The position numbers and the translations under genes are program-made. A DNA stretch of 64,000 bases from Streptomyces sp. 71268 (lineage in GTDB: Bacteria; Actinomycetota; Actinomycetes; Streptomycetales; Streptomycetaceae). Where the stretch lies: assembly GCF_029392895.1 (NCBI RefSeq), contig NZ_CP114200.1, positions 6,206,501 to 6,270,500 on the forward strand, in the 5' to 3' direction. Of this stretch, positions 1 to 64,000 are shown one piece after another; the stretch's first letter is position 1, and the number at the start of each line of letters is the position of its first letter. The notes under the pieces are model-generated. The model saw nothing but the letters and a program-made list of their open reading frames with translations, was not told where the DNA came from and searched no databases.

Positions 1-257
1 GCTGGTACGAGACCGACGGCCTGGCCGTCACCGCCCGCCCGTTCCACCTCCTGGACGCCGCCGACCGCCCGCACCCGCGCCGCTTCGCCTTCGGCGTGCC
101 CACCGAGGCCGTGCACTGGGTCACCGCCGCCGGCATCAGACCGGGTGTGGGATCGGTGACCCTCACCGACTCCGACGCCATCGCCCTGGCCGCCCTGGCC
201 TGCGGCGCCGCCACCGCCCCCGACCCGGAGCCGGCCCGCACCGAGAGCGCGGCATGA
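1..257 (+). CDS. C-terminal end of FAD/NAD(P)-binding monooxygenase, CreE-like (5' truncated)
   Basis: Only the last ~84 codons are present; the reading frame is open from base 3 to the TGA. The visible end carries the stretch FAFGVPTEAVHWVTAAGIRP followed by a VTLTDSDAIALAAL segment. I recognise this as the C-terminus of the large FAD/NAD(P)-binding (FAD_NAD_binding_9-type) proteins found beside fumarase-superfamily lyases in Streptomyces. In cremeomycin and fosfazinomycin biosynthesis the corresponding enzyme (CreE, FzmM) oxidises L-aspartate to nitrosuccinate. The next gene, 95 bases downstream on the same strand, is a matching lyase, which supports the assignment. The flavin-binding N-terminus lies outside the window, so the call rests on a short tail plus context. 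It could be another flavoprotein of the same family. Confidence 0.6.
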   Translation, partial: WYETDGLAVTARPFHLLDAADRPHPRRFAFGVPTEAVHWVTAAGIRPGVGSVTLTDSDAIALAALACGAATAPDPEPARTESAA

Positions 258-352
258 GCGCGCCCGGGCCGCCGGCCCACAGCCCACCCGGCCACCCGGC
301 CTGACGTACCCCACCCACCCACGAAGGCCCACGAAGGGACGCGAGTAACGAG

Positions 353-1783
353 ATGACAGCCCACCGCGGTGAACCCGCCGGGTCGTTGGACGCGGGACTG
401 CTGTCCCCGGTCAGAGCGGCCACGCCCGTCGAAGCGGAGGTCGACGACCAGGCGTGGCTGCGCGCCATGATCGAGGCGGAGGTCGCCCTGGCCCGCGCCC
501 AGGCCCGGCTGGGCACGGTCCCGGCCCAGGCGGCGGAGGTCATCGCCGCCGTCGGCGCCGACGCGGAACTCGACCTGGTGGCCCTGGCGCACGCGGCCCG
601 GGAGACCGCCAACCCGGTCGTCGGCTTCGTACAGGCGCTGACCGTGGCCGTGGCCGACCGGGACGCGCTGGCGGCCGACTACGTCCACCGCGGCTCCACC
701 AGCCAGGACGTGCTGGACACCGCGGCCATGCTGGTCACCCGGCGGGCCGTGCGGCTGATCCTGGCCGACCTGGACCGCTGCCGGGTCGCTCTGGAGCGGC
801 TGGCCCGCGACCACCGGGACACCCCGATGGCCGGCCGCACCCTCACCCTGCACGCGGTCCCGACCACGTTCGGGCTCAAGGCGGCCGGCTGGCTCGACCT
901 GGTCCGCCAGGCCACCCACCGCCTCCAGACGCTGGCCGACACGCTGCCGGTGGAGCTAGGCGGCGCCGCCGGCACGCTGGCCGGCTACCTGGAGTACGCG
1001 GGCCACGGGGACACCGGGGACGGCGCCGCCCGGGAGCGGCGGCGGGCCGAGGCCGCCGCGTACGGCGAGGCCCTGACCGCCGCGTACGCCGAGGAACTGG
1101 GCCTGGCCGTACCGCTGTTGCCCTGGCACGTGCTGCGCACCCCGCTGGCGGACGTCGCGGCGGCCACCTCGTTCCTGGCCGGCGCGCTCGGCAAGATCGC
1201 CGTGGACGTGCAGTCGCTGGCCCGCACCGAGGTCGGCGAGGTCAGCGAGCCGGGGCCGGCCGGGCGCGGCGCGTCGTCGGCCATGCCGCACAAGCGCAAC
1301 CCCGTGCTGGCCACCCTGATCCGCTCGGCCGCCCTGCAACTGCCGCAGTTGGCAGCCGGGTTGTACGGCTGCATGCTCACCGAGGACGAGCGCTCCGGCG
1401 GCGCCTGGCACGCCGAGTGGCAGCCGCTGCGCGAGTGCCTGCGGCTGGCCGGCGGCGCCGCGCACACCGCCGCCGAACTCCTGACGGGCCTTGAGCCGCA
1501 CCCGGAGCGGATGCGCGCCAACCTCGACCTGACCGACGGGCAGATCGTCTCCGAGCGCCTCGCCGCCGTACTCACCCCGCACCTGGGCAAGGCGCGGGCC
1601 AAGGCCGTGCTCGGCGCGGCGGCCCGTACCGCCGCCGAGCGCGGAAGCGGGCTGGGCGCGGTCCTCGCCGAACTGCCCGACGTCACCGCCCACCTCGACC
1701 AGGAGGAGATCAACGAGCTGCTCGACCCCGCCCGCTACACCGGGGCGGCGTCGGCCCTCACCGATCGGGCCCTACGCGCCTGA
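353..1783 (+). CDS. Fumarase/aspartase-superfamily lyase, CreD-like (nitrosuccinate lyase candidate)
   Basis: A 476-residue protein with the overall pattern of the PcaB/adenylosuccinate-lyase branch. An all-helical N-terminal region contains GSTSQDVLDTAAM near residue 120, and the superfamily signature SSAMPHKRNP lies near residue 315, on the mobile loop that carries the catalytic serine. CreD of cremeomycin biosynthesis belongs to this family and eliminates nitrous acid from nitrosuccinate, leaving fumarate. A 3-carboxymuconate cycloisomerase or purine-pathway role cannot be excluded by sequence alone. No pca or pur genes are nearby, and the preceding gene looks like the CreE partner, so I favour nitrite release. 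The ATG has a purine-rich AAGGGACG stretch upstream. Confidence 0.72.
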   Translation: MTAHRGEPAGSLDAGLLSPVRAATPVEAEVDDQAWLRAMIEAEVALARAQARLGTVPAQAAEVIAAVGADAELDLVALAHAARETANPVVGFVQALTVAVADRDALAADYVHRGSTSQDVLDTAAMLVTRRAVRLILADLDRCRVALERLARDHRDTPMAGRTLTLHAVPTTFGLKAAGWLDLVRQATHRLQTLADTLPVELGGAAGTLAGYLEYAGHGDTGDGAARERRRAEAAAYGEALTAAYAEELGLAVPLLPWHVLRTPLADVAAATSFLAGALGKIAVDVQSLARTEVGEVSEPGPAGRGASSAMPHKRNPVLATLIRSAALQLPQLAAGLYGCMLTEDERSGGAWHAEWQPLRECLRLAGGAAHTAAELLTGLEPHPERMRANLDLTDGQIVSERLAAVLTPHLGKARAKAVLGAAARTAAERGSGLGAVLAELPDVTAHLDQEEINELLDPARYTGAASALTDRALRA

Positions 1784-1843
1784 GCCGGTCACCACCGACA
1801 CACCGAGCCGGCCACGCGCCGGGCCACTAGGGAGCACCACACC

Positions 1844-3130
1844 ATGACCCCCACACACCAACGAACTTCCCGCCTGCCCTCGCTGACCGGCATGCGCTTC
1901 ATCGCGGCGCTGATGGTCTTCGCCTTCCACGTCGCCTGGGAGCGCTTCTTCCGCGATCCCGAGGTGCAGGGCGACTACGCCGACGTCGTGAACAAGGCCG
2001 GCTGGATCGGCGTCTCGTTCTTCTTCGTGCTCAGCGGGTTCGTCCTCGCCTGGTCGCGCCGCGAGGGCGAGCGCGCGCCCGGGTTCTGGCGTCGGCGGAT
2101 CGCCAAGGTCTACCCCGGGCACCTCGTGACCGCCCTGGTGGCCTTCTGGCTGATCTCGCGCACCGACGGGATGCTGGCCGCGGCGGGCACGGTCGACGCG
2201 GACGAGGCGATCACCAACCTGTCGCTGATCCACTCCTGGTGGCCCGAGTACGACGTGTTCCTCAGCGGCAACGCCGTCAGTTGGTCGCTGGCCTGCGAAC
2301 TCTTCTTCTACCTGGCCTTTCCCGTGCTGTGGATGGGCGTCTCCCGCATCCGCGCCTCGCACCTGTGGCCCGCCGCCGTGGTCGTGACCGCCGCGATCAT
2401 CTGCGTGCCGCTGGTGGCCAAGCTGGTCACCGAGGACCCGGTGATGATGCTGCCCGACGGCACCGCGAGCCTTAAGCAGTACTGGTGCGTCTACATCTTC
2501 CCGCCGGTGCGCGCGCTGGAGTTCGTGCTCGGCATGCTGCTGGCCCGGGTGGTGGCCGAGGGCAGGTGGTTCCGGATGCCGCTGGTCGTGCCGATCGCGC
2601 TGTTCGGCGTCGGCTACTACCTGGCCGCGCGAGAGGTCCCGTACCTCTACAGCCTGGTGGCCGCCACCATCATCCCGATCGCGCTGCTGATCCCGGCCGC
2701 CGCCGACGCCGACATCCGCGGCGGGGGCAGTTGGTTCGCCAGCCGGCCGATGGTCTGGCTCGGCGAGCGCTCGTTCGCCTTCTACCTGGTGCACTTGCTG
2801 GTCCTGCTGTACGGGCACGACTGGCTGGGGCGCGGCAAGAACTGGGAGACCGGCCAGGCCGTCCTCGTCATCATCGGCTTCCTGCTGGTCAGCCTGGCGC
2901 TGTCGGCCGTGCTGTACGAGGTGGTCGAGAAGCCCGGCATGCGCTACCTCAGCGGCTCCCGGTCGACACGGCCGGCCCCGGGCAGCGGCGGCGCCGCGCG
3001 GGCGGCGGGCGTGGTCCCCGGCACGCCGGAACCCTCCGCCTCGGCCGCTGCCACGCCGGACTCCGCCGAGCGGGCCCGTACCGAGCGGCCGAGTGGCGAC
3101 AGCGACGAGCGGGTGCCGAGCAAGACCTGA
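1844..3130 (+). CDS. Membrane acyltransferase, Acyltransf_3 (OafA/YrhL) family
   Basis: A 428-residue integral membrane protein. After a short hydrophilic start comes SLTGMRFIAALMVFAFHVAW, the first membrane helix containing the family's conserved histidine. A second helix follows with FFFVLSGFVLAW, then an RRR-rich cytoplasmic loop and about eight further hydrophobic segments. The C-terminal ~55 residues are Pro/Ala/Ser/Arg-rich and probably disordered. Family members transfer acyl groups to sugars or small molecules at the membrane. It follows the lyase by 60 bases on the same strand and may be the last gene of the left-edge cluster, where it could acylate the product. The substrate cannot be predicted. 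Confidence 0.85.
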   Translation: MTPTHQRTSRLPSLTGMRFIAALMVFAFHVAWERFFRDPEVQGDYADVVNKAGWIGVSFFFVLSGFVLAWSRREGERAPGFWRRRIAKVYPGHLVTALVAFWLISRTDGMLAAAGTVDADEAITNLSLIHSWWPEYDVFLSGNAVSWSLACELFFYLAFPVLWMGVSRIRASHLWPAAVVVTAAIICVPLVAKLVTEDPVMMLPDGTASLKQYWCVYIFPPVRALEFVLGMLLARVVAEGRWFRMPLVVPIALFGVGYYLAAREVPYLYSLVAATIIPIALLIPAAADADIRGGGSWFASRPMVWLGERSFAFYLVHLLVLLYGHDWLGRGKNWETGQAVLVIIGFLLVSLALSAVLYEVVEKPGMRYLSGSRSTRPAPGSGGAARAAGVVPGTPEPSASAAATPDSAERARTERPSGDSDERVPSKT

Positions 3131-3170
3131 ACCGGTCGCGGTCGGTCGACACCTGCATGACGGCTTCCTG

Positions 3171-3201
3171 GGGGCGGCCCGCGCTCGCGGCGGGCCGCCC
3201 C
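3171..3201. terminator. Bidirectional terminator hairpin
   Basis: A perfect 12-bp stem (GGGGCGGCCCGC / GCGGGCCGCCCC) with a 7-nt loop lies between the convergent acyltransferase and MaoC-like genes. There is no clear U-tract, as is usual for Streptomyces terminators. Confidence 0.75.
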
Positions 3202-3221
3202 GACCCGGTGCCCGCGAGGTG

Positions 3222-3668
3222 TCAGTCCGCGGCCCGGGAGACCAGGGTCAGGTAGACGGTGACCACGTGCTCGCCCTGGTCGGTGCCCACCTCGCCGCGC
3301 AGGTCCACCACGTCGTTGCCGGCCAGCGCCTTGATGCCGTCCACGTGCACGACCACGGTCAGCCGGTCGCCGGCGTAGATGGGCCGGCTGTACTCGAAGC
3401 GCTGGTCACGGTGGACCACGCGGCTGTAGTCGAGGCCGAGTTCGGGGTCGTGCACCACCTGGTCCGTGGCGCGCTGGGCGAGGGTGAAGATGAACGTCGG
3501 CGGGGCGATCACGTCGGCGTGCCCGTGCTCCCGCGCCGCCTGGGGATCGGTGAAGACGGGGTTCGTGTCCCCCACGGCCGTCGCGAACTCGCGGATCTTC
3601 TCGCGGCCCACCTCATAAGGAGCGGTGGGCGGATAAACCCGTCCGACGTAAGAGGTGTCGAGAGGCAT
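3222..3668 (-). CDS. MaoC-like hot-dog dehydratase, N-terminal domain type (UPF0336/HadA-like)
   Basis: A 148-residue single-domain protein beginning MPLDTSYVGRVYPPTAPYEV, with GREKIREFATAVGD, APPTFIFTL and LDYSRVVHRDQRFEYSRP. These are hallmarks of the FAS1_DH/MaoC N-terminal family, whose members form the partner subunit of (R)-hydroxyacyl-ACP dehydratases or act on thioester intermediates. In Streptomyces the housekeeping copy normally sits by rpmG and a second MaoC gene. Neither is present here, so this may be a paralogue or a relocated copy. As a lone subunit it would need a MaoC-type catalytic partner. It is separated by hairpins or long gaps from both neighbours and appears to be monocistronic. 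Confidence 0.82.
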   Translation of the reverse strand: MPLDTSYVGRVYPPTAPYEVGREKIREFATAVGDTNPVFTDPQAAREHGHADVIAPPTFIFTLAQRATDQVVHDPELGLDYSRVVHRDQRFEYSRPIYAGDRLTVVVHVDGIKALAGNDVVDLRGEVGTDQGEHVVTVYLTLVSRAAD

Positions 3669-4230
3669 GCGGTGCTCCTAGCACGTGAAACTACGGATAT
3701 CTTGCGGATAGTGAGCGCGGCAGAACTGGCGGCACGGTAGGCGGCCGGAAACGAAAGCGTCGGCTACCCGGCGCCCACTGTCCGGGCGCGATCGGCGGTA
3801 CGTGCGCGCCCCTCGCGAACCGAGCGGAACAAGGCCCCCCGTTTCGCCTCGCGCGGTCAGTCGCTGCCGCTCCTCCCGGTAATTCCCGGGCCGATGAGAG
3901 ACCTTGGCGGCAACCCTCCGCATTCTGCCACGGAACCACGCCCGGGGGACTGCGAAAGAGACCACACCGACGCGGCGGCAGAGCGCTCCCACCACCCGGC
4001 GAGCGGAATTGCGCCCGCGCCGAACTGGCGGCCACCGACCGACCAATTGCGCCATGAAACCATCTGCCCCGCAGCCGCCCCCACCTCCGGCCCGCCACCC
4101 GACCACCACCCCGCCCGCCCCGCTCGTACGCCCGCCCCGCCCCGCTCCGTACGCCCCGCCACCGCCCCGGCCCGGGACCCGAACCGGAAACGGAGGGAAC
4201 TGCCGCCGGGGCACGGGACTCTCTACAGGT
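3669..4230. other. Long intergenic region
   Basis: About 560 bases between divergently transcribed genes. They must hold the promoters of the MaoC-like gene and of the broken NAD-binding gene. The segment is GC-biased with spurious open frames on both strands. I see no convincing gene, repeat or hairpin. Confidence 0.5.
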
Positions 4231-6228
4231 GTGTCCTCACTCTCCCCCTCCACCCAGGCTGACCCGTCCACGGCGCTGACCGGGCACATGATCGTGTCCG
4301 GCGACGACGCCCTGGCTCACCGGCTCGCGGCCGAGTTGCGCGGCGTCTACGGGGAGCGGGTGACGCTCGTGGTGCCGCCCGTGCGGGAGGTCGCGGGGCG
4401 GCCCGCGCGGGGACGGGCCGTCGGGCGCGCCACGGCGCTGTTCGGGCGCGTGAGCGCCGCGATGGCCCGCGCGACCGCCACCGGGAACGGCGCCGACCCC
4501 GCGCCGGGCGCCGCCGACGACGCGCCAACGATCCTGGAGGCGGCGGAGCTTGACGAGGGCGTGCTCATCGAGGCGGGCGTGCGGCGGGCCGCCGCGCTCG
4601 CCCTGGTCCACGATGACGACGAGGCCAACATCCGGGCCGCGCTCGCCGCCCGCCGCCTCAGCCCCCACCTGCGCCTGGTGATCCGCCTGTACAACCGCAA
4701 GCTCGGCCAGCGGCTGGAGGAACTCCTCGACCAGGCGGCGGCCGTCGTCGGCCCGGGGAGCGCCGGCGGCGCGGGAGCCGCGCCGGAGGCGGTCACCACC
4801 GTGCTCTCCGACGCCGACACCGCCGCCCCCGCGCTCGCGGCCACCGCCATCGCCGGGACCAGCAAGGTCGTCCAGGCGGACGGGCTGATGTTGCGCGTGG
4901 TCGAGCGCGCCCCGGCGTCCGGCGGCGCGGACGCCGACCGTGGGCTCGGCGTCCTCGCGCTGCTCTCCTCGACCGTGGGCGACCCGGCCGGCTCCGACGG
5001 CTCCGACAGCAGCGGCGACGAGGGGCCGAGGCTGCTGCCCGACGAGGCCACGGTGCGGGCCGCGACGGGCCGCCGCAGGCTGGTCCTCGAAGCCGTCTCG
5101 CACGACGTGCCCGCCCACTCCTCGCGCCGCGTCGGCGGGCGCCGGGCGCCGCTGGCCGCGCTGCTGCCCACCCGGCTGCGCTGGTCGATCGCGGGGGTGA
5201 GCGCCGCGGTGCTCGCACTGGCCGTGACCTCCTAGCTGACCACCGGCGACCACCCGCTGCACGCCGCGTACCTGACGCTGCTCGACCTGTTCGCCATGGG
5301 CGACCCGGCGGTGGGGGAGCGCACCAGCCGACAGGCGATGCAACTGCTGACGGGGCTGATCGGGCTGCTGTTGCTGCCGGTCATGGTCGCCGCCGCGCTG
5401 GAGGCGTTCGGCACCTTCCGTACCGCGTCCGCGCTCCGCCGCCCGCCGCGCGGCCTCTCGGGCCACGTCGTGCTGCTGGGCCTCGGCAAGATCGGTACGC
5501 GGGTGCTGGTCAGGCTGCGGGAGTTGGACATCCCGGTGGTCTGCGTGGAGAACGACCCGGAGGCCCGGGGCATCGCGCTGGCCCGCCGCCTGCGGGTGCC
5601 CGTGGTGCTCGGCGACGTCACACAGGAGGGCGTCCTTGAGGCGGCCAAGATCCACCGCGCCCACGCGCTGTTGGCCCTGACCAGCGCGGACATCACCAAC
5701 CTGGAGGCCGCGCTGTACGCCCGCTCGGTCCACCCCGGCGTACGCGTCGCGCTGCGGCTGTACGACGACGACTTCGCCACCGCCGTCTACCGCACCCTGC
5801 GGGCCGCCCACCCACAGGCCCTCACCCGCAGCCGCAGCGTCTCCTCGCTGGCCGCGCCCGCCTTCGCCGGCGCCATGATGGGCCGTCAGGTGCTCGGCGC
5901 CTTCTCGGTGGAGCGCAAGGTGCTGCTGGTGGCAGCCGTCGAGGTGGCGGGCCACCCGCAACTCGCGGGGCGCACCGTCGAGCGGGCGTTCCGGGCCGGG
6001 GCCTGGCGGGTGCTCGCGCTGGACACCTCGGCCCCCGGCGACCGGTCGGCCGACCTCAGCGCGGCCCTGCCACCCGACGGCGCGTCCGGCGCGGAGGCCC
6101 CCCGCCGCCTGGTGTGGGACCTGGACCCGGCGTACGAACTGCGCGCCGCCGACCGCGTCGTCCTGGTCGCCACCCGCCGCGGCCTGGCCGAACTCCTGGG
6201 CCGCCCGCAGGCGCGCCGCGCCGAATAG
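4231..6228 (+). pseudogene. TrkA/RCK-type NAD-binding ion-channel-like protein interrupted by an in-frame TAG
   Basis: Two open segments in the same frame are separated only by the amber codon at 5233-5235. The first part has a MIVSGDDALAHRLAAELRG nucleotide-binding start and a basic stretch before a hydrophobic segment ending AVLALAVTS. The second part, after the stop, continues with hydrophobic helices, then LSGHVVLLGLGKIGTRVLVRL (a Rossmann RCK_N motif) and two RCK-like repeats. Together they resemble the ~660-residue Streptomyces NAD-binding (CASTOR/TrkA-N-like) potassium-channel-related proteins. I recall a tryptophan near this point in relatives, so TGG to TAG is a plausible single change. 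It may be a true nonsense mutation, two separately translated halves (ATG at 5296) or a sequencing error. The GTG at 4231 is my best start; upstream codons are low complexity. Confidence 0.75.
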
Positions 6229-6805
6229 CGCGCCGCCCCCGTTTCTTCCCCACCTTTTCGCGCCGCGAGCGGCCCGTACGTTTCACGCGTTTCTCACGGC
6301 CCGCACCACCACCGCGTCACCGCCCCACGAGGTTCGGGAATGGGGGCAGTTGGCGAGCGACCGTCGCATCGCGGCGGTTCCACCGGGAGAGAAATCCCCA
6401 CCCCTGCCCGCCTCACGCCACCGGAGGAAATCGACCACCGAGGCAGCGCGAAATGCGCGACGTACGGCCCGCGCGTACGGCACCGAAAGGGCGAGGACGG
6501 GCAGTGCGACGGCGAGGTGAAAGGCGCCGGAAACCGGCGGCGACCGCCTCGCGAAAGAAGGCAGATGACCCGCGTGACGCGCCCGTGGGCGATTTCCCCG
6601 CTCAGTACCCCGCCACTTTTTCCGGGCCCCCGCCCGCCCGTACCGCAGCCTGGAACCACCGCCCCGCGCCGCCGAGTGGCCACCACCCGCCAGGGCGGAA
6701 GCGGGCGGTCCGCGGCGGCCCGGGCCCGTGGGGGCGTCCCGGGCGCCGGGATGGCCTGCGGGACGCCTTCTCGGCGCGGCGGAAGGACGATAGGTTTCCG
6801 GTCCT
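6229..6805. other. Long intergenic region
   Basis: About 575 bases between the broken NAD-binding gene and the LysR gene. Apparent open frames here have Arg/Pro-rich shadow composition. No confident gene or structured element was seen. The LysR promoter should lie at the right end. Confidence 0.5.
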
Positions 6806-7720
6806 ATGGAACTGGAGTTGCGTCACCTGCGCACGTTGGTGACGATCGCGGACACCGGCAGTCTGACCAGGGCCGCTGCCACCCTCCTGCTCTCCCAGCC
6901 CGCGGTCTCCACCCAGCTCAAACGCATCGAGGCGGCGCTGGGGCGCCCCGTGTTCGTCCGCGAGGCCACGGGCGTGCGGCCGACGCGCTTCGGGGACGAG
7001 GTGCTCGCGCACGCGCGCAACGCCGTCGCCAGCGCCGACCGCATCCGCGAGAGCAAGCGCATCGCGGCGACCGAGGCGGTCACGGTACGGCTCGGCGGCT
7101 CGCCCGGGCCGGTCTTCTCGCACCTGGCGACCAAGCTGTCCGGCCTGATCGACGCGCCGGTGGTCTCGCACCAGTTCCCCTCCGCCTCCTGGGCGTTGGA
7201 CCGCCTGGCGGGCGACCAGCTCGACGTCGCCGCCATCACCGACGTACCCGGCTACGAGTCCAGACCCCAGGCCGGCATCGTGCACGCGGTGATCGGCATC
7301 GAGCCCGCGCTGGTGCTGCTGCCGCACGGACACCCACTGGCCGAGGAGGAGCGGGTGGACCTCGCGGACCTGGCCGACGAGAGCTGGACCATGTCGCCCC
7401 TGGAGCGTGACGGGGGCGACCGCGCGGCGTTCATCGCCACCTGTAGGGCGGCCGGGTTCACGCCCCGTATCGACCACGACATCGTCGACGCCGGGACCGC
7501 CTTCGACCTGGTGATCCAGGGGGCCGCGATCGCCCTGGCGCAGGGCGGGGTGCGGATGCGCGAGGGAACGGTCGCCAAGCGGCTGACCGGCGATCCGATA
7601 CGGGTGCGCCACGTGCTGGCCTGGCGGGACCCCGGGCGGCTCGCCGACTGCCAGCAGACGCTGGTCACGGCCGCCGAGGAGGGCTTCGCCAGCCGACGGC
7701 GCGCGACGGACCTGGAGTGA
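6806..7720 (+). CDS. LysR-family transcriptional regulator
   Basis: A 304-residue protein with an N-terminal winged helix-turn-helix (LRHLRTLVTIADTGSLTRAA, then LLLSQPAVSTQLKRIEAALG, residues ~5-50) and a periplasmic-binding-protein-like effector domain over the remaining ~220 residues. LysR proteins bind small metabolites and usually control a divergent or nearby gene. Here the upstream neighbour is a broken co-directional gene and the downstream neighbour is a thioredoxin 413 bases away, so no target is obvious. The start at ATG gives the normal family length. Confidence 0.92.
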   Translation: MELELRHLRTLVTIADTGSLTRAAATLLLSQPAVSTQLKRIEAALGRPVFVREATGVRPTRFGDEVLAHARNAVASADRIRESKRIAATEAVTVRLGGSPGPVFSHLATKLSGLIDAPVVSHQFPSASWALDRLAGDQLDVAAITDVPGYESRPQAGIVHAVIGIEPALVLLPHGHPLAEEERVDLADLADESWTMSPLERDGGDRAAFIATCRAAGFTPRIDHDIVDAGTAFDLVIQGAAIALAQGGVRMREGTVAKRLTGDPIRVRHVLAWRDPGRLADCQQTLVTAAEEGFASRRRATDLE

Positions 7721-8132
7721 GGGCGGGCGCGCGGGGTGCGAGAGCGCGCGCCGGCGCCCTTGGGCCAGCGGCCGACAGGCGTGTGAGACCACGGCTGCCG
7801 GCCGCTGGAGTCTTGCGTGGGGGGTGGCTGCGCCGGTCCCGGAACCCGGCGACCGGCACGGGCCGGGCCACCGCTCCCCATGAGCAAACGGCGTGCGAAG
7901 GACCCGGCCGTGGCTTCACTATCCCGCGCCGCTCGCTGTGCGGCCAATGTCAAAAGCCCATAACGTACAGGTGTTATGGCGGCCCAGGACTGGGCAGCAG
8001 ATGTCCGTCGAACCTCCGACCACGCCGGCGGCGGACGGCTAAAAAATACGCGGCGCTCGCGGGAATAGCGCGCGTGCAGGGACCGTTAGGGTTGCCGGAA
8101 CCACCGCCGAGACGGAAAGCAGGGAGCCGCAC
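7721..8132. promoter_or_regulatory. Intergenic region with a 7-bp inverted repeat upstream of the thioredoxin operon
   Basis: About 410 bases. The only clear structure is CCATAAC at 7958-7964 and its exact reverse complement GTTATGG at 7973-7979, separated by 8 bases, about 155 bases before the thioredoxin start. The arrangement suits a dimeric repressor site. The regulator is unknown; the adjacent LysR is a candidate only by position. An AT-rich patch (CTAAAAAATAC) follows near 8040. Confidence 0.4.
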
Positions 8133-8516
8133 ATGAGCACGGTGGAACTCACCAAGGACAACTTTGACGAGATCGTTTCCGGGAGTGAATTCGTCCTGAT
8201 CGACTTCTGGGCTTCCTGGTGCGGCCCGTGCCGCACGTTCTCCCCAGTCTTCGAGAGCGCGTCCGAGCGCCACGACGACCTGGTCTTCGCCAAGGTCAAC
8301 ACCGAGGCGCAGCCGGAGTTGGCGGCGGCCTTCGAGATCCAGTCCATCCCGACGCTGATGATCGTCCGGGACAACATCGCGGTCTTCGCCCAGCCGGGCG
8401 CGCTGCCGGCCACCGCGCTGGAGGACGTCATCGGCCAGGCGCGCGCGCTGAACATGGACGAGGTACGCGCCTCGGTCGCCGAGGCGGCGGCCAAGCAGCA
8501 GGGTTCGAGTGACTGA
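8133..8516 (+). CDS. Thioredoxin-family protein
   Basis: A 127-residue cytoplasmic protein with the redox motif WASWCGPCRTF near residues 27-37 and the cis-proline segment IQSIPTLMIV, so both halves of the thioredoxin fold's active site are intact. The C-terminal ~20 residues, rich in Ala and Gln, extend past the usual fold. It would reduce protein disulfides, recycled by thioredoxin reductase encoded elsewhere. It overlaps the next gene by 8 bases, implying translational coupling. The generic fold prevents naming a specific partner. Confidence 0.95.
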   Translation: MSTVELTKDNFDEIVSGSEFVLIDFWASWCGPCRTFSPVFESASERHDDLVFAKVNTEAQPELAAAFEIQSIPTLMIVRDNIAVFAQPGALPATALEDVIGQARALNMDEVRASVAEAAAKQQGSSD

Positions 8517-9117
8517 ACTGCTGCTGGTGCGGCACGGCGAGACGGACTGGAGCCGTTCGGGCCAGCACACGAGCTGGACTGAGCTGCCGCTCACGGAGCG
8601 GGGCGCGGAGCAGGCGCGCGCCCTCCGTCCGCCGCTGGCGACCAGGACCCTCGCGAGGGTCCTGGTCAGCCCGCGGGTGCGGGCGCGGGAGACGGCCCGG
8701 TTGGCCGGTCTGCTCGACCGCGCCGAGGTCGACAGCGACCTGAGCGAATGGGCCTACGGCGCGTACGAGGGCCGGACCACGCCCGACATCCAGCGCACCC
8801 GCCCCGACTGGTCCCTGTGGACCGACGGCGCCCCACAGGAGTCCCCCGAGCGCCCGGGGGAGAGCCCCGAGCAGGTCACCGCCCGGGTCGACCGGCTGCT
8901 CGCCGGGCTCGCCCCGCTGCTGGACGCGGACGCCGAGGACGCCGGTGACGTGCTCCTCTTCGGGCACGGGCACATCCTGCGGGCCGTCGCTGCCCGTCGG
9001 CTGGGCCTGCCGGTGGCGGCGGGCGCGTTGTTCCGGCTGGACACGGCGACCGTGAGCCGCATCGGCCTCGACCACGGGCGCCCCGCGGTCACCGGGTGGA
9101 ACGTCCCGGCCAGCTGA
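8509..9117 (+). CDS. Histidine phosphatase family protein (phosphoglycerate-mutase-like)
   Basis: A 202-residue protein that begins with a GTG inside the end of the thioredoxin gene. The N-terminal motif LLVRHGETDWS carries the catalytic Arg-His-Gly, ARVLVSPRVRARETA follows, and the second catalytic histidine is in LLFGHGHILRAVAARRLGLP. This is the branch-1 histidine phosphatase pattern; members dephosphorylate sugar phosphates, nucleotides or proteins. The acidic residue expected after the arginine-containing helix is present in SEWAYGAYEGR. The specific substrate cannot be deduced, and co-transcription with thioredoxin does not specify it. Confidence 0.92.
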   Translation: MTELLLVRHGETDWSRSGQHTSWTELPLTERGAEQARALRPPLATRTLARVLVSPRVRARETARLAGLLDRAEVDSDLSEWAYGAYEGRTTPDIQRTRPDWSLWTDGAPQESPERPGESPEQVTARVDRLLAGLAPLLDADAEDAGDVLLFGHGHILRAVAARRLGLPVAAGALFRLDTATVSRIGLDHGRPAVTGWNVPAS

Positions 9118-9210
9118 CGCCGCCGCCCACGAGCGCGCCCCGCGCGCCACCGAACCCCTTCGCTATCGCGCCACGGACGGTTCGACTCGCGACACGCGGC
9201 CACGGGGTCC

Positions 9211-10065
9211 TCACCCGGCCCTGGCCACCCGCTGGAGCAACCCCCAGGTGAACTCCGCGACGTACGGCTCCGGCGCCAGGTCGCCGCCCCCGGCCGCCCC
9301 GGCGGGCCCCGCCGGGGCGGTGAAGGCCAGCCGCCAGCGGGTCGGCGCCGTTCCCTCCAGGGGGCGGGCCGGGGCGAAGGCCCGCGCCACCTCGTCCACC
9401 GTGCACGACCAGGGCGCCAGGTCGGCGGCGGTACGAAGGGCCGGCCCCGCCGCCCCCGGGGCGCGGACCAGCCACTCGTTCCAGACCGCCCCGCCCGGAC
9501 CGGCCAGCACCTCGAACCGCAGCGTGGGCCACAGCGGCACCGGCCAGCTCAGCGCCTCGCAGGTCAGATCCCCGATCCGGCGCCGGCCCACCGCCTGTGG
9601 CGGCCCCAGCACGGACCGGTAGCGCCGCGCGGCCCCCTGCTGTCGGGGCGAGCGCACCATGGCCTGCCAGCGGCGGTTCGCCTCGCGCAGGTCGGCCCGA
9701 CTCACCCCCAGCTCCCGCAGCGCCTCCGCGACCAGTTCCCCCTGGTGGTCGGCCATCCGTCGGAGCAGTACGAGCTGGAAGTGCAGCGGCCCGAAGGCCG
9801 CCGGGAGCCCCCGCGCGCCGGAGGCAGCGAGCAACGACCTCCCGGCGGCCTCCTCCCCGACCCGCTCCCCGCTCCCGTCTCCGGTTTCCTCTCCGCTCCC
9901 GTCCCCGGCTTCCTCGCCGGCCACCTTCCGGCCCGCGCTCGCGGGCCCGGTGCCGGGCTCCGTGGGGTCGGTGTTCGCGCCGGGCGGGAGCGGCGGCCGG
10001 TCGGGGCCCGTCGGACGCTCGGGAGGCGCTGGACGATCGGGGTCGGGGGAGGCGGCGGGGCTCAT
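9211..10065 (-). CDS. Conserved hypothetical protein with disordered N-terminus
   Basis: A 284-residue protein that I do not recognise. The first ~85 residues are Pro/Gly/Glu-rich (repeated GSGEETGDGSGE-like text) and probably disordered. The remaining ~200 residues look folded, with a helical segment FQLVLLRRMADHQGELVAEAL and an aromatic C-terminal part with paired tryptophans. No signal peptide or membrane helix is visible. The ATG at 10063-10065 is chosen because the longer in-frame extension is low complexity. It converges on the phosphatase gene and is followed upstream by the TetR gene on the same strand. Confidence 0.65.
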   Translation of the reverse strand: MSPAASPDPDRPAPPERPTGPDRPPLPPGANTDPTEPGTGPASAGRKVAGEEAGDGSGEETGDGSGERVGEEAAGRSLLAASGARGLPAAFGPLHFQLVLLRRMADHQGELVAEALRELGVSRADLREANRRWQAMVRSPRQQGAARRYRSVLGPPQAVGRRRIGDLTCEALSWPVPLWPTLRFEVLAGPGGAVWNEWLVRAPGAAGPALRTAADLAPWSCTVDEVARAFAPARPLEGTAPTRWRLAFTAPAGPAGAAGGGDLAPEPYVAEFTWGLLQRVARAG

Positions 10066-10263
10066 GCCCCCATCGTGACGCACCCGGCAGCACGCCGGGG
10101 CCGAGCCCCCACCCCCTCGCGCGCGTGACGTACGCCGGCACGCTCGGCCGCCCGAGGAGGGCGTCAGGAGTTCGCAACGGGGACCAACACGCTTCCCGCG
10201 CAACGGAGTTGGCGCACGAGGTGCCGGTGGCCGGGTGTCCGGGCGGTCGACCGGTGTACGTCG

Positions 10264-10869
10264 TCAGGCGCTGGCGCGGACGAGCTGGGCCAGGTGTTCG
10301 GCCGCGAGGTGCAGCGGCTCGTCGTCGCTGGAGACGCGGCTGAGCAGCTCGGCGCCTTCGAGGGTCGAGAGGATCGTGCAGGCCAGGGCGGTCGCCTTGA
10401 CCTCGGGAATCGCGCCTTCCTTGAGCTTGGAGGCGATCAGTTCGCGCCACTGGCGCAGCGCCTCGTCGGAGGTGCGCTGGATGACGGGGGAGCGGCCGAT
10501 GATCTCCAGCGCGGTGGCCGCGACGGGGCAGCCGTCGGTCCAGTTGGACTCGCGCAGCGTGTCGGCCAGCAGGTGGGCGCAGTTCGCGACGGCCTCGGCG
10601 GGCTCGTCGGCGCTGGAGAGGCCCCGGCGCAGCAGGTCGGTGAAGTCGGCGGCGCCAAAGCGCAGCGCCTCGGCCGCGAGCTCCTCCTTGCCGGCGGGGA
10701 AGAAGTGGTAGAGGGAGCCGTAGGTGGCCTCCGCCTCCCGCAGGATCTGCTTGACGCTGGTGCCCTCGTACCCCTGGCGTTGCAGCAGCGTCGCCGTCGC
10801 CACCACGAGCCGGGTTCGGGTGTCACTGCGCGCTTCTGGCTGAGCAGTCGTCCGTTCCGTGGCGTTCAT
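10264..10869 (-). CDS. TetR/AcrR-family repressor
   Basis: A 201-residue protein with a TetR helix-turn-helix at residues ~20-65 (TRTRLVVATATLLQRQGYEG, then VKQILREAEATYGSLYHFFPAGKEEL), followed by a helical ligand-binding domain of the type found in YcdC/LmrA-like repressors. It is divergent from an FMN-dependent monooxygenase operon. The 87-base gap contains a long inverted repeat, so it most likely represses that operon and itself. The ligand is unknown; relatives respond to electrophiles or drugs. Confidence 0.93.
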   Translation of the reverse strand: MNATERTTAQPEARSDTRTRLVVATATLLQRQGYEGTSVKQILREAEATYGSLYHFFPAGKEELAAEALRFGAADFTDLLRRGLSSADEPAEAVANCAHLLADTLRESNWTDGCPVAATALEIIGRSPVIQRTSDEALRQWRELIASKLKEGAIPEVKATALACTILSTLEGAELLSRVSSDDEPLHLAAEHLAQLVRASA

Positions 10870-10886
10870 GCCACTCAGGCTACCGG

Positions 10887-10938
10887 ATGGATCGATCGAT
10901 CTACTCTGCTATCGTACGGACTAGAGCGATCGATCCAT
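10887..10938. promoter_or_regulatory. TetR operator: 16-bp inverted repeat with one mismatch
   Basis: ATGGATCGATCGATCT (10887-10902) and AGAGCGATCGATCCAT (10923-10938) are reverse complements except for one position and are 20 bases apart. Each arm contains overlapping GATC-GATC units. The element fills the space between the TetR gene and the monooxygenase operon and would cover both promoters. Confidence 0.8.
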
Positions 10939-10956
10939 CTAGGGAAGGCTGATGTC

Positions 10957-11964
10957 ATGAGTGACGCGTTCGTACGTGATGCGCACCCGGGTTTCGCGCG
11001 CATGTTCGGCGAGGGGAAGCTGACGGTCGGTCTCTTCCTGCCGCTGTGGCAGTACGCGGGTGACATGAAGGCCATGGCCGGCCAGGCGGAGGCCATCAAG
11101 CGCGCCGACGAGGCGGAGTTCTCGGCCGTGTGGGTGCGCGACGTGCCGCTGTTCGACCCCGGGTTCGGCGACGCCGGTCAGGTCTTCGACCCGTGGACCT
11201 ACCTGGCCTGGCTGGCCGCGCACACCAAGCGGGTCTCGCTGGCCGCCGGCAGCGCCATCTTCACCCTGCGCCACCCCATCGACCTGGCCAAGCAGGCCGC
11301 CTCGATCGACCACCTCAGCGGCGGGCGCGTCGTGCTGGGCGCCGCCTCCGGCGACCGCGCCTCCGAGTTCCCCGCGTACGGCATCGACCACGCGACGCGC
11401 GGCGAGCGCTACCGCGACGCCGTGACCTGGTTCCGCGAGCTGACCGAGGCCAGGAACCCCTCCATCAGCTCCAGCCTGGGACGTTTCGGCGGCGGCGTGG
11501 ACGTGCTCCCGAAGCCGGTGGCCGGGCGCATCCCGCTGCTGGTCACGGGCTCCTCGCAGCAGAAGCCGCAGTGGATCGCGGAGAACGCCGACGGCTGGCT
11601 GGTCTACCCGGGCGCCACGGCGACCCCGGCCGGCCCGAAGGCGCTGGGCCAGAAGGCCGCCGCGTGGCGCGAGCTGATCCCCGGCGGCCAGTTCAAGCCG
11701 GTGGCCACCAACGAGTGGATCGACCTGGTCGAGGACCGGAAGTACAAGCCCACCCCGCTGCGCGGCGGCTTCGTCCTGCGCACCGGCTCCGACGGCCTCA
11801 TCGAGCTGCTCCAGCGCTGGCAGGACGCCGGCGTCAACCACGCCGCGCTCGGCGTGCAGCACGGCCGTCGGCCGGCCGCCGAGGCCGTGGCCCAACTGGC
11901 CGAGGAGGTCGTCCCGCACTTCCCCGCCCTGGCCGGGCCCGCGCCGCACCAGCCGACGTGGTGA
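10957..11964 (+). CDS. LLM-class FMN-dependent oxidoreductase (copy 1)
   Basis: A 335-residue bacterial luciferase-like monooxygenase. The TIM-barrel start KLTVGLFLPLW, the segment WVRDVPLFDPGFGDAG, FTLRHPIDLAKQAASIDHLSGGRVVLGAASGD and LLVTGSSQQ are all conserved. Such enzymes use FMNH2 supplied by a reductase to oxidise small molecules. The next gene, overlapping by four bases (GTGA), encodes a flavin reductase, making a two-component system. It is divergent from a TetR repressor. A second copy, roughly three-quarters identical by eye, lies 15 kb downstream at the other side of the N-N locus. The substrate is unknown; oxidation of a nitrogen centre of the metabolite or detoxification are both possible. 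Confidence 0.93.
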   Translation: MSDAFVRDAHPGFARMFGEGKLTVGLFLPLWQYAGDMKAMAGQAEAIKRADEAEFSAVWVRDVPLFDPGFGDAGQVFDPWTYLAWLAAHTKRVSLAAGSAIFTLRHPIDLAKQAASIDHLSGGRVVLGAASGDRASEFPAYGIDHATRGERYRDAVTWFRELTEARNPSISSSLGRFGGGVDVLPKPVAGRIPLLVTGSSQQKPQWIAENADGWLVYPGATATPAGPKALGQKAAAWRELIPGGQFKPVATNEWIDLVEDRKYKPTPLRGGFVLRTGSDGLIELLQRWQDAGVNHAALGVQHGRRPAAEAVAQLAEEVVPHFPALAGPAPHQPTW

Positions 11965-12515
11965 CCGAGTCCGTCACGCGTACCGCGCCCGAGGTGCGCG
12001 GCACCGACGCCGAGGAGTTCCGTGCCGTGATGCGGCACTTCCCCACCGGCGTCACCGTGCTGACCACCATCGGCCCCGCGGGACCGCACGGCATGACGGC
12101 GAACGCGGTGATGTCCCTGTCGCTGCACCCGCCCACGGCGCTGGCCGCGGTCAACCACGAGACGAACACGTACGCGATCCTGCGGAACGCGTCGAGCTTC
12201 GCGATCAACTTCCTGGCCGCCGACCAGGAGGAACTCGCGGTGCTCTTCGCGCGCTCCAACCCGGAGGAGGACCCCTTCGCCCGGGTCGCGTGGCGGCCTT
12301 CGCCCGAGACGGGGGACCCGGTGCTCGCCGCGAGCGTGGCCGTCCTGGAGTGCCGCCTGGAGCAGCGCATCCCGGTGGCGGACCACAGCCTGATGGTCGG
12401 CGCCGTCGCCGGCTCGTACATCCACCGGCCCGACGCCGCCCCGCTCGTCTTCACCCGGGGCGGCTTCCGGACCGTGACCGGGTCACCTCTCCAGCACGAG
12501 GAAAAAGATGCCTGA
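11961..12515 (+). CDS. Flavin reductase family protein
   Basis: A 184-residue protein that starts at a GTG overlapping the previous stop. It shows the flavin-reductase fold of the ActVB/HpaC type: FRAVMRHFPTGVTVLTTIGP, then GMTANAVMSLSLHPPTALAAVN with the FMN-contacting segment, and SSFAINFLAADQEELAVLFA. It reduces FMN or FAD with NAD(P)H and hands it to a monooxygenase, most obviously the LLM enzyme encoded immediately upstream. It could also serve the second LLM copy, which has no reductase beside it. The following hydrolase gene overlaps it by 8 bases. Confidence 0.94.
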   Translation: MTESVTRTAPEVRGTDAEEFRAVMRHFPTGVTVLTTIGPAGPHGMTANAVMSLSLHPPTALAAVNHETNTYAILRNASSFAINFLAADQEELAVLFARSNPEEDPFARVAWRPSPETGDPVLAASVAVLECRLEQRIPVADHSLMVGAVAGSYIHRPDAAPLVFTRGGFRTVTGSPLQHEEKDA

Positions 12516-13647
12516 GCCCCAACGGAGAACGCTGGGCGAACTCGACCTCTTCACCGGCGCCCCGCAGCACGAGCGCTTCAGTCGGTTGCAACGGCTCCTG
12601 CCCACGAGCGAGTTAACCCCCGCCGCCCGGCCGTACACCTGGCCGCACGGCGCGTCGCTCAGCCTGCCGGAGACCTTCGCGTTCGACGGCACCGAGCTGT
12701 CGTGTGAGGAGTTCCTGACGGACACCGACACCGCGGCGCTGCTGGTGCTGGTGGACGGCGAGATCAGGTACGAGCGCTACACCCTCACCGGCGGCGTGGA
12801 CGCGCAGTGGCTGTCGATGTCGATAGCCAAGAGCTACGTCTCCGCGCTGGTGGGGATCGCCGTCGCGGACGGGCACATAGCCGGGGTCGAGGACCCGATC
12901 AGCTCCTACGTGCCGGTGCCGGCGGGCTCCGCCTACGACGGGGTGTCGATCAGGGACGTGCTCCAGATGTCCTCCGGCGCCCGGTGGAACGAGGACTACA
13001 ACGACCCGTCCTCGGACTTCAACCGGCTCACCGGTGCCACCCTGGAGGGCTTCGCCGAGGGCCTGGAGCGCGAGAGCGAGCCCGGCACGGTGTGCCGCTA
13101 CAACTCGGCCGAGACCCAGTTGCTCGGCACCCTCCTGGCCAAGGCCACCGGTCGCTCGCTCACCGCGTACACGCAGGAGAAGCTGTGCGAGCCGCTGGGC
13201 ACGGAGGCGCCCGGCTACTGGCTGGTGGACCCCCAGGGGACCGAGCTGGCGTACGCCGGGCTCAACCTGACCGCGCGCGACTACGCCAAGTTCGGCGAGC
13301 TGTACCGCAACGGCGGCGTGTGGCAGGGGCGGCAGATCGTGCCCGAGCAGTGGGTGCGGGACTCGGTCACGGTCGCCGCCGACCACCTGGCGCCCGGCGG
13401 CCCGATCATCGCCGACCACGCCGTCGACGTCGGCTACGGCTACCAGTGGTGGCTGCCCGAGGGCGACGAGGGCGAGTTCAGCGCGATCGGCGTGTACAAC
13501 CAGTTCGTCTACGTCGCCCCCGCTCACCGGGCCACCATCGTGAAGCTGTCCGCCAACCGGCGCTACGGCACCACGACCGGCGAGCAGAGCAACCGCGAGA
13601 TGGAGACGGTGGCGTTTCTGCGCGCGGTGGCGCGGCACGCCGCCTGA
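12508..13647 (+). CDS. Serine hydrolase, class C beta-lactamase-like (TTA codon)
   Basis: A 379-residue protein of the beta-lactamase/6-aminohexanoate-dimer-hydrolase fold. The SxxK catalytic tetrad is visible in WLSMSIAKSYVSALVG (~residue 106), with a YNSAETQLLG tyrosine motif and a later GYGYQWW segment. No signal peptide is present, so it should be cytoplasmic, unlike true beta-lactamases. It may hydrolyse an amide or ester of the product or an intermediate. It is the third gene of the TetR-controlled operon with coupled translation. A rare TTA leucine codon at 12613-12615 (residue 36) would make its expression depend on the bldA tRNA. Confidence 0.9.
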   Translation: MPEPQRRTLGELDLFTGAPQHERFSRLQRLLPTSELTPAARPYTWPHGASLSLPETFAFDGTELSCEEFLTDTDTAALLVLVDGEIRYERYTLTGGVDAQWLSMSIAKSYVSALVGIAVADGHIAGVEDPISSYVPVPAGSAYDGVSIRDVLQMSSGARWNEDYNDPSSDFNRLTGATLEGFAEGLERESEPGTVCRYNSAETQLLGTLLAKATGRSLTAYTQEKLCEPLGTEAPGYWLVDPQGTELAYAGLNLTARDYAKFGELYRNGGVWQGRQIVPEQWVRDSVTVAADHLAPGGPIIADHAVDVGYGYQWWLPEGDEGEFSAIGVYNQFVYVAPAHRATIVKLSANRRYGTTTGEQSNREMETVAFLRAVARHAA

Positions 13648-13654
13648 GGCACGC

Positions 13655-13693
13655 GGCCCCGTGACCGACGGCTGGGCCGACGGTCACGGGGCC
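13655..13693. terminator. Terminator hairpin after the serine hydrolase
   Basis: A perfect 13-bp stem GGCCCCGTGACCG / CGGTCACGGGGCC with a 13-nt loop, immediately after the hydrolase stop codon. Confidence 0.8.
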
Positions 13694-13707
13694 AGGCTCC
13701 ACCGGGC

Positions 13708-13737
13708 GGGCCGCGGCGGTGCTGGCCGCCGCGGCCC
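13708..13737. terminator. Second terminator hairpin, facing the aminotransferase
   Basis: A perfect 12-bp stem GGGCCGCGGCGG / CCGCCGCGGCCC with a 6-nt loop, 10 bases from the aminotransferase stop. Together with the previous hairpin it separates two convergent operons. Confidence 0.75.
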
Positions 13738-13746
13738 GTAGCTGGA

Positions 13747-15015
13747 TCAGGCGGTCTCCCGGATGGCGCGGGCCAGGATGCGCAGGCCCTCGTCCAGTTG
13801 CTCCGTCGAGATGGTCAGCGCCGGCAGCAGCTTGACGACCTCGCTCTGCGGCCCCGAGGTCTCCACGATCAGGCCCAGCTCGAAGGCGCGCGCGCACACC
13901 TTGGTGGCCCGCTCCTTGTCGGCGAACTCGATGCCCCACACCAGGCCACGGCCCCGGACGCTGACGATGGAGCGCCGGTGCTCGTCGGCCATGGCCAGCA
14001 GGCTCGTCTCCACGACCTCGCCGCGGGCGAGGGTCTGCTTCTCCATCTGGCCGTCGGCCCAGTAGGTGTCGAGGGTGGCGGCGGCGGTGACGAAGGCGGG
14101 GTTGTTGCCGCGGAAGGTGCCGTTGTGTTCGCCGGGCTCCCAGACATCGAGTTCGGGCTTGAAGAGGGTCAGGGCCATGGGCAGGCCGTAGCCGCTGATG
14201 GACTTGGAGACGGTGACGATGTCGGGGACGATGCCGGCCTCTTCGAAGGAGAAGAAGGCGCCGGTGCGTCCGCAGCCCATCTGGATGTCGTCGACGATGA
14301 GCAGCATGTCGCGGCGTTTGCACAGGTCGGCCAGTTCGCGCAGCCACTGCGCGCGGGCCACGTTGATGCCGCCCTCGCCCTGCACCGTCTCCACGATCAC
14401 CGCCGCCGGGTAGTTGAACCCGGAGCCCGAGTCCTCAAGCAGCCGCTCGAACCACAGGAAGTCCGGGGTGCGGCCCTGGAGGTAGTTGTCGAACGGCATC
14501 GGCGTGCCGTGCACCAGCGGCACCCCGGCGCCCGCCCGCTTGAAGGAGTTGCCGGTCACGGCCAGCGAGCCGAGGGACATGCCGTGGAAGGCGTTGGTGA
14601 AGGAGACGATCGACTCGCGGCCCTTGACCTTGCGGGCCAGCTTGAGCGCGGACTCGACCGCGTTAGTGCCGGTCGGGCCCGGGAACATCACCTTGTACGG
14701 CAGGTCGCGCGGGCGCAGGATGATGCTCTGGAACTTCTCCAGGAAGCTCCGCTTGGCCGTGGTCGACATGTCCAGGCCGTGCGTGATCCCGTCACGTTCG
14801 ATGTAGTCGATTAACGCGCGCTTGAGGACCGGATTGTTGTGGCCGTAGTTGAGCGACCCGGCCCCGGCGAAGAAGTCCAGGTAGGTGTGGCCGTCCTCGT
14901 CGTACATGCGGCTGCCCTGCGCCCGGTCGAACACGGTGGGCCAGCTCCGGCAGTAGCTGCGCACCTCCGACTCCAGGGTTTCGAAAACGCTCAGGTCAGG
15001 GGGCGTGATGGTCAC
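13747..15015 (-). CDS. Diaminobutyrate--2-oxoglutarate aminotransferase, EctB-like (TTA codon)
   Basis: A 422-residue class III PLP aminotransferase. VDDIQMGCGRTG at ~241-252 and the PLP lysine in VTVSKSISGYGLP (K271) are intact. The EctB-type segments FFAGAGSLNYGHN and PGEHNGTFRGNNPAFVTAA point to L-2,4-diaminobutyrate formation from aspartate semialdehyde and glutamate. No ectA or ectC is adjacent, so ectoine is not the purpose. In this locus it could supply diaminobutyrate for N-hydroxylation or, with the decarboxylase at 29 kb, 1,3-diaminopropane. The GTG start has a GGAGG ribosome site at ideal spacing. A TTA codon lies at 14812-14814 (L68). It is separated from the operon upstream by a 225-base gap with a hairpin. 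Confidence 0.88.
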   Translation of the reverse strand: MTITPPDLSVFETLESEVRSYCRSWPTVFDRAQGSRMYDEDGHTYLDFFAGAGSLNYGHNNPVLKRALIDYIERDGITHGLDMSTTAKRSFLEKFQSIILRPRDLPYKVMFPGPTGTNAVESALKLARKVKGRESIVSFTNAFHGMSLGSLAVTGNSFKRAGAGVPLVHGTPMPFDNYLQGRTPDFLWFERLLEDSGSGFNYPAAVIVETVQGEGGINVARAQWLRELADLCKRRDMLLIVDDIQMGCGRTGAFFSFEEAGIVPDIVTVSKSISGYGLPMALTLFKPELDVWEPGEHNGTFRGNNPAFVTAAATLDTYWADGQMEKQTLARGEVVETSLLAMADEHRRSIVSVRGRGLVWGIEFADKERATKVCARAFELGLIVETSGPQSEVVKLLPALTISTEQLDEGLRILARAIRETA

Positions 15016-15134
15016 AGCATCCTCCGAGGGGGAACAAGGGGAAGGATCGAGAAGCCGTGTGGTGCCGGCTGCTGCGCAGTGCAGTGGGTCGCGGTCGCGG
15101 AGGCGGCCCTGGGGCTTGTCGACGAAGGGACTTC

Positions 15135-15170
15135 GGTGGCGGCACCGGTCGTCCGACCGGCGCCGCCACC
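15135..15170. terminator. Intergenic hairpin between permease and aminotransferase
   Basis: A 16-bp stem with a single A/C mismatch and a 4-nt loop (left arm GGTGGCGGCACCGGTC). It would end or attenuate leftward transcription from the N-N operon before the aminotransferase gene, which then needs its own promoter in the remaining ~120 bases. Confidence 0.65.
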
Positions 15171-15240
15171 CGTGGTGCAACAAGGGGACCGGCACGTGGC
15201 CCGCGCACGCCCCCCGGCGGTGTGGCAGGTGGTGGCACCC

Positions 15241-16212
15241 CTAGGCGCCGCGCGGCCGACGGGCGGCCGACAGGGCGAGCAGGGCGTAGATGGAGGCCGT
15301 GGCCGTGCCAGGGCCGAGCAACAGGAGGGCGACGCTCCAGTCGAGCGCGGCGGCCAGGCTGAGGGCGGCCAGCGCGATGGCGACCGCCACCGCGATCCCC
15401 CGCCGCTCGGGGCCGCGCGCCGCCCCCGCCCCGGTGGCTTCGGGACGCAGGTGCCGCCAACGGGCCCCCACGGCAAGCAGGTTGGTCAGACAGTAGGAGG
15501 CGAGGACGAGGGCGGCGAACCACCCGAGCGCCGTCTCGCCGGCCTGGCCCCCGGGCGGCGCGGCGTCCCGGGGGGACAGCAGCACGGCGTACAGCAGGGC
15601 CGGTGCCGCGAGGCCCAGCACGACGCCCAGCGTGCCGGAGGTGGGGGAGGAGCGCAGGGACGGCACCGTCGACTCGAGCCCCACCCACGCGAAGAGCAGC
15701 GGTACGACGAGCAGCGACGCCCCGCCCGGGAACGAGTCGCCCGTGTCGAGCGACAGCGACCGGGGCGAGAGCCACCAGAGCGCGGCCAGCGCCAGGACCA
15801 CCACCGTCCGCCCGTCGCGCACCGCGGCCGACGGCGTCACCCCGGCCCAGGCCAGCGCCCCGGCCAGGAGCAGCACGGCCACCCCGAGGACGTAGGCCGT
15901 CGGGCCGGAGCCGGCGAACTCGCCGGCCGCACCGACCACGACGGCCTGTCCGATGGCGAAGCCGCCGAAGTACAGGCCGTGCACGACGTACGCCACGCCC
16001 GGCCCGACCCGCTCCCGTACGAACTCCGCCGCCCCGAGCCCGCGCGTCCCGCCGGCGGCCCCGACCAACAGGGCCCAGGCCAACAACGCCCCGGCGAGGA
16101 CGAGCGAGGCCGATCCGCTCTTCGACACGGGTGCCAGTGCCGCGGGTACCAGCAGTGTTCCCGCTCCCAGAACCGCGGTCGTGGTACCGAACGCGGTGCG
16201 CACGACACTCAT
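15241..16212 (-). CDS. Small amino-acid/metabolite permease (APC-like, ~10 membrane helices)
   Basis: A 323-residue protein made almost wholly of hydrophobic segments. The first helix has AVLGAGTLLVPAALAPVSKSG, reminiscent of the glycine-rich unwound helix 1 of APC-superfamily amino-acid transporters. It is shorter than typical APC permeases (400-450 residues), consistent with about ten helices. It follows the MetRS-like gene by 11 bases in the same operon, so it probably exports the amino-acid-like product or imports a precursor. Direction and substrate cannot be read from the sequence. Confidence 0.75.
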   Translation of the reverse strand: MSVVRTAFGTTTAVLGAGTLLVPAALAPVSKSGSASLVLAGALLAWALLVGAAGGTRGLGAAEFVRERVGPGVAYVVHGLYFGGFAIGQAVVVGAAGEFAGSGPTAYVLGVAVLLLAGALAWAGVTPSAAVRDGRTVVVLALAALWWLSPRSLSLDTGDSFPGGASLLVVPLLFAWVGLESTVPSLRSSPTSGTLGVVLGLAAPALLYAVLLSPRDAAPPGGQAGETALGWFAALVLASYCLTNLLAVGARWRHLRPEATGAGAARGPERRGIAVAVAIALAALSLAAALDWSVALLLLGPGTATASIYALLALSAARRPRGA

Positions 16213-16223
16213 GCCGGCCCAGC

Positions 16224-17879
16224 TCACCCGAGCTTGTGGAAGACGTCCGGCAGCGGGGTCCTCACCTGCCGGCCCGCCGGCACGAGCAGCAGGTCCGCCA
16301 GCTCGGGCCAGCTCGGCATCCGCGTCGCCACGTCCACCGGGATGTCCAGGTGCTTGGCGATCAGGTGGGCCCACCCCGGCATCAGCGGCGCGGCCAACAC
16401 CGACACCAGCGCCAGCGTCTCCACGTGCGTCACCAGGCGCGAGGCGTACGCCCGCTGCCCGTCCTCGGAGCCCTCGGCCGCGCCGCGCGCCTCGTTCAGC
16501 CGCGGCAGGTCCTTCACGGCCCGGTCGATGGTGGCCGCCAGCTCGGCCGCGGCGCGTTGCGGCGAGAAGGAGTTGGCCGACAGCGAGCCGGCGATGGCCT
16601 TGGGGAGTTCGAGCAGCGAGATGGTCAGCGGCTCGGTCAGGCCCTCGTGCTCCGGCACCGTCGAGCCGAAGTCCTCGGCCAGCAGCGACAGCACGGTCTG
16701 CGCCCACCGCTGCAACCCGTCGACGAGGATCGTCTCCACCGAGTTGACGAGCTCCTTCATCGCGAAGTTGCCCTGCTCCCGCTCCGGCCCGGTCAGGCAC
16801 AGGTGGAAGCGCAGCGCGTCCGCGTTGACCTGGTGCAGGAACTCCCCGCCCCAGATCGCGTGGCCCCGGCTGGTGGAGAACTTGTCGCCCTCCAGCCGGT
16901 AGAACTCGTTGGTGATCACCTGGCTCGGCAGCGTGTAGTCGCCGTGCGCGAGGAGCAGCGCCGGCCACAGCACCGCGTGCGAGAAGGAGCAGTCGAAGCC
17001 CAGGAAGTTGACGATCTTGGTGTCCGGGTCGGACCACTGCTCCTGCCACAGGCCCGGCCGCCCCTGGGCCTCGGTCAGGCAGGCCGTCCCGGCCAGGTAG
17101 CCGCAGATGCCGCTGAACCAGGTGTCCAGGATGTGCCCGTCCCAGCCGTCCAGCGGCACCGGGATGCCGTAGTCGGCCTGCCGGCTGATCGGTGTCAGGG
17201 GCAGCTCGTTCTCGAACAACGTGTCCAGGTAGGCGCGCAGCCGGGGCCGCCACTGGCCGCCGTTCTTCGTGTAGTAGGCGAGCAACTGCTCGCGGTACTC
17301 CTCAAGCGGGAAGACGATGCGCTGGAGCGTGGTCAGCTCCGGGGTCTCCCAGCACGCCGTGCACTTCGCGGCGCCCAGCGCACCGGACTCCTGGGCCAGG
17401 CCGCACGCCTCGCAGTAGATGCCGTCCGACGGCGCCTCGCAGAACTGGCACTCGCCGCGGACCTCGGCCTCGTACAGGTAGCGCTCGCACCGGGGGCAGT
17501 GGAACACCGGCAGCTCGACGACCCTGAGCTTGCCCTCCTCCCAGAGCCGGGTGAAGAAGCTCTGGACGATCTCGGTGTGCTTGGGCGTCATCAGCGGACG
17601 GGTGAACCAGTCGTGGTGCATCGAGCCCAGCGAGAGGGTCTCCTCCATCCGGTTGCCGAACAGCAACGCGGTCTCGTACGGAGTGGACCCGATCTCGGCG
17701 GCGCGGCGCGGCACGTAGCAGGAGTGCTCGTCCGAGTAGCCGACGTAGCGCACCTCGTGGCCGCGCTGGCGCAGGTGCCGGCTCAGCACGTCCGCGCCGA
17801 GGAAGGGACCGGATATGTGACCCAGGTGCAGGTCCCCGTTGGGGTTGGGCGGCGCGCTGGTGACGATGTAGGTATTCAC
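16224..17879 (-). CDS. Methionyl-tRNA-synthetase-like ligase (hydrazine synthetase candidate)
   Basis: A 551-residue class I synthetase-like protein. The adenylation signature HLGH is at 18-21 after APPNPNGD. Four CxxC zinc knuckles lie near 128, 144, 156 and 173, and a KMSKS-type loop reads KFSTS at 333-337. A helical C-terminal part follows. A housekeeping MetRS would not sit in an operon with N-hydroxylases. In s56-p1 (Spb40) and triacsin (Tri28) a MetRS-like domain fused to a cupin joins N-hydroxylysine to glycine and creates an N-N bond. Here the cupin is a separate gene two positions upstream. The GTG start overlaps the acetyltransferase stop as GTGA, so translation is coupled. The activated amino acid could differ from glycine. 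Confidence 0.85.
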   Translation of the reverse strand: MNTYIVTSAPPNPNGDLHLGHISGPFLGADVLSRHLRQRGHEVRYVGYSDEHSCYVPRRAAEIGSTPYETALLFGNRMEETLSLGSMHHDWFTRPLMTPKHTEIVQSFFTRLWEEGKLRVVELPVFHCPRCERYLYEAEVRGECQFCEAPSDGIYCEACGLAQESGALGAAKCTACWETPELTTLQRIVFPLEEYREQLLAYYTKNGGQWRPRLRAYLDTLFENELPLTPISRQADYGIPVPLDGWDGHILDTWFSGICGYLAGTACLTEAQGRPGLWQEQWSDPDTKIVNFLGFDCSFSHAVLWPALLLAHGDYTLPSQVITNEFYRLEGDKFSTSRGHAIWGGEFLHQVNADALRFHLCLTGPEREQGNFAMKELVNSVETILVDGLQRWAQTVLSLLAEDFGSTVPEHEGLTEPLTISLLELPKAIAGSLSANSFSPQRAAAELAATIDRAVKDLPRLNEARGAAEGSEDGQRAYASRLVTHVETLALVSVLAAPLMPGWAHLIAKHLDIPVDVATRMPSWPELADLLLVPAGRQVRTPLPDVFHKLG

Positions 17880-18472
17880 GAAACGCTGCTTCCTTCCGCG
17901 ATACGCAGGGCGGAGACGACGTCGTCCGACGCGTGGGGGTACGTGACACCGGCACCGATACGGGCGTCCGGCGGCAGATCGTCCAGGATCACGGCGTGCG
18001 CGCCGATCCGGGTGTTCACACCGATGCACACCGGGCCGAGCACGCTGGCCCCGGTGCAGATGATCACGCCGTCCTCCACCACCGGGTGGCGGCGCGAACG
18101 GGCGGGTCGCTTCAGGTCCTTCCACCAACCCACCGAGCCGAGGGTGACCTGGTGGTAGAGCATCACATCGTCGCCGATGCGCACCGTCTCCCCGATGACC
18201 ACGCCGGTGCCGTGGTCGATGAAGAAACGCCGGCCGATCGTCGCGCCCGGGTGGATCTCGATCCCGCTGACCGCCCGCGCCATCAGCGACAGCGCGCGGG
18301 CGATGGTGCGGTTGCCGCGCTTCCACAGGCGGTTGGCCAGCCGGTAGGTCCACAGGGCGTGGATGTGCGGGTACAGCAGGACCTCTCGGTTGCTGCGCGC
18401 CGCCGGGTCCTTGGCACGAACGGTGGCGAGGTCCTCGCGCAGCATCTCTAACACGGACTTATATGTGGGCAT
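17876..18472 (-). CDS. Serine O-acetyltransferase (CysE/EpsC-type; TTA codon)
   Basis: A 198-residue left-handed beta-helix acetyltransferase: a helical N-terminal ~65 residues, then hexapeptide repeats with IEIHPGATIGRRFFIDHGTGVVIGE, carrying the catalytic histidine, and LYHQVTLGSVG. It transfers acetyl from acetyl-CoA to L-serine, giving O-acetylserine. No cysteine synthase is adjacent, so a biosynthetic role is likely: O-acetylserine could donate an alanyl unit to a nitrogen nucleophile, or serve an activated-serine step. The TTA codon at 18449-18451 is residue 8. It overlaps the upstream FAD oxidase by 14 bases and the downstream MetRS-like gene by 4. Confidence 0.9.
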   Translation of the reverse strand: MPTYKSVLEMLREDLATVRAKDPAARSNREVLLYPHIHALWTYRLANRLWKRGNRTIARALSLMARAVSGIEIHPGATIGRRFFIDHGTGVVIGETVRIGDDVMLYHQVTLGSVGWWKDLKRPARSRRHPVVEDGVIICTGASVLGPVCIGVNTRIGAHAVILDDLPPDARIGAGVTYPHASDDVVSALRIAEGSSVS

Positions 18473-19661
18473 ACGGAGCCTCCGGCGTGATCAGGTTGCC
18501 GTTCGCGAAACGCTGCGGACGGTAGGGCTCCAGCAGCGGCTCGCCGGCCTTGCCGATGACGGCCTCGCCCTCGCTTATCTCTCGTGCGGCCAGCTCGGCC
18601 ACGGCGGGTGCCAACTTGAATCCGCCGCCGCTGAAGCCGAGGGCCAGGTACAGCCCGTCGGGCCCGGCCGGCCCGATCACGGGTCGCTTGTCCGGGGTGT
18701 AGCCGTCGTAGCCGGCGCGGGTGCCGACCAGCGGCGCGCTGTCCACGGCCGGCACCCGGCGGGAGACCGCCGCCACCGCCGCGTCCACCTCGTCGCGGGT
18801 CAGCGGGGCGGCACCCTGTTCCAGGTCCACGTCCGGGTGGCTCTGCACGCCGAAGAAGAACCGGTCCGTGCCGCCGGGCCGGAAGTAGCTGCCGATGGTG
18901 TCGTCGATGCAGGTCGGGAGCTGGTTGTCGGAGCCACGACGGCCGGCGCCGGGCAGCGCGACCTGGGCCAGCCCGATCCGTCGGGGAACGACCGGGACCT
19001 CGACCCCGAGGTGGGCGGCCGACTCGGCCCCCCAGGCGCCGCTGGTCAACACGACCAACGGCGCCTCGATGCGGCCCGCCGAGGTCTCCACCCCGGTCAC
19101 CGCGCCCTCGTGCTCCAGCACCCGGACCACCCGCGTGCCCTCGGCCTCGCTGACCCCGATCCGGCGCGCCGCCGCGATCAGCGAGTTGGCCGTGGCGGCC
19201 GGGTCCGCGTAACCGCCGGACGGCTCGTACGCCACGGCGGCCACGCCCGCCAGGTCCAGGCCGGGAAAGAGGGTCCCGGCCTGGTCCGGGTCGATGACCT
19301 CGACCCGCTCGTACGACATCGCCTCGGCGGCCACGGCGGTGTTCACCCGCAGGGCCTCCACGTGCTCCTCGCCCACCAGCATCGCGAAACCGGTGCGCCG
19401 GTACCCGCAGTCGCCCCCGATGACCTCGCCCCACTGCTCGAAGGTGGGCAGGCTGAGCGCGGTCAGTAGGGTGTCGCAGGCCGTCGTGTGGTGCAGGCGC
19501 AGCAGCCCGCCCGAGCGGGCCGTGGCGCCCTGCGAGGCGATCCGGCTCTGCTCGCACACGACGACCCGCTCCAGGCCGGCGAGGGCGAGGTGGTAGGCGA
19601 TGGCCGCCCCGATCACGCCGCCGCCGACGATGACGGCGTCCGCGCTCCGGGTAGCGGTCAC
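18459..19661 (-). CDS. FAD-dependent oxidase, glycine/sarcosine-oxidase (DAO) family
   Basis: A 400-residue flavoprotein. The Rossmann motif GGGVIGAAIAYHLALAG starts at residue 13, and the family's C-terminal flavin-contacting segment LGFSGGGFKLAPAVAELAA is present. D-amino-acid-oxidase relatives oxidise C-N bonds of amino acids. In the triacsin and s56-p1 pathways the equivalent enzyme (Tri27, Spb39) oxidatively cleaves the lysine-glycine hydrazine, releasing hydrazinoacetate. The same job is likely here. The GTG start overlaps the cupin stop (GTGA), so cupin, oxidase, acetyltransferase and MetRS-like ligase form one translationally coupled block. Confidence 0.9.
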   Translation of the reverse strand: MTATRSADAVIVGGGVIGAAIAYHLALAGLERVVVCEQSRIASQGATARSGGLLRLHHTTACDTLLTALSLPTFEQWGEVIGGDCGYRRTGFAMLVGEEHVEALRVNTAVAAEAMSYERVEVIDPDQAGTLFPGLDLAGVAAVAYEPSGGYADPAATANSLIAAARRIGVSEAEGTRVVRVLEHEGAVTGVETSAGRIEAPLVVLTSGAWGAESAAHLGVEVPVVPRRIGLAQVALPGAGRRGSDNQLPTCIDDTIGSYFRPGGTDRFFFGVQSHPDVDLEQGAAPLTRDEVDAAVAAVSRRVPAVDSAPLVGTRAGYDGYTPDKRPVIGPAGPDGLYLALGFSGGGFKLAPAVAELAAREISEGEAVIGKAGEPLLEPYRPQRFANGNLITPEAPYAHI

Positions 19662-20074
19662 TGACTCGGCCCGGTGGCGTCGTCCTCGATGCCGAACTCG
19701 GCCGCCCACTTGGCGCGCTCGGCGGCGATGGCCTCCGCGCTGCCCCACCAGATGGTGACGAACCGCAGTCGGGTGTCGCCGTCGTTGGTCAGCGCGTGGT
19801 CCTTGAACGGCGTCATCAGGATCGTGTCACCGGGGCTCACCCGGCGCTCCTCGTCGCCGAGGCGCAGCACGCCGGTGCCCTCGGTGATGAAGAACATCTC
19901 GTACTCGTCGTGGTTGTGCGGCGTGGAGGTCGCACCGGGCGCCACATCGACCCAGGCGCCGCCCCAGAACGGGGTCTCCGGGACCGCCTCCTCCCAGGGG
20001 AAGATGCGCCGGCCGCTGACGTTGAACTTCTCCTCGAAGGTCATGTCTTCCGGGCGTGTGGTGAAGAAGTGCAC
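19658..20074 (-). CDS. Stand-alone cupin (putative N-N bond-forming metalloprotein)
   Basis: A 138-residue single cupin domain with the canonical metal ligands: H53, H55 and E59 in TPHNHDEYEMFFITEG, and H93 in MTPFKDHALTN. In known hydrazine synthetases a zinc cupin domain of this kind is fused in front of the MetRS-like domain and rearranges the aminoacyl hydroxylamine ester into a hydrazine. A free version in the same operon suggests the two work as separate subunits. The GTG start is preceded by CAGGAGAGG and gives a compact domain. General cupins have many functions, so the role rests on context. Confidence 0.85.
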   Translation of the reverse strand: MHFFTTRPEDMTFEEKFNVSGRRIFPWEEAVPETPFWGGAWVDVAPGATSTPHNHDEYEMFFITEGTGVLRLGDEERRVSPGDTILMTPFKDHALTNDGDTRLRFVTIWWGSAEAIAAERAKWAAEFGIEDDATGPSQ

Positions 20075-20112
20075 GATTGATTCCTCTCCTGAACAGTGCT
20101 GTTCCGACGGTG

Positions 20113-21441
20113 CTAGACGGCGAGGGCGGCGGAGGCCGCCTGCTGCTGGCGCGCGATGGTGGCCCGCAGGTCGCGGTGGACGGTGTCCGCCTTGGTCGCC
20201 ATCTGACTGAAGGACGTCGCGCTGGCGATGCCGTGCCGCCACTCGGTCATTCCGTCGAGGTAGATGCCGACCGTGCAGCGGTCGCTGTTCTCGGCGCGGT
20301 AGGCGCGGGTGACGTTGAGGAGTCCGTCGGCGTCGCGCGACAGGTGGGGGGCGAAGGGCTCAAGCGCCGTCGGGAACTGCGGCTCCGTGTACCCGGTGCA
20401 CAGGATCACCGCGTCGGCCTCGATGGCGCCCGCCTCCTCCGTGTACACCTCGGAGGTCGTCAGCCGCACCCCGCTCTCGGAGACCGCGAGGTCGGTGACC
20501 TCGACGCGGCGGTGCATGTGCAGCCGGTTGGTGCCGGACAACCGGTCCTGGTAGGCCGCCTGGTAGAGGGCGGTGGACACGTCGGGGTCCACGGCCGAGT
20601 AGTTGGTGGCGCGGGCGTGCGCGAGCGCCCGCTCGCGGGCCTCGCCCTCCAGGCCGTAGAAGTAGTCCGTCTCGGCGGGGAAGTACGCCTCGTTGCTGAA
20701 GTGGCCGAGTTCGTACATCTTGAAGCCGCCGTGCCGCACCAGCGAGTGGATCTGCGCCTCGGGGTGCTCGCCCGCCAGGTACAGGATGATCTCGCCCGCG
20801 GTCTGGCCGGCGCCGATGATCGCGAAGCGCGGTGCCCGGCCCAGGTTCTCGCGCAGCGCGGTCATCCGGGGCAGGAACTCGCTGGCGTGGAAGACCCGCT
20901 CGCCGACGTGCTTCTGGAAGGACTCCGGCACGTAGGGGACGTGGCCGGTGGCCAGTACCACGTTGCGGCTCAGGTGCTCGTGGGTGGCGCCGTCCCGGGG
21001 GTCGCGGCTGATCACCCGCGCGACGCGGACGGTGCCGTCGGCGTCGGTGACGGGCTCGACGCGCAGCACCTCCCGGTGGTACTCGGCCTGCCTGCGCACC
21101 TGGGCCGCGGCCCACTGCACATACTCCGACCACTCCAGGCGGCTCACGTAACCGCCCAGCAGCGTGAACGGGTAGAAACGCCCGCTTTGCATGAGGAAGT
21201 TGGTGAAGGAGAAGCGGGAGCGGGGGTCGCGCGGGGTGGCGAGGTCGCGCAGGAAGTGGTGCTGGATGTCGGTGCCCGGCAGGACCTGGTTGGGCTGCCA
21301 GGCCGACGTCGCGCTCCGTTCCAGGTAGACCGCGTCCAGGGGGCCGGTTCCCTGATGAGCGTCGTCGTGGTCCTCGATAGCGGCGGCGAGCGAGATGCCA
21401 GAGGGGCCGAATCCGGCCACCACAACGTCGTGGATGTGCAT
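20113..21441 (-). CDS. Flavin-dependent N-monooxygenase (SidA/IucD family), copy 1
   Basis: A 442-residue class B N-hydroxylating monooxygenase: FAD motif GFGPSG at residues 10-15, NADPH motif IIGAGQTAGEIILYL in the middle and the CTGY segment near the C-terminus. The family hydroxylates the terminal amine of lysine, ornithine or diamines using NADPH and O2. The segments LPGTDIQHHFLRDLATPRDPRSRFSF match those in lysine/ornithine hydroxylases. It follows the other copy by 38 bases. The two share the fold but differ widely in sequence, so they probably act on different amines or at different stages. The likely output is the hydroxylamine used by the MetRS-like/cupin pair. Confidence 0.9.
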   Translation of the reverse strand: MHIHDVVVAGFGPSGISLAAAIEDHDDAHQGTGPLDAVYLERSATSAWQPNQVLPGTDIQHHFLRDLATPRDPRSRFSFTNFLMQSGRFYPFTLLGGYVSRLEWSEYVQWAAAQVRRQAEYHREVLRVEPVTDADGTVRVARVISRDPRDGATHEHLSRNVVLATGHVPYVPESFQKHVGERVFHASEFLPRMTALRENLGRAPRFAIIGAGQTAGEIILYLAGEHPEAQIHSLVRHGGFKMYELGHFSNEAYFPAETDYFYGLEGEARERALAHARATNYSAVDPDVSTALYQAAYQDRLSGTNRLHMHRRVEVTDLAVSESGVRLTTSEVYTEEAGAIEADAVILCTGYTEPQFPTALEPFAPHLSRDADGLLNVTRAYRAENSDRCTVGIYLDGMTEWRHGIASATSFSQMATKADTVHRDLRATIARQQQAASAALAV

Positions 21442-21479
21442 ATTGGGGTGTCTCCCGTCGAAGGTCGCGGTCCGGTGGA

Positions 21480-22820
21480 TCAGAGGGCGATCGGGACAGA
21501 GTCCGAGGGGTCGTCCAGCTTCTCGCCCAGCCGGGCGGCCAGTCCCTCGGCGAGGGTCCCGGTACGCAGCGACAGCAGACTGAACGAGCCGGCGTCACCG
21601 ATGCCGTGGCTGGACTCGCACAGGCCGTTGAGGAACAGCGGCGGGAGGGCGTTCTCGTCCTCGTTGGAGACCAGCGCGTAGTCGCGGCTGACCTCGAGGC
21701 GGCCGTCCACCTCCTTCTTGAGGTGCTGCGCGACGGGGGCCAGCAGCGGCGGGAACAGCTCCTCGTGCGGGCCCGGGCCCATGTTGCGGAAGCCGGTGGC
21801 CAGCACCACGAAGTCGACCTCGTCGCGCACCTGCTCGCCGGTGTGCAGCTCCTCGAAGTCGATGACCACGCCCTTGTCGTTGGGCACGACGGAGGTGGCC
21901 TGGAGGTTGCCCTTCACGAACAGCCGCTGGTCGCCGTCGAGCTGCTGCTCGTAGATGGCCAGGTACAGCTCCTTGAGCACGTCACCGTCGGCCGAGGAGT
22001 AGTTGGTGGGCTGCATGTACGCGTCCAGCGCGCGGCGGCTTTCCCGCGAGGCGTTGAAGTAGTACTCGGTGAACTCGGGGAAATAGCCCTCTTCGCTGAA
22101 CGGGCTGGTGTCCTTGAGTCGCAGCGAGTACGAACGCGGGTAGGTCATCACCCGGGCTCCGGGGAATTGCCGGTGCAGGTCGAGCGCGAGCTCGACGGCG
22201 CTCTGGCTGCCACCGATCACCGCGACCGCCTTCGGGGGCTCGTCGGCGGTGAGTTCCTTGAGCCGCGGCAGGTACTGGGTGAGGTGGAAGACGCGGTTGC
22301 TCTCCGCCGCGGCCGCGTCGTACGGGGTCGGCACATAGGGCGTACGACCGGGTGCCATGACCACGGAGCGGGCCAGGTACCTGCGGCCGGAACCGGTGGA
22401 GACCTCCCAGACGCGCTCGCCGGCGTTTTCCACCACGTCGATGCCGACGGCGTACTGGCCGCAGTCCACCTGGTGCGAGAAGAAGCTCGCCGCCCAGCGG
22501 ATGTAGCCGGCGTACTCCTTGCGCAGCGGGAACTCGATCGGGAGGTTGAAGTGCTTGAGCAACCGACCCTGCTCGTGCAGGTAGTTGATGAAGCTGTAAC
22601 GACTGCGCGGGTTCCGCAGAGTCACCAGGTCGCGGCTGGGGTGGTTCTGGATGTCGGAGCCGTCGAGGAGCATGCCGGGCTGCCAGTCGGGCGTCGGGCG
22701 AGCCTCAAGAAACCGTATGTCCAGGCTTGGATACTTCTCCTCTAATGCGATCGCCAACGCAAGGTTGGCAGGGCCGAAGCCGACACCGAGAACGTCGTGC
22801 ACACGCGCAGGAAAAGACAT
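21480..22820 (-). CDS. Lysine/ornithine/diamine N-monooxygenase (SidA/IucD family), copy 2 (TTA codon)
   Basis: A 446-residue enzyme and first gene of the leftward operon. It shows GFGPAN at 14-19, SDIQNHPSRDLVTLRNPRSRYSF, the NADPH motif IGGSQSAVELALDLH and ATGF near the C-terminus, closely following siderophore N-hydroxylases. The substrate is a primary amine such as lysine, ornithine or diaminobutyrate. The chosen ATG has an AGAGGAG ribosome site at good spacing; the longer in-frame extension upstream has no matching homology. The TTA codon at 22743-22745 is residue 26, so translation of the operon's first gene would depend on bldA. Confidence 0.92.
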   Translation of the reverse strand: MSFPARVHDVLGVGFGPANLALAIALEEKYPSLDIRFLEARPTPDWQPGMLLDGSDIQNHPSRDLVTLRNPRSRYSFINYLHEQGRLLKHFNLPIEFPLRKEYAGYIRWAASFFSHQVDCGQYAVGIDVVENAGERVWEVSTGSGRRYLARSVVMAPGRTPYVPTPYDAAAAESNRVFHLTQYLPRLKELTADEPPKAVAVIGGSQSAVELALDLHRQFPGARVMTYPRSYSLRLKDTSPFSEEGYFPEFTEYYFNASRESRRALDAYMQPTNYSSADGDVLKELYLAIYEQQLDGDQRLFVKGNLQATSVVPNDKGVVIDFEELHTGEQVRDEVDFVVLATGFRNMGPGPHEELFPPLLAPVAQHLKKEVDGRLEVSRDYALVSNEDENALPPLFLNGLCESSHGIGDAGSFSLLSLRTGTLAEGLAARLGEKLDDPSDSVPIAL

Positions 22821-23293
22821 GACAATTCTCCTCTTACTCGCATTGAGTTCAAGCCTAACGCTGAGGGCGTCGCGAATTGAGAACAAGCCCTGCAGGTGAT
22901 TCAAACCGTATGCAGCTTTGGCGCGACATGCGGACAGGTTGCAGCGCAACCTGTCGGTACTTTCCTGGGCAGCCCAAATGCTTCTCCGGGCTGTACTGAA
23001 GGGGCGCTGTAGCGGCTCTCGGGCCGGCCTCAGATGCCTTCGAAAACCCGTAGAGAGGGGCGGGTTCGAGAGGCGCATCGATGCCGGATTTGACCGAGAA
23101 TCAAGAGTTCCGCTTATCCACTCTTGCGGCAGCGAAGCTCCGCAGTCAAAGGGATTCACTGGTAACCGATAGCGACGATCACAGGCTGACGCCCGTCAGA
23201 AGGCAGCCGACGGGACCTTCATTGTTGGGCGCTGGAATTACTGTACCCCAAGGTCGCTAGCAACTGACGCTAAGTCCTTGTTTTTTGCGCATG
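22821..23293. promoter_or_regulatory. AT-richer promoter region between the N-N operon and the AsnC gene
   Basis: About 470 bases, clearly richer in A/T than the surroundings, between divergent transcription units. It must hold the N-N operon promoter. A short open frame on the + strand (22918-23172) has no ribosome site or recognisable protein features and is not called. The adjacent AsnC-type regulator is the natural candidate to bind here. Confidence 0.55.
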
Positions 23294-23312
23294 GGTTGTA
23301 GCATGATCAACC
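23294..23312. promoter_or_regulatory. Short inverted repeat just before the AsnC start
   Basis: GGTTG (23294-23298) and CAACC (23308-23312) flank a 9-base centre, immediately upstream of the regulator's ATG. Lrp/AsnC proteins commonly autoregulate from such sites. The arms are short, so this is tentative. Confidence 0.35.
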
Positions 23313-23315
23313 ACC

Positions 23316-23777
23316 ATGGACAGAATTGATCGCATGATCCTCCATGAGCTTGAACGGGACGGTCGGTTAACCAATGCTGATCTTGCCGCCAAGGTGGGAT
23401 TGACCCCGACGCCGTGCCTCCGGCGCGTCAGGAACCTGGAAAGAATTGGGGTCATACGCGGTTACCGAGCGGACCTGGATGGCAGTTTCCTGGACTCGGG
23501 ATTCCAGCCCTTCGCCACGGTGGCGCTGAAACAAGGGGATTGGCATCTTATGACCGAATTTGAGGCCAAGGTGGCCGCCCTACCCCAGGTACTGGAAGCG
23601 CACCGGCTCTTTGGTGACCCGGACTACCTGCTGCGTATCGCGGTGGCGGACATCACGGCCTATGAGCGCTTCTACGCCGAAACCCTGTGCCGGTTGCCGG
23701 GAGTCGCACAAGTGACGACGCACTTAACCATGAAGGTAGTCAAGGGCAACCGGGGGCTACTCGCGGGACATGAGTGA
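23316..23777 (+). CDS. Lrp/AsnC-family regulator (two TTA codons)
   Basis: A 153-residue protein: an AsnC helix-turn-helix at ~1-50 (IDRMILHELERDGRLTNADL, then GLTPTPCLRRVRNLERIGVIRGYRADLD) and a RAM ligand-binding domain with QVLEAHRLFGDPDYLLRIAVADITAYERF. The family senses amino acids. Divergent placement from the N-N operon makes it the likely pathway-specific switch. TTA codons occur at residue 18 (23367-23369) and residue 137 (23724-23726). Composition is more A/T-rich than the core genes, consistent with acquisition with the cluster. Confidence 0.93.
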   Translation: MDRIDRMILHELERDGRLTNADLAAKVGLTPTPCLRRVRNLERIGVIRGYRADLDGSFLDSGFQPFATVALKQGDWHLMTEFEAKVAALPQVLEAHRLFGDPDYLLRIAVADITAYERFYAETLCRLPGVAQVTTHLTMKVVKGNRGLLAGHE

Positions 23778-23849
23778 AATCACACCCGGTGCCGAGGCGA
23801 ACGCTTGCTTTCGATGAGGGCGAGATCGCCGCATGGAGACGTTTGAAGC

Positions 23850-23878
23850 CCTGGGAGCGATACGACATCGCTCCCGGG
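23850..23878. terminator. Terminator-like hairpin after AsnC
   Basis: A perfect 9-bp stem GGGAGCGAT / ATCGCTCCC with a 5-nt loop, extendable by wobble and GC pairs to 12. It lies about 75 bases after the AsnC stop codon. Confidence 0.6.
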
Positions 23879-24135
23879 CGATCCATCCGAGGGCAGCTCG
23901 GGCCCGGCCTGGCGCCGCGCCGATTCGCACTTGAGGTGACTATGTCAAGCCTGCGTGATCGGTGAGGAAGCGCTGGTCGCAGCGGGTATATGGGGGATGG
24001 GCCGGCGTATGACGCGTTCGGCCCGCAATTCATTGATAAGCGTGGAAATAGGTTGGCCAAATCGAGCGCGGCGGGGCTCGGTTGGTGCCGTCGATAGCGA
24101 TCACAAAGCGCACGCGCAGCGTACACTCACCGTTC

Positions 24136-25035
24136 ATGACGGTTGATCTACGGCAATTCCGCTACTTCATAGGCGTCGCTGAGGAAGGCAACTTCACCCG
24201 GGCGTCGGGCCGGCTCAAGGTCGCCCAGCCATCGCTCTCCCGGCAGATCCGCCAGTTGGAGCGGGAACTCGGGTTACAACTCCTGATCCGACATCCACAC
24301 GGCGTCACTCTGAGTGCCGCTGGGGCGGAGTTCCTCGTGAACGCCCGCGTTGCGGTAGCGGCGTTCGACGAGGCAATCGGCGCGGCGCAGCTCGCGGCCG
24401 AAGGCAAGAGCGGTCGTCTCAAGGTGGGCTTCCTGGTTGCCGCGGCCCTTGAATTCACTCCGCTCGTGCTACAGATGTTCCGCAAGCGCTTCCCCGATGT
24501 CAAGGTCGAGGTGCGGGAGTTTGACTTTAATGACACATCGGCGGGGTTGGCGGATCGCACGACAGATGTTGCCTTCCTTCGCCTCCCGCATCAGACATCG
24601 GGTTTGGATCACTTGGTGTTCACCGAGGAGCGACTGGTCGCCGCCATGCCGGTCGATCACCCGCTCGCGCGCGGCGTCGACGTCAGTGTTGCCCAGTTGC
24701 TCAAAGAACCACTCATCGCGCCGCCAGGAAATGGGGCGTGGCGAGATTTTTGGATGTTCAACGATCAGCGGGGTGGCGCTCCGGAAGTCGTCGGTGTCGA
24801 AGCCGCTTCTTTCGAAAGCGAGCTGCAGGCGGCGGCGGCCGGTCACGGGGTCAGTATCACCACCGAGGGCGCGTGCCGCTTCTATAATCGGCCTGACCTG
24901 GTGTTCGTCAACATCCGCGACGCGCCCATGTCCACCATCGCCCTGGCCTGGCGCGCGGACAGCGTCTCGCCGCCCCTGCGGCAGTTCATCGCTGTCGCGA
25001 AAGAGGCCATCGAGCAACAGTCGGGCAGTACGTAA
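24136..25035 (+). CDS. LysR-family regulator with N-terminal MTVDLRQF (TTA codon)
   Basis: A 299-residue LysR protein: the helix-turn-helix [20 protein letters not shown], then [16 protein letters not shown], at ~10-45, and an effector domain with [11 protein letters not shown]. The internal ATG is preferred over a longer frame because LysR proteins start within a few residues of the LRQF motif. A TTA codon lies at 24274-24276 (residue 47). It precedes the second LLM / methyltransferase operon by 784 bases on the same strand. Its A/T content is raised like that of AsnC. It may control the resistance operon or sense the product. Confidence 0.92.
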
Positions 25036-25818
25036 CCCCCGGACATCGTTGCCTGTACAGCGCACGTGATGTGTCCACCCTCTGCCCCCTCCACGCCCTT
25101 CGTCACCCTCCGAGATATCCGGCGTGACCTGCGACGCTCGCCGCTCCCCACAGCGTGAACCCGCGTCGAACGTCATGCCCGTCGTGACCCTCCTGCCCCT
25201 CCTGACACGATCCCGGCCCACACGACCAGCCGCAACACCCCCTCGGCCCGCTCGTGGGCATCTGCGTCCCGCCAGCCACGTACATGGCCAAAACGCATGG
25301 GTCGGCAAGGTCGCACCCGCATCATCGGGCGCACCCGCCACCCTTGGAAGGGGGAAAGCGGGGCATAAGCGCGATCGCGTACGACAGTCCGGTGGCTCGT
25401 ACGGCTCCTCGCGCTGGCGCCCGGCGAACCCGCCGGGCGAGGCCCCGCCGCGGCGCCCCGTCGCGAGCCGCCCGCACCCCGCCCGGCCAGCGTCGGGTCG
25501 AGAACCGACACCGGTTCGCCGATGTGCCCCGGGCGGTGCCCCGAACCGTGGAAGGATGAGATCCTTCCGGTTCCGGAGCAGGTCAGCGCGCTGCGCAGGG
25601 TCACGGGTTAGTTACGTCACAGAGTCGTCCGGAGCCCGGCGGCAAAGGAGGCGCTAAGCGGAACCTCTTCCGCTAATCGCTCCGAGGCCACGTGAAATAC
25701 GTTTCCGGCATATCTCTATTCAGATTCGCTATACCTGATCCCGCAGATCAGCGCCGTGAAGTTTCTGATAGCGTCACGGAGAGCCGACCTTTCTACACGG
25801 GAAGTAGGTATATCCGGG
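25036..25818. promoter_or_regulatory. Long non-coding region before the second LLM operon, with two perfect hairpins
   Basis: About 780 bases without a credible gene. GGAAGGAT-gag-ATCCTTCC (25550-25568) is a perfect 8-bp repeat flanked by partial extensions. AGCGGAA-cctc-TTCCGCT (25657-25674) is a perfect 7-bp stem. Nearer the gene, CCGTGA and TCACGG form another short pair around 25754-25787. These may be the LysR terminator plus operator sites for the LLM operon. The region after 25690 is A/T-richer and likely contains the promoter. Confidence 0.45.
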
Positions 25819-26817
25819 ATGGACCTCACGGACGAGCATCCTGGCTTTCTCAGGATGTTCACCCCGGGCAAGCTGACAGTCGGCCTGTTCCTGCCGTTGT
25901 GGCCCTACACCGGTGACATGACGCGGATGGTCGGGCAGGGTGACGCGATTCAACTCGCCGACCGGTCCGGCTTCGCGGCGATCTGGGTGCGGGACGTACC
26001 CCTGCTCGATCCGAGCTTCGGCGACGTCGGGCAGGTCTTCGATCCCTGGACGTACCTGACCTGGCTGGCGGCGCACACCAACCACGCGGCGCTGGCCGCG
26101 GGGAGCGTCGTCTTCACCCTGCGACACCCGATCGACCTGGCCAAACAGGCCGCCTCGATCGACCAGTTGTCCGGCGGTCGCCTGGTCCTGGGCGCGGCCT
26201 CCGGCGACCGGCCGGCCGAGTTCCCGGCCTACGGGATCGACTTCCCGACGCGGGGCGAGCGTTACCGGCAAGCGGTGGAGATGTTCCGGACCGTCCTGGA
26301 GTCCGAACGCCCCACCGTGTCCTCCCCGCTGGGCCGCCTGAGCGGTGGCGTCGACGTACTGCCGAAACCGGTCAGTGGCCGTGTTCCGTTGTTGGTGACG
26401 GGTTCTTCGCAGCAGGACCCGGAGTGGATCGCGGAACACGCCGATGGCTGGTTGACGTACCCCGGGGCCATGGTCAACGCGGCCGGACCGAGGGCCCTGG
26501 GGGAAAACGCGGCCGCATGGCGAAAACTCATTCCGAGTGGCCGGTTCAAGCCGGTGGCGACGAATGCGTGGATTGATCTGGTCGAGGACCGGCGACACGA
26601 GCGCACGGCACTGCGGGCCGGATTCATCCTGCGGACCGGAACCGACGGCCTCCTGGAGCTGCTGGGGCGCTGGCAGGACGCCGGCATCAACCACGTGGCC
26701 CTGGGAGTCCAGCACGGCCAGCGACCGGCCGCCGAGGTGGTGGCCCAACTGGCCGAGGAAGTCGTCCCGCATTTCCCCGCGCTGACCGCGCCGGCACCCC
26801 AGCGGCCCGCGTGGTAG
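25819..26817 (+). CDS. LLM-class FMN-dependent oxidoreductase (copy 2)
   Basis: A 332-residue paralogue of the enzyme at 10.9 kb, roughly three-quarters identical by eye throughout: KLTVGLFLPLW, FTLRHPIDLAKQAASIDQLSGGR and LLVTGSSQQ are the same. The start MDLTDEHPGF matches the first copy's MSDAFVRDAHPGF; an ATG 63 bases further upstream would add unmatched residues. No flavin reductase is adjacent, so it must borrow FMNH2, perhaps from the other operon. It leads an operon with the DNA-repair methyltransferase and the mycothiol-dependent transferase. This suggests oxidation of, or protection from, the cluster's reactive product. Confidence 0.92.
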   Translation: MDLTDEHPGFLRMFTPGKLTVGLFLPLWPYTGDMTRMVGQGDAIQLADRSGFAAIWVRDVPLLDPSFGDVGQVFDPWTYLTWLAAHTNHAALAAGSVVFTLRHPIDLAKQAASIDQLSGGRLVLGAASGDRPAEFPAYGIDFPTRGERYRQAVEMFRTVLESERPTVSSPLGRLSGGVDVLPKPVSGRVPLLVTGSSQQDPEWIAEHADGWLTYPGAMVNAAGPRALGENAAAWRKLIPSGRFKPVATNAWIDLVEDRRHERTALRAGFILRTGTDGLLELLGRWQDAGINHVALGVQHGQRPAAEVVAQLAEEVVPHFPALTAPAPQRPAW

Positions 26818-26851
26818 CGGAACAGTGGTAGTGAACAGCGGTAGTGGAGCA

Positions 26852-27346
26852 ATGGAAACCCTGGGCAGCGAAGTGCTGGACACCCCCGTCGGGCCGTTGG
26901 TGGTCGTCAGTCACGAGGACGGCGCGGTGGCGGTGTGTGGATTTGCCCGTACGGCCGAGGAACTGTTCGACTCCTTGGACATACCGCACGAGCCGACTTC
27001 ACCGCGAGGCGAGCCGACCGCCGCGGCAGCGGCTTTGCGGGCGTATTTCGACGGCGATCTCACGGCAATTGACGCCATAGAGGTACGCCAACCCGGTACG
27101 GCCCTGATGCAACAAGCCTGGCAACGTCTGAGGGATCAGCCCGCGGGGGTGACGATGACCTACAGCGAAATGCTTCCCAAGGCGCCGCGTGCGGCCGGTC
27201 GCGCCTGCGCGGTGAATCGGGTGGGCATTCTCGTGCCCTGCCACCGCGTGCACCGCACCGACGGCAACCTGGGTGGTTATACCTGGGGCCTGGACATCAA
27301 GCGCTGGTTGCGCCACCACGAAAACCAAGCTGACTCCCTCTTCTAG
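26852..27346 (+). CDS. O6-alkylguanine-DNA (methylated-DNA-protein-cysteine) methyltransferase
   Basis: A 164-residue suicide repair protein. The acceptor cysteine C130 sits in ILVPCHRVHR, the arginine finger equivalent is R113 and the conserved asparagine is N122. The residue after it is Arg instead of the usual Pro (NR rather than NP). The C-terminal GGYTWGLDIKRWL motif is intact. It removes alkyl groups from O6 of guanine in DNA. Placement inside a biosynthetic locus with N-N chemistry suggests self-protection against an alkylating diazo-, azoxy- or hydrazine-type product. The ATG at 26852 has GTGGAG in front; an upstream in-frame GTG at 26825 is less likely. Confidence 0.93.
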   Translation: METLGSEVLDTPVGPLVVVSHEDGAVAVCGFARTAEELFDSLDIPHEPTSPRGEPTAAAAALRAYFDGDLTAIDAIEVRQPGTALMQQAWQRLRDQPAGVTMTYSEMLPKAPRAAGRACAVNRVGILVPCHRVHRTDGNLGGYTWGLDIKRWLRHHENQADSLF

Positions 27347-27357
27347 GAGAGCGCCCG

Positions 27358-28131
27358 ATGACTGCTGCCTCCCCCAAGCAGCGATGTTTCACCGATGAGG
27401 AGTACCTGAGCCTTATCGAGACGTGGACCGCGGAACTACTCGACATCTCGGCGCACGACCTGGACGTCACGGTGCCCAGTTGCCCGGGATGGCGGCTGCG
27501 CGACCTCGTGCACCACGTGGGCAATATCGCGTACTTCGTCAACGCCGTCATCGACGCGGCCGGCCCGGAGCCGGAGTTCACCGACGCCACCCCACGGCCC
27601 GATCCCGAGGTCGCCGCGTGGGCGGCGGACCAGACGCACGCCATGGTCAAGCAGTTGCGCGCGCTGGACCCGGAGACACACGTCTGGAACTGGTCGCGCG
27701 AGCCCCAGCGACTCGACTTCTGGCCGCGCTGCATCGCGCACGAGGCGCTGGTGCACACCTGGGACGCGCACCACGCGCTGGGACGGGAACGCGCACTGCC
27801 GACGCGGGCCTGTCTGGACGGCATCGGCGAGATCCTGGACATCCAACTGCCGCTGCGTACCGAGGAGATCGCCGACGCCCGCTGGACGGCGGTCGTCCAC
27901 GCCACCGACGAGGCGGCACAGGGGGCGCGGTGGTCCGTCACGATCGATCACGGCACGGTGGAGACCGTGCTCACCACCGGCCGCCAGGCCGCCGGAGAGC
28001 ACGCCGACGACCAAGCCGACGTCCTGCTCAGTGGCCCGGCCGAGCATCTCTACCTCGGCCTGTGGCGCAGGGTTCCGCTCCCCCTCACGCACGGTGCCCC
28101 GGACCGGGTGCGGGTCCTGTGTACGGACTGA
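27358..28131 (+). CDS. Maleylpyruvate isomerase family mycothiol-dependent enzyme (DinB-like)
   Basis: A 257-residue protein. The N-terminal DinB/MDMPI domain shows VPSCPGWRLRDLVHHVGN, with the metal-binding histidine pattern completed by HEALVHTWDAHHALG, and is followed by a smaller C-terminal sterol-carrier-like domain. Family members use mycothiol as cofactor for isomerisation or conjugation. The start is 11 bases after the methyltransferase stop, so the two are co-transcribed. A role in trapping an electrophilic product with mycothiol fits the neighbouring repair enzyme, but a biosynthetic isomerisation cannot be excluded. Confidence 0.88.
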   Translation: MTAASPKQRCFTDEEYLSLIETWTAELLDISAHDLDVTVPSCPGWRLRDLVHHVGNIAYFVNAVIDAAGPEPEFTDATPRPDPEVAAWAADQTHAMVKQLRALDPETHVWNWSREPQRLDFWPRCIAHEALVHTWDAHHALGRERALPTRACLDGIGEILDIQLPLRTEEIADARWTAVVHATDEAAQGARWSVTIDHGTVETVLTTGRQAAGEHADDQADVLLSGPAEHLYLGLWRRVPLPLTHGAPDRVRVLCTD

Positions 28132-28180
28132 ACCCGCCACCGCGATCCGGGGCACATGAGACGCACACCCCGAAGGCTTC

Positions 28181-28699
28181 CTATCGTCCCAACCCGGCGT
28201 AGACCTTCGGTTCCGAGACAGCCGGGAGCTGGAAGGCCGCACTGAGCGCGCGCACTGCCTCGGCCAACCGGGAATCGTGGCAGACCGCCGAGATCTGGAG
28301 CTCCGAGGTGGTGATCAGATCGATGCTGATCCGGTGACGCGCCAGCGTCTCGCAGAACTTGGCGAGAACGCCGGGGTCCGCCCGCATACCGAATCCGCGC
28401 AGCAATACCCTGCCGATGTGGTCGTCGAAGAGAACTTCGTCGAAGTCGAAGGCGGTACGCAGATTCGTCAACTGCGTCATCGCCCGCCAGCCCAGCTTGT
28501 TCGGGACGGTGAAGGTGATATCGATGCGATCGTCGGCCGATCGGTTCGCGCTTTGGGAAATCGTGCCAACGACGAGCCCGGAAACCGCAAGGGCCCGCAA
28601 TATCTGACCAGTCACGCTCGGCTTGGTCGGAACGCCGATGAGGGTTATTTTCGCCTCGGACCGGTCCTGTGCGATGTCGGTGATCTTGGCCTGCTCCAC
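28181..28699 (-). CDS. Free-standing aspartokinase-type tandem ACT regulatory protein
   Basis: A 172-residue protein with two ACT domains like the C-terminal half of aspartate kinase: AKITLIGVPTKPSVTGQILRAL in the first, VLLRGFGMRADPGVLAKFCE with ISIDLITTSELQISAV in the second. The kinase catalytic domain is absent. The start is a GTG preceded by AAAGGGAG at ideal spacing; the longer frame upstream lacks homology. It resembles the beta-subunit that some bacteria make from an internal start. It may modulate aspartokinase feedback or act alone as an amino-acid sensor. With an aspartate-semialdehyde-using aminotransferase in the same locus, raising aspartate-family flux is a plausible purpose. 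Confidence 0.8.
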   Translation of the reverse strand: MEQAKITDIAQDRSEAKITLIGVPTKPSVTGQILRALAVSGLVVGTISQSANRSADDRIDITFTVPNKLGWRAMTQLTNLRTAFDFDEVLFDDHIGRVLLRGFGMRADPGVLAKFCETLARHRISIDLITTSELQISAVCHDSRLAEAVRALSAAFQLPAVSEPKVYAGLGR

Positions 28700-29028
28700 T
28701 GTGCTCCCTTTCGCCGTGTCAGCAACTGCGGTGCCTGGGTCGAAAATGCAGGGGACTTGAGCTGGATGAATGCGCCATGCCTTCGGCCGCATTCGACCGA
28801 TGAGGGTCACAGGGTACCTACCCCGCTTCTCGTCTTTTCAAGTGCCGGGCTGAGTAAATTCTCCTGAACCCCGCGGCGGCATAGAGATGTCGGGAGCGTC
28901 GGATGCGACTCTCCTTTTGAAAACCACCTCTTGGCAGCAGCCCTTATTGGTTGTAGATTTTCGGTGCCGGGGGAATATCCCCGTGCTACTTTCCGCGCGA
29001 TTCGCGCAACCTCAAGACGAGATAGGCG
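28700..29028. promoter_or_regulatory. Divergent promoter region between ACT protein and decarboxylase
   Basis: About 330 bases with raised A/T content around 28840-29000. Both genes must start transcription here. No strong palindrome was found. Confidence 0.45.
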
Positions 29029-30519
29029 ATGATGAGTGATCTTATTTCTGCCGACCTAACGGAGTCTTGGCTCCTCAAGCCGAGCCCCCTGGACATCGGC
29101 CCGGAGCAGGTGGACGAGTTACTCGAAACCACCGTCACGCTGGTGCGCAAGCACGCGGACGGCGTGGCCGACGGGTCCGTGGCGCCCGTGTCGTTCGACA
29201 GCGACCAGATCCGCAAGTGGGTGGGCGAGTATGACTTCTCCACGCCCCACTCCGCCGAGTCGGTGCTGGCCGACGTGGCCACGGGGCTGGCGCAGTGGGG
29301 CGTCCATACCACCCACCCCCGTTACTTCGGGCTGTTCAACCCCACCCCGCACTGGTGGGGCGTCGCCGGCGAGTTGCTGACCGCCGCGTTCAACCCCCAG
29401 CTCGCCGCGTACAGCCACGCGCCGGCGGCGGTCGAGATCGAGCAGCACGTGCTGCGCTTCCTGGCCAGCCGGCTCGGCCTGCCGTCCCCGGTGGCCGGCT
29501 CGTTCACCACCGGGGGCGCCGAGGCCAACCTGAGCGCGGTGCTCATCGCGCTCACCCGGCACTTCCCGGAGTACGCCGACCGCGGCCTGGCGGCCGTTCC
29601 CGGCCAGCCGGTGATGTACGCCTCGGCCGAAAGCCATCTGGCCTGGCTGAAGATCGCGCACATGACCGGACTCGGCCGGGACGCGGTGCGACTGGTCCCG
29701 GTCGACGACAGCTACCGGATGGACATCAACGAACTCCGCAGGCTGCACGCCGCCGATGTCGCGGCCGGCATGCGGCCGTTCCTGCTCGTCGGCACGTCGG
29801 GCACCACCGGCGGCGGCGCCCTCGACCCGCTGCCGGAGCTGGCCGCGTGCGCCGCCGAGTGGAACACGCACCTGCACGTCGACGCGGCCTGGGCGGGCAC
29901 GGTCGCCTTCTCCGACGAACTGCGCCCCATGCTGGCCGGTATCGAGCACGCGGACAGCGTCACCGTGGACGCCCACAAGTGGATGTCCGCACCGATGGGC
30001 GCCGGCATGTTCCTGAGCAGGCACCCGCAGGCGGTCGCGGAGAGCTTCCGGGTCAGCACCTCGTACATGCCCGCGGACACCGTGGGCAGCGACCCCTACA
30101 CCAACAGCGTGCAGTGGTCGCGCCGGCTGATCGGTCTCAAGGTCTTCCTCGGGCTGGCCGTGACCGGGCAGGACGGTTACGCCACCCAGGTCGAACGCGA
30201 CACCGCGCTCGGCCGGCTGCTCGCCGTCCGCGCGACGGAGAGCGGCTGGCACCGCATCAACGACACGCCGCTGCCCCTGGTGTGCGTCGTGGACCCGGCG
30301 GTCGACGAGCGGTTGAGCCCGGCGGAGAGCTGGGCCTGGCACTCGGCCGTCGCGGACAAGGTGGTCGAGCGCGGGCAGGCGTGGATCAGCCCGGTGCGTC
30401 TGTCCGGCCGCGCCGCGCTGCGGCTGTGCATCACGAGCTACCGCACCGAGGCCGCCGACGTCGCCGCGTTGGTGGAGGAGATGGACAAGGCCCGTATCGC
30501 CGTCGGAATCCCCGGCTGA
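29029..30519 (+). CDS. Group II PLP-dependent amino acid decarboxylase (TTA codon)
   Basis: A 496-residue decarboxylase of the glutamate/aromatic/diaminobutyrate type: TTGGAEANLSA at ~161, HVDAAWAG at 283-290 with the PLP-contacting aspartate and alanine, and the Schiff-base lysine K317 in VDAHKWMSAPMG. The substrate is not evident. Candidates are L-2,4-diaminobutyrate (giving 1,3-diaminopropane), aspartate, lysine or a late intermediate. The EctB-like aminotransferase of the same locus makes diaminobutyrate the attractive guess. A TTA codon lies at 29119-29121 (residue 31). Two adjacent ATG codons (29029, 29032) can both serve as start. Confidence 0.9.
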   Translation: MMSDLISADLTESWLLKPSPLDIGPEQVDELLETTVTLVRKHADGVADGSVAPVSFDSDQIRKWVGEYDFSTPHSAESVLADVATGLAQWGVHTTHPRYFGLFNPTPHWWGVAGELLTAAFNPQLAAYSHAPAAVEIEQHVLRFLASRLGLPSPVAGSFTTGGAEANLSAVLIALTRHFPEYADRGLAAVPGQPVMYASAESHLAWLKIAHMTGLGRDAVRLVPVDDSYRMDINELRRLHAADVAAGMRPFLLVGTSGTTGGGALDPLPELAACAAEWNTHLHVDAAWAGTVAFSDELRPMLAGIEHADSVTVDAHKWMSAPMGAGMFLSRHPQAVAESFRVSTSYMPADTVGSDPYTNSVQWSRRLIGLKVFLGLAVTGQDGYATQVERDTALGRLLAVRATESGWHRINDTPLPLVCVVDPAVDERLSPAESWAWHSAVADKVVERGQAWISPVRLSGRAALRLCITSYRTEAADVAALVEEMDKARIAVGIPG

Positions 30520-31028
30520 CGAGCGGTCACGACAGCGAGCCGGACCGGCACGCTCCGGTCGCCGAACACCCCGCCGCCGGCCCGCCGTTCCGGTGCCGGA
30601 CCCGTGGTGTGTCGGCCACGGCACGCGCCGGACGAGGTATGAAGTACGCACGCCGCACGCGACAGGACGCCGCCGGTGGGGAGTCGGTAGGCGTCAGCGG
30701 CGTGCGGGAGCCGGGCCCCCGGGCCCGGCACGAGAGCAGGCTGCGGTCACGGCCAGCGTTGTCCACGCGCCGGAGGACACCCCCGGCGCGCCCGACCGCA
30801 GCGGGTGCGATGCGGTCGGGCCGCGAGGACCACTCGGTCAGAAACGCGGCCCGAACGAAACCCGCAAACCCAGCGGCCGAGCGTAACGACGCGCCCCGCG
30901 AACAGAATTGGTCGGCGCGACGTGGCCGGAAGTGGCCCGTCGCGCCGTCGTACGTACCAAACCCCCACGCCTGCCGCGGTGTTGAGGCGGGAGTTGAGCG
31001 ACCGGGCCGGCGCGGAGGGGACGTGGCG
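30520..31028. other. Long intergenic region with a stem near 30914-30946
   Basis: About 510 bases between convergent genes. The only clear element is GGCGCGAC / GTCGCGCC (8 bp) enclosing a GGCC/GGCC inner pair at 30914-30946, plausibly a terminator for the decarboxylase although 400 bases downstream. Apparent open frames have shadow composition and are not called. Confidence 0.45.
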
Positions 31029-31078
31029 CGCGGGGCGGTGGCGCAGCGGCGACCCGGCCACCGCGCCACCGCCCCGCG
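31029..31078. terminator. Strong terminator hairpin of the nitroreductase-like gene
   Basis: A perfect 16-bp stem CGCGGGGCGGTGGCGC / GCGCCACCGCCCCGCG with an 18-nt loop, ending 7 bases before the stop codon of the leftward gene. Confidence 0.85.
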
Positions 31079-31085
31079 TGGTGCC

Positions 31086-31706
31086 TCAGGAGAAGTCCAG
31101 CTCCCCGGTCCGGGAGCGCTTGAGCTCGAAGAACTTCGGGTAGCCGGCCAGCAGCCGGGCCCCGTCGAAGACGCGCAGGGCCTCCTCGCCACGGGGGATG
31201 GCGGTCAGCACGGGACCGAAGAAGGCGACGCCGTCGATGTGCAGCGTCGGTGTACCTACCTCCTGGCCCACCGGGTCCATGCCCTCGTGGTGGCTCTTGC
31301 GCAGCGCCTCGTCGTACGCGGTGGTGTCCGCGGCGTCCGCCAGCTCCGTCGGCAGGCCGACCTCCGCCAGTGCCTCCTCGATCAGCTTCCGGTCCGCCTG
31401 GCGGCCCTCGTTGTGGATGCGGGTGCCCAGCGCCGTGTACAGCTCGCGCAGCACCCCCTCGCCGTGCTGCTGCGCCGCGGCTATGCAGACACGCACCGGG
31501 CCCCAGTTGCGCGCGAGGGACTCCTTGTAGCGCTCGGGTATGTCGTCCCGCCCCTCGTTGAGCACGGACAGGCTCATGACGCGAAAGCGCAGGTCAAGGT
31601 CGCGGTGCTGCTCCACCTCCAGAATCCAGCGGGAGGTGATCCAGGCGAAGGGGCAGGCCGGGTCGAAGTAGAAGTCAACGGAGTGGCGTGTGGTCTGATC
31701 GCTCAT
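31086..31706 (-). CDS. Mycothiol-dependent nitroreductase, Rv2466c-like DsbA family
   Basis: A 206-residue thioredoxin-fold protein with an inserted helical domain. The active-site stretch is [16 protein letters not shown]: one cysteine with Ala where the resolving cysteine would be in a CxxC motif. [10 protein letters not shown] supplies the cis-proline. Family members use mycothiol to reduce nitro compounds or oxidised thiols. The gene lies 13 bases after a MarR regulator on the same strand, so the two form an operon. Beside the N-N locus it could help handle reactive nitrogen species, though it is also common in Streptomyces genomes. Confidence 0.88.
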
Positions 31707-31719
31707 GGTCCGAACCTAA

Positions 31720-32163
31720 CTATTCAGCGGGCTCTTCCGGGGTGATCTCCAGCATCCGTTGCAGAAGATCACGTAGCACCATGCGTTCCTGGTGCGAGAG
31801 GCCGGCCAGCGGCTCTCGCGCGAAGTCGAGCGAGCCGCGCAGCCGGACCGCGGTCTCCATGCCCGACTCGGTGGTGGCGGCGAGCTTGACCCGACGGTCG
31901 GTCGGGTCGGGGCGACGCTCGACCAGGCCCCGGCCTTCGAGGCGGTCCACGATGCCGGTGACGTTCGACGGCTCGCACTTGAGCTGCTGCGCGATCCGGC
32001 GCATCGGCATCGGCTCACGCGCGAGCAGCCCGAGCACCCTGGCCTGCGCACCGGTCAGCGCGTGCTGCGCCGCCGCGTGCTCGTACTCCTCGTGGTAGCG
32101 CGCGACGACGGTGCCGATGAGCTCGATGACCTCGAAGGTGAGCGGGTCGATGCGTGGGGCCAT
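31720..32163 (-). CDS. MarR-family transcriptional regulator
   Basis: A 147-residue winged-helix repressor: TGAQARVLGLLAREP, the recognition region RRIAQQLKCEPSNVTGIVDRLEGRGLV and the beta-wing RRPDPTDRRVKLAATTE. The ATG at 32161-32163 gives the normal length; a longer frame upstream runs through the promoter. A cysteine in the recognition helix (QLKCEPS) might allow thiol-based sensing, as in OhrR-type members, but its position is unusual. It is divergent from an NADP-dependent oxidoreductase and co-directional with the nitroreductase, and probably controls both. Confidence 0.92.
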   Translation of the reverse strand: MAPRIDPLTFEVIELIGTVVARYHEEYEHAAAQHALTGAQARVLGLLAREPMPMRRIAQQLKCEPSNVTGIVDRLEGRGLVERRPDPTDRRVKLAATTESGMETAVRLRGSLDFAREPLAGLSHQERMVLRDLLQRMLEITPEEPAE

Positions 32164-32185
32164 ACGGGTCAGGGTACCGCGTTGC

Positions 32186-32215
32186 TTGACACCATGAAAT
32201 ATCCAAGTGCATGGT
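32186..32215. promoter_or_regulatory. Promoter and MarR operator of the oxidoreductase gene
   Basis: A TTGACA -35 box (32186-32191) and CATGGT (32210-32215) as a possible -10 are 18 bases apart. ACCATG (32191-32196) and CATGGT are reverse complements, so the core promoter is itself an inverted repeat suited to a MarR dimer. Confidence 0.55.
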
Positions 32216-32251
32216 TGTTTCACCACCTGAAGTAACTGGAGGTTCCGCCGC

Positions 32252-33292
32252 ATGTCCGTCACCCACCCGACCGGCCTCCCCGCGACCAGCCGCGCCTGGC
32301 ACCTCGTCGCCCGCCCGAAGGGCTGGCCCACGCCGGACGACTTCGCGCTCCGCGAGATCGCGATCGACGAGCCGGGCCCGGGCGAGATCCTGGTGCGCAA
32401 CACGCACATGTCGGTCGACCCCTACATGCGCGGCCGTATGAACGACGTCAAGTCGTACGTGCCGCCCTTCGGGCTGGACGAGCCGATGGACGGCGCCGCG
32501 GTCGGCGTGGTCGTCGCCGTCGGCCCCGACACCCCCGAGTATCGGCCCGGCGACCACGTCACGCATCGCCTGGGCTGGCGCGAGTACGCGCTGGTGGCGG
32601 GCAAGGACGCCAGCACGGTCAACCCGGACGTCGCCCCGCTCTCCGCCTACCTCGGCGTGCTCGGCATGACCGGCCTCACCGCCTACGCGGGGCTGCTGCG
32701 CTCGGCCGCCTTCCAGGAGGGCGACGCGGTCTTCGTCTCCGGCGCCGCGGGCGCGGTCGGCAGCCAGGTCGGCCAGATCGCCCGGCTCAAGGGGGCCTCG
32801 CGGGTCATCGGCAGCGCGGGCTCGGACGAGAAGGTGCGGCTCCTCCTCGACGAGTACGGCTTCGACGCGGCCTTCAACTACAAGAAGGGCCCGGTCGCCG
32901 AGCAGCTCAGGGAGGCGGCCCCCGACGGCATCGACGTCTACTTCGACAACGTCGGCGGGGACCACCTGGCCGCGGCCATCGACTCCCTCCACGTGCACGG
33001 CCGGGTCGCCGCCTGCGGCATGATCGCGCAGTACAACGCCACCGAGCCGACCCCGGCGCCGCACAACCTGCCGCTGATCGTCGGCAAGCGGCTGCGCATC
33101 CAGGGCCTGCTCGTCACGGACCACTTCGACCTGCGCCCCCAGTTCGTGAACGAGGTCGGCGGCTGGCTGCGCGACGGCAGCCTGCGCCACCGCGAAACCG
33201 TGGTGGCCGGCATCGAGAACGCCGTGGACGCCTTCCTCGGCATGCTGCGCGGCGAGAACGTCGGCAAGATGATCGTCAGCCTCGGCGACTGA
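32252..33292 (+). CDS. NADP-dependent oxidoreductase, MDR superfamily (CurA/leukotriene-B4-dehydrogenase-like)
   Basis: A 346-residue zinc-free medium-chain reductase: NTHMSVDPYMRGRM in the N-terminal catalytic domain, the nucleotide-binding motif FVSGAAGAVGSQVGQIARLKG near residue 160, and YFDNVGGDHLAAAI. Such enzymes reduce activated double bonds of enones with NADPH, often in electrophile detoxification. The ATG has a CTGGAGG site in front. It is divergent from the MarR gene with an operator overlapping the promoter, so induction by a reactive compound is likely. Confidence 0.93.
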   Translation: MSVTHPTGLPATSRAWHLVARPKGWPTPDDFALREIAIDEPGPGEILVRNTHMSVDPYMRGRMNDVKSYVPPFGLDEPMDGAAVGVVVAVGPDTPEYRPGDHVTHRLGWREYALVAGKDASTVNPDVAPLSAYLGVLGMTGLTAYAGLLRSAAFQEGDAVFVSGAAGAVGSQVGQIARLKGASRVIGSAGSDEKVRLLLDEYGFDAAFNYKKGPVAEQLREAAPDGIDVYFDNVGGDHLAAAIDSLHVHGRVAACGMIAQYNATEPTPAPHNLPLIVGKRLRIQGLLVTDHFDLRPQFVNEVGGWLRDGSLRHRETVVAGIENAVDAFLGMLRGENVGKMIVSLGD

Positions 33293-33305
33293 CAGCCCCC
33301 GCCCA

Positions 33306-33348
33306 CCCGGGCGCCCGCCCGTGCCCACCGCCCGGGCGGGCGCCCGGG
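33306..33348. terminator. Terminator hairpin
   Basis: A perfect 16-bp stem CCCGGGCGCCCGCCCG / CGGGCGGGCGCCCGGG with an 11-nt loop, 14 bases after the oxidoreductase stop. Confidence 0.85.
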
Positions 33349-33473
33349 CCCGGCACGACCCCCGCGTCACCAGGAGGTGTCGCTGGCGGTCCACCGGCGC
33401 CGCGGCCACCGTCGGCCACGACGGTTCCGGGCCCCCGGTGATCTTCCGACCGGTCACCGCCTAAGCTGCGCCC

Positions 33474-34313
33474 ATGCGAGATCTGGCGGCCGGCTTGGGC
33501 TATCTGATGAAGGGTCAGCGCTGGGTGGCCCGCCACCCCCGCTCGTGGGGGCTGGGCATGGTGCCGGCCCTGATCACCCTGGTGGGGTACGTCGCCGCGC
33601 TGGTCGCGCTCGGCTGGTGGACCGACGACGTCATCGCCTGGCTGACGCCCTTCGCCGACGACTGGGGCACACCCTGGCTCGGCCTGTTCCGTGGCGCGCT
33701 GGCGGTGCTGTTCTTCGGCGGCTGCCTGCTCCTCGCGCTGATCACCTTCACCGCGGTCACGCTCCTGGTGGGCCAGCCGTTCTACGAGTCGCTCTCCGAG
33801 CGCGTGGACCTGGCCATCGACGGCCACGTCCCCTCGTCGGGGCTGCCGCTCTGGCGCGAACTGCTCATCTCCGCGCGGGAGAGCACGGCCGTCCTCGCGC
33901 GCGTGGCGCTGTGGGGCACGCTGCTGTTCGCGGCGGGCTTCCTGCCGGTGATCGGGCAGACCGCGATCCCCGCCATCGACTTCTGCGTCTCCGGCTTCTT
34001 CCTCACCGAGGAACTGGCCGCCGTCGCGCTCGCGCGCCGCCGGGTCCCGCTCGCCGAGCGGCTGCGTCTGTTGCGCTCCCGCAAGCTGCTCGTCCTCGGC
34101 TTCGGCGTGCCGCTGACCCTGCTCTTCCTGGTGCCGCTGGCCGCCGTGATCGTGATGCCCGGTGCCGTGGCCGGGGCGACGCTGCTCGCCCGCGACCTGC
34201 TCGGCGAACCGACCTCCGACGACGGACCCGCCCCGGGCGAGGCCGCGGCGGGCACGGGCGGTGCCGGTACGGGCGCGCCGCACGGCCCCGTCGGCCCCAC
34301 TCCGTACGGCTGA
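33474..34313 (+). CDS. EI24 domain-containing membrane protein
   Basis: A 279-residue protein with about four to six membrane helices: GMVPALITLVGYVAALVALGWW, ALAVLFFGGCLLLALITFTAV, LLFAAGFLPVIG, and a C-terminal LLFLVPLAAVIVMPGAVAGATLLARD. The organisation GYLMKGQRWVARHPRSWG at the N-terminus is typical of the EI24/CysZ-like family, whose bacterial members include the sulfate channel CysZ. The C-terminal ~40 residues are Gly/Ala/Pro-rich and disordered. A CysZ role is possible, but no sulfate genes are adjacent. Confidence 0.88.
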   Translation: MRDLAAGLGYLMKGQRWVARHPRSWGLGMVPALITLVGYVAALVALGWWTDDVIAWLTPFADDWGTPWLGLFRGALAVLFFGGCLLLALITFTAVTLLVGQPFYESLSERVDLAIDGHVPSSGLPLWRELLISARESTAVLARVALWGTLLFAAGFLPVIGQTAIPAIDFCVSGFFLTEELAAVALARRRVPLAERLRLLRSRKLLVLGFGVPLTLLFLVPLAAVIVMPGAVAGATLLARDLLGEPTSDDGPAPGEAAAGTGGAGTGAPHGPVGPTPYG

Positions 34314-34479
34314 GTCGCGCGGCGCGTTCGGGCCGTGCGACATGACCCGTACGGCTGACGCCGCCGCGCCCCGCGCTGACCCGGTACGGTGGCGCGCCCG
34401 GCGGCGGGGGAGCGGAGATGTGTGGCAACTCCCTCGCGGAGTACGCCGCTGGGGTGGGCCGGGGTGGTCCCGCGCCGGG

Positions 34480-35379
34480 CTAGGCGCCGCCGTCGCGGCG
34501 GGTGATCTCGGTGTAGGCCAGGGAGGCCAGCTTCCGCTGGCCCTCCTTGCTGGGGTGGAACCAGTCCCACTTGCTCAGCTCGTCATCGGTGAAGCGGTAG
34601 TCGTGCACCGCCTTGTCGTAGCGGCAGAGCACGACCTTGGCGCACTCCTCGCGCAGCACCTCGTTGTAGTCCCGCACCCGTTGGTGTACCTGGTCGCGCC
34701 GGTCGTTGGCCCGTTCGTGGGTGGACTGCGCGTCGCGCAGCATCGAGGGGCAGATGCCCAGCTTCCACACCTGGCGCCGGATCGCGTCCTTGCGGCCCTC
34801 GGACCACAGTCGCTTGAGGTCGGGCACGCTCGCCACGTACACCTGCGTCTTGGGCAGCGCGCGGCGCAGCGTGTTCAGCGAGGCGGCGAAGTCGGCCCGG
34901 AAGTCGGCCACCGGCGTCATCTGGGCGACCGTGTCCTGACAGGCGTCGTTCGCGCCGATCAGCACGGTGACCAACTCGGGCCGCTTGGCCGTGGCGGCGC
35001 TGATCTGGGCCGGCAGGTCGGCCATCACGGCACCGGTCTTGGCGTAGTTCCAGGCGCGGCGCTGTGGGTTCGGCAGCAGTTGCCGGGCCAGGCTGTCCAC
35101 GTCCATGCCGGTGGACCAGGACGCCTCCGGGCAGTCGGAGAGCACCGAACAGGCGTCGAAGCCGCGGCTGATCGAGTCACCGACCGAGGCGATCGAGCCG
35201 GGTCGGGGGTCCCACGTGGGAGTGGGTTTCGCGACCGGGCGGTTGGCCCCCGACCGGGCGCTCTTCGCGCCGGCCTCGCCGGAGTCGCTCGTACACCCCG
35301 CGAGCAACGCCACGCACGCCAGCAGGGCGGTAGCCGCGGTGGAGCGCCGCAGACGTGTTGACTGAGCGTGATCCCGCAC
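34480..35379 (-). CDS. SGNH/GDSL hydrolase-family lipoprotein
   Basis: A 299-residue exported protein. A basic start is followed by ATALLACVALLAGCTSDS, a lipoprotein signal with the lipobox cysteine. Then come the SGNH blocks: ASVGDSISRGFDA with the catalytic serine, LVTVLIGANDACQ with the block III Gly-x-Asn, and WFHPSKEGQ with the catalytic Asp/His pair context. It is probably an esterase or lipase anchored outside the membrane. The GTG start is chosen because GAGAGGGG lies in front; the longer frame adds unsupported residues. Confidence 0.9.
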   Translation of the reverse strand: MRDHAQSTRLRRSTAATALLACVALLAGCTSDSGEAGAKSARSGANRPVAKPTPTWDPRPGSIASVGDSISRGFDACSVLSDCPEASWSTGMDVDSLARQLLPNPQRRAWNYAKTGAVMADLPAQISAATAKRPELVTVLIGANDACQDTVAQMTPVADFRADFAASLNTLRRALPKTQVYVASVPDLKRLWSEGRKDAIRRQVWKLGICPSMLRDAQSTHERANDRRDQVHQRVRDYNEVLREECAKVVLCRYDKAVHDYRFTDDELSKWDWFHPSKEGQRKLASLAYTEITRRDGGA

Positions 35380-35701
35380 CGCTGTTCCCCTCTCGGGCCG
35401 CGCAATGATATGTATCCGAGACCGACGGTACGTCATCCCCTCGGTATCGCCGCGCGGTAGCTTTGCCCGTGTGGGGTGGGTGCCAACCGTGGGAGTATGC
35501 GTTTCCGCGCTGGCAGGTTACATCGCGTCATTTCCTGTCCCATTTCGAGAGAATTACCCCCAGTAGTGTTTACTGCAGGTAGCCTCGGGGGCTGGTGCGG
35601 GTGTGATCATTGGGGCAGAATGGTTGCTGTCCTGGGCTCAGGCCGGTACGGAACGCGAGGCCGCTGGGGAAGGCGAACCTCGAACCGCACTGGAGGTCCC
35701 G
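35380..35701. other. Intergenic promoter region of divergent SGNH and DUF3145 genes
   Basis: About 320 bases including A/T-richer tracts near 35520-35570. No gene or strong repeat was recognised. Confidence 0.45.
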
Positions 35702-36196
35702 GTGACGACACGTGGAGTTCTGTACGTACACTCCGCCCCGCGCGCGCTGTGTCCGCACGTCGAATGGGCCATCGCGGGCGTGCTCGGCGTGCGCGTCACC
35801 CTGGACTGGATCAGACAGCCCGCCGCGCCCGGCACCTGGCGCGCCGAGTTCTCCTGGCAGGGTCAGGCCGGCACCGCCTCCAAGCTCGCGTCCGCGCTGC
35901 GCGGTTGGCACCTGCTGCGCTTCGAGGTGACCGCCGAGCCGTGCGCCACGGCCGAGGGCGAGCGCTACAGCTCCACGCCGGAGCTGGGCATCTTCCACGC
36001 CGTCACCGGCATGCACGGCGACATCCTGATCCCCGAGGACCGGCTACGCGCCGCGCTCGGCCGCGCCTCGCGAGGCGAGAGCGAACTCGCCTCGGAACTC
36101 ACCCGGCTGCTGGGCAAGCCATGGGACGACGAGCTTGAGCCGTTCCGGTACGCCGGCGAAGGCGCCCCGGTGCGCTGGCTGCACCAGGTCGTCTGA
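35702..36196 (+). CDS. DUF3145 family protein
   Basis: A 164-residue actinobacterial conserved protein beginning (V)TTRGVLYVHSAPRALCPHVEWAI, diagnostic for DUF3145, with WRAEFSWQGQAGTASKLASAL and a C-terminal WDDELEPFRYAGEGAPVRWLHQVV. Its biochemical function is unknown to me. In Streptomyces it sits next to the fab operon, as here, converging on fabF. The GTG start is preceded by CTGGAGG; the upstream in-frame extension is not conserved. Confidence 0.93.
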   Translation: MTTRGVLYVHSAPRALCPHVEWAIAGVLGVRVTLDWIRQPAAPGTWRAEFSWQGQAGTASKLASALRGWHLLRFEVTAEPCATAEGERYSSTPELGIFHAVTGMHGDILIPEDRLRAALGRASRGESELASELTRLLGKPWDDELEPFRYAGEGAPVRWLHQVV

Positions 36197-36445
36197 GCCG
36201 ACGCCGTCCACGGCGCGAGCCGGCGGGCGAGCGCGGTGTCGCGCTGTGCGGGCGCGCGCCGTAGGCCGCCCGGGCCTGCTCCCGCCGTAGACCGCTTGCC
36301 GTGCGCCGCGTGCCGTGCGCCGCACGCCGCCGGGTGTCTTTCCCTGCCGTACGCCCCGTGCGATGCGCCGCCCCCGTCGTACCTCGCGCACTCCCGCCGT
36401 AGGCCGTCCGTGGCGTGTCGTCGGGCCGGTACGCCGCGAACGCAG

Positions 36446-36484
36446 AAGCGCCCGCCCGGTCGAGTGGAGACCGGACGGGCGCTT
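36446..36484. terminator. Terminator hairpin downstream of fabF
   Basis: A 16-bp stem with one C/A mismatch (AAGCGCCCG-CCCGGTC against its partner) and a 7-nt loop. It lies between convergent DUF3145 and fabF. The rest of the 388-base gap is filled by short GCCGTA-type repeats without coding features. Confidence 0.8.
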
Positions 36485-36584
36485 GTGCGTACGTCGTCAC
36501 GCGGGGCCGCCGCGTCACGCGGGCCGTCGCCGTGGGGTAGCCGTCGGGCGGGGCCGGTGTGGTCGAGCGGGGTGCTCGGCGGGG

Positions 36585-37847
<1,263 letters not shown>

Positions 37848-37913
37848 AGGAATTCTTTCTCCACGGGTAGAGGTGCGGAATGCGCCACCGCTCGGGTGGC
37901 GACAGGCGGTGCC

Positions 37914-38162
37914 TCAGGACTGGTGCTTGAGGATGTAGTTCGTCGCGTCGCCGACGGTCTTGAGGTTCTTGACGTCGTCGTCCGGGATCTTGACGTCGAA
38001 GCGCTCTTCGGCGGCGACGACGACCTCGACCATGGACAGCGAGTCGACGTCCAGGTCGTCGGTGAAGGACTTGTCCACCTGGACGTCCTCGGCCGGGATA
38101 CCGGCGATCTCGTTCACGATCTCTGCGAGACCGGCGACGATCTCTTCCTGAGTGGCGGCCAT
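37914..38162 (-). CDS. acpP: Acyl carrier protein of fatty acid synthesis
   Basis: An 82-residue acidic four-helix carrier protein. The phosphopantetheine serine lies in DDLDVDSLSMVEVV. It shuttles acyl chains between FabH, FabF and the reductases and dehydratases. It sits between fabH and fabF in the standard Streptomyces order. Confidence 0.97.
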   Translation of the reverse strand: MAATQEEIVAGLAEIVNEIAGIPAEDVQVDKSFTDDLDVDSLSMVEVVVAAEERFDVKIPDDDVKNLKTVGDATNYILKHQS

Positions 38163-38258
38163 GTTGGCGCTCTCCTTCGATGTTGTGCGATGAGGTGTGC
38201 AGCCCCGAGGGTTCCGGGCTGCGGTGAAGCGGTGAATCCGCGGGTCGATCGTACGGAC

Positions 38259-39272
<1,014 letters not shown>

Positions 39273-39285
39273 GCTCTGAGGACTC

Positions 39286-40227
39286 CTATTCGGCCGGGAC
39301 AGCGTGCTCGGCGATCAGCGTGCGGGCCGCTTCGAGGTGGTCCGGCTTCTTCAGTGCCACGTGCTGCACGCCGGGGAGCGCGCGCTTGGCCAGCCCGGTC
39401 AGGGCTCCGCCGGGCGCCACCTCGATGAGGGCGGTGGCGCCGAGGTCGCTGAAGGTCTCCATGCACAGGTCCCAGCGCACGGGGCTGGCGACCTGGCCGA
39501 CCAGCCGGTCGATGACGTCCTTGCCATCGGCGACGAGCTGGCCGTCCTTGTTGGACACGTATCGGGTGTGCGGGTCGGCGGGCACGAGCTGGGTCGCGGC
39601 GGACGCCAGGGCCGCGACGGCGGGCGCCATGTGCTGGGTGTGGAAGGCGCCGGCCACCTTGAGCGGCACGACCTTGCGGGTGCCCTCCGGCTTGTCTGCG
39701 GCGAGCGCGGCGAGCTGCTCGACGGTGCCGGCGGCCACGATCTGGCCCGCGCCGTTCACGTTCGCCGGCGTCAGGCCCAGCTTCTCCAGGTGCGGCAGGA
39801 CCACGTCCTGGTCGCCGCCGAGCAGGGCGGCCATGCCGGTCTCGGCCACCGCCGCGGCCTCGGCCATCGCCAGGCCGCGCTTGCGCACCAGGCGCAGCGC
39901 GTCCACGGTCGACAGCACGCCGGTCAGCGCGGCCGCGGCCACCTCGCCGACGCTGTGCCCGGCCGCCACGCCCACCTTCGCGGAGAAGTCCTCCGCGGTC
40001 GGGAAGAGCTGCTGGGCCGAGACCAGCGCGGCGGCCACGAGCAGCGGCTGCGCCACGGCGGTGTCCCGGATCTCGTCCTCGTCGGCCTTCGTCCCGTAGT
40101 GGACGAGGTCGAGGTCGAGGACGGTGGACCAGGCGCGAAGCTGGTCCTCAACGCCGGGAAGTTCGAGCCAGGGGGTGAGGAAGCCGGGCGTCTGAGCGCC
40201 TTGGCCGGGAGCGACGAGTACGAGCAC
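39286..40227 (-). CDS. fabD: ACP S-malonyltransferase
   Basis: A 313-residue acyltransferase: VLVAPGQGAQTPG at the N-terminus, active-site serine in AGHSVGEVAAA, and the histidine region AGAFHTQHMAP, close to the GAFH motif of malonyl-specific enzymes. It moves malonate from CoA to ACP. The GTG at 40225-40227 gives the normal N-terminus; the longer frame runs into the promoter. Confidence 0.96.
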   Translation of the reverse strand: MLVLVAPGQGAQTPGFLTPWLELPGVEDQLRAWSTVLDLDLVHYGTKADEDEIRDTAVAQPLLVAAALVSAQQLFPTAEDFSAKVGVAAGHSVGEVAAAALTGVLSTVDALRLVRKRGLAMAEAAAVAETGMAALLGGDQDVVLPHLEKLGLTPANVNGAGQIVAAGTVEQLAALAADKPEGTRKVVPLKVAGAFHTQHMAPAVAALASAATQLVPADPHTRYVSNKDGQLVADGKDVIDRLVGQVASPVRWDLCMETFSDLGATALIEVAPGGALTGLAKRALPGVQHVALKKPDHLEAARTLIAEHAVPAE

Positions 40228-40322
40228 TCTCACACTCTCTCTTGTGCGGGGTCCCGAACGCCCGTGGGGACAGGGACGAAGAACCGTGTGGGGAATTGTT
40301 GGGCTTGGACAAAACCCTGGAC

Positions 40323-41501
40323 TCACGTTCCGGCGTCGGTCAGCCGCCCCAGGATGAGCGCGATACGCAGCGTGAACGCCGACCGCACGTCGGAAGGTGA
40401 CCACCCGGTGACGTCGGTCACACGTCGCAGCCGGTAGCGCACGGTGTTGGGGTGCACGAACAACATCCGGGCGGCGCCCTCCAGGCTGCTCGCCTGCTCC
40501 AGGTACACGCTCAGCGTTTCCAGGAGGGCCGAGCCCGCCTCGCTCAACGGTCTGTAGATCTCCTCCACTAGCTGTTCACGAGCGGCAGGGTCGCCCGCCA
40601 TCGCTCGTTCGGGCAGGAGATCGTCCGCGAGAACCGGTCGCGGAGCGTCGGGCCAGGCCGCGCTCGCCTTTAGGCCGGCCGCCGCCGCCCCGGCCGAACG
40701 GGTCGCCGACACCAGGTCGCCCACCACCGGGCCGGCGACCACGGGACCGGGCGCGAACGGGCCGATGAGGGCCTTCGCCGTCTGGAGCGGATTGTCGGAA
40801 CCGCCCGCGATAACCACCAGCCGCTCGCCGAGCACCCCGGTCAGCACCTGCACCTTGGCGTGCCGGGCGGCGCGCCGGATGGCCTCCACCGTCAACTCGC
40901 TGTTGCCGCTGGGGGCCGTGCCGAGCACCACGCACACCGATTCGGGCGAGGTCCAGCCGAGCGCCGCGGCCCGCGAGAGGGCACCCTCGTCCGCCTCGCC
41001 GGAGAGCACCGCGTTGACCACCAGCGACTCCAGCCGGGCGTCCCAGGCGCCCCGGGCCTCGGCGGCCTGCGCGTACACCTGGGCCGTCGCGAACGCGATC
41101 TCGCGCGCGTAGACCAGGACCGCCTCGCGCAGCACCGACTCGTCACCGGGCGCCGCCACCTCGTCGATGGCCGACTCCATGACCTCGATGGTCGTACGGA
41201 CCATCTCCACGGTCTGCCGCAGCGTGATCGCCCGGGTCAGCTCCCTGGGCGCGGTGCCGAACACGTCGGTGCTGATGGCCTGCGGCGTCTCGGGATGCCG
41301 GAACCACTCCGTGAACGCCGCGATACCGGCCTGGGCGACCAGGCCGATCCAGGAGCGGTTCTCGGGTGGCATCGCCCGATACCACGGGAGCTGCTCGTCC
41401 ATGCGGGCGATGGCGACCGCCGCGAGCTTGCCGGACGACTTCTCCAATCGGCGGAGCGTCGCGGGATGCGGGTGCGGGGTAGCGGATGCGGGTTCAGGCA
41501 C
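40323..41501 (-). CDS. fasR: PucR/CdaR-type activator of the fatty acid operon
   Basis: A 392-residue regulator with a GGDEF-like central region and the C-terminal helix-turn-helix SLEGAARMLFVHPNTVRYRLRRVTDVTG typical of PucR-family proteins. It lies 95 bases upstream of fabD in the same direction, the position of FasR in S. coelicolor, which activates the fab genes. The symbol is given from this conserved synteny. Confidence 0.9.
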   Translation of the reverse strand: MPEPASATPHPHPATLRRLEKSSGKLAAVAIARMDEQLPWYRAMPPENRSWIGLVAQAGIAAFTEWFRHPETPQAISTDVFGTAPRELTRAITLRQTVEMVRTTIEVMESAIDEVAAPGDESVLREAVLVYAREIAFATAQVYAQAAEARGAWDARLESLVVNAVLSGEADEGALSRAAALGWTSPESVCVVLGTAPSGNSELTVEAIRRAARHAKVQVLTGVLGERLVVIAGGSDNPLQTAKALIGPFAPGPVVAGPVVGDLVSATRSAGAAAAGLKASAAWPDAPRPVLADDLLPERAMAGDPAAREQLVEEIYRPLSEAGSALLETLSVYLEQASSLEGAARMLFVHPNTVRYRLRRVTDVTGWSPSDVRSAFTLRIALILGRLTDAGT

Positions 41502-41571
41502 GGAGACAAGCCTGCCTTATCGGGTGGGGTGCGCGGGGGCACGGGGTCAGCGCAGGGGCTACCGTGGGCCG

Positions 41572-42243
41572 ATGACGTGGGTGCAGCGGGCTGATGAGCG
41601 CTACCGGGGCGGAGTCGAACCGGGTGTCGAGACCTGGCATGCCTTCTCCTTCTCGGGTTTCTACGACCCGGACAACGTGCGGTTCGGACTGCTGGCGGCG
41701 TGCAACGAGGAGTACCTCGCGCCCGGCGCCGGGTTCGACGAGCACCCACACCGCGACCTGGAGATCGTCACCTGGGTGATCGAGGGAGAACTCACCCACG
41801 AGGACTCCACCGGGCACCGGACGGTTGTCCGCCCCGGCGACGTGCAGCGGCTGAGCGCCGGCAGCGGCGTACGGCACAGCGAGCGCAACGAGGGCAGCCG
41901 GCCGTTGCGGTTCGTGCAGATGTGGCTGACGCCTGCGGCCTGGGGCGGCGAACCCGAGTACGAGGTGGTACGGGGCATCTCCGACGCCACCCCGTACGCG
42001 CTGGAGCGCACCGAGGCGGTGCTGCACCCGCGCCGGCTCGCGGACGGCGCGCACACCGAACTGCCCGACGCGCCGGCGATCTACGTCCACGTGGTGCGCG
42101 GCGGGCTGCGGCTGGCGGGCGAGACGCTGGGCCCGGGGGACGCCGCGCGCCTGTTCGAGCGGCCGGGGCTGCGGGGCACGGCGGTGGGCGAGACGGAGTT
42201 CCTGGTCTGGGAGATGCACGCGGAGCCCGACTACGGCTTCTAG
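41572..42243 (+). CDS. Pirin-family protein
   Basis: A 223-residue bicupin. The N-terminal cupin has the pirin metal site FDEHPHRDLEIVTWVIEGELTH and RLSAGSGVRHSE. The C-terminal cupin is shorter. Pirins are iron-binding proteins with quercetinase or regulatory roles; in Streptomyces one is linked to redox homeostasis. It is divergent from fasR with only 70 bases between the starts. Confidence 0.93.
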   Translation: MTWVQRADERYRGGVEPGVETWHAFSFSGFYDPDNVRFGLLAACNEEYLAPGAGFDEHPHRDLEIVTWVIEGELTHEDSTGHRTVVRPGDVQRLSAGSGVRHSERNEGSRPLRFVQMWLTPAAWGGEPEYEVVRGISDATPYALERTEAVLHPRRLADGAHTELPDAPAIYVHVVRGGLRLAGETLGPGDAARLFERPGLRGTAVGETEFLVWEMHAEPDYGF

Positions 42244-42308
42244 GGCCGGCGGGTATGGCCGCGGGCGTGTCGACGCGCCGGACGGTTGACGCCCCGGGGG
42301 CCCGGGGG

Positions 42309-42350
42309 CCGGTGACGGGCGAGCCCTCCCGCGGCGGCGCCCGTCACCGG
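42309..42350. terminator. Bidirectional terminator hairpin
   Basis: A perfect 13-bp stem CCGGTGACGGGCG / CGCCCGTCACCGG with a 16-nt loop between convergent pirin and serine-hydrolase genes. Confidence 0.8.
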
Positions 42351-42371
42351 TCCGTAAGCGAGCGGAGGGCG

Positions 42372-43190
42372 TCAGGTTCGTGCCAGCTCGGCGAGCACCG
42401 CGTCGGTGAGAACCGGCCATGCCTCGATGGCCCACGGGCCGAACGCCCGGTTCGTCAGCGCCACGCAGGCCGCGCCGGCCGCCGGGTCCACCCACAGGAA
42501 CGTGCCGGCCTGCCCGAAGTGGCCGAACGTGGCGGGCGAGGAGGCGGAGCCCGTCCAGTGCGGCGACTTGTGCGCGCGGATCTCGAAGCCGAGGCCCCAG
42601 TCGTTCGGCCGCTGGTTCCCGTAGCCGGGCAGCACGCCGCCAAGGCCCGGGAAGACCACGGACGTCGCGTCGGCGAGGGTCTGCCGCGCGACCAGGCGGG
42701 GGTGTTGCAACTCGGCGGCGAAGGCGACCAGGTCGGCCACGGTGGAGACCGCGTCCTTGGCCGGCGAACCGGCCAGCTCGCTGTCGGCCATGCCGAGCGG
42801 CTCGAACACCGCCTGCCGCACGTACTCGGGGAACGGGATCTCGGTGGCCGCCGCGATGTGCTCGCCGAGCACCTCGAAGCCCGCGTTGGAGTAGATGCGC
42901 CGCTCACCCGGGCCGGCCATCGTACGGTGCTCGTCGAAGGCGAGCCCCGAGGTGTGCGCGAGCAGGTGCCGCACCGTGGACCCGGCCGGACCGGCCGGCT
43001 CGTCCAGCTCGACCGCACCCTCCTCGACGGCGACCAGCGCGGCGAGCGCCACCAGCGGCTTGGTGACCGACGCGAGCGGGAAGCGGTCACGGATCGGGCC
43101 GTGCGTCCCGACCACGGTGCCATCGGCGCGTACGACGGCCGCCGCCGCGGCGGGGACCGGCCAGTTCTCGATGATCCGCAGGCTTTCCAT
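42372..43190 (-). CDS. Serine hydrolase, beta-lactamase/esterase EstB-like family
   Basis: A 272-residue cytoplasmic protein of the class C beta-lactamase fold. The SxxK motif is in RFPLASVTKPLVALA near residue 43, a YSNAGFEVLG tyrosine motif follows, and FGHFGQAGTFLWVD is the late HxG-type motif. It probably has esterase or peptidase-like activity; the substrate is unknown. It is shorter than the cluster hydrolase at 12.5 kb and not closely related. It is divergent from the MerR gene. Confidence 0.9.
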   Translation of the reverse strand: MESLRIIENWPVPAAAAAVVRADGTVVGTHGPIRDRFPLASVTKPLVALAALVAVEEGAVELDEPAGPAGSTVRHLLAHTSGLAFDEHRTMAGPGERRIYSNAGFEVLGEHIAAATEIPFPEYVRQAVFEPLGMADSELAGSPAKDAVSTVADLVAFAAELQHPRLVARQTLADATSVVFPGLGGVLPGYGNQRPNDWGLGFEIRAHKSPHWTGSASSPATFGHFGQAGTFLWVDPAAGAACVALTNRAFGPWAIEAWPVLTDAVLAELART

Positions 43191-43388
43191 GGCAGGGAGC
43201 CTACGACCTGGCCCGTGCCGCACGACGAACAGGGCCCGCTCCACGTCGGGCCGCTCGCCTGCTCGCGTGCTCGTCCGCCCGACCGCCCGCCCGGGTCGGG
43301 TTCGGCCGGCCGGCTCGACCGGCCCGCCGGGGGGACGGGCCGCCCTGCCGTGGCCCGCGGGCAACGACTTCGCAATATCGGCGCTTGC

Positions 43389-43404
43389 TTGGAGTGCACT
43401 CCAA
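43389..43404. promoter_or_regulatory. MerR operator: perfect 16-bp palindrome
   Basis: TTGGAGTGCACTCCAA reads identically on both strands. It overlaps a TTGCTT -35 (43385-43390) and lies in the long spacer before a CTCTAG-like -10, the classic architecture by which MerR proteins untwist a promoter. It starts about 70 bases upstream of the MerR gene. Confidence 0.85.
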
Positions 43405-43459
43405 CTCTCTAGCGTTGAAGACGCCGCGAGGGACAGGCAACCTGCGAAGGGTGGACGGC

Positions 43460-43930
43460 ATGACCGTGACGGACAGCGCATACGCCACGACGGCTCCCGC
43501 AGCCGAGGTGTCGGCGTGCGCGCGGCCGCTGGTACATCCACGGCCGACCGGCCAGGACCGCTACACGATCAGCGAGGTCGTCACCGCGACCGGGCTCAGC
43601 GCGCACACCCTGCGCTGGTACGAGCGGATCGGCCTGATGCCACACGTGGACCGGTCACACACCGGCCAGCGCCGCTACAGCAACCGGGACCTGAACTGGC
43701 TCGACCTGGTCGGCAAGCTCCGACTGACCGGCATGCCGGTCGCGGACATGGTCCGCTACGCCGAACTGGTCCGCGCCGGCGAGCACACCTTCCCCGAACG
43801 CGAGAAACTGCTCACCGCGCACCGGGAGGACGTACGGCGCCGCATCGCCGAACTGCAGGGCACCCTCGCGATCCTCGACCACAAGATCGACAACTACGCT
43901 GACGCCCGGCGGGCGTCGGAGAGGGCCTGA
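43460..43930 (+). CDS. MerR-family transcriptional regulator
   Basis: A 156-residue protein. After a ~30-residue leader comes the MerR helix-turn-helix YTISEVVTATGLSAHTLRWYERIGLM with the RYSNRDLNWL wing, then a coiled-coil region ending in LDHKIDNYADARR. There is no long effector domain and no obvious metal-binding cysteines. It is co-transcribed with the aldo/keto reductase 5 bases downstream and probably autoregulates through the palindrome in front. Confidence 0.94.
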   Translation: MTVTDSAYATTAPAAEVSACARPLVHPRPTGQDRYTISEVVTATGLSAHTLRWYERIGLMPHVDRSHTGQRRYSNRDLNWLDLVGKLRLTGMPVADMVRYAELVRAGEHTFPEREKLLTAHREDVRRRIAELQGTLAILDHKIDNYADARRASERA

Positions 43931-43935
43931 GCGCC

Positions 43936-44952
43936 ATGAGCAACGAGAAGATCGCGGCCGTCACCCTCGGCACGGACGGCCCCCTGGTCGGCGTGCAGGG
44001 CCTGGGCTGCATGGGCATGTCCCACGCCTACGGCCCGACCGACGAGGCCGAGGCCCGAGCCACCCTGGAGCACGCCCTGGAACGGGGCGTCACGCTCTTC
44101 GACACGGCCGACATCTACGGCTTCGGCCGCAACGAGGAGTTCCTCGCCCCCTTCGTCAAGGCCCACCGTGACGAGATCACGCTGGCCACCAAGTTCGCGA
44201 TCGTACGCCGCGAGGACGACCCGTCGTACCAGGAGATTCGCAACGACCGCGACTACATCCGGCAGTCCATCGAGGGCAGCCTGCGCCGGCTCGGCGTGGA
44301 CCACGTGGATCTCTACTACATGCACCGCCGCAACCTCGACGTGCCGATCGAGGAGACCGTGGGCGCCATGGCCGAACTCGTCACCGAGGGCAAGGTCAAG
44401 CACCTCGGGCTGAGCGAGGTCTCCGGCACCGAACTGCGCGCCGCGCACGGCGTGCACCCGATCGCCGCGGTGCAGTCCGAGTGGTCCCTGTTCAGCCGCG
44501 ACGTGGAGGAGGGCGTGGTGGCCGCGGCGCGTGAGCTCGGCGTCACCTTCGTGCCGTACTCGCCGCTCGGCCGTGGCTTCCTCACCGGCGCGTTCGTCCA
44601 CGCCGACCAGGAACTGGCCGAGGACGACTGGCGCCGCACCCAGCCCCGCTTCACCGGCGACAACGCCGCCGCCAACGCCGCCCTCCTCGAGCCCGTGCGC
44701 GGCATCGCCCAGGAACGCGGGGTGACGCTCGCCCAGGTCGCCCTGGCCTGGGTGCACCAGCGGTCCCGGGTGCACGACCTGGCGGTGGTCCCGATCCCGG
44801 GTACCCGCAAGCGCTCCCGGCTGGACGAGAACCTCGCCGCCGCCGACCTCACCCTGGACGCGGCCGAACTCGCCGCCCTGGAACCGATCGCCAGCCGGGT
44901 CACGGGCGGACGCTACGCGGACATGTCGTTCACGGCGGCGGGCCGCGAGTAG
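43936..44952 (+). CDS. Aldo/keto reductase
   Basis: A 338-residue TIM-barrel reductase of the AKR13-like group: GLGCMGMSHAYGPTDEAEA, FDTADIYGFGRNEEFLA with catalytic Asp and Tyr, the lysine in LATKFAI, and the histidine in VDLYYMHRRN. The NADPH site VVPIPGTRKRSRLDEN is intact. It reduces aldehydes or ketones. The MerR partner suggests induction by an electrophile. Confidence 0.95.
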   Translation: MSNEKIAAVTLGTDGPLVGVQGLGCMGMSHAYGPTDEAEARATLEHALERGVTLFDTADIYGFGRNEEFLAPFVKAHRDEITLATKFAIVRREDDPSYQEIRNDRDYIRQSIEGSLRRLGVDHVDLYYMHRRNLDVPIEETVGAMAELVTEGKVKHLGLSEVSGTELRAAHGVHPIAAVQSEWSLFSRDVEEGVVAAARELGVTFVPYSPLGRGFLTGAFVHADQELAEDDWRRTQPRFTGDNAAANAALLEPVRGIAQERGVTLAQVALAWVHQRSRVHDLAVVPIPGTRKRSRLDENLAAADLTLDAAELAALEPIASRVTGGRYADMSFTAAGRE

Positions 44953-44977
44953 CGCCCCCTGGCGGAGGCCGGCCGGG

Positions 44978-45025
44978 GGCCCGCCCGCACGGCACGCCGG
45001 CTCCTGACCGGGGAGCGGGCGGGCC
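44978..45025. terminator. Terminator-like hairpin between convergent genes
   Basis: A perfect 11-bp stem GGCCCGCCCGC / GCGGGCGGGCC enclosing 26 bases. Confidence 0.6.
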
Positions 45026-45213
45026 GGGGGGTGGGGCCGGGTCCCGGTTGGCGGGCAGGAACTGGACCGGGGCGCGGGTCGGGTGCCCGGGGCGGGTGTC
45101 GACGCCCCCGGGGCGGGTGTCGGCGCTCGGGCAGCGGCGTCGGGGGCGCACGGGCGTCGGGGCATGGGCGTTCGCGTCGTGCGGGTCCTGGGTGAGGTGA
45201 CGGCCGGTACCGG

Positions 45214-46926
45214 CTACGGGCGGCGCGGCCGGCACGGTATCGCCTCCCGCTCGGATGACGCCGACCGTGTGGCCTGGGCCGGTGGCACCGCGGGCGGGGG
45301 AAGGGCTCCTCCCCCCTCGTGCGCCGGCTGCGTCGGCCGCGCGGGCCGCGCCGCCCGGGCTGGCGGCGTCGGCGTGGCCTCCCGCGCTGAGAGCGCGTCC
45401 CGCGCCTCCGGCCCGGGCCCTATCCGCCGCGCCCGCCCGGCGGCCTGGGTGCCCGGGCCCCGCTCGAACTGGCGGGCCCACCGCACCAGGACCAGCAAGA
45501 CCACCGCGAACAGCGGAAGCCAGGCGCAGCGCAGCAACAGCCAGTCCACCGAATCCGGCGCCGCCACCAGCCCCGGCACGTCACCGAACCACGCGGCGGG
45601 CACGGCGAAGGCCAGCGGCGCCCACTGGTGCCAGCACAGCACGGTCACCGCCGAGAGGTTGATCAGCGCGACCGGGGCCCACAGCAGCGGCCGTCGCAAC
45701 ATGCGGGCCAGCGGCCCGCGCAGCAGTATCGCGGCCCCGCACTGAGCGGCGGCCAGCGCGAGCACCAGCAGGGACGGTGGGTGCGAGTTGGTGCGGTCGG
45801 CGCCGGGTACGCCGACCATGCTCGCCGGGTAGCCGCACTCGCCGACCAGCACCGCGAACAGCGCCGCGCCCCCGACCAGCAACAGCCAACCCCCGCGCCG
45901 ATCCAGCCGCCCGCACCCCCAGGCCACACCGAGCTGGTACCCGAACAGCCAGCCAGGCAGCACGTTGAGCAGCCCGACCACGGAGGGCACGGACTGCGCG
46001 TACGGCCCGTACCGCAGGAGGTCAACGGCGGCCACGCACAACAGCAGCGGCACCGCCGACCAGGCTCCGGCGCGGCGCGCCGCGCGGTCGCAGTACGGGG
46101 TGAGCGCGGTGAGGACGGCGTAGACGGCCAGGAACCACAGGGGCTGTGCCACCAGCGTGAGGGCGGTGCGCAGCGTCCCGCCGGGTACGCCCACGGCGTG
46201 CAGCTCGGCGACCAGGACCGCACAGGCGACCGCGAGCGCGCCCACCGGCCGCCCCAACCGCACCAGCCGGGCCCACAGCCACTGGCCCGTGCGCACGCCA
46301 CGGGCCTCCGCCCGGCGCCACGAGCGCACGGACGCGTACCCGCCGACCAGGAAGAACAGGCCCAGGAGCTGAAGGACCCAGCTCAGCGGTGCGAACTGGT
46401 CCAGCGACGCCAGCGGGCTCGCGGTCTCCAGCACCCCGCCGTCACCGCGGGTCAGCCCACCCAGCAGCCAGTGGCCGAGCACGACGGCCAGCAGCGCCAG
46501 CGCCCGCAGCCCGTCGATGGCCCGGTCGCGTTCGGCCGGCGTACCGGCGTCGATGCGGCGGGCGGCACGGCGGGCCCGCGCTAGCGGCCCGCCGGCGTCC
46601 CATCGCGAGCCGCTCTGGGCACGGTCGTGGCCACCCGTCCCCGGCCCCTCCGCCCCCGGCCTCTTCGCCCTCGCCCCCTCCGCCCTCAGCTCCTCCGCCC
46701 CGGACCCCTTTGTCGCCGGTCCTTCCTCGCCCGGCCCTGGTCCGCCCGGCCCACTCGTACCCCGACCCTCCGCGTCCGGGCCCTGCGCACCCGGGCCCTC
46801 CGCGTTCGGGGCTTCCGCGCCCAGCCCCTCCGCGCCCGGGCCGCTCCCATCAGGGCTCTTCTCACCGTGGTCGTCGGTGCCCGTGTGGGCCGCCGGGGTT
46901 GACGTCCCGCGTTCAGAGCAGATCAC
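45214..46926 (-). CDS. Membrane acyltransferase (Acyltransf_3) with low-complexity N-terminal arm
   Basis: A 570-residue protein. The first ~110 residues are a repetitive GPGAEG/GAEGPG-type, Glu-Gly-Pro-Ala-rich arm of charged, probably disordered character. From RDRAIDGLRALALLAVVLGHWLLGG onward come about ten membrane helices with the acyltransferase-3 histidine in LGHWL. The C-terminal ~75 residues are again Ala/Pro-rich. The substrate is unknown; a cell-surface polymer is likely. The GTG at 46924-46926 is preferred because it follows a GGGGG ribosome site and overlaps the upstream hydrolase's end, giving coupled translation. Confidence 0.82.
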   Translation of the reverse strand: MICSERGTSTPAAHTGTDDHGEKSPDGSGPGAEGLGAEAPNAEGPGAQGPDAEGRGTSGPGGPGPGEEGPATKGSGAEELRAEGARAKRPGAEGPGTGGHDRAQSGSRWDAGGPLARARRAARRIDAGTPAERDRAIDGLRALALLAVVLGHWLLGGLTRGDGGVLETASPLASLDQFAPLSWVLQLLGLFFLVGGYASVRSWRRAEARGVRTGQWLWARLVRLGRPVGALAVACAVLVAELHAVGVPGGTLRTALTLVAQPLWFLAVYAVLTALTPYCDRAARRAGAWSAVPLLLCVAAVDLLRYGPYAQSVPSVVGLLNVLPGWLFGYQLGVAWGCGRLDRRGGWLLLVGGAALFAVLVGECGYPASMVGVPGADRTNSHPPSLLVLALAAAQCGAAILLRGPLARMLRRPLLWAPVALINLSAVTVLCWHQWAPLAFAVPAAWFGDVPGLVAAPDSVDWLLLRCAWLPLFAVVLLVLVRWARQFERGPGTQAAGRARRIGPGPEARDALSAREATPTPPARAARPARPTQPAHEGGGALPPPAVPPAQATRSASSEREAIPCRPRRP

Positions 46927-48379
46927 TGACGCACCCCCGAACGTCGGCGGCGGTGCTGTCGGAGCCCACCGCGCAGCGCACCGCGCCGAAGTCGCCCAGC
47001 GTGATGCGGGCGAAGTTGCGCAGCGACTCGGTGTTCGGCGCGAAGTACCCCGCGTGGCCGTCGACGCGTGCCGTGGACAGCCGGCGGGCGCCGAAGCCGT
47101 CACCTGCCGGGTCGGCACCGTGACCGAGGCCGAACAACTCGACGTGCGGGATCTTGCCGATCCAGTCGGAGCCGTCCTTGGCGGCCCACACCCTGGCGCT
47201 GGTCCCCAGGTCGGCCACGCTGTCCGCGCGGGTGCCGGGGCTGCCGAGGACGACCAGGTCGGAGGCGTCGGGGCCGATCCGGTGCGCGGCGAGCCCGCAG
47301 ACCACCGAGCCGTAGCTGTGACAGAGCACGGTTGGCGGGGCGGTGGGCGCGCCGTCGGCGGCCGCCAACCCGGCCAGGAACCGATCGAGTCGGGGCGCGC
47401 CCGCCCGCGCGAGCCGGCCCGTCGCCGCGTCCAGGCCGAGGCCCACCGGCGTGGAGTAGCCGGTCCAGGAGATGACGGCGGTGCCGGTGTGCGGGGCCTG
47501 GCGCGCGAGTTCGGTCCGCAGCGACGTGGCCATACCGATCGGCGTCGCAGCCGCCGTCGTAGCCGCCTCGGCGCCGGCCGGCGGTGTGCTCGCCCCGCCG
47601 TCGGGGCGACCGTCCGCCCGGCCGGCCGTGGCCGTGGCCGCGGGGGACGGTGTGGCTGGGGTGGCGTACGAGCCGAGGTCGATGTCCGAGCCCGGCACGA
47701 TGACGGCCGTGTGGCGGGCCCGGGTCAGGTCCCCGTAGACCTCCGCCACCTGGCCTCGGTCGCGCGGGTCGAACGCGAGGATCTGCCGGTCGCCGGCGAG
47801 GAGCGCGGCATAGCGCTCGGCGCGGTCGCGGGCGCGGTCGCGGCCCTGCGAGGTCAGCCCGTCGTCCCGGGCGCGGGTCAACTCCCGGTCCCGCTCGACC
47901 GCGAGGGCCCGCTCGTTCGCCTCGTACCGCAGGGTGATCGGGGCGCCGTCCAGGTTGCCGGTGATCAGCGGGTGTCGCTGGGCCAGCGTGTGCTGCTCGG
48001 CGGTGGTGAGGCCCGCGAAGAAGCGGGCCACGGCGGTGGGTGAGGCGGTCGCCGGGTCGGGCAGGGGGCGGCCCAGCGAGTCGTCCGCGCGCCAGGCCGC
48101 GGCGCCCGGCGGCGGGCCGGTGATGGCGGGCTGCTCGTGGGCCACGGCCCAGCCCGCGGTGCCGGTCACGGTGGTGACCGCGAGCGCGAGCGCCACCAGG
48201 GTCCGTCTGCCCCGCCCCGCGCGCCGCCGCCGTCCGCGCCGTGCGCGCGGAGTGACGGAGGAGCCGGCCGTGGCCGACGGGGACGCGGCGGCGGCCGGCC
48301 GTGTCTCGGCCGTCTCGGCCAGCAGCCCCGCGCCCCGCGCGTACCGCTTCCGCTCGTCGTGCTGCCCCCGCTGCACCAT
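46913..48379 (-). CDS. Alpha/beta hydrolase, DUF1023 family (copy 1)
   Basis: A 488-residue protein. A single membrane anchor or signal helix (TLVALALAVTTVTGTAGWAVA, ~60-80) is followed by a helical region, then the DUF1023 hydrolase core with the nucleophile serine in VLCHSYGSVVCG and the acid/histidine region in LGHGADPAG and VDGHAGYFAPNTESL. Probably secreted or membrane-tethered. It resembles the second DUF1023 gene at 52.3 kb in every block, so the two are paralogues flanking a two-component system. The substrate is unknown. Confidence 0.87.
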   Translation of the reverse strand: MVQRGQHDERKRYARGAGLLAETAETRPAAAASPSATAGSSVTPRARRGRRRRAGRGRRTLVALALAVTTVTGTAGWAVAHEQPAITGPPPGAAAWRADDSLGRPLPDPATASPTAVARFFAGLTTAEQHTLAQRHPLITGNLDGAPITLRYEANERALAVERDRELTRARDDGLTSQGRDRARDRAERYAALLAGDRQILAFDPRDRGQVAEVYGDLTRARHTAVIVPGSDIDLGSYATPATPSPAATATAGRADGRPDGGASTPPAGAEAATTAAATPIGMATSLRTELARQAPHTGTAVISWTGYSTPVGLGLDAATGRLARAGAPRLDRFLAGLAAADGAPTAPPTVLCHSYGSVVCGLAAHRIGPDASDLVVLGSPGTRADSVADLGTSARVWAAKDGSDWIGKIPHVELFGLGHGADPAGDGFGARRLSTARVDGHAGYFAPNTESLRNFARITLGDFGAVRCAVGSDSTAADVRGCVSDLL

Positions 48380-48812
48380 CGCCGCTCACTTCCCTCGTCC
48401 GTGGCCGCGCGCCGTCCTGGCGGCCTGACGAGGGGAAGGTAGGAAGCGAAAGGGTCGCGGCACTTGATGCCTCGGAGCCAACTCGCGGATAGCTCCGAGG
48501 TATTGCCGGGTGCTACTGGGGTAGGGGGTCGCTGCCGTACGCCCAGGTCAGCGGGGCACACCTGAGCACGGGGCCGGTCGCTCGGCCCGGTGCGGGGGGC
48601 GAGGCAGCGGAGGCAGAGCGTGCGGAGTCCGCCCGCCCGGGGAGCAGGGCCGCGACATCAGGCTCGGACGCGGCACACGAGGCCGGCCCGGCACATGACG
48701 ACGGGGCATGCCGACCGAACCGACCGCCACAAACCTCCGCCGCCCGGGCCCCCGTCGCCCGCCGCCCCGTCCTCGGGCAGCCCGCCCTCCGACAGTCCCC
48801 CCTCCGGTCAGG
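48380..48812. other. Intergenic region
   Basis: About 430 bases between the hydrolase start and the response regulator stop. The hydrolase promoter is expected at the left end. The remainder is GC-biased with only shadow open frames. Confidence 0.45.
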
Positions 48813-49493
48813 TCAGGGGGCGTCGCCGGGGGTGACCAGGCCCGACTCGTACGCGAAGATCACGGCCTGGGCGCGGTCGCGCAGCCCCAACTTGGCCAGC
48901 ACCCGGCCGATGTGGCTCTTCACGGTCTGCTCGGCCAGCACGAGCGAGGCGGCGATCTCCGAGTTCGACAGGCCCCGGGCTATCAACTCCAGGACCTCCG
49001 TCTCGCGAGGCGTGAGGCCCTGGAGGCGCAGCGCGGGGTCCCGGCGCGGGGCCGGGCGCTGCCGGGCGAAGTCGGCGATCAGGCGGCGGGTCACCGACGG
49101 CGCGAGCAGCGCCTCGCCCCGAGCGACGATCCGTACCGCCGAGATCAGGTCGGCCGGCGGCGCGTCCTTGAGGAGGAAGCCGCTGGCGCCCGCGCGCAGC
49201 GCCTCGTACACGTAGTCGTCCACGTCGAACGTGGTCAGCATCAACACCTTGGGCCGGTGCACGACGCCCGGCGGCGGCGACAGGAGCTGCCGGGCCGCCT
49301 CCAACCCGTCCATCTCGGGCATCCGGACGTCCATGAGCACCACGTCGGGGTGCGTGGACCGGCTGACCTCGACCCCCTGCTTCCCGTCCGGGGCCTCGCC
49401 GACGACGTCGATGTCGCTCTGCGTGGCCAGGAGCGCGGCGAAGCCCGCCCGCACCATGGCCTGATCGTCAACGATGATCACGCGGGTGGTCAT
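48813..49493 (-). CDS. Two-component response regulator, NarL/LuxR type
   Basis: A 226-residue protein. The receiver domain has phospho-acceptor Asp in VVLMDVRMPEMDG (~residue 54) and the conserved Lys in GFLLKDAPP. The LuxR helix-turn-helix lies near the C-terminus, LTPRETEVLELIARGLSNSE then VKSHIGRVLAKLGLRDR. It pairs with the histidine kinase 70 bases upstream on the same strand. Confidence 0.96.
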   Translation of the reverse strand: MTTRVIIVDDQAMVRAGFAALLATQSDIDVVGEAPDGKQGVEVSRSTHPDVVLMDVRMPEMDGLEAARQLLSPPPGVVHRPKVLMLTTFDVDDYVYEALRAGASGFLLKDAPPADLISAVRIVARGEALLAPSVTRRLIADFARQRPAPRRDPALRLQGLTPRETEVLELIARGLSNSEIAASLVLAEQTVKSHIGRVLAKLGLRDRAQAVIFAYESGLVTPGDAP

Positions 49494-49563
49494 GGGTTAC
49501 TGAGGTCCTTCGTCTCGCGGGCCACTCTGCCAGGGGCGGGCCCGCCGGGGGCCCGTGCGGAGA

Positions 49564-50997
49564 CTAGCCGTCCGGGGCGGGCGGGGAAGCGGTCCCCGGG
49601 ATGTCCACCTCTTCGGGGCCCCCGGCCGAGCTGGCCGAACCGGACTCCGCCCCCGCGCCGTGTGCCGCGAGCGGCAACCGGGCCGCGACGCGGAAGCCAC
49701 CGTCGGGCAGCGGCCCGATGTCCACGGTGCCGCCGACGAGCCGCACGCGCTCACGCATGCCCACCAGCCCGTGACCGGTGCCAGCGGTCTCCAGCGGCAC
49801 CGACGCCGGCTCGGGCGGCGCGTAGTTGATCACCAGCACGCCCAGATGGCTGCCGGTCGTGGTCAGCGACACGTGTGTGGGGGCGCCCGGCGCGTGCCGT
49901 ACGACGTTGGCCAGCGCCTCCTGCACGATCCGGTACGCCGACAGCTCCACGGCCTGCGGGAGCGGGCCGAGCCGGTTCACCGCGTCCGGGATATCCCACT
50001 TCACCGGCACCCCCGCCCGCAGCGTCGCCTCCACGAGCTGCGGCACCCGGCTCAGCCCCGGCTGCGGCATGCGCTCGGGGTCGCTGCCGGCGCCGTCGTT
50101 GCGCAGCACGCCGAGCAGCCGACGCATCTCGGTCAGCGACTCGCGGGCCATGGCCGCGATGGTGCCGAACTCCTCGCGCGCCTGCGGCGGCAAGTCCTCG
50201 ATGCGGTACGGGGCGCTGTCCGCCTGCACCGTGATCACCGACATGTGGTGCGCCACCACGTCGTGCAGCTCGCGGGCGATGCGCGCGCGCTCCTCGAGCA
50301 GCGTGCGGCGGGCCCGCTCCGCCTCGCTGATCGTCTCCACCTCGGCCAGTCGCCGCTGGGCGTCGCGGCGCTCGCGCACCGTGCCGCCGACCAGCAGCAC
50401 GATGCCGCCGAGGACGAACAGCAGCACGGGCGAGCCGTCACTGCGGTCCTGCGAGATCAGCTCGAACAGCGCGCCGGCCGCCCCGCTCAGCAGCCAGATG
50501 GTGACCAGCGTGCGCCGTCCCTCGCGCAGCCCCAGCGCGAGCGACAGCGCCAGGTAACCGATGATCGCCATCGGCGTCCAGGGCCAGGGCTGCTCCTGGT
50601 CGGGCACCGTCAGCAGCGCGAAGGCGCCCACCACGTCGGCCGGGAAGATGATCCACCACGCCTGGAGCGGCCGGCGCACCGCCAGCAACAACGGTGTGAC
50701 CTGCGTGATGGCCAGCACTCCGGAGGCCGCCGGATGCAGGCCGTAGCCGTTGGTCAGCATCGTCCCCGTGACCGGCAACAGGATCGCCGTGAGCACGCCG
50801 AGGAGGAAGTAGGGCAGCCGGCGCAGCCAGCGCCGTTCGCCGGCCGCGAGCGACGCCCGGGGCGGCTCGGCGGGCGTGGTCAGATCGTGTACGACGTCGC
50901 GCAGCACACGACGTGCCGCGGCACGCGCCCGCTGCCGCAGCGGCGCGTGCGGTTCGCCGCCGGACGACGGCGCGGGGGAGGGGGGTGCGGTGGACAT
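49564..50997 (-). CDS. Sensor histidine kinase, HisKA_3 (DesK/NarX-like) family
   Basis: A 477-residue membrane kinase: four to six helices in residues ~50-200 without a large extracellular loop, the phosphorylation site in ERARIARELHDVVAHHMSVI, and an ATPase domain with GTGHGLVGMRERVRLVGG. It would sense a membrane-associated signal and phosphorylate the adjacent LuxR-type regulator. The ligand is unknown. Confidence 0.95.
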   Translation of the reverse strand: MSTAPPSPAPSSGGEPHAPLRQRARAAARRVLRDVVHDLTTPAEPPRASLAAGERRWLRRLPYFLLGVLTAILLPVTGTMLTNGYGLHPAASGVLAITQVTPLLLAVRRPLQAWWIIFPADVVGAFALLTVPDQEQPWPWTPMAIIGYLALSLALGLREGRRTLVTIWLLSGAAGALFELISQDRSDGSPVLLFVLGGIVLLVGGTVRERRDAQRRLAEVETISEAERARRTLLEERARIARELHDVVAHHMSVITVQADSAPYRIEDLPPQAREEFGTIAAMARESLTEMRRLLGVLRNDGAGSDPERMPQPGLSRVPQLVEATLRAGVPVKWDIPDAVNRLGPLPQAVELSAYRIVQEALANVVRHAPGAPTHVSLTTTGSHLGVLVINYAPPEPASVPLETAGTGHGLVGMRERVRLVGGTVDIGPLPDGGFRVAARLPLAAHGAGAESGSASSAGGPEEVDIPGTASPPAPDG

Positions 50998-51334
50998 GAG
51001 GTGCCCAGCGTATGGCCTGACCGTCCGGGGCCGCGTGCCCCCGCGTGCGGTGACGCCCGATACGCCCGCGAGGTCGATCCGCCGGGGCGCGGGCTCCCGC
51101 CAGGGGAGGACGCCACGGCGCGCCCCGGCCCCCCGGGCCGAGACGCACCGCGCGCACGGTCACCACCGCTCGACGCCGCCGGCCAGCGCCCGACGCGGGT
51201 CACCGCTGGAGCGCGGGGTCAACCCTCGCCGCGGGCCGGCGCACAACACGCGCTGCCGCGCGCGTGGACCACCGGACATCGCGTACCACCGCACGCGGCG
51301 TATCACCGCACGCCGGGAACCCGCTCGACGCGCG
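50998..51334. other. Intergenic region upstream of the kinase operon
   Basis: About 340 bases, presumably with the kinase promoter. No gene, repeat or hairpin stood out. Confidence 0.45.
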
Positions 51335-52246
51335 TCACAGCTCCGCCAGCAGCTCCGCCTTCTTCGACGTGAACTCGTCATCCGTCAACAGCCCCGCCTG
51401 GTGCAGGTCGCCCAGGTGCCGGATGCGGTCGGCGATGTGCCCGGGATCGGGGCGGGCCGAGGCCTGCTGGGCCTCCACCGGGCTCGGCACCGGCGCGCCG
51501 TGCGGGTGCGGCCCGCCACCGTTGCCGGTGGACGCGGCCCGTACCGCCTCCAGGACGGCCGCCGCGAACGGCAACGAGTCGTGCACCAGGCCGTACCCCA
51601 TGCCGAAGACGACCGCGGCCGGGTTCTGGTCGGCCGCGCCCGGTTCGCTCCCGTCCGCGCCGCGCGCCACCAGCCGCAGGTGCCCGTTGAACACCTCGGG
51701 TGACCGCCACTCGACCCCGGTCAGCTCCGAGACCTGGAACCGCTGGTCACCGGCCTTCCACTTGGCGGAGGACGCGCCCGTCCAAAACCACCGGAAGACC
51801 ACGGACGACCCGTCGAAGGACGCCTTTCCGTCGTACGCCTTGAAGGTCAGCGGCGGCGCGGGCGCCGCCACCAGATGGGTATCGGCCGGCGCCTTGGCGT
51901 CCGGACCCAGCGCGGCCCGTATCTCGTCCGCGTAGTACTCGGCGAGCGTCTCCCGCTCGGCGGGCAGCACCAGCCGATACGGGTCGTAGTTCTCCTTGAG
52001 CTGCCCGTCCGCCGCGTCCATCAGCGGATCGGCGCCGGGCCTCGGCACCGCGCGCAACACCACCGTGCCGCGCTTGCCGGGCGTCAGCTCCACTCCTGCC
52101 AACGCCTCGTAGGGGATGCGGCGTTCACCGAGCGCCTGGAGCAGCTTCGGTGTGCGAATCCCCCGTTCGAAGCGGATGAGCACGGAGTCAGCGTTGAACT
52201 CCCAGACCGTGTGAAAACCGGCCAGCACATCACCCATGTGGCTCAT
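51335..52246 (-). CDS. DUF4429 protein with C-terminal SHOCT domain
   Basis: A 303-residue protein. Two DUF4429 modules (VWEFNADSVLIRFERG, then LTFKAYDGKASFDGSSVVFRW) resemble PH-like folds. The C-terminus DRIRHLGDLHQAGLLTDDEFTSKKAELL is a SHOCT short oligomerisation motif. No membrane helix is seen. Function unknown. Two starts nine bases apart (MSH or MGD) are equally possible; neither has a strong ribosome site. It resembles other Streptomyces DUF4429 proteins of similar length. Confidence 0.88.
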   Translation of the reverse strand: MSHMGDVLAGFHTVWEFNADSVLIRFERGIRTPKLLQALGERRIPYEALAGVELTPGKRGTVVLRAVPRPGADPLMDAADGQLKENYDPYRLVLPAERETLAEYYADEIRAALGPDAKAPADTHLVAAPAPPLTFKAYDGKASFDGSSVVFRWFWTGASSAKWKAGDQRFQVSELTGVEWRSPEVFNGHLRLVARGADGSEPGAADQNPAAVVFGMGYGLVHDSLPFAAAVLEAVRAASTGNGGGPHPHGAPVPSPVEAQQASARPDPGHIADRIRHLGDLHQAGLLTDDEFTSKKAELLAEL

Positions 52247-52332
52247 CGTATGTTGCGGTCGCCCGCCCGTCCCCCTTTGGTGCGCTACGCGCGTCAAACC
52301 TCTGCCTGGCGTTTCTTCGTCGTCCTCCGCGG

Positions 52333-53559
52333 TCAGATCAGGCCCGCGGTGCAGGCGTCACCACCCCCGCAACTCACCGACGTCACCGCGCCGACGCCGA
52401 CCCTGGCGAAGTTGGCGAGGCTCGTCGTCCCCGGTTCGAAGTATCCCGCGTGCCCCGCCGCCCCGTCAGCAGACAGCACACGAGCGCCGAAGCCCGACTC
52501 CACCGGGTCGGCCCCGTGCCCGAACCCGGCGATGTCGAGATGAGGTACGTCGGCGATCCAGTCGCCGGAATCCCGCGCGGCCCACACGCGCGCCGATGTG
52601 CCCAGGTCGGCGACGTTCTCGGCGCGCATGCCCGGGCTGCCCGAGACGGCGATGTCGGTGACCGCGCGCGGCAGGTCGTCGGCGGCGACCCCGCACACCA
52701 CGGAACCGTAGCTGTGACAGAACAGGGCGACCTCGGCCCGCGACCGCCGGGGCAGTCCGCCCAGCGTGGCGCGCAGCCGCCGCGCGCCGTCCTCGGCCCG
52801 CGCGCCGGTCGCGGCGTCGATGCCGATGCCGGCCGGGCTGGTGTAGTCGGCCCAGGCGATCACGGCGGTCCGGCTCGCCGGGCTCGCGGACCGCTCGGCC
52901 GCGTACAGCGAACGGGCCATGCCGACCGGCGCCCGGTAGGGCTGGCGGGTCCGCTCGAACGTGAGGAGGTCCGTGTCCACGCCAGGTACCACGACCGACA
53001 CCCGCCGCGCGGTTGCCAGGTTCCCGAAGACCTCCGCGACCCGGCCCGATCCCGTGGGGTCGAACGCGAGAATCTGCCGTCCTTCGCTCAGCAACGACTC
53101 GTAGCGGTGCATGCGCCGCTCCGCCTCGTGCTGCCCGTACGGCGTGAGCCGGTCGTCGTGCGTCCGCTTCCGCTCCACCAGCCTGGCCTGGTTCAGTGCC
53201 AGCCGGTTGGCCCGGTAGCGCAGCCCGACGGGGGCGCCGTTGAGGTTGCCCACGGCGAGCGGGTAGCGCCGGACGAGGCGGGTGAGTTGGGCGCCGGTGA
53301 GCGAGTCGAAGAAGCGCGCCAAGCGGCGGGGCGAGGAGTCCGTGTCCGGCAGCGGGCGCCCGGCGATGGTGCCCTTCCCCCACGCGGCGAGCGAGGCGCT
53401 CAACGGGTCGGGCCCGGCGCCGATCCGCCTGCCCATGGCCCAACCGCTGGTGGCGAGCAGCACGAAGACCACGACCAGCGCGAGCGTCGTGCGCCAGGCC
53501 GTGGCCGTGTGCACCCAGGACAGGGAGGAGGGGGAGCCGAGCTCCGGAAAGGAAGTCAC
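52333..53559 (-). CDS. Alpha/beta hydrolase, DUF1023 family (copy 2)
   Basis: A 408-residue paralogue of the hydrolase at 46.9 kb. N-terminal anchor TTLALVVVFVLLATSGWAMG, nucleophile in ALFCHSYGSVVCGV, and GFGHGADPVESGFGAR and AGHAGYFEPGTTSLANFARV in the same order. It lacks the Ala/Thr/Pro-rich linker that lengthens copy 1. The GTG start is preceded by an AGGGTGG site. The substrate is unknown; an extracytoplasmic lipid or peptide ester is possible. Confidence 0.87.
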   Translation of the reverse strand: MTSFPELGSPSSLSWVHTATAWRTTLALVVVFVLLATSGWAMGRRIGAGPDPLSASLAAWGKGTIAGRPLPDTDSSPRRLARFFDSLTGAQLTRLVRRYPLAVGNLNGAPVGLRYRANRLALNQARLVERKRTHDDRLTPYGQHEAERRMHRYESLLSEGRQILAFDPTGSGRVAEVFGNLATARRVSVVVPGVDTDLLTFERTRQPYRAPVGMARSLYAAERSASPASRTAVIAWADYTSPAGIGIDAATGARAEDGARRLRATLGGLPRRSRAEVALFCHSYGSVVCGVAADDLPRAVTDIAVSGSPGMRAENVADLGTSARVWAARDSGDWIADVPHLDIAGFGHGADPVESGFGARVLSADGAAGHAGYFEPGTTSLANFARVGVGAVTSVSCGGGDACTAGLI

Positions 53560-53846
53560 CGCGAACCACCCTAGGAGAAGCGGGGCAACGGTCGCCAAAA
53601 CGCGTGAGTCATCTCACGTTTGAATGCGGACAATTGAACTCAGGGGGTGATTTTTCTTCGCCCTTCCGGCGCCTTCCGAACGCTCGTCCGGACCATTTGC
53701 CGGCGCTTTGCGGTGCTTTCTGGCGCTCCGCCCTTGCCGTGACATGGTGGACGACGCCGCGGCGGCCCGGACCGATCGCCGCGCCCGCCACCACGAGCGG
53801 CACGCCCGACCCACCCAGGCCCGGCCCCGCCGCTCCCGGCTGTGGG

Positions 53847-54629
53847 TCACGCGCGACACGCGCCGTCCGCGCCGGCCACGGTGGTCGTACGGCCACGGCC
53901 GGGGCCGGGGTCGTTGGGGCTGGCGGTGCTGACCGGGCTGGCGGGATTGGCCGGGCTGGCGATGTTGCCCCTGCTGGCGGTGCGCGGTCGGTGCCAGTCG
54001 TCGGCCAGCGCCGGGGGCAACTGGTCCAGGTACGACTCGGTGAGGTCGCGAATCGCGGCCACCGTGCAGTCGTCGCCCTCGCTCCACACCTTGGCCGCCA
54101 CCCGCATCACGCCCCCGAACGCCGCCACCAACACCCGTGGCCTGGGATCGGCCGCCAGGTCCACTCCCTCGCGCCGGGCGATCTCCTGCGCGAACCGCGC
54201 CTCCAGCTCGGCATTACGGCGCAGGTGAACGGCGAGCAGGGCGGGGGTGGACTCGATCATTCGGTAGGCGCGCATGTGGAGTTCGAGCGGCACCACCTCC
54301 CGGATGGCCTCGTCGACGCTCTCCCAGGCCGAGGAGACGGCCCGGCGCAGCGCGACGAGCGGCGCCTCGTGCGCGGGCCGGTCCAGCACCGCCGCGTAGA
54401 AGTACGCCTCGGCCAACTCCTGTACGGAAAAGGCCACTTCCTCCTTGTTGGCGAAGTAGCGGAAGAACGTCCGCTGCGAGACGTCGACGGCCTCCGCGAT
54501 CTCGTCGACGGTGGTGTCCTCGTACCCCTGCTCCACGAAGAGTTCGAGCGCCGCGCGGGTCAGGGCGTCGCGCGTCCGTTGCTTCTTGCGCTGCCGCAGG
54601 CCGATGGGGGGTGTCACCTGGTCCGTCAT
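53847..54629 (-). CDS. TetR-family repressor of the adjacent MFS exporter
   Basis: A 260-residue regulator: helix-turn-helix TRDALTRAALELFVEQGYED, then DEIAEAVDVSQRTFFRYFANKEEV, at ~18-60, followed by a helical ligand domain and an unusual ~40-residue Ser/Pro/Ala/Gly-rich tail. The ATG at 54627-54629 follows the normal TetR start distance. It is divergent from an EmrB/QacA-type exporter, the usual arrangement for a drug-responsive repressor and pump. Confidence 0.93.
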   Translation of the reverse strand: MTDQVTPPIGLRQRKKQRTRDALTRAALELFVEQGYEDTTVDEIAEAVDVSQRTFFRYFANKEEVAFSVQELAEAYFYAAVLDRPAHEAPLVALRRAVSSAWESVDEAIREVVPLELHMRAYRMIESTPALLAVHLRRNAELEARFAQEIARREGVDLAADPRPRVLVAAFGGVMRVAAKVWSEGDDCTVAAIRDLTESYLDQLPPALADDWHRPRTASRGNIASPANPASPVSTASPNDPGPGRGRTTTVAGADGACRA

Positions 54630-54768
54630 CACCTTTCGGCTCTCTCCTCGCGAGGGCGGGCCCACGCGCCGTCCGCACGTCACCCGACCGGGCCCGTACG
54701 TCACCCGGCCCGGCTGCCGGCGTGCGGCGTTCGGCGGTGTCCCGCCGTACGGGGCACGCCGCACCACA

Positions 54769-54817
54769 TGTCGTACGAGGCGCCTGCCTGTCGTGCGAGG
54801 CGCCGCGTGTCGTACGG
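54769..54817. repeat. Three 20-bp-spaced direct repeats upstream of the exporter
   Basis: TGTCGTACGAGGCGCC (54769), TGTCGTGCGAGGCGCC (54789) and a partial TGTCGTACGG (54808) are nearly helically phased copies in the TetR/MFS intergenic region. The spacing of about two helical turns suggests a regulator array rather than chance, though GTCGTACG words are also common nearby. Confidence 0.5.
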
Positions 54818-54915
54818 CGTGCGCCCGGTCGTGCGCTCCGGTGGCACGGGCGTGCGTCCGGGGCAGTTCACCCTACCCAGCGCCAACCGTGGCAGGCTCC
54901 GACTCTTGAAACTCT

Positions 54916-54951
54916 TTGTCACTTGTCAGCAGCTGTCATTAATCTCATTAA
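54916..54951 (+). promoter_or_regulatory. Exporter promoter with TGTCA repeats; likely leaderless mRNA
   Basis: Three TGTCA words occur within 23 bases (TTTGTCACTTGTCAGCAGC, then TGTCA). TTGTCA at 54916-54921 can be a -35 and CATTAAT at 54937-54943 a -10, ending only 8 bases before the ATG. There is no ribosome-binding site, so translation probably begins at the very 5' end of the transcript. Confidence 0.5.
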
Positions 54952-56559
54952 ATGACCTCAGAGACCACCGTCGCCGGCGCCGCGCCGGAGCAACAGGAGC
55001 CGCTGCCCCAGTCCGGAATGCGAGGCCACCCCTGGCTCACCCTCATCTCCGTCGCGATCGGCGTCATGATGGTCGCCCTCGACGGCACGATCGTGGCCAT
55101 CGCCAACCCCGCCATCCAGCACGACCTCGGCGCCTCCCTCGCCGACGTGCAGTGGATAACCAACGGCTACCTGCTGGCCCTCGCCGTCGCCCTGATCACG
55201 GCGGGCAAGCTCGGCGACCGCTTCGGCCACCGACAGACCTTCCTCGTCGGCGTCACCGGCTTCGCGCTCGCCTCGGCCGCCATCGGACTGTCCGGCAACG
55301 TCACGGCCGTGGTGGCCTTCCGTGTACTTCAGGGCCTGTTCGGCGCCCTGCTGATGCCCGCGGCGCTCGGCCTGCTCCGCGCCACCTTTCCGGCCGAGAA
55401 GCTCAACATGGCGATCGGCATCTGGGGCATGGTCATCGGCGCCTCCACCGCGGGCGGCCCGATCGTCGGCGGCCTGCTCGTGGAACACGTCAACTGGCAG
55501 TCGGTCTTCTTCATCAACATCCCCGTCGGCGTCGTCGCGCTCGCCATCGGCCTGCTGATCCTGCGCGACCACCGGGCCGACAACGCCCCCCGCTCGTTCG
55601 ACATCCCCGGCATCGCGCTGCTGTCCGGCGCGATGTTCTGCCTGATCTGGGCGCTGATCAAGGCGCCGGAGTGGGGCTGGGGCGACCCGGCGACGCTGCT
55701 CTTCCTCGGCCTCGCGGTGGTCGCCTTCGCCGCCTTCGCGTACTGGCAGACCCGGGCGGCGGAACCGCTGCTGCCGCTCGGCCTCTTCCGCTCCGTCCCG
55801 CTGTCCGCCGGCACCGTCCTGATGGTGCTCATGGCCTTCGGCTTCATGGGCGGACTGTTCTTCGTCACCTTCTACCTGCAGAACGTGCACGGCATGAGCC
55901 CCGTGGACAGCGGCCTGCACCTGCTGCCGCTGACCGCGATGATGATCGTCGCGTCCCCGGCGGCCGGCGCCCTGATCACGCGGGTCGGGCCGCGCGTGCC
56001 CCTGGTCGGCGCGATGGTGCTGACGGCGATCGCGCTCTACGGGCTGGCCGGCCTGGACGTCGACTCGGGCACCGGGCTGATGTCGCTGTGGTTCGCCCTG
56101 CTCGGTCTCGGCCTCGCACCCGTGATGGTGGGCGCGACGGAGGTCATCGTCGGCAACGCCCCGCTGGAGGCCGCCGGCGTGGCGGGCGGCCTCCAGCAGG
56201 CCGCGATGCAGGTCGGCGGCAGCCTGGGCACCGCCGTGCTGGGCGCGGTCATGGCGGGCCGCGTGGACCGTGACCTGCCCGTCAACTGGGCGGAGGCCGG
56301 CCTGCCCGCGCCCTCCGGGCACGAGCTGGACCAGGCCGCCGACGCGGTCGCCATCGGCCGGCCGCCCATCGACCCGGACAACCCGCCGCCTGCGGACGTC
56401 GCGGAGAAGATCACACACGCCGCGCACGAGACGTTCGTGTCCGGCATGGGCCTGTCCTTCACGGTCGCCGCCGTCGTCGCGGTCGGCGCGGCCGCCGTCG
56501 CGACGCTCGCCAAGCGAGGCGCCCAGTCCGACGCGAGCACCAAAACGCCGCACATCTGA
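54952..56559 (+). CDS. MFS drug exporter, DHA2 (EmrB/QacA) family
   Basis: A 535-residue protein with 14 predicted membrane helices. The DHA2 start ISVAIGVMMVALDGTIVAIANPAI contains motif D1, motif A is GKLGDRFGHRQTFLVG, and the segment after helix 4 leads to IWGMVIGASTAGGPIVGG (motif C). It exports hydrophobic or cationic compounds by proton antiport. Control by the divergent TetR is likely. The start has no ribosome site (see the promoter entry). Confidence 0.95.
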   Translation: MTSETTVAGAAPEQQEPLPQSGMRGHPWLTLISVAIGVMMVALDGTIVAIANPAIQHDLGASLADVQWITNGYLLALAVALITAGKLGDRFGHRQTFLVGVTGFALASAAIGLSGNVTAVVAFRVLQGLFGALLMPAALGLLRATFPAEKLNMAIGIWGMVIGASTAGGPIVGGLLVEHVNWQSVFFINIPVGVVALAIGLLILRDHRADNAPRSFDIPGIALLSGAMFCLIWALIKAPEWGWGDPATLLFLGLAVVAFAAFAYWQTRAAEPLLPLGLFRSVPLSAGTVLMVLMAFGFMGGLFFVTFYLQNVHGMSPVDSGLHLLPLTAMMIVASPAAGALITRVGPRVPLVGAMVLTAIALYGLAGLDVDSGTGLMSLWFALLGLGLAPVMVGATEVIVGNAPLEAAGVAGGLQQAAMQVGGSLGTAVLGAVMAGRVDRDLPVNWAEAGLPAPSGHELDQAADAVAIGRPPIDPDNPPPADVAEKITHAAHETFVSGMGLSFTVAAVVAVGAAAVATLAKRGAQSDASTKTPHI

Positions 56560-56605
56560 CCGCTTACCGTCCTCCGTTCGGGTGACTCTCGGGCGCCTCG
56601 CGCGG

Positions 56606-56633
56606 CGGCCCTGTCGGGGGTCCGGCAGGGCCG
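56606..56633. terminator. Terminator hairpin after the exporter
   Basis: A 12-bp stem CGGCCCTGTCGG / CCGGCAGGGCCG with one wobble pair and a GGGT tetraloop, 46 bases past the stop. The remaining ~280 bases before the next gene show no coding feature. Confidence 0.75.
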
Positions 56634-56914
56634 TCCGGGCCGGCCAACACCCATCTGACCTCGGACGTAAGGCTCAACCCAGTCCCTCACGCAGCGTCAA
56701 CGCCGCACGTCAACGAGGGCCGCCGCCGCCAAACCGACGCGAGCGTCCCCTATCCGGGTCACGTCCCGCCCCCGCCCTTGGCGCACCCCTCCGCGACCCA
56801 GCAAGCTGCGGATACGGGGGAAGCGGCGCCGGCCCACACGAGGGCCACGCCGACACCTCCCCGGGGCGTGCCACCAGGCACGCCCGAATCCGAGCACACG
56901 GGGAGTAACAGAAA

Positions 56915-57340
56915 ATGCGTACGACGACGAAGCGGGGCACCACGGTTCGGGCGCTGACGACCCTGGCGGCGATGGGGGCGGTGGCGGCCATGACCACGGC
57001 CCTGGCCCCGCCGCGAGCGAGCGCGCAGCCGACCACCCCGCACGCCAGCCGACCGAGCGACTGCGCGGCGGGCCAGCTCTGCCTGTGGGAGCGCCCCGGC
57101 TTCAAGGGCCCGCGCCACACCTACGAGCTGTCGAACACCGACATCGAGAGCTGCGTGCCGCTGCCGGCCGGGGCGAGGGCCGAATCCCTCGCCAACCGCA
57201 CCGGGCGCCCGGTCACCACGTACCAGAGCGCCGAGTGCGGGGAGACCGGCGAGTTCGACACCTATCCGGGCAAGGGCAGCGGCGCCCGGCTGGCCGAGTC
57301 GCCCTACCAGATCGGGGCGATCAAGATCTGGGAGCGCTGA
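56915..57340 (+). CDS. Secreted peptidase-inhibitor family I36 protein
   Basis: A 141-residue exported protein: a basic start, a hydrophobic signal peptide around residues 12-34 ending RASA before QPTTP, then a betagamma-crystallin-like I36 domain with four cysteines and the pattern CLWERPGFKG, CVPLPAGARAESLAN and the C-terminal GAIKIWER. Relatives such as SMI inhibit metalloproteases, but many are uncharacterised. Monocistronic and convergent with aceE. Confidence 0.88.
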   Translation: MRTTTKRGTTVRALTTLAAMGAVAAMTTALAPPRASAQPTTPHASRPSDCAAGQLCLWERPGFKGPRHTYELSNTDIESCVPLPAGARAESLANRTGRPVTTYQSAECGETGEFDTYPGKGSGARLAESPYQIGAIKIWER

Positions 57341-57345
57341 GAACG

Positions 57346-57383
57346 CCGCCGGGCCGGACGGGAAGCCCCGTCCGGCCCGGCGG
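57346..57383. terminator. Strong bidirectional terminator
   Basis: A perfect 17-bp stem CCGCCGGGCCGGACGGG / CCCGTCCGGCCCGGCGG with a 4-nt loop, between the I36 gene and aceE. Confidence 0.88.
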
Positions 57384-57408
57384 TTCACGCCTCGTTACGC
57401 GGTACCGC

Positions 57409-60156
<2,748 letters not shown>

Positions 60157-60630
60157 GCTGTTCCTTCGCTGTTCTGTCGTGTCGTGCTCGGCACGTGAGT
60201 GCTGCTGCGCACGCGGTCTTCGTATCTGGTCCTGCTTTCGCGCCGTCCTCCATCGTGTACCGCGGTGTGCGAGTACGTCATCTCTACTCAGCGGTAACCA
60301 CCACAGGGTGAGACGGGCGCCAGGGAGCCCAGCGACTGGCGACGGCCAAATCGCAACCATACGCCCACTATGGAAGTCCCTCGTGTACGGCCGTTCGACC
60401 TCGAATGCCGCAGTGGCGGGAAACAACTTCGCAAGCCGGACATAAGCCTGTGTCTTGAATCACTTACGCCTGTGGCGTCAGGATGTGAGTTGCGGCGAGT
60501 CGTCAACGTTTGGGCGGGATCGGCAGCCGGGTACTTGCGCGAACCGCCCGGCACGTGTGGACTACGCCCAATGCCCCGCGTACGCGCGAGGCGATCAAGA
60601 CAATTTCTGCAGGATGACAGGAGGCAATCC
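60157..60630. promoter_or_regulatory. Divergent promoter region of aceE and the DUF3052 gene
   Basis: About 470 bases, A/T-richer around 60280-60500. No gene or clear palindrome was identified. The DUF3052 ribosome site ACAGGAGG is at the right end. Confidence 0.5.
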
Positions 60631-61071
60631 GTGAGCGCGACCGCGGACCACGCGGAGGAGCGGACCAATCCGGCCGCCAGGCTGGGTTTCGAGCCCGGGC
60701 AGGTGGTCCAGGAGATCGGCTACGACGACGACGTGGAGCAGGAGCTGCGTGAGGGCATCGAGGAGCTCACCGGCACCGAGCTCGTCGACGAGGACTACGA
60801 CGACGTGGCCGACGCCGTGGTGCTGTGGTTCCGAGAGGACGACGGCGACCTGACCGACGCGCTCGTGGACGCCACCACGATGATCGACGAAGGCGGCTCG
60901 GTCTGGTTGCTGACCCCGAAGACCGGTCGCGACGGGTACGTGGAGCCCAGCGACATCGGTGAGGCGGCGACGACCGCCGGTCTGTCCCAGACCAGGAGCA
61001 TCAGCGCCGGGAAGGACTGGAGCGGCAGCCGCCTGGTCACCCCGAAGACGGCTCGCTCCGCCAAGCGCTGA
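60631..61071 (+). CDS. DUF3052 family protein
   Basis: A 146-residue acidic actinobacterial protein: NPAARLGFEPGQVVQEIGYDDD, AVVLWFREDDGDLTDALVDA and a C-terminal basic tail TPKTARSAKR. Function unknown to me; it is always near aceE and the peroxiredoxin in Streptomyces as far as I recall. The GTG start has a consensus GGAGG 7 bases upstream. Confidence 0.93.
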   Translation: MSATADHAEERTNPAARLGFEPGQVVQEIGYDDDVEQELREGIEELTGTELVDEDYDDVADAVVLWFREDDGDLTDALVDATTMIDEGGSVWLLTPKTGRDGYVEPSDIGEAATTAGLSQTRSISAGKDWSGSRLVTPKTARSAKR

Positions 61072-61104
61072 GACCGTCGGTGGCCTTGGCCCGAGGTCGC
61101 TGCG

Positions 61105-61140
61105 AGAGCCCCCATCCGACGACGGTCGGATGGGGGCTCT
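61105..61140. terminator. Terminator hairpin
   Basis: A perfect 16-bp stem AGAGCCCCCATCCGAC / GTCGGATGGGGGCTCT with a 4-nt loop. It ends 51 bases before the peroxiredoxin start, so the promoter of that gene must overlap or follow it. Confidence 0.88.
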
Positions 61141-61191
61141 GCGCGTAGGGTGGTCGCGATCTGTCGAGATTCTTCGAAGGGACGTCCCCTC

Positions 61192-61650
61192 ATGGCCGTC
61201 GAGGTCGGTGCGAAGGCCCCGGAATTCGCGCTGCGGACCCAGCATGGCGAACAGGTCACGCTCTCGGAGTTCCGCGGCGAGCGGAACGTCGTACTGCTCT
61301 TCTACCCGTTCGCCTTCACCGGTGTCTGCACGGGCGAGCTGCGCGCGCTCCGCGACGAACTGCCGAAGTTCGTCAACGACGAGGTCCAGCTCCTCGCGGT
61401 CTCCAACGACTCGCCGTTCAGCCTGCGCGTCTTCGCCGAGCAGGAGGGGTTCGAGTTCCCGCTGCTCTCCGACTTCTGGCCGCACGGCGAGGTCTCCCGG
61501 GCCTACGGCGTCTTCGACGAGGAGAAGGGTTGCGCGGTGCGCGGCACCTTCGTCATCGACAAGGAGGGCGTGGTGCGCTGGACGGTCGTCAACGGCCTGC
61601 CGGACGCCCGCGACCTGAACGACTACGCCAAGGCGCTCGCGGAGCTCTAG
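61192..61650 (+). CDS. Peroxiredoxin, AhpE type
   Basis: A 152-residue thiol peroxidase. The peroxidatic cysteine is in FYPFAFTGVCTGELRAL (~residue 45), with the conserved Thr and Arg of the active site. A further cysteine is in KGCAVRGTFVID. The 1-Cys AhpE proteins of mycothiol-producing bacteria reduce peroxides and peroxynitrite, recycled by mycoredoxin. The ATG is the only start giving the compact fold. Confidence 0.94.
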   Translation: MAVEVGAKAPEFALRTQHGEQVTLSEFRGERNVVLLFYPFAFTGVCTGELRALRDELPKFVNDEVQLLAVSNDSPFSLRVFAEQEGFEFPLLSDFWPHGEVSRAYGVFDEEKGCAVRGTFVIDKEGVVRWTVVNGLPDARDLNDYAKALAEL

Positions 61651-61831
61651 GCGTCCCCCGCGCCCCGCGTCGGCCGAGCGGGCCGGCGGGAGCGGCGCGA
61701 CACCTCTTCCCGGCGGCGCACGGTCGTACCGCTCGGGGGGAACCGCTCACTAGGATCAAAACGTTGATCCGATGGCAACCGTATGACGGGGGCACGCTGT
61801 GCTCCCTGACGAAACTCACCTGGGAGGACTC

Positions 61832-62407
61832 GTGGGAGTCAGCCTCAGCAAGGGCGGCAACGTCTCGCTGACCAAGGAAGCCCCTAACCTGACCGCCGTT
61901 ATCGTCGGTCTCGGCTGGGACGCCCGTACGACCACGGGCACTGACTTCGACCTCGACGCCAGCGCGCTGCTGGCGAACGCCGAGGGCAAGGTCGCCAACG
62001 ACTCGAACTTCGTCTTCTTCAACAACCTGAAGAGCCCCGACGGCTCCGTGGAGCACACCGGTGACAACATCACCGGTGAGGGCGAGGGCGACGACGAGCA
62101 GATCAAGGTGAACCTGGCCGCTGTTCCGGCCGATGTCGCCAAGATCGTTTTCCCGGTCTCGATCTACGACGCCGAGACCCGCCAGCAGAGCTTCGGCCAG
62201 GTGCGCAACGCGTTCATCCGCGTCGTCAACCAGGCCGACAACGTCGAGCTGGCGCGCTACGACCTGAGCGAGGACGCCTCGACCGAGACCGCGATGGTCT
62301 TCGGCGAGCTGTACCGCAACGGCGCCGAGTGGAAGTTCCGGGCCATTGGTCAGGGGTACGCCTCGGGCCTGCGCGGTATCGCGCAGGACTTCGGCGTCAA
62401 CGTCTGA
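61832..62407 (+). CDS. TerD-family protein (copy 1)
   Basis: A 191-residue stress protein starting (V)[20 protein letters not shown] with [33 protein letters not shown] and [17 protein letters not shown], the TerD calcium-binding layout. Members are cytoplasmic, linked to tellurite resistance and development in Streptomyces. The GTG start follows GGGAGGA. It is strongly similar to the next TerD gene. Confidence 0.95.
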
Positions 62408-62427
62408 CCCCCGCGTCTGTCGTAGCG

Positions 62428-62496
62428 CGTCCGGCGCCGCACACCCCGACCTTCCGGTGGGGGCCCGACTCAACCCCGGGAGTGCGGCGCCGGACG
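62428..62496. repeat. 15-bp inverted repeat between the two TerD genes
   Basis: CGTCCGGCGCCGCAC (62428-62442) and GTGCGGCGCCGGACG (62482-62496) are exact reverse complements 39 bases apart. The arm contains the palindromic CCGGCGCCG core. It may act as a terminator of copy 1. The rest of the 370-base gap has no gene. Confidence 0.7.
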
Positions 62497-62777
62497 TGCT
62501 GCGGGGCCGCCTCGTTTCGGCCACGGCCGAAGGCCCGGCCGGCGCGGGCCCCGCACCCGGGCCACGCCCGTACCCGGGCCCCGGCCGGCGCCACGTGGGG
62601 CGTGCGCGCCCGGGCGGACCGACGTCGGCCCGCGCGGATGGGGAAGCGGGTAGGGAAAACGAGCAGAACGAGCAGTACGCGCTGTACTGGCCCGGCCAGT
62701 GGGGCGTGCAGTACGAGTAGTGCGGTGGTGCAGCGCGAGCCGTACCCAGCGCCGTGACTTTGGGGAGGAACAACAAC

Positions 62778-63353
62778 ATGGGCGTAACGCTCGCCAAGGG
62801 AGGCAACGTCTCCCTCTCGAAGGCCGCGCCGAATCTCACCCAGGTGCTGGTGGGGCTCGGCTGGGACGCGCGCTCCACCACCGGTGCGCCGTTCGACCTG
62901 GACGCCAGCGCGCTGCTGTGCCGGTCGGGGCGGGTGCTGGGGGACGAGTACTTCGTCTTCTACAACAACCTCAAGAGCCCCGAGGGCTCCGTGGAGCACA
63001 CCGGCGACAACCTCACCGGCGAGGGCGACGGTGACGACGAGTCGCTGATCGTGGACCTGACCAAGGTGCCGACCGAGGTCGACAAGATCATCTTCCCGGT
63101 CTCCATCCACGACGCCGACGCCAGGGGCCAGAGCTTCGGTCAGGTGAGCAACGCGTTCATCCGCGTGGTCAACCAGGCCGACGGCAGCGAGCTGGCCCGC
63201 TACGACCTGAGCGAGGACGCGTCGAGCGAGACGGCGATGATCTTCGGCGAGGTGTACCGGTACGGCGGCGAGTGGAAGTTCCGTGCCGTCGGGCAGGGGT
63301 ACGCGTCGGGTCTGCGGGGCATCGCTCTAGACTTCGGGGTCAACGTTTCGTAA
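62778..63353 (+). CDS. TerD-family protein (copy 2)
   Basis: A 191-residue tandem paralogue of the preceding protein, the same length and alignable without gaps. [33 protein letters not shown] and RYDLSED are conserved. A cysteine (LLCRSG) replaces the first copy's acidic loop. The ATG at 62778 has GGGGAGGA in front. Likely the same calcium-responsive stress role. Confidence 0.95.
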
Positions 63354-63402
63354 AACCGCGCACTAGCGCGCGGGGGACCCCTCACACACGATTGGGTGGC
63401 CA

Positions 63403-64000
63403 GTGCTCCTGAGAACCTTCGGCTGGTCTTTCGGCGTCACCGCCGCGGGACTCGCCTGTGCTGCGATCTTCTGGGGCTGGGAGGCCTTCGCGATCGTCGC
63501 GATCCTCTCCGTCCTGGAGATCTCACTCTCCTTCGACAACGCGGTCGTCAATGCCGGCGTGCTGAAGAAGATGAACGCCTTCTGGCAGAAGATCTTCCTG
63601 AGCGTCGGCATCATCATCGCCGTGTTCGGTATGCGACTGGTCTTCCCCGTCGTCATCGTCGCCGTCACCGCCCAGATGGGGCCCATCGAGGCCGTCGAAC
63701 TGGCGATGAACGACGCCGACAAGTACGAGCAGTTGGTCACGGACGCGCATCCGGCCATCGCCTCCTTCGGAGGCATGTTCCTGCTCATGATCTTCCTCGA
63801 CTTCATCTTCGACGATCACGAGCACAAGTGGATCGGGTGGCTTGAGCGCCCGCTGTCGCGGCTCGGCAGGATCGACGGCTTCTCGGTGTGCGTGGCCCTC
63901 ATCGTGCTGCTGGTCGCCGCCACCACCTGGGCCGAATCGGCCGCGCAACACGGCGGCGGACACGTGGACAAGGCGGCGACGGTGATGCTGTCCGGCATCG
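63403..64000 (+). CDS. TerC-like/DUF475 integral membrane protein (3' truncated)
   Basis: The first 199 residues are visible; the gene runs off the window. Membrane helices begin with a GTG-started VLLRTFGWSFGVTAAGLACA, followed by AIVAILSVLEISLSFDNAVVNAG, which holds the acidic residues conserved in TerC transporters, and FGGMFLLMIFLDFIFDDHE. Members are linked to metal-ion or tellurite resistance, often next to terD genes, as here. The gene follows copy 2 of TerD by 49 bases. Confidence 0.93.
   Translation, partial: MLLRTFGWSFGVTAAGLACAAIFWGWEAFAIVAILSVLEISLSFDNAVVNAGVLKKMNAFWQKIFLSVGIIIAVFGMRLVFPVVIVAVTAQMGPIEAVELAMNDADKYEQLVTDAHPAIASFGGMFLLMIFLDFIFDDHEHKWIGWLERPLSRLGRIDGFSVCVALIVLLVAATTWAESAAQHGGGHVDKAATVMLSGI

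Follow-up and report, generated by a model that had tools for sequence, protein, structure and literature searches.

The closest described relatives of the locus reported here are hydrazine synthetases such as PyrN of the pyrazomycin pathway, Spb40, Tri28, ForJ and the RHS1 set, with which it shares a PyrN-like MetRS fold, a KFSTS motif, the cupin ligand spacing of PyrN and an N-hydroxylase partner. N-N bond-making enzymes are few and are sought as biocatalysts. In PyrN the K458A variant is inactive, and the available text of PMC8664883 describes the product as set by the amino acid which the MetRS-like part takes. The partner amino acids in print, as given in the accessible portion of PMC11705231, are glycine, alanine, serine, glutamate and tyrosine. 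The modules for hydrazinoacetic acid (Spb38-40, Tri26-28, NngKLM and that of azaserine) resemble the present locus in combining an N-hydroxylase, a MetRS-like/cupin enzyme and a DAO-family enzyme; unlike it, they use lysine and glycine, and cupin and MetRS are fused in Spb40 and Tri28. The MetRS-like protein and the cupin are sometimes standalone, as here: a set of this kind found in Rhodococcus jostii RHA1 (RHS1) has been tested (PMC8664883, in part), and Afn8/Afn9 of albofungin are a further stand-alone pair (PMC11705231, in part). Neither a serine acetyltransferase nor a diaminobutyrate transaminase is mentioned for these two in the available text, and our comparison with them is by description except for the RHS1 cupin. 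The actinopyridazinone apy system (Apy9/10/11), likewise compared by description only, shares with our locus diaminobutyrate as the N-hydroxylated amine and cleavage by a DAO-family enzyme; its partner amino acid, in contrast, is alanine, and the accessible portion mentions no serine acetyltransferase (PMC11705231). Within the DAO family, Spb39 frees hydrazinoacetate, and the cut made by Apy10 falls at the other C-N bond (PMC11705231, in part).

The operon lies in a stretch of 64,000 nucleotides (the window), positions 6,206,501 to 6,270,500 in Streptomyces sp. 71268, whose genome is one contig of 8.38 Mb. On balance we favour the view that it encodes a split MetRS-like/cupin hydrazine synthetase that joins N4-hydroxy-L-2,4-diaminobutyrate with an amino acid of the serine type, with O-acetyl-L-serine from its own serine O-acetyltransferase (SAT) as the probable candidate, a reading drawn from sequence comparison. 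Eight genes run on the minus strand from NMO1 (22820) down to EctB (13747), with a divergent regulator gene beyond them:

21480..22820, minus strand: NMO1, SidA/IucD-type flavin N-hydroxylase (PF13434, Lys_Orn_oxgnase, 277 bits)
20113..21441, minus strand: NMO2, second SidA-type N-hydroxylase (PF13434, 275 bits)
19658..20074, minus strand: stand-alone cupin (PF07883, Cupin_2)
18459..19661, minus strand: DAO-family flavoenzyme, glycine oxidase/sarcosine oxidase-like (PF01266, 202 bits)
17876..18472, minus strand: SAT of the EpsC type, a hexapeptide acetyltransferase (NF041874, 188 bits)
16224..17879, minus strand: MetRS-like ligase (tRNA-synt_1g; HLGH, zinc-knuckle cysteines, KFSTS)
15241..16212, minus strand: membrane protein with about nine hydrophobic spans, a predicted transporter (hydropathy)
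13747..15015, minus strand: EctB-type L-2,4-diaminobutyrate transaminase (Aminotran_3; TIGR02407, 676 bits)
23316..23777, plus strand: divergent Lrp/AsnC regulator (PF01037)

The best start codons are ATG at 22820 for NMO1 and GTG at 20074 for the cupin. The cupin and DAO genes overlap by 4 nt, DAO and SAT by 14 nt, and SAT and MetRS-like by 4 nt; 11 nt separate the MetRS-like gene from the membrane-protein gene, and 225 nt separate the latter from EctB. The close spacing of the first seven genes suggests one operon, with the 225-nt gap preceding EctB. Promoter and terminator scans returned no match. The original prediction, made from the letters alone, had described two SidA/IucD-type N-hydroxylases, a cupin with four metal ligands, a glycine-oxidase-like FAD enzyme, a MetRS-like protein with HLGH, zinc knuckles and KFSTS, and an added SAT and EctB-like aminotransferase; the family searches bear out all of these, the last two above the cut-offs of NF041874 and TIGR02407. 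The tight, partly overlapping packing that it described holds from the cupin to the membrane protein and breaks down before EctB. The membrane protein, which was absent from its gene list, matches no Pfam family at E 0.001, and relatives occupy the same slot in loci L010, L011, L044, L046 and L047.

The MetRS-like protein carries the ATP motifs HLGH and KFSTS. By VIA-align its fold is closest to PyrN, and it is kin to the PyrN MetRS domain over tRNA-charging MetRS; by Foldseek three tRNA-charging MetRS rank above PyrN, and by phmmer the P. abyssi MetRS comes first, above PyrN (212 vs 196 bits). None of the 16 NCBIfam MetRS families is above cut-off (best, 346 of 553 bits), and a separate MetRS, 28% identical to the MetRS-like protein, is encoded elsewhere in the genome. 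The position below all NCBIfam cut-offs, together with a grouping apart from tRNA-charging enzymes, on which the original prediction had sought a check, leads us to reject a tRNA-charging or resistance MetRS. The PyrN kinship, the ATP motifs and the cupin ligands all fit the hydrazine synthetase operon that it proposed. By these comparisons the protein belongs to a deep branch within the family of hydrazine-forming enzymes. The clade to which it belongs, the SAT clade, lies apart from the section of the tree in which PyrN is found. The assignment of function therefore reaches across a deep divergence, and we know of no characterised member of this clade.

The stand-alone cupin is predicted to be the zinc-binding enzyme that forms the N-N bond. 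Its ligands H53, H55, E59 and H93 match the spacing of H50, H52, E56 and H90 in PyrN, the essential glutamate included. The RHS1 structure (PDB 5uqp) comes third by sequence (E 2.1e-11); it is not among the 50 VIA-align matches listed for the cupin model (pLDDT 89), the best of which are structures of unknown function. The cupins of three of the 14 clade loci (L047, L049 and L050) are without the second histidine of the H-x-H pair, in an alignment in which the L045 row is misplaced.

Gene sets of this kind recur. A MetRS-like match at E 1e-60 is found in 68 of 392 Streptomyces genomes. We examined the neighbourhoods of the best 40 of 72 matches (after those of the window and of G031), six named loci and the window, 47 loci in all, of which 14, the window included, belong to the SAT clade and 33 do not. 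In a tree of 52 rows the SAT group lies on one side of a branch with 99/99 support. A SAT gene is present in 14 of the 14 clade loci vs none of the other 33; in every clade locus the DAO gene directly precedes SAT and the DAO, SAT and MetRS-like genes are contiguous, and in 11 of the 14 the cupin gene stands right before DAO. NMO1 is found in all 14 and NMO2 in 11, giving two N-hydroxylase genes in 11 loci and one in three. Because the operon genes recur in 13 other loci, the arrangement is more than chance. The link between SAT and locus is an association rather than many independent events, since the clade was gathered by similarity to the MetRS-like protein of the window and its loci share ancestry, so that Fisher tests overstate their independence. 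A search at E 1e-95 across 394 genomes of the class gave two matches only, both from Streptomyces. Split cupin and MetRS-like genes, which the original prediction had taken as new, are not a new trait: they were already in print (PMC8664883, in part) and are frequent, with 19 of the 33 non-SAT loci split, 13 fused and one interrupted by a contig end. What sets the operon apart from PyrN-type synthetases is, besides the split, a deep clade of its own, another pocket and the added SAT and EctB.

The SAT scores 188 bits against NF041874 (EpsC type, cut-off 150) and 190 bits against TIGR01172 cysE, under the cut-off of 211. It retains the KDP, DH and RHP motifs, presumably the residues for free serine, and is predicted from its sequence and position to supply the MetRS-like protein with O-acetyl-L-serine. 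Literature searches for a hydrazine synthetase together with a serine acetyltransferase or O-acetylserine returned no match, and subscription papers may touch on the clade.

Eight pocket residues were reportedly named by Matsuda in 2024. In E. coli MetRS numbering, the 14 clade rows agree in G256, I257, C297, S298, F299, S300 and H301, with S or C at 255, and the 13 readable rows have A12, P13 and N15. Outside the clade, E255 and N297 occur in 32 of 33 rows (the exception, L067, is an incomplete sequence), T15 in 32 of the 32 readable rows and M256 in 30, so the clade pocket is unlike all 32 readable non-clade rows; PyrN itself has T15, E255, N297 and R301 where the window has N15, S255, C297 and H301. 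C297 is kept in 120 of 126 database relatives. In six of 102 matches, including Paractinoplanes rishiriensis and Dactylosporangium, SAT is fused to the MetRS-like domain, and these fusion proteins have the same pocket as the clade. In L050, where gene calling truncated the MetRS-like and SAT genes at their starts, a serine hydroxymethyltransferase gene lies upstream. The partner is likely to be serine or O-acetylserine; that it is O-acetylserine itself is a more tentative proposal, to which we give somewhat less than an even chance. The smaller residues at 256 and 300 would suit a larger amino acid. Enzymes of this family are known to accept L-serine (PMC8664883, PMC11705231, both in part).

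It is conceivable, if rather unlikely, that plain L-serine is loaded and that SAT acts only later, placing an acetyl group on the serine hydroxyl once the N-N product has formed and so providing a leaving group for elimination, just as phosphorylation makes a leaving group in the last steps of valanimycin biosynthesis. The SAT is a genuine member of its family, the published use of L-serine is in keeping with this order of events, and SAT-MetRS fusions fit neighbouring steps in either order. The SAT, however, retains the residues for free serine, the smaller residues at 256 and 300 suit a larger amino acid, and none of the operon's genes was recognisable as encoding an eliminating enzyme.

The coupling of O-acetyl-L-serine or serine that we prefer requires an amine, for which the operon appears to have a dedicated supply. 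Its EctB scores 676 bits against TIGR02407 (cut-off 552), the family of the ectoine EctB, and is 90% identical at the protein level to the EctB of a complete ectABCD locus at 6.82 Mb; unlike that locus, the operon is without ectA or ectC. In L009-L012 and L045-L047 the two N-hydroxylase genes flank the gene of an aminotransferase of another type, 37-39% identical to the operon EctB in the cases compared; the aminotransferases of L010 and L047 are above the diaminobutyrate-transaminase cut-off of TIGR00709. L048 and L050 have ectB-type genes above cut-off, and no diaminobutyrate transaminase was seen in L044 or in the short contig of L049. Two kinds of transaminase in one role point to L-2,4-diaminobutyrate as the amine, and NMO1 is predicted to be its N4-hydroxylase.

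The hydroxylases themselves are consistent with this assignment. The lysine of the F-L-K-D motif, which from the alignment we take to be the equivalent of SidA Lys107, is present in the MbtG, PvdA and KtzI rows and in 29 of 30 other N-hydroxylase rows from hydrazine clusters (alanine in L051); arginine replaces it in 23 of 23 intact clade rows, NMO1 and NMO2 included, the broken L008 rows being left out of these counts. In SidA, according to the available part of PMC7347517, Lys107 binds the substrate carboxylate, activity is abolished without it, and Asn293 also binds ornithine. A longer arginine would suit a shorter substrate. The asparagine of SPFxN is kept in NMO2 and is glutamate in NMO1. 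PDB 5cqf, deposited under the name L-lysine 6-monooxygenase, has arginine at the lysine place, and so arginine alone does not exclude lysine. NMO2 scores higher against 5cqf (317 bits) than against NMO1 (240 bits, 34% identity) and is thus not a recent duplicate of NMO1; it may perform a second N-oxidation.

A diaminobutyrate amine would also serve an actinopyridazinone-like pathway, in which N4-hydroxy-diaminobutyrate is joined to L-alanine and DAO cleavage gives 2-amino-4-hydrazinylbutanoate, the SAT being unrelated. The two systems share diaminobutyrate and a cleaving enzyme of the DAO family (PMC11705231, in part), and the operon has the dedicated diaminobutyrate supply; the SAT of all 14 clade loci and the six fusions are hard to explain in this way, and we consider alanine improbable. 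The lysine and glycine pair of the original prediction, argued from the Spb and Tri systems, fares worse. N-hydroxylase, DAO, MetRS-like protein and cupin are the same enzyme kinds as in the hydrazinoacetic acid pathways of s56-p1, triacsin, azaserine and N-nitroglycine (PMC13274452, in part). Against hydroxylysine and glycine stand the arginine in both hydroxylases (though 5cqf also has it), the diaminobutyrate transaminase, the SAT and the clade pocket, and we regard this pair as very improbable. That the SAT serves cysteine synthesis, placed here by chance or for sulfur supply, is in our view the least probable reading: the genome has a CysK-type gene above cut-off and no other SAT (no other gene is SAT-like above 31 bits), but a SAT at E 1e-30 is found in only nine of 41 relatives, the genome itself included, leaving 32 without one, and the SAT stands beside the MetRS-like gene in 14 of 14 loci and in natural fusions.

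In the pathway that we propose for diaminobutyrate and a serine-type partner, EctB would convert aspartate semialdehyde to L-2,4-diaminobutyrate, NMO1 would hydroxylate it at N4, and SAT would turn L-serine into O-acetyl-L-serine. The MetRS-like protein would adenylate (O-acetyl)serine and, tRNA-free, load it onto the oxygen of the N-OH group; the cupin zinc site would rearrange the resulting unstable ester to form the N-N bond. The DAO enzyme would then oxidise a C-N bond beside the hydrazine, giving a smaller hydrazine or preparing the loss of acetate; a cut on the diaminobutyrate side would regain aspartate semialdehyde, the EctB substrate, and one on the opposite side would leave 2-amino-4-hydrazinylbutanoate. 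NMO2 may act as an oxidase of one of the hydrazine nitrogens, and the membrane protein would move the product. For a hydrazine synthetase, the mechanism so proposed is ordinary and the partners are unusual. The deep clade, its own pocket and the SAT and diaminobutyrate links point to a substrate pair outside the published list that we found. The new product or pair foreseen in the original prediction stands, as an inference, in so far as another amine/amino-acid pair is meant; the diaminobutyrate amine was already known from actinopyridazinone.

If O-acetylserine is indeed loaded, the N-N product would have a built-in leaving group. With the acetoxy group present, oxidation to the hydrazone could be followed by acetate loss to an azoalkene. 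We know of no biosynthetic pathway that uses azoalkene warhead chemistry. Base-promoted loss of HX from alpha-halohydrazones is a chemical precedent (PMC9573662, in part). The full sequence of events, in which the deep clade loads O-acetyl-L-serine from a dedicated, sometimes fused SAT and DAO expels acetate to give an azoalkene (1,2-diaza-1,3-diene) or trapped heterocycle, is speculative and on present evidence doubtful.

The clade loci differ in their accessory genes, which encode ATP-grasp ligases (L010, L048), a P450 (L049) or transporters, so that the end products may differ. Several Streptomyces, including S. antibioticus DSM 40234, S. buecherae and S. philanthi, carry such a cluster, for which we found no assigned metabolite in the literature. 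Three candidate marks or partners were set aside. CreD (353-1783), a possible nitrite link, lies within about 16 kb of the operon only in the window and S. buecherae (G031); in seven other SAT-clade genomes searched it is hundreds of kb off, on another contig, or absent (G348), and we treat it as part of a neighbouring cluster. An MGMT gene, considered for self-protection, starts 4.0 kb beyond NMO1 and is present only in the window, L007 and L008. The GWW loop of the SAT does not mark the clade: among six other Streptomyces SATs from outside hydrazine clusters, it occurs in three of the five listed. S. buecherae (L007) and S. philanthi bv. triangulum (L008) have the same genes and flanks as the window, the S. 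philanthi copy reading in broken pieces. The Lrp/AsnC protein is a possible regulator of the operon; its gene is retained in L007 and L008, and a 63% relative occurs in L050 only.

The hydrazine operon is adjoined by a separate gene cluster, the end of which lies in the window as a CreD-type gene.

353-1783, +, nitrosuccinate lyase (CreD type), 735 bits against a cut-off of 650

Positions 6191501-6207500 of the single host contig (G000:C1; loci L103 and L104) cover other genes of this cluster, in which the place of CreE is taken by an NAD_binding_9 protein. It further encodes anthranilate synthase, a salicylyl-CoA-5-hydroxylase-like FMO, two AMP ligases, an MMPL transporter, a thioester reductase and a SARP regulator. 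Its composition suggests a predicted nitrite-dependent aryl diazo-type pathway. The host genome contains two CreD copies above the cut-off and a third below it.

Closer to the operon are three further genes.

10960-11964, +, luciferase-like oxidoreductase
25756-26817, +, luciferase-like oxidoreductase
26825-27346, +, O6-methylguanine-DNA methyltransferase-type gene (PF01035)

The methyltransferase-type gene is common to the window and the corresponding loci of S. buecherae (L007) and S. philanthi bv. triangulum (L008), and none was found in the remaining loci searched. The oxidoreductases, one on each side of the operon, are approximately 73-75% identical; such a pair also surrounds the operon in S. 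buecherae and S. philanthi.

More distant in the window are the following.

29029-30519, +, PLP decarboxylase
36585-39272, -, ketoacyl synthase and ACP synthase III genes

The top NCBIfam match of the decarboxylase is the diaminobutyrate decarboxylase RhbB, but its 151 bits fall far under that family's cut-off of 900. The last entry resembles a set of genes for fatty-acid synthesis.

In S. philanthi bv. triangulum 23Af2 (L008 5060-14127), both N-hydroxylase genes, EctB and flanking genes appear fragmented, through either decay or sequence errors, and the serine acetyltransferase and MetRS-like genes appear intact. In L050 (2757-19361), a relative from the same MetRS-like clade, which also has a serine acetyltransferase gene beside the MetRS-like gene, a P450-family gene slot separates cupin from DAO, and ectB, an amino acid permease, an Lrp regulator and serine hydroxymethyltransferase are also present.
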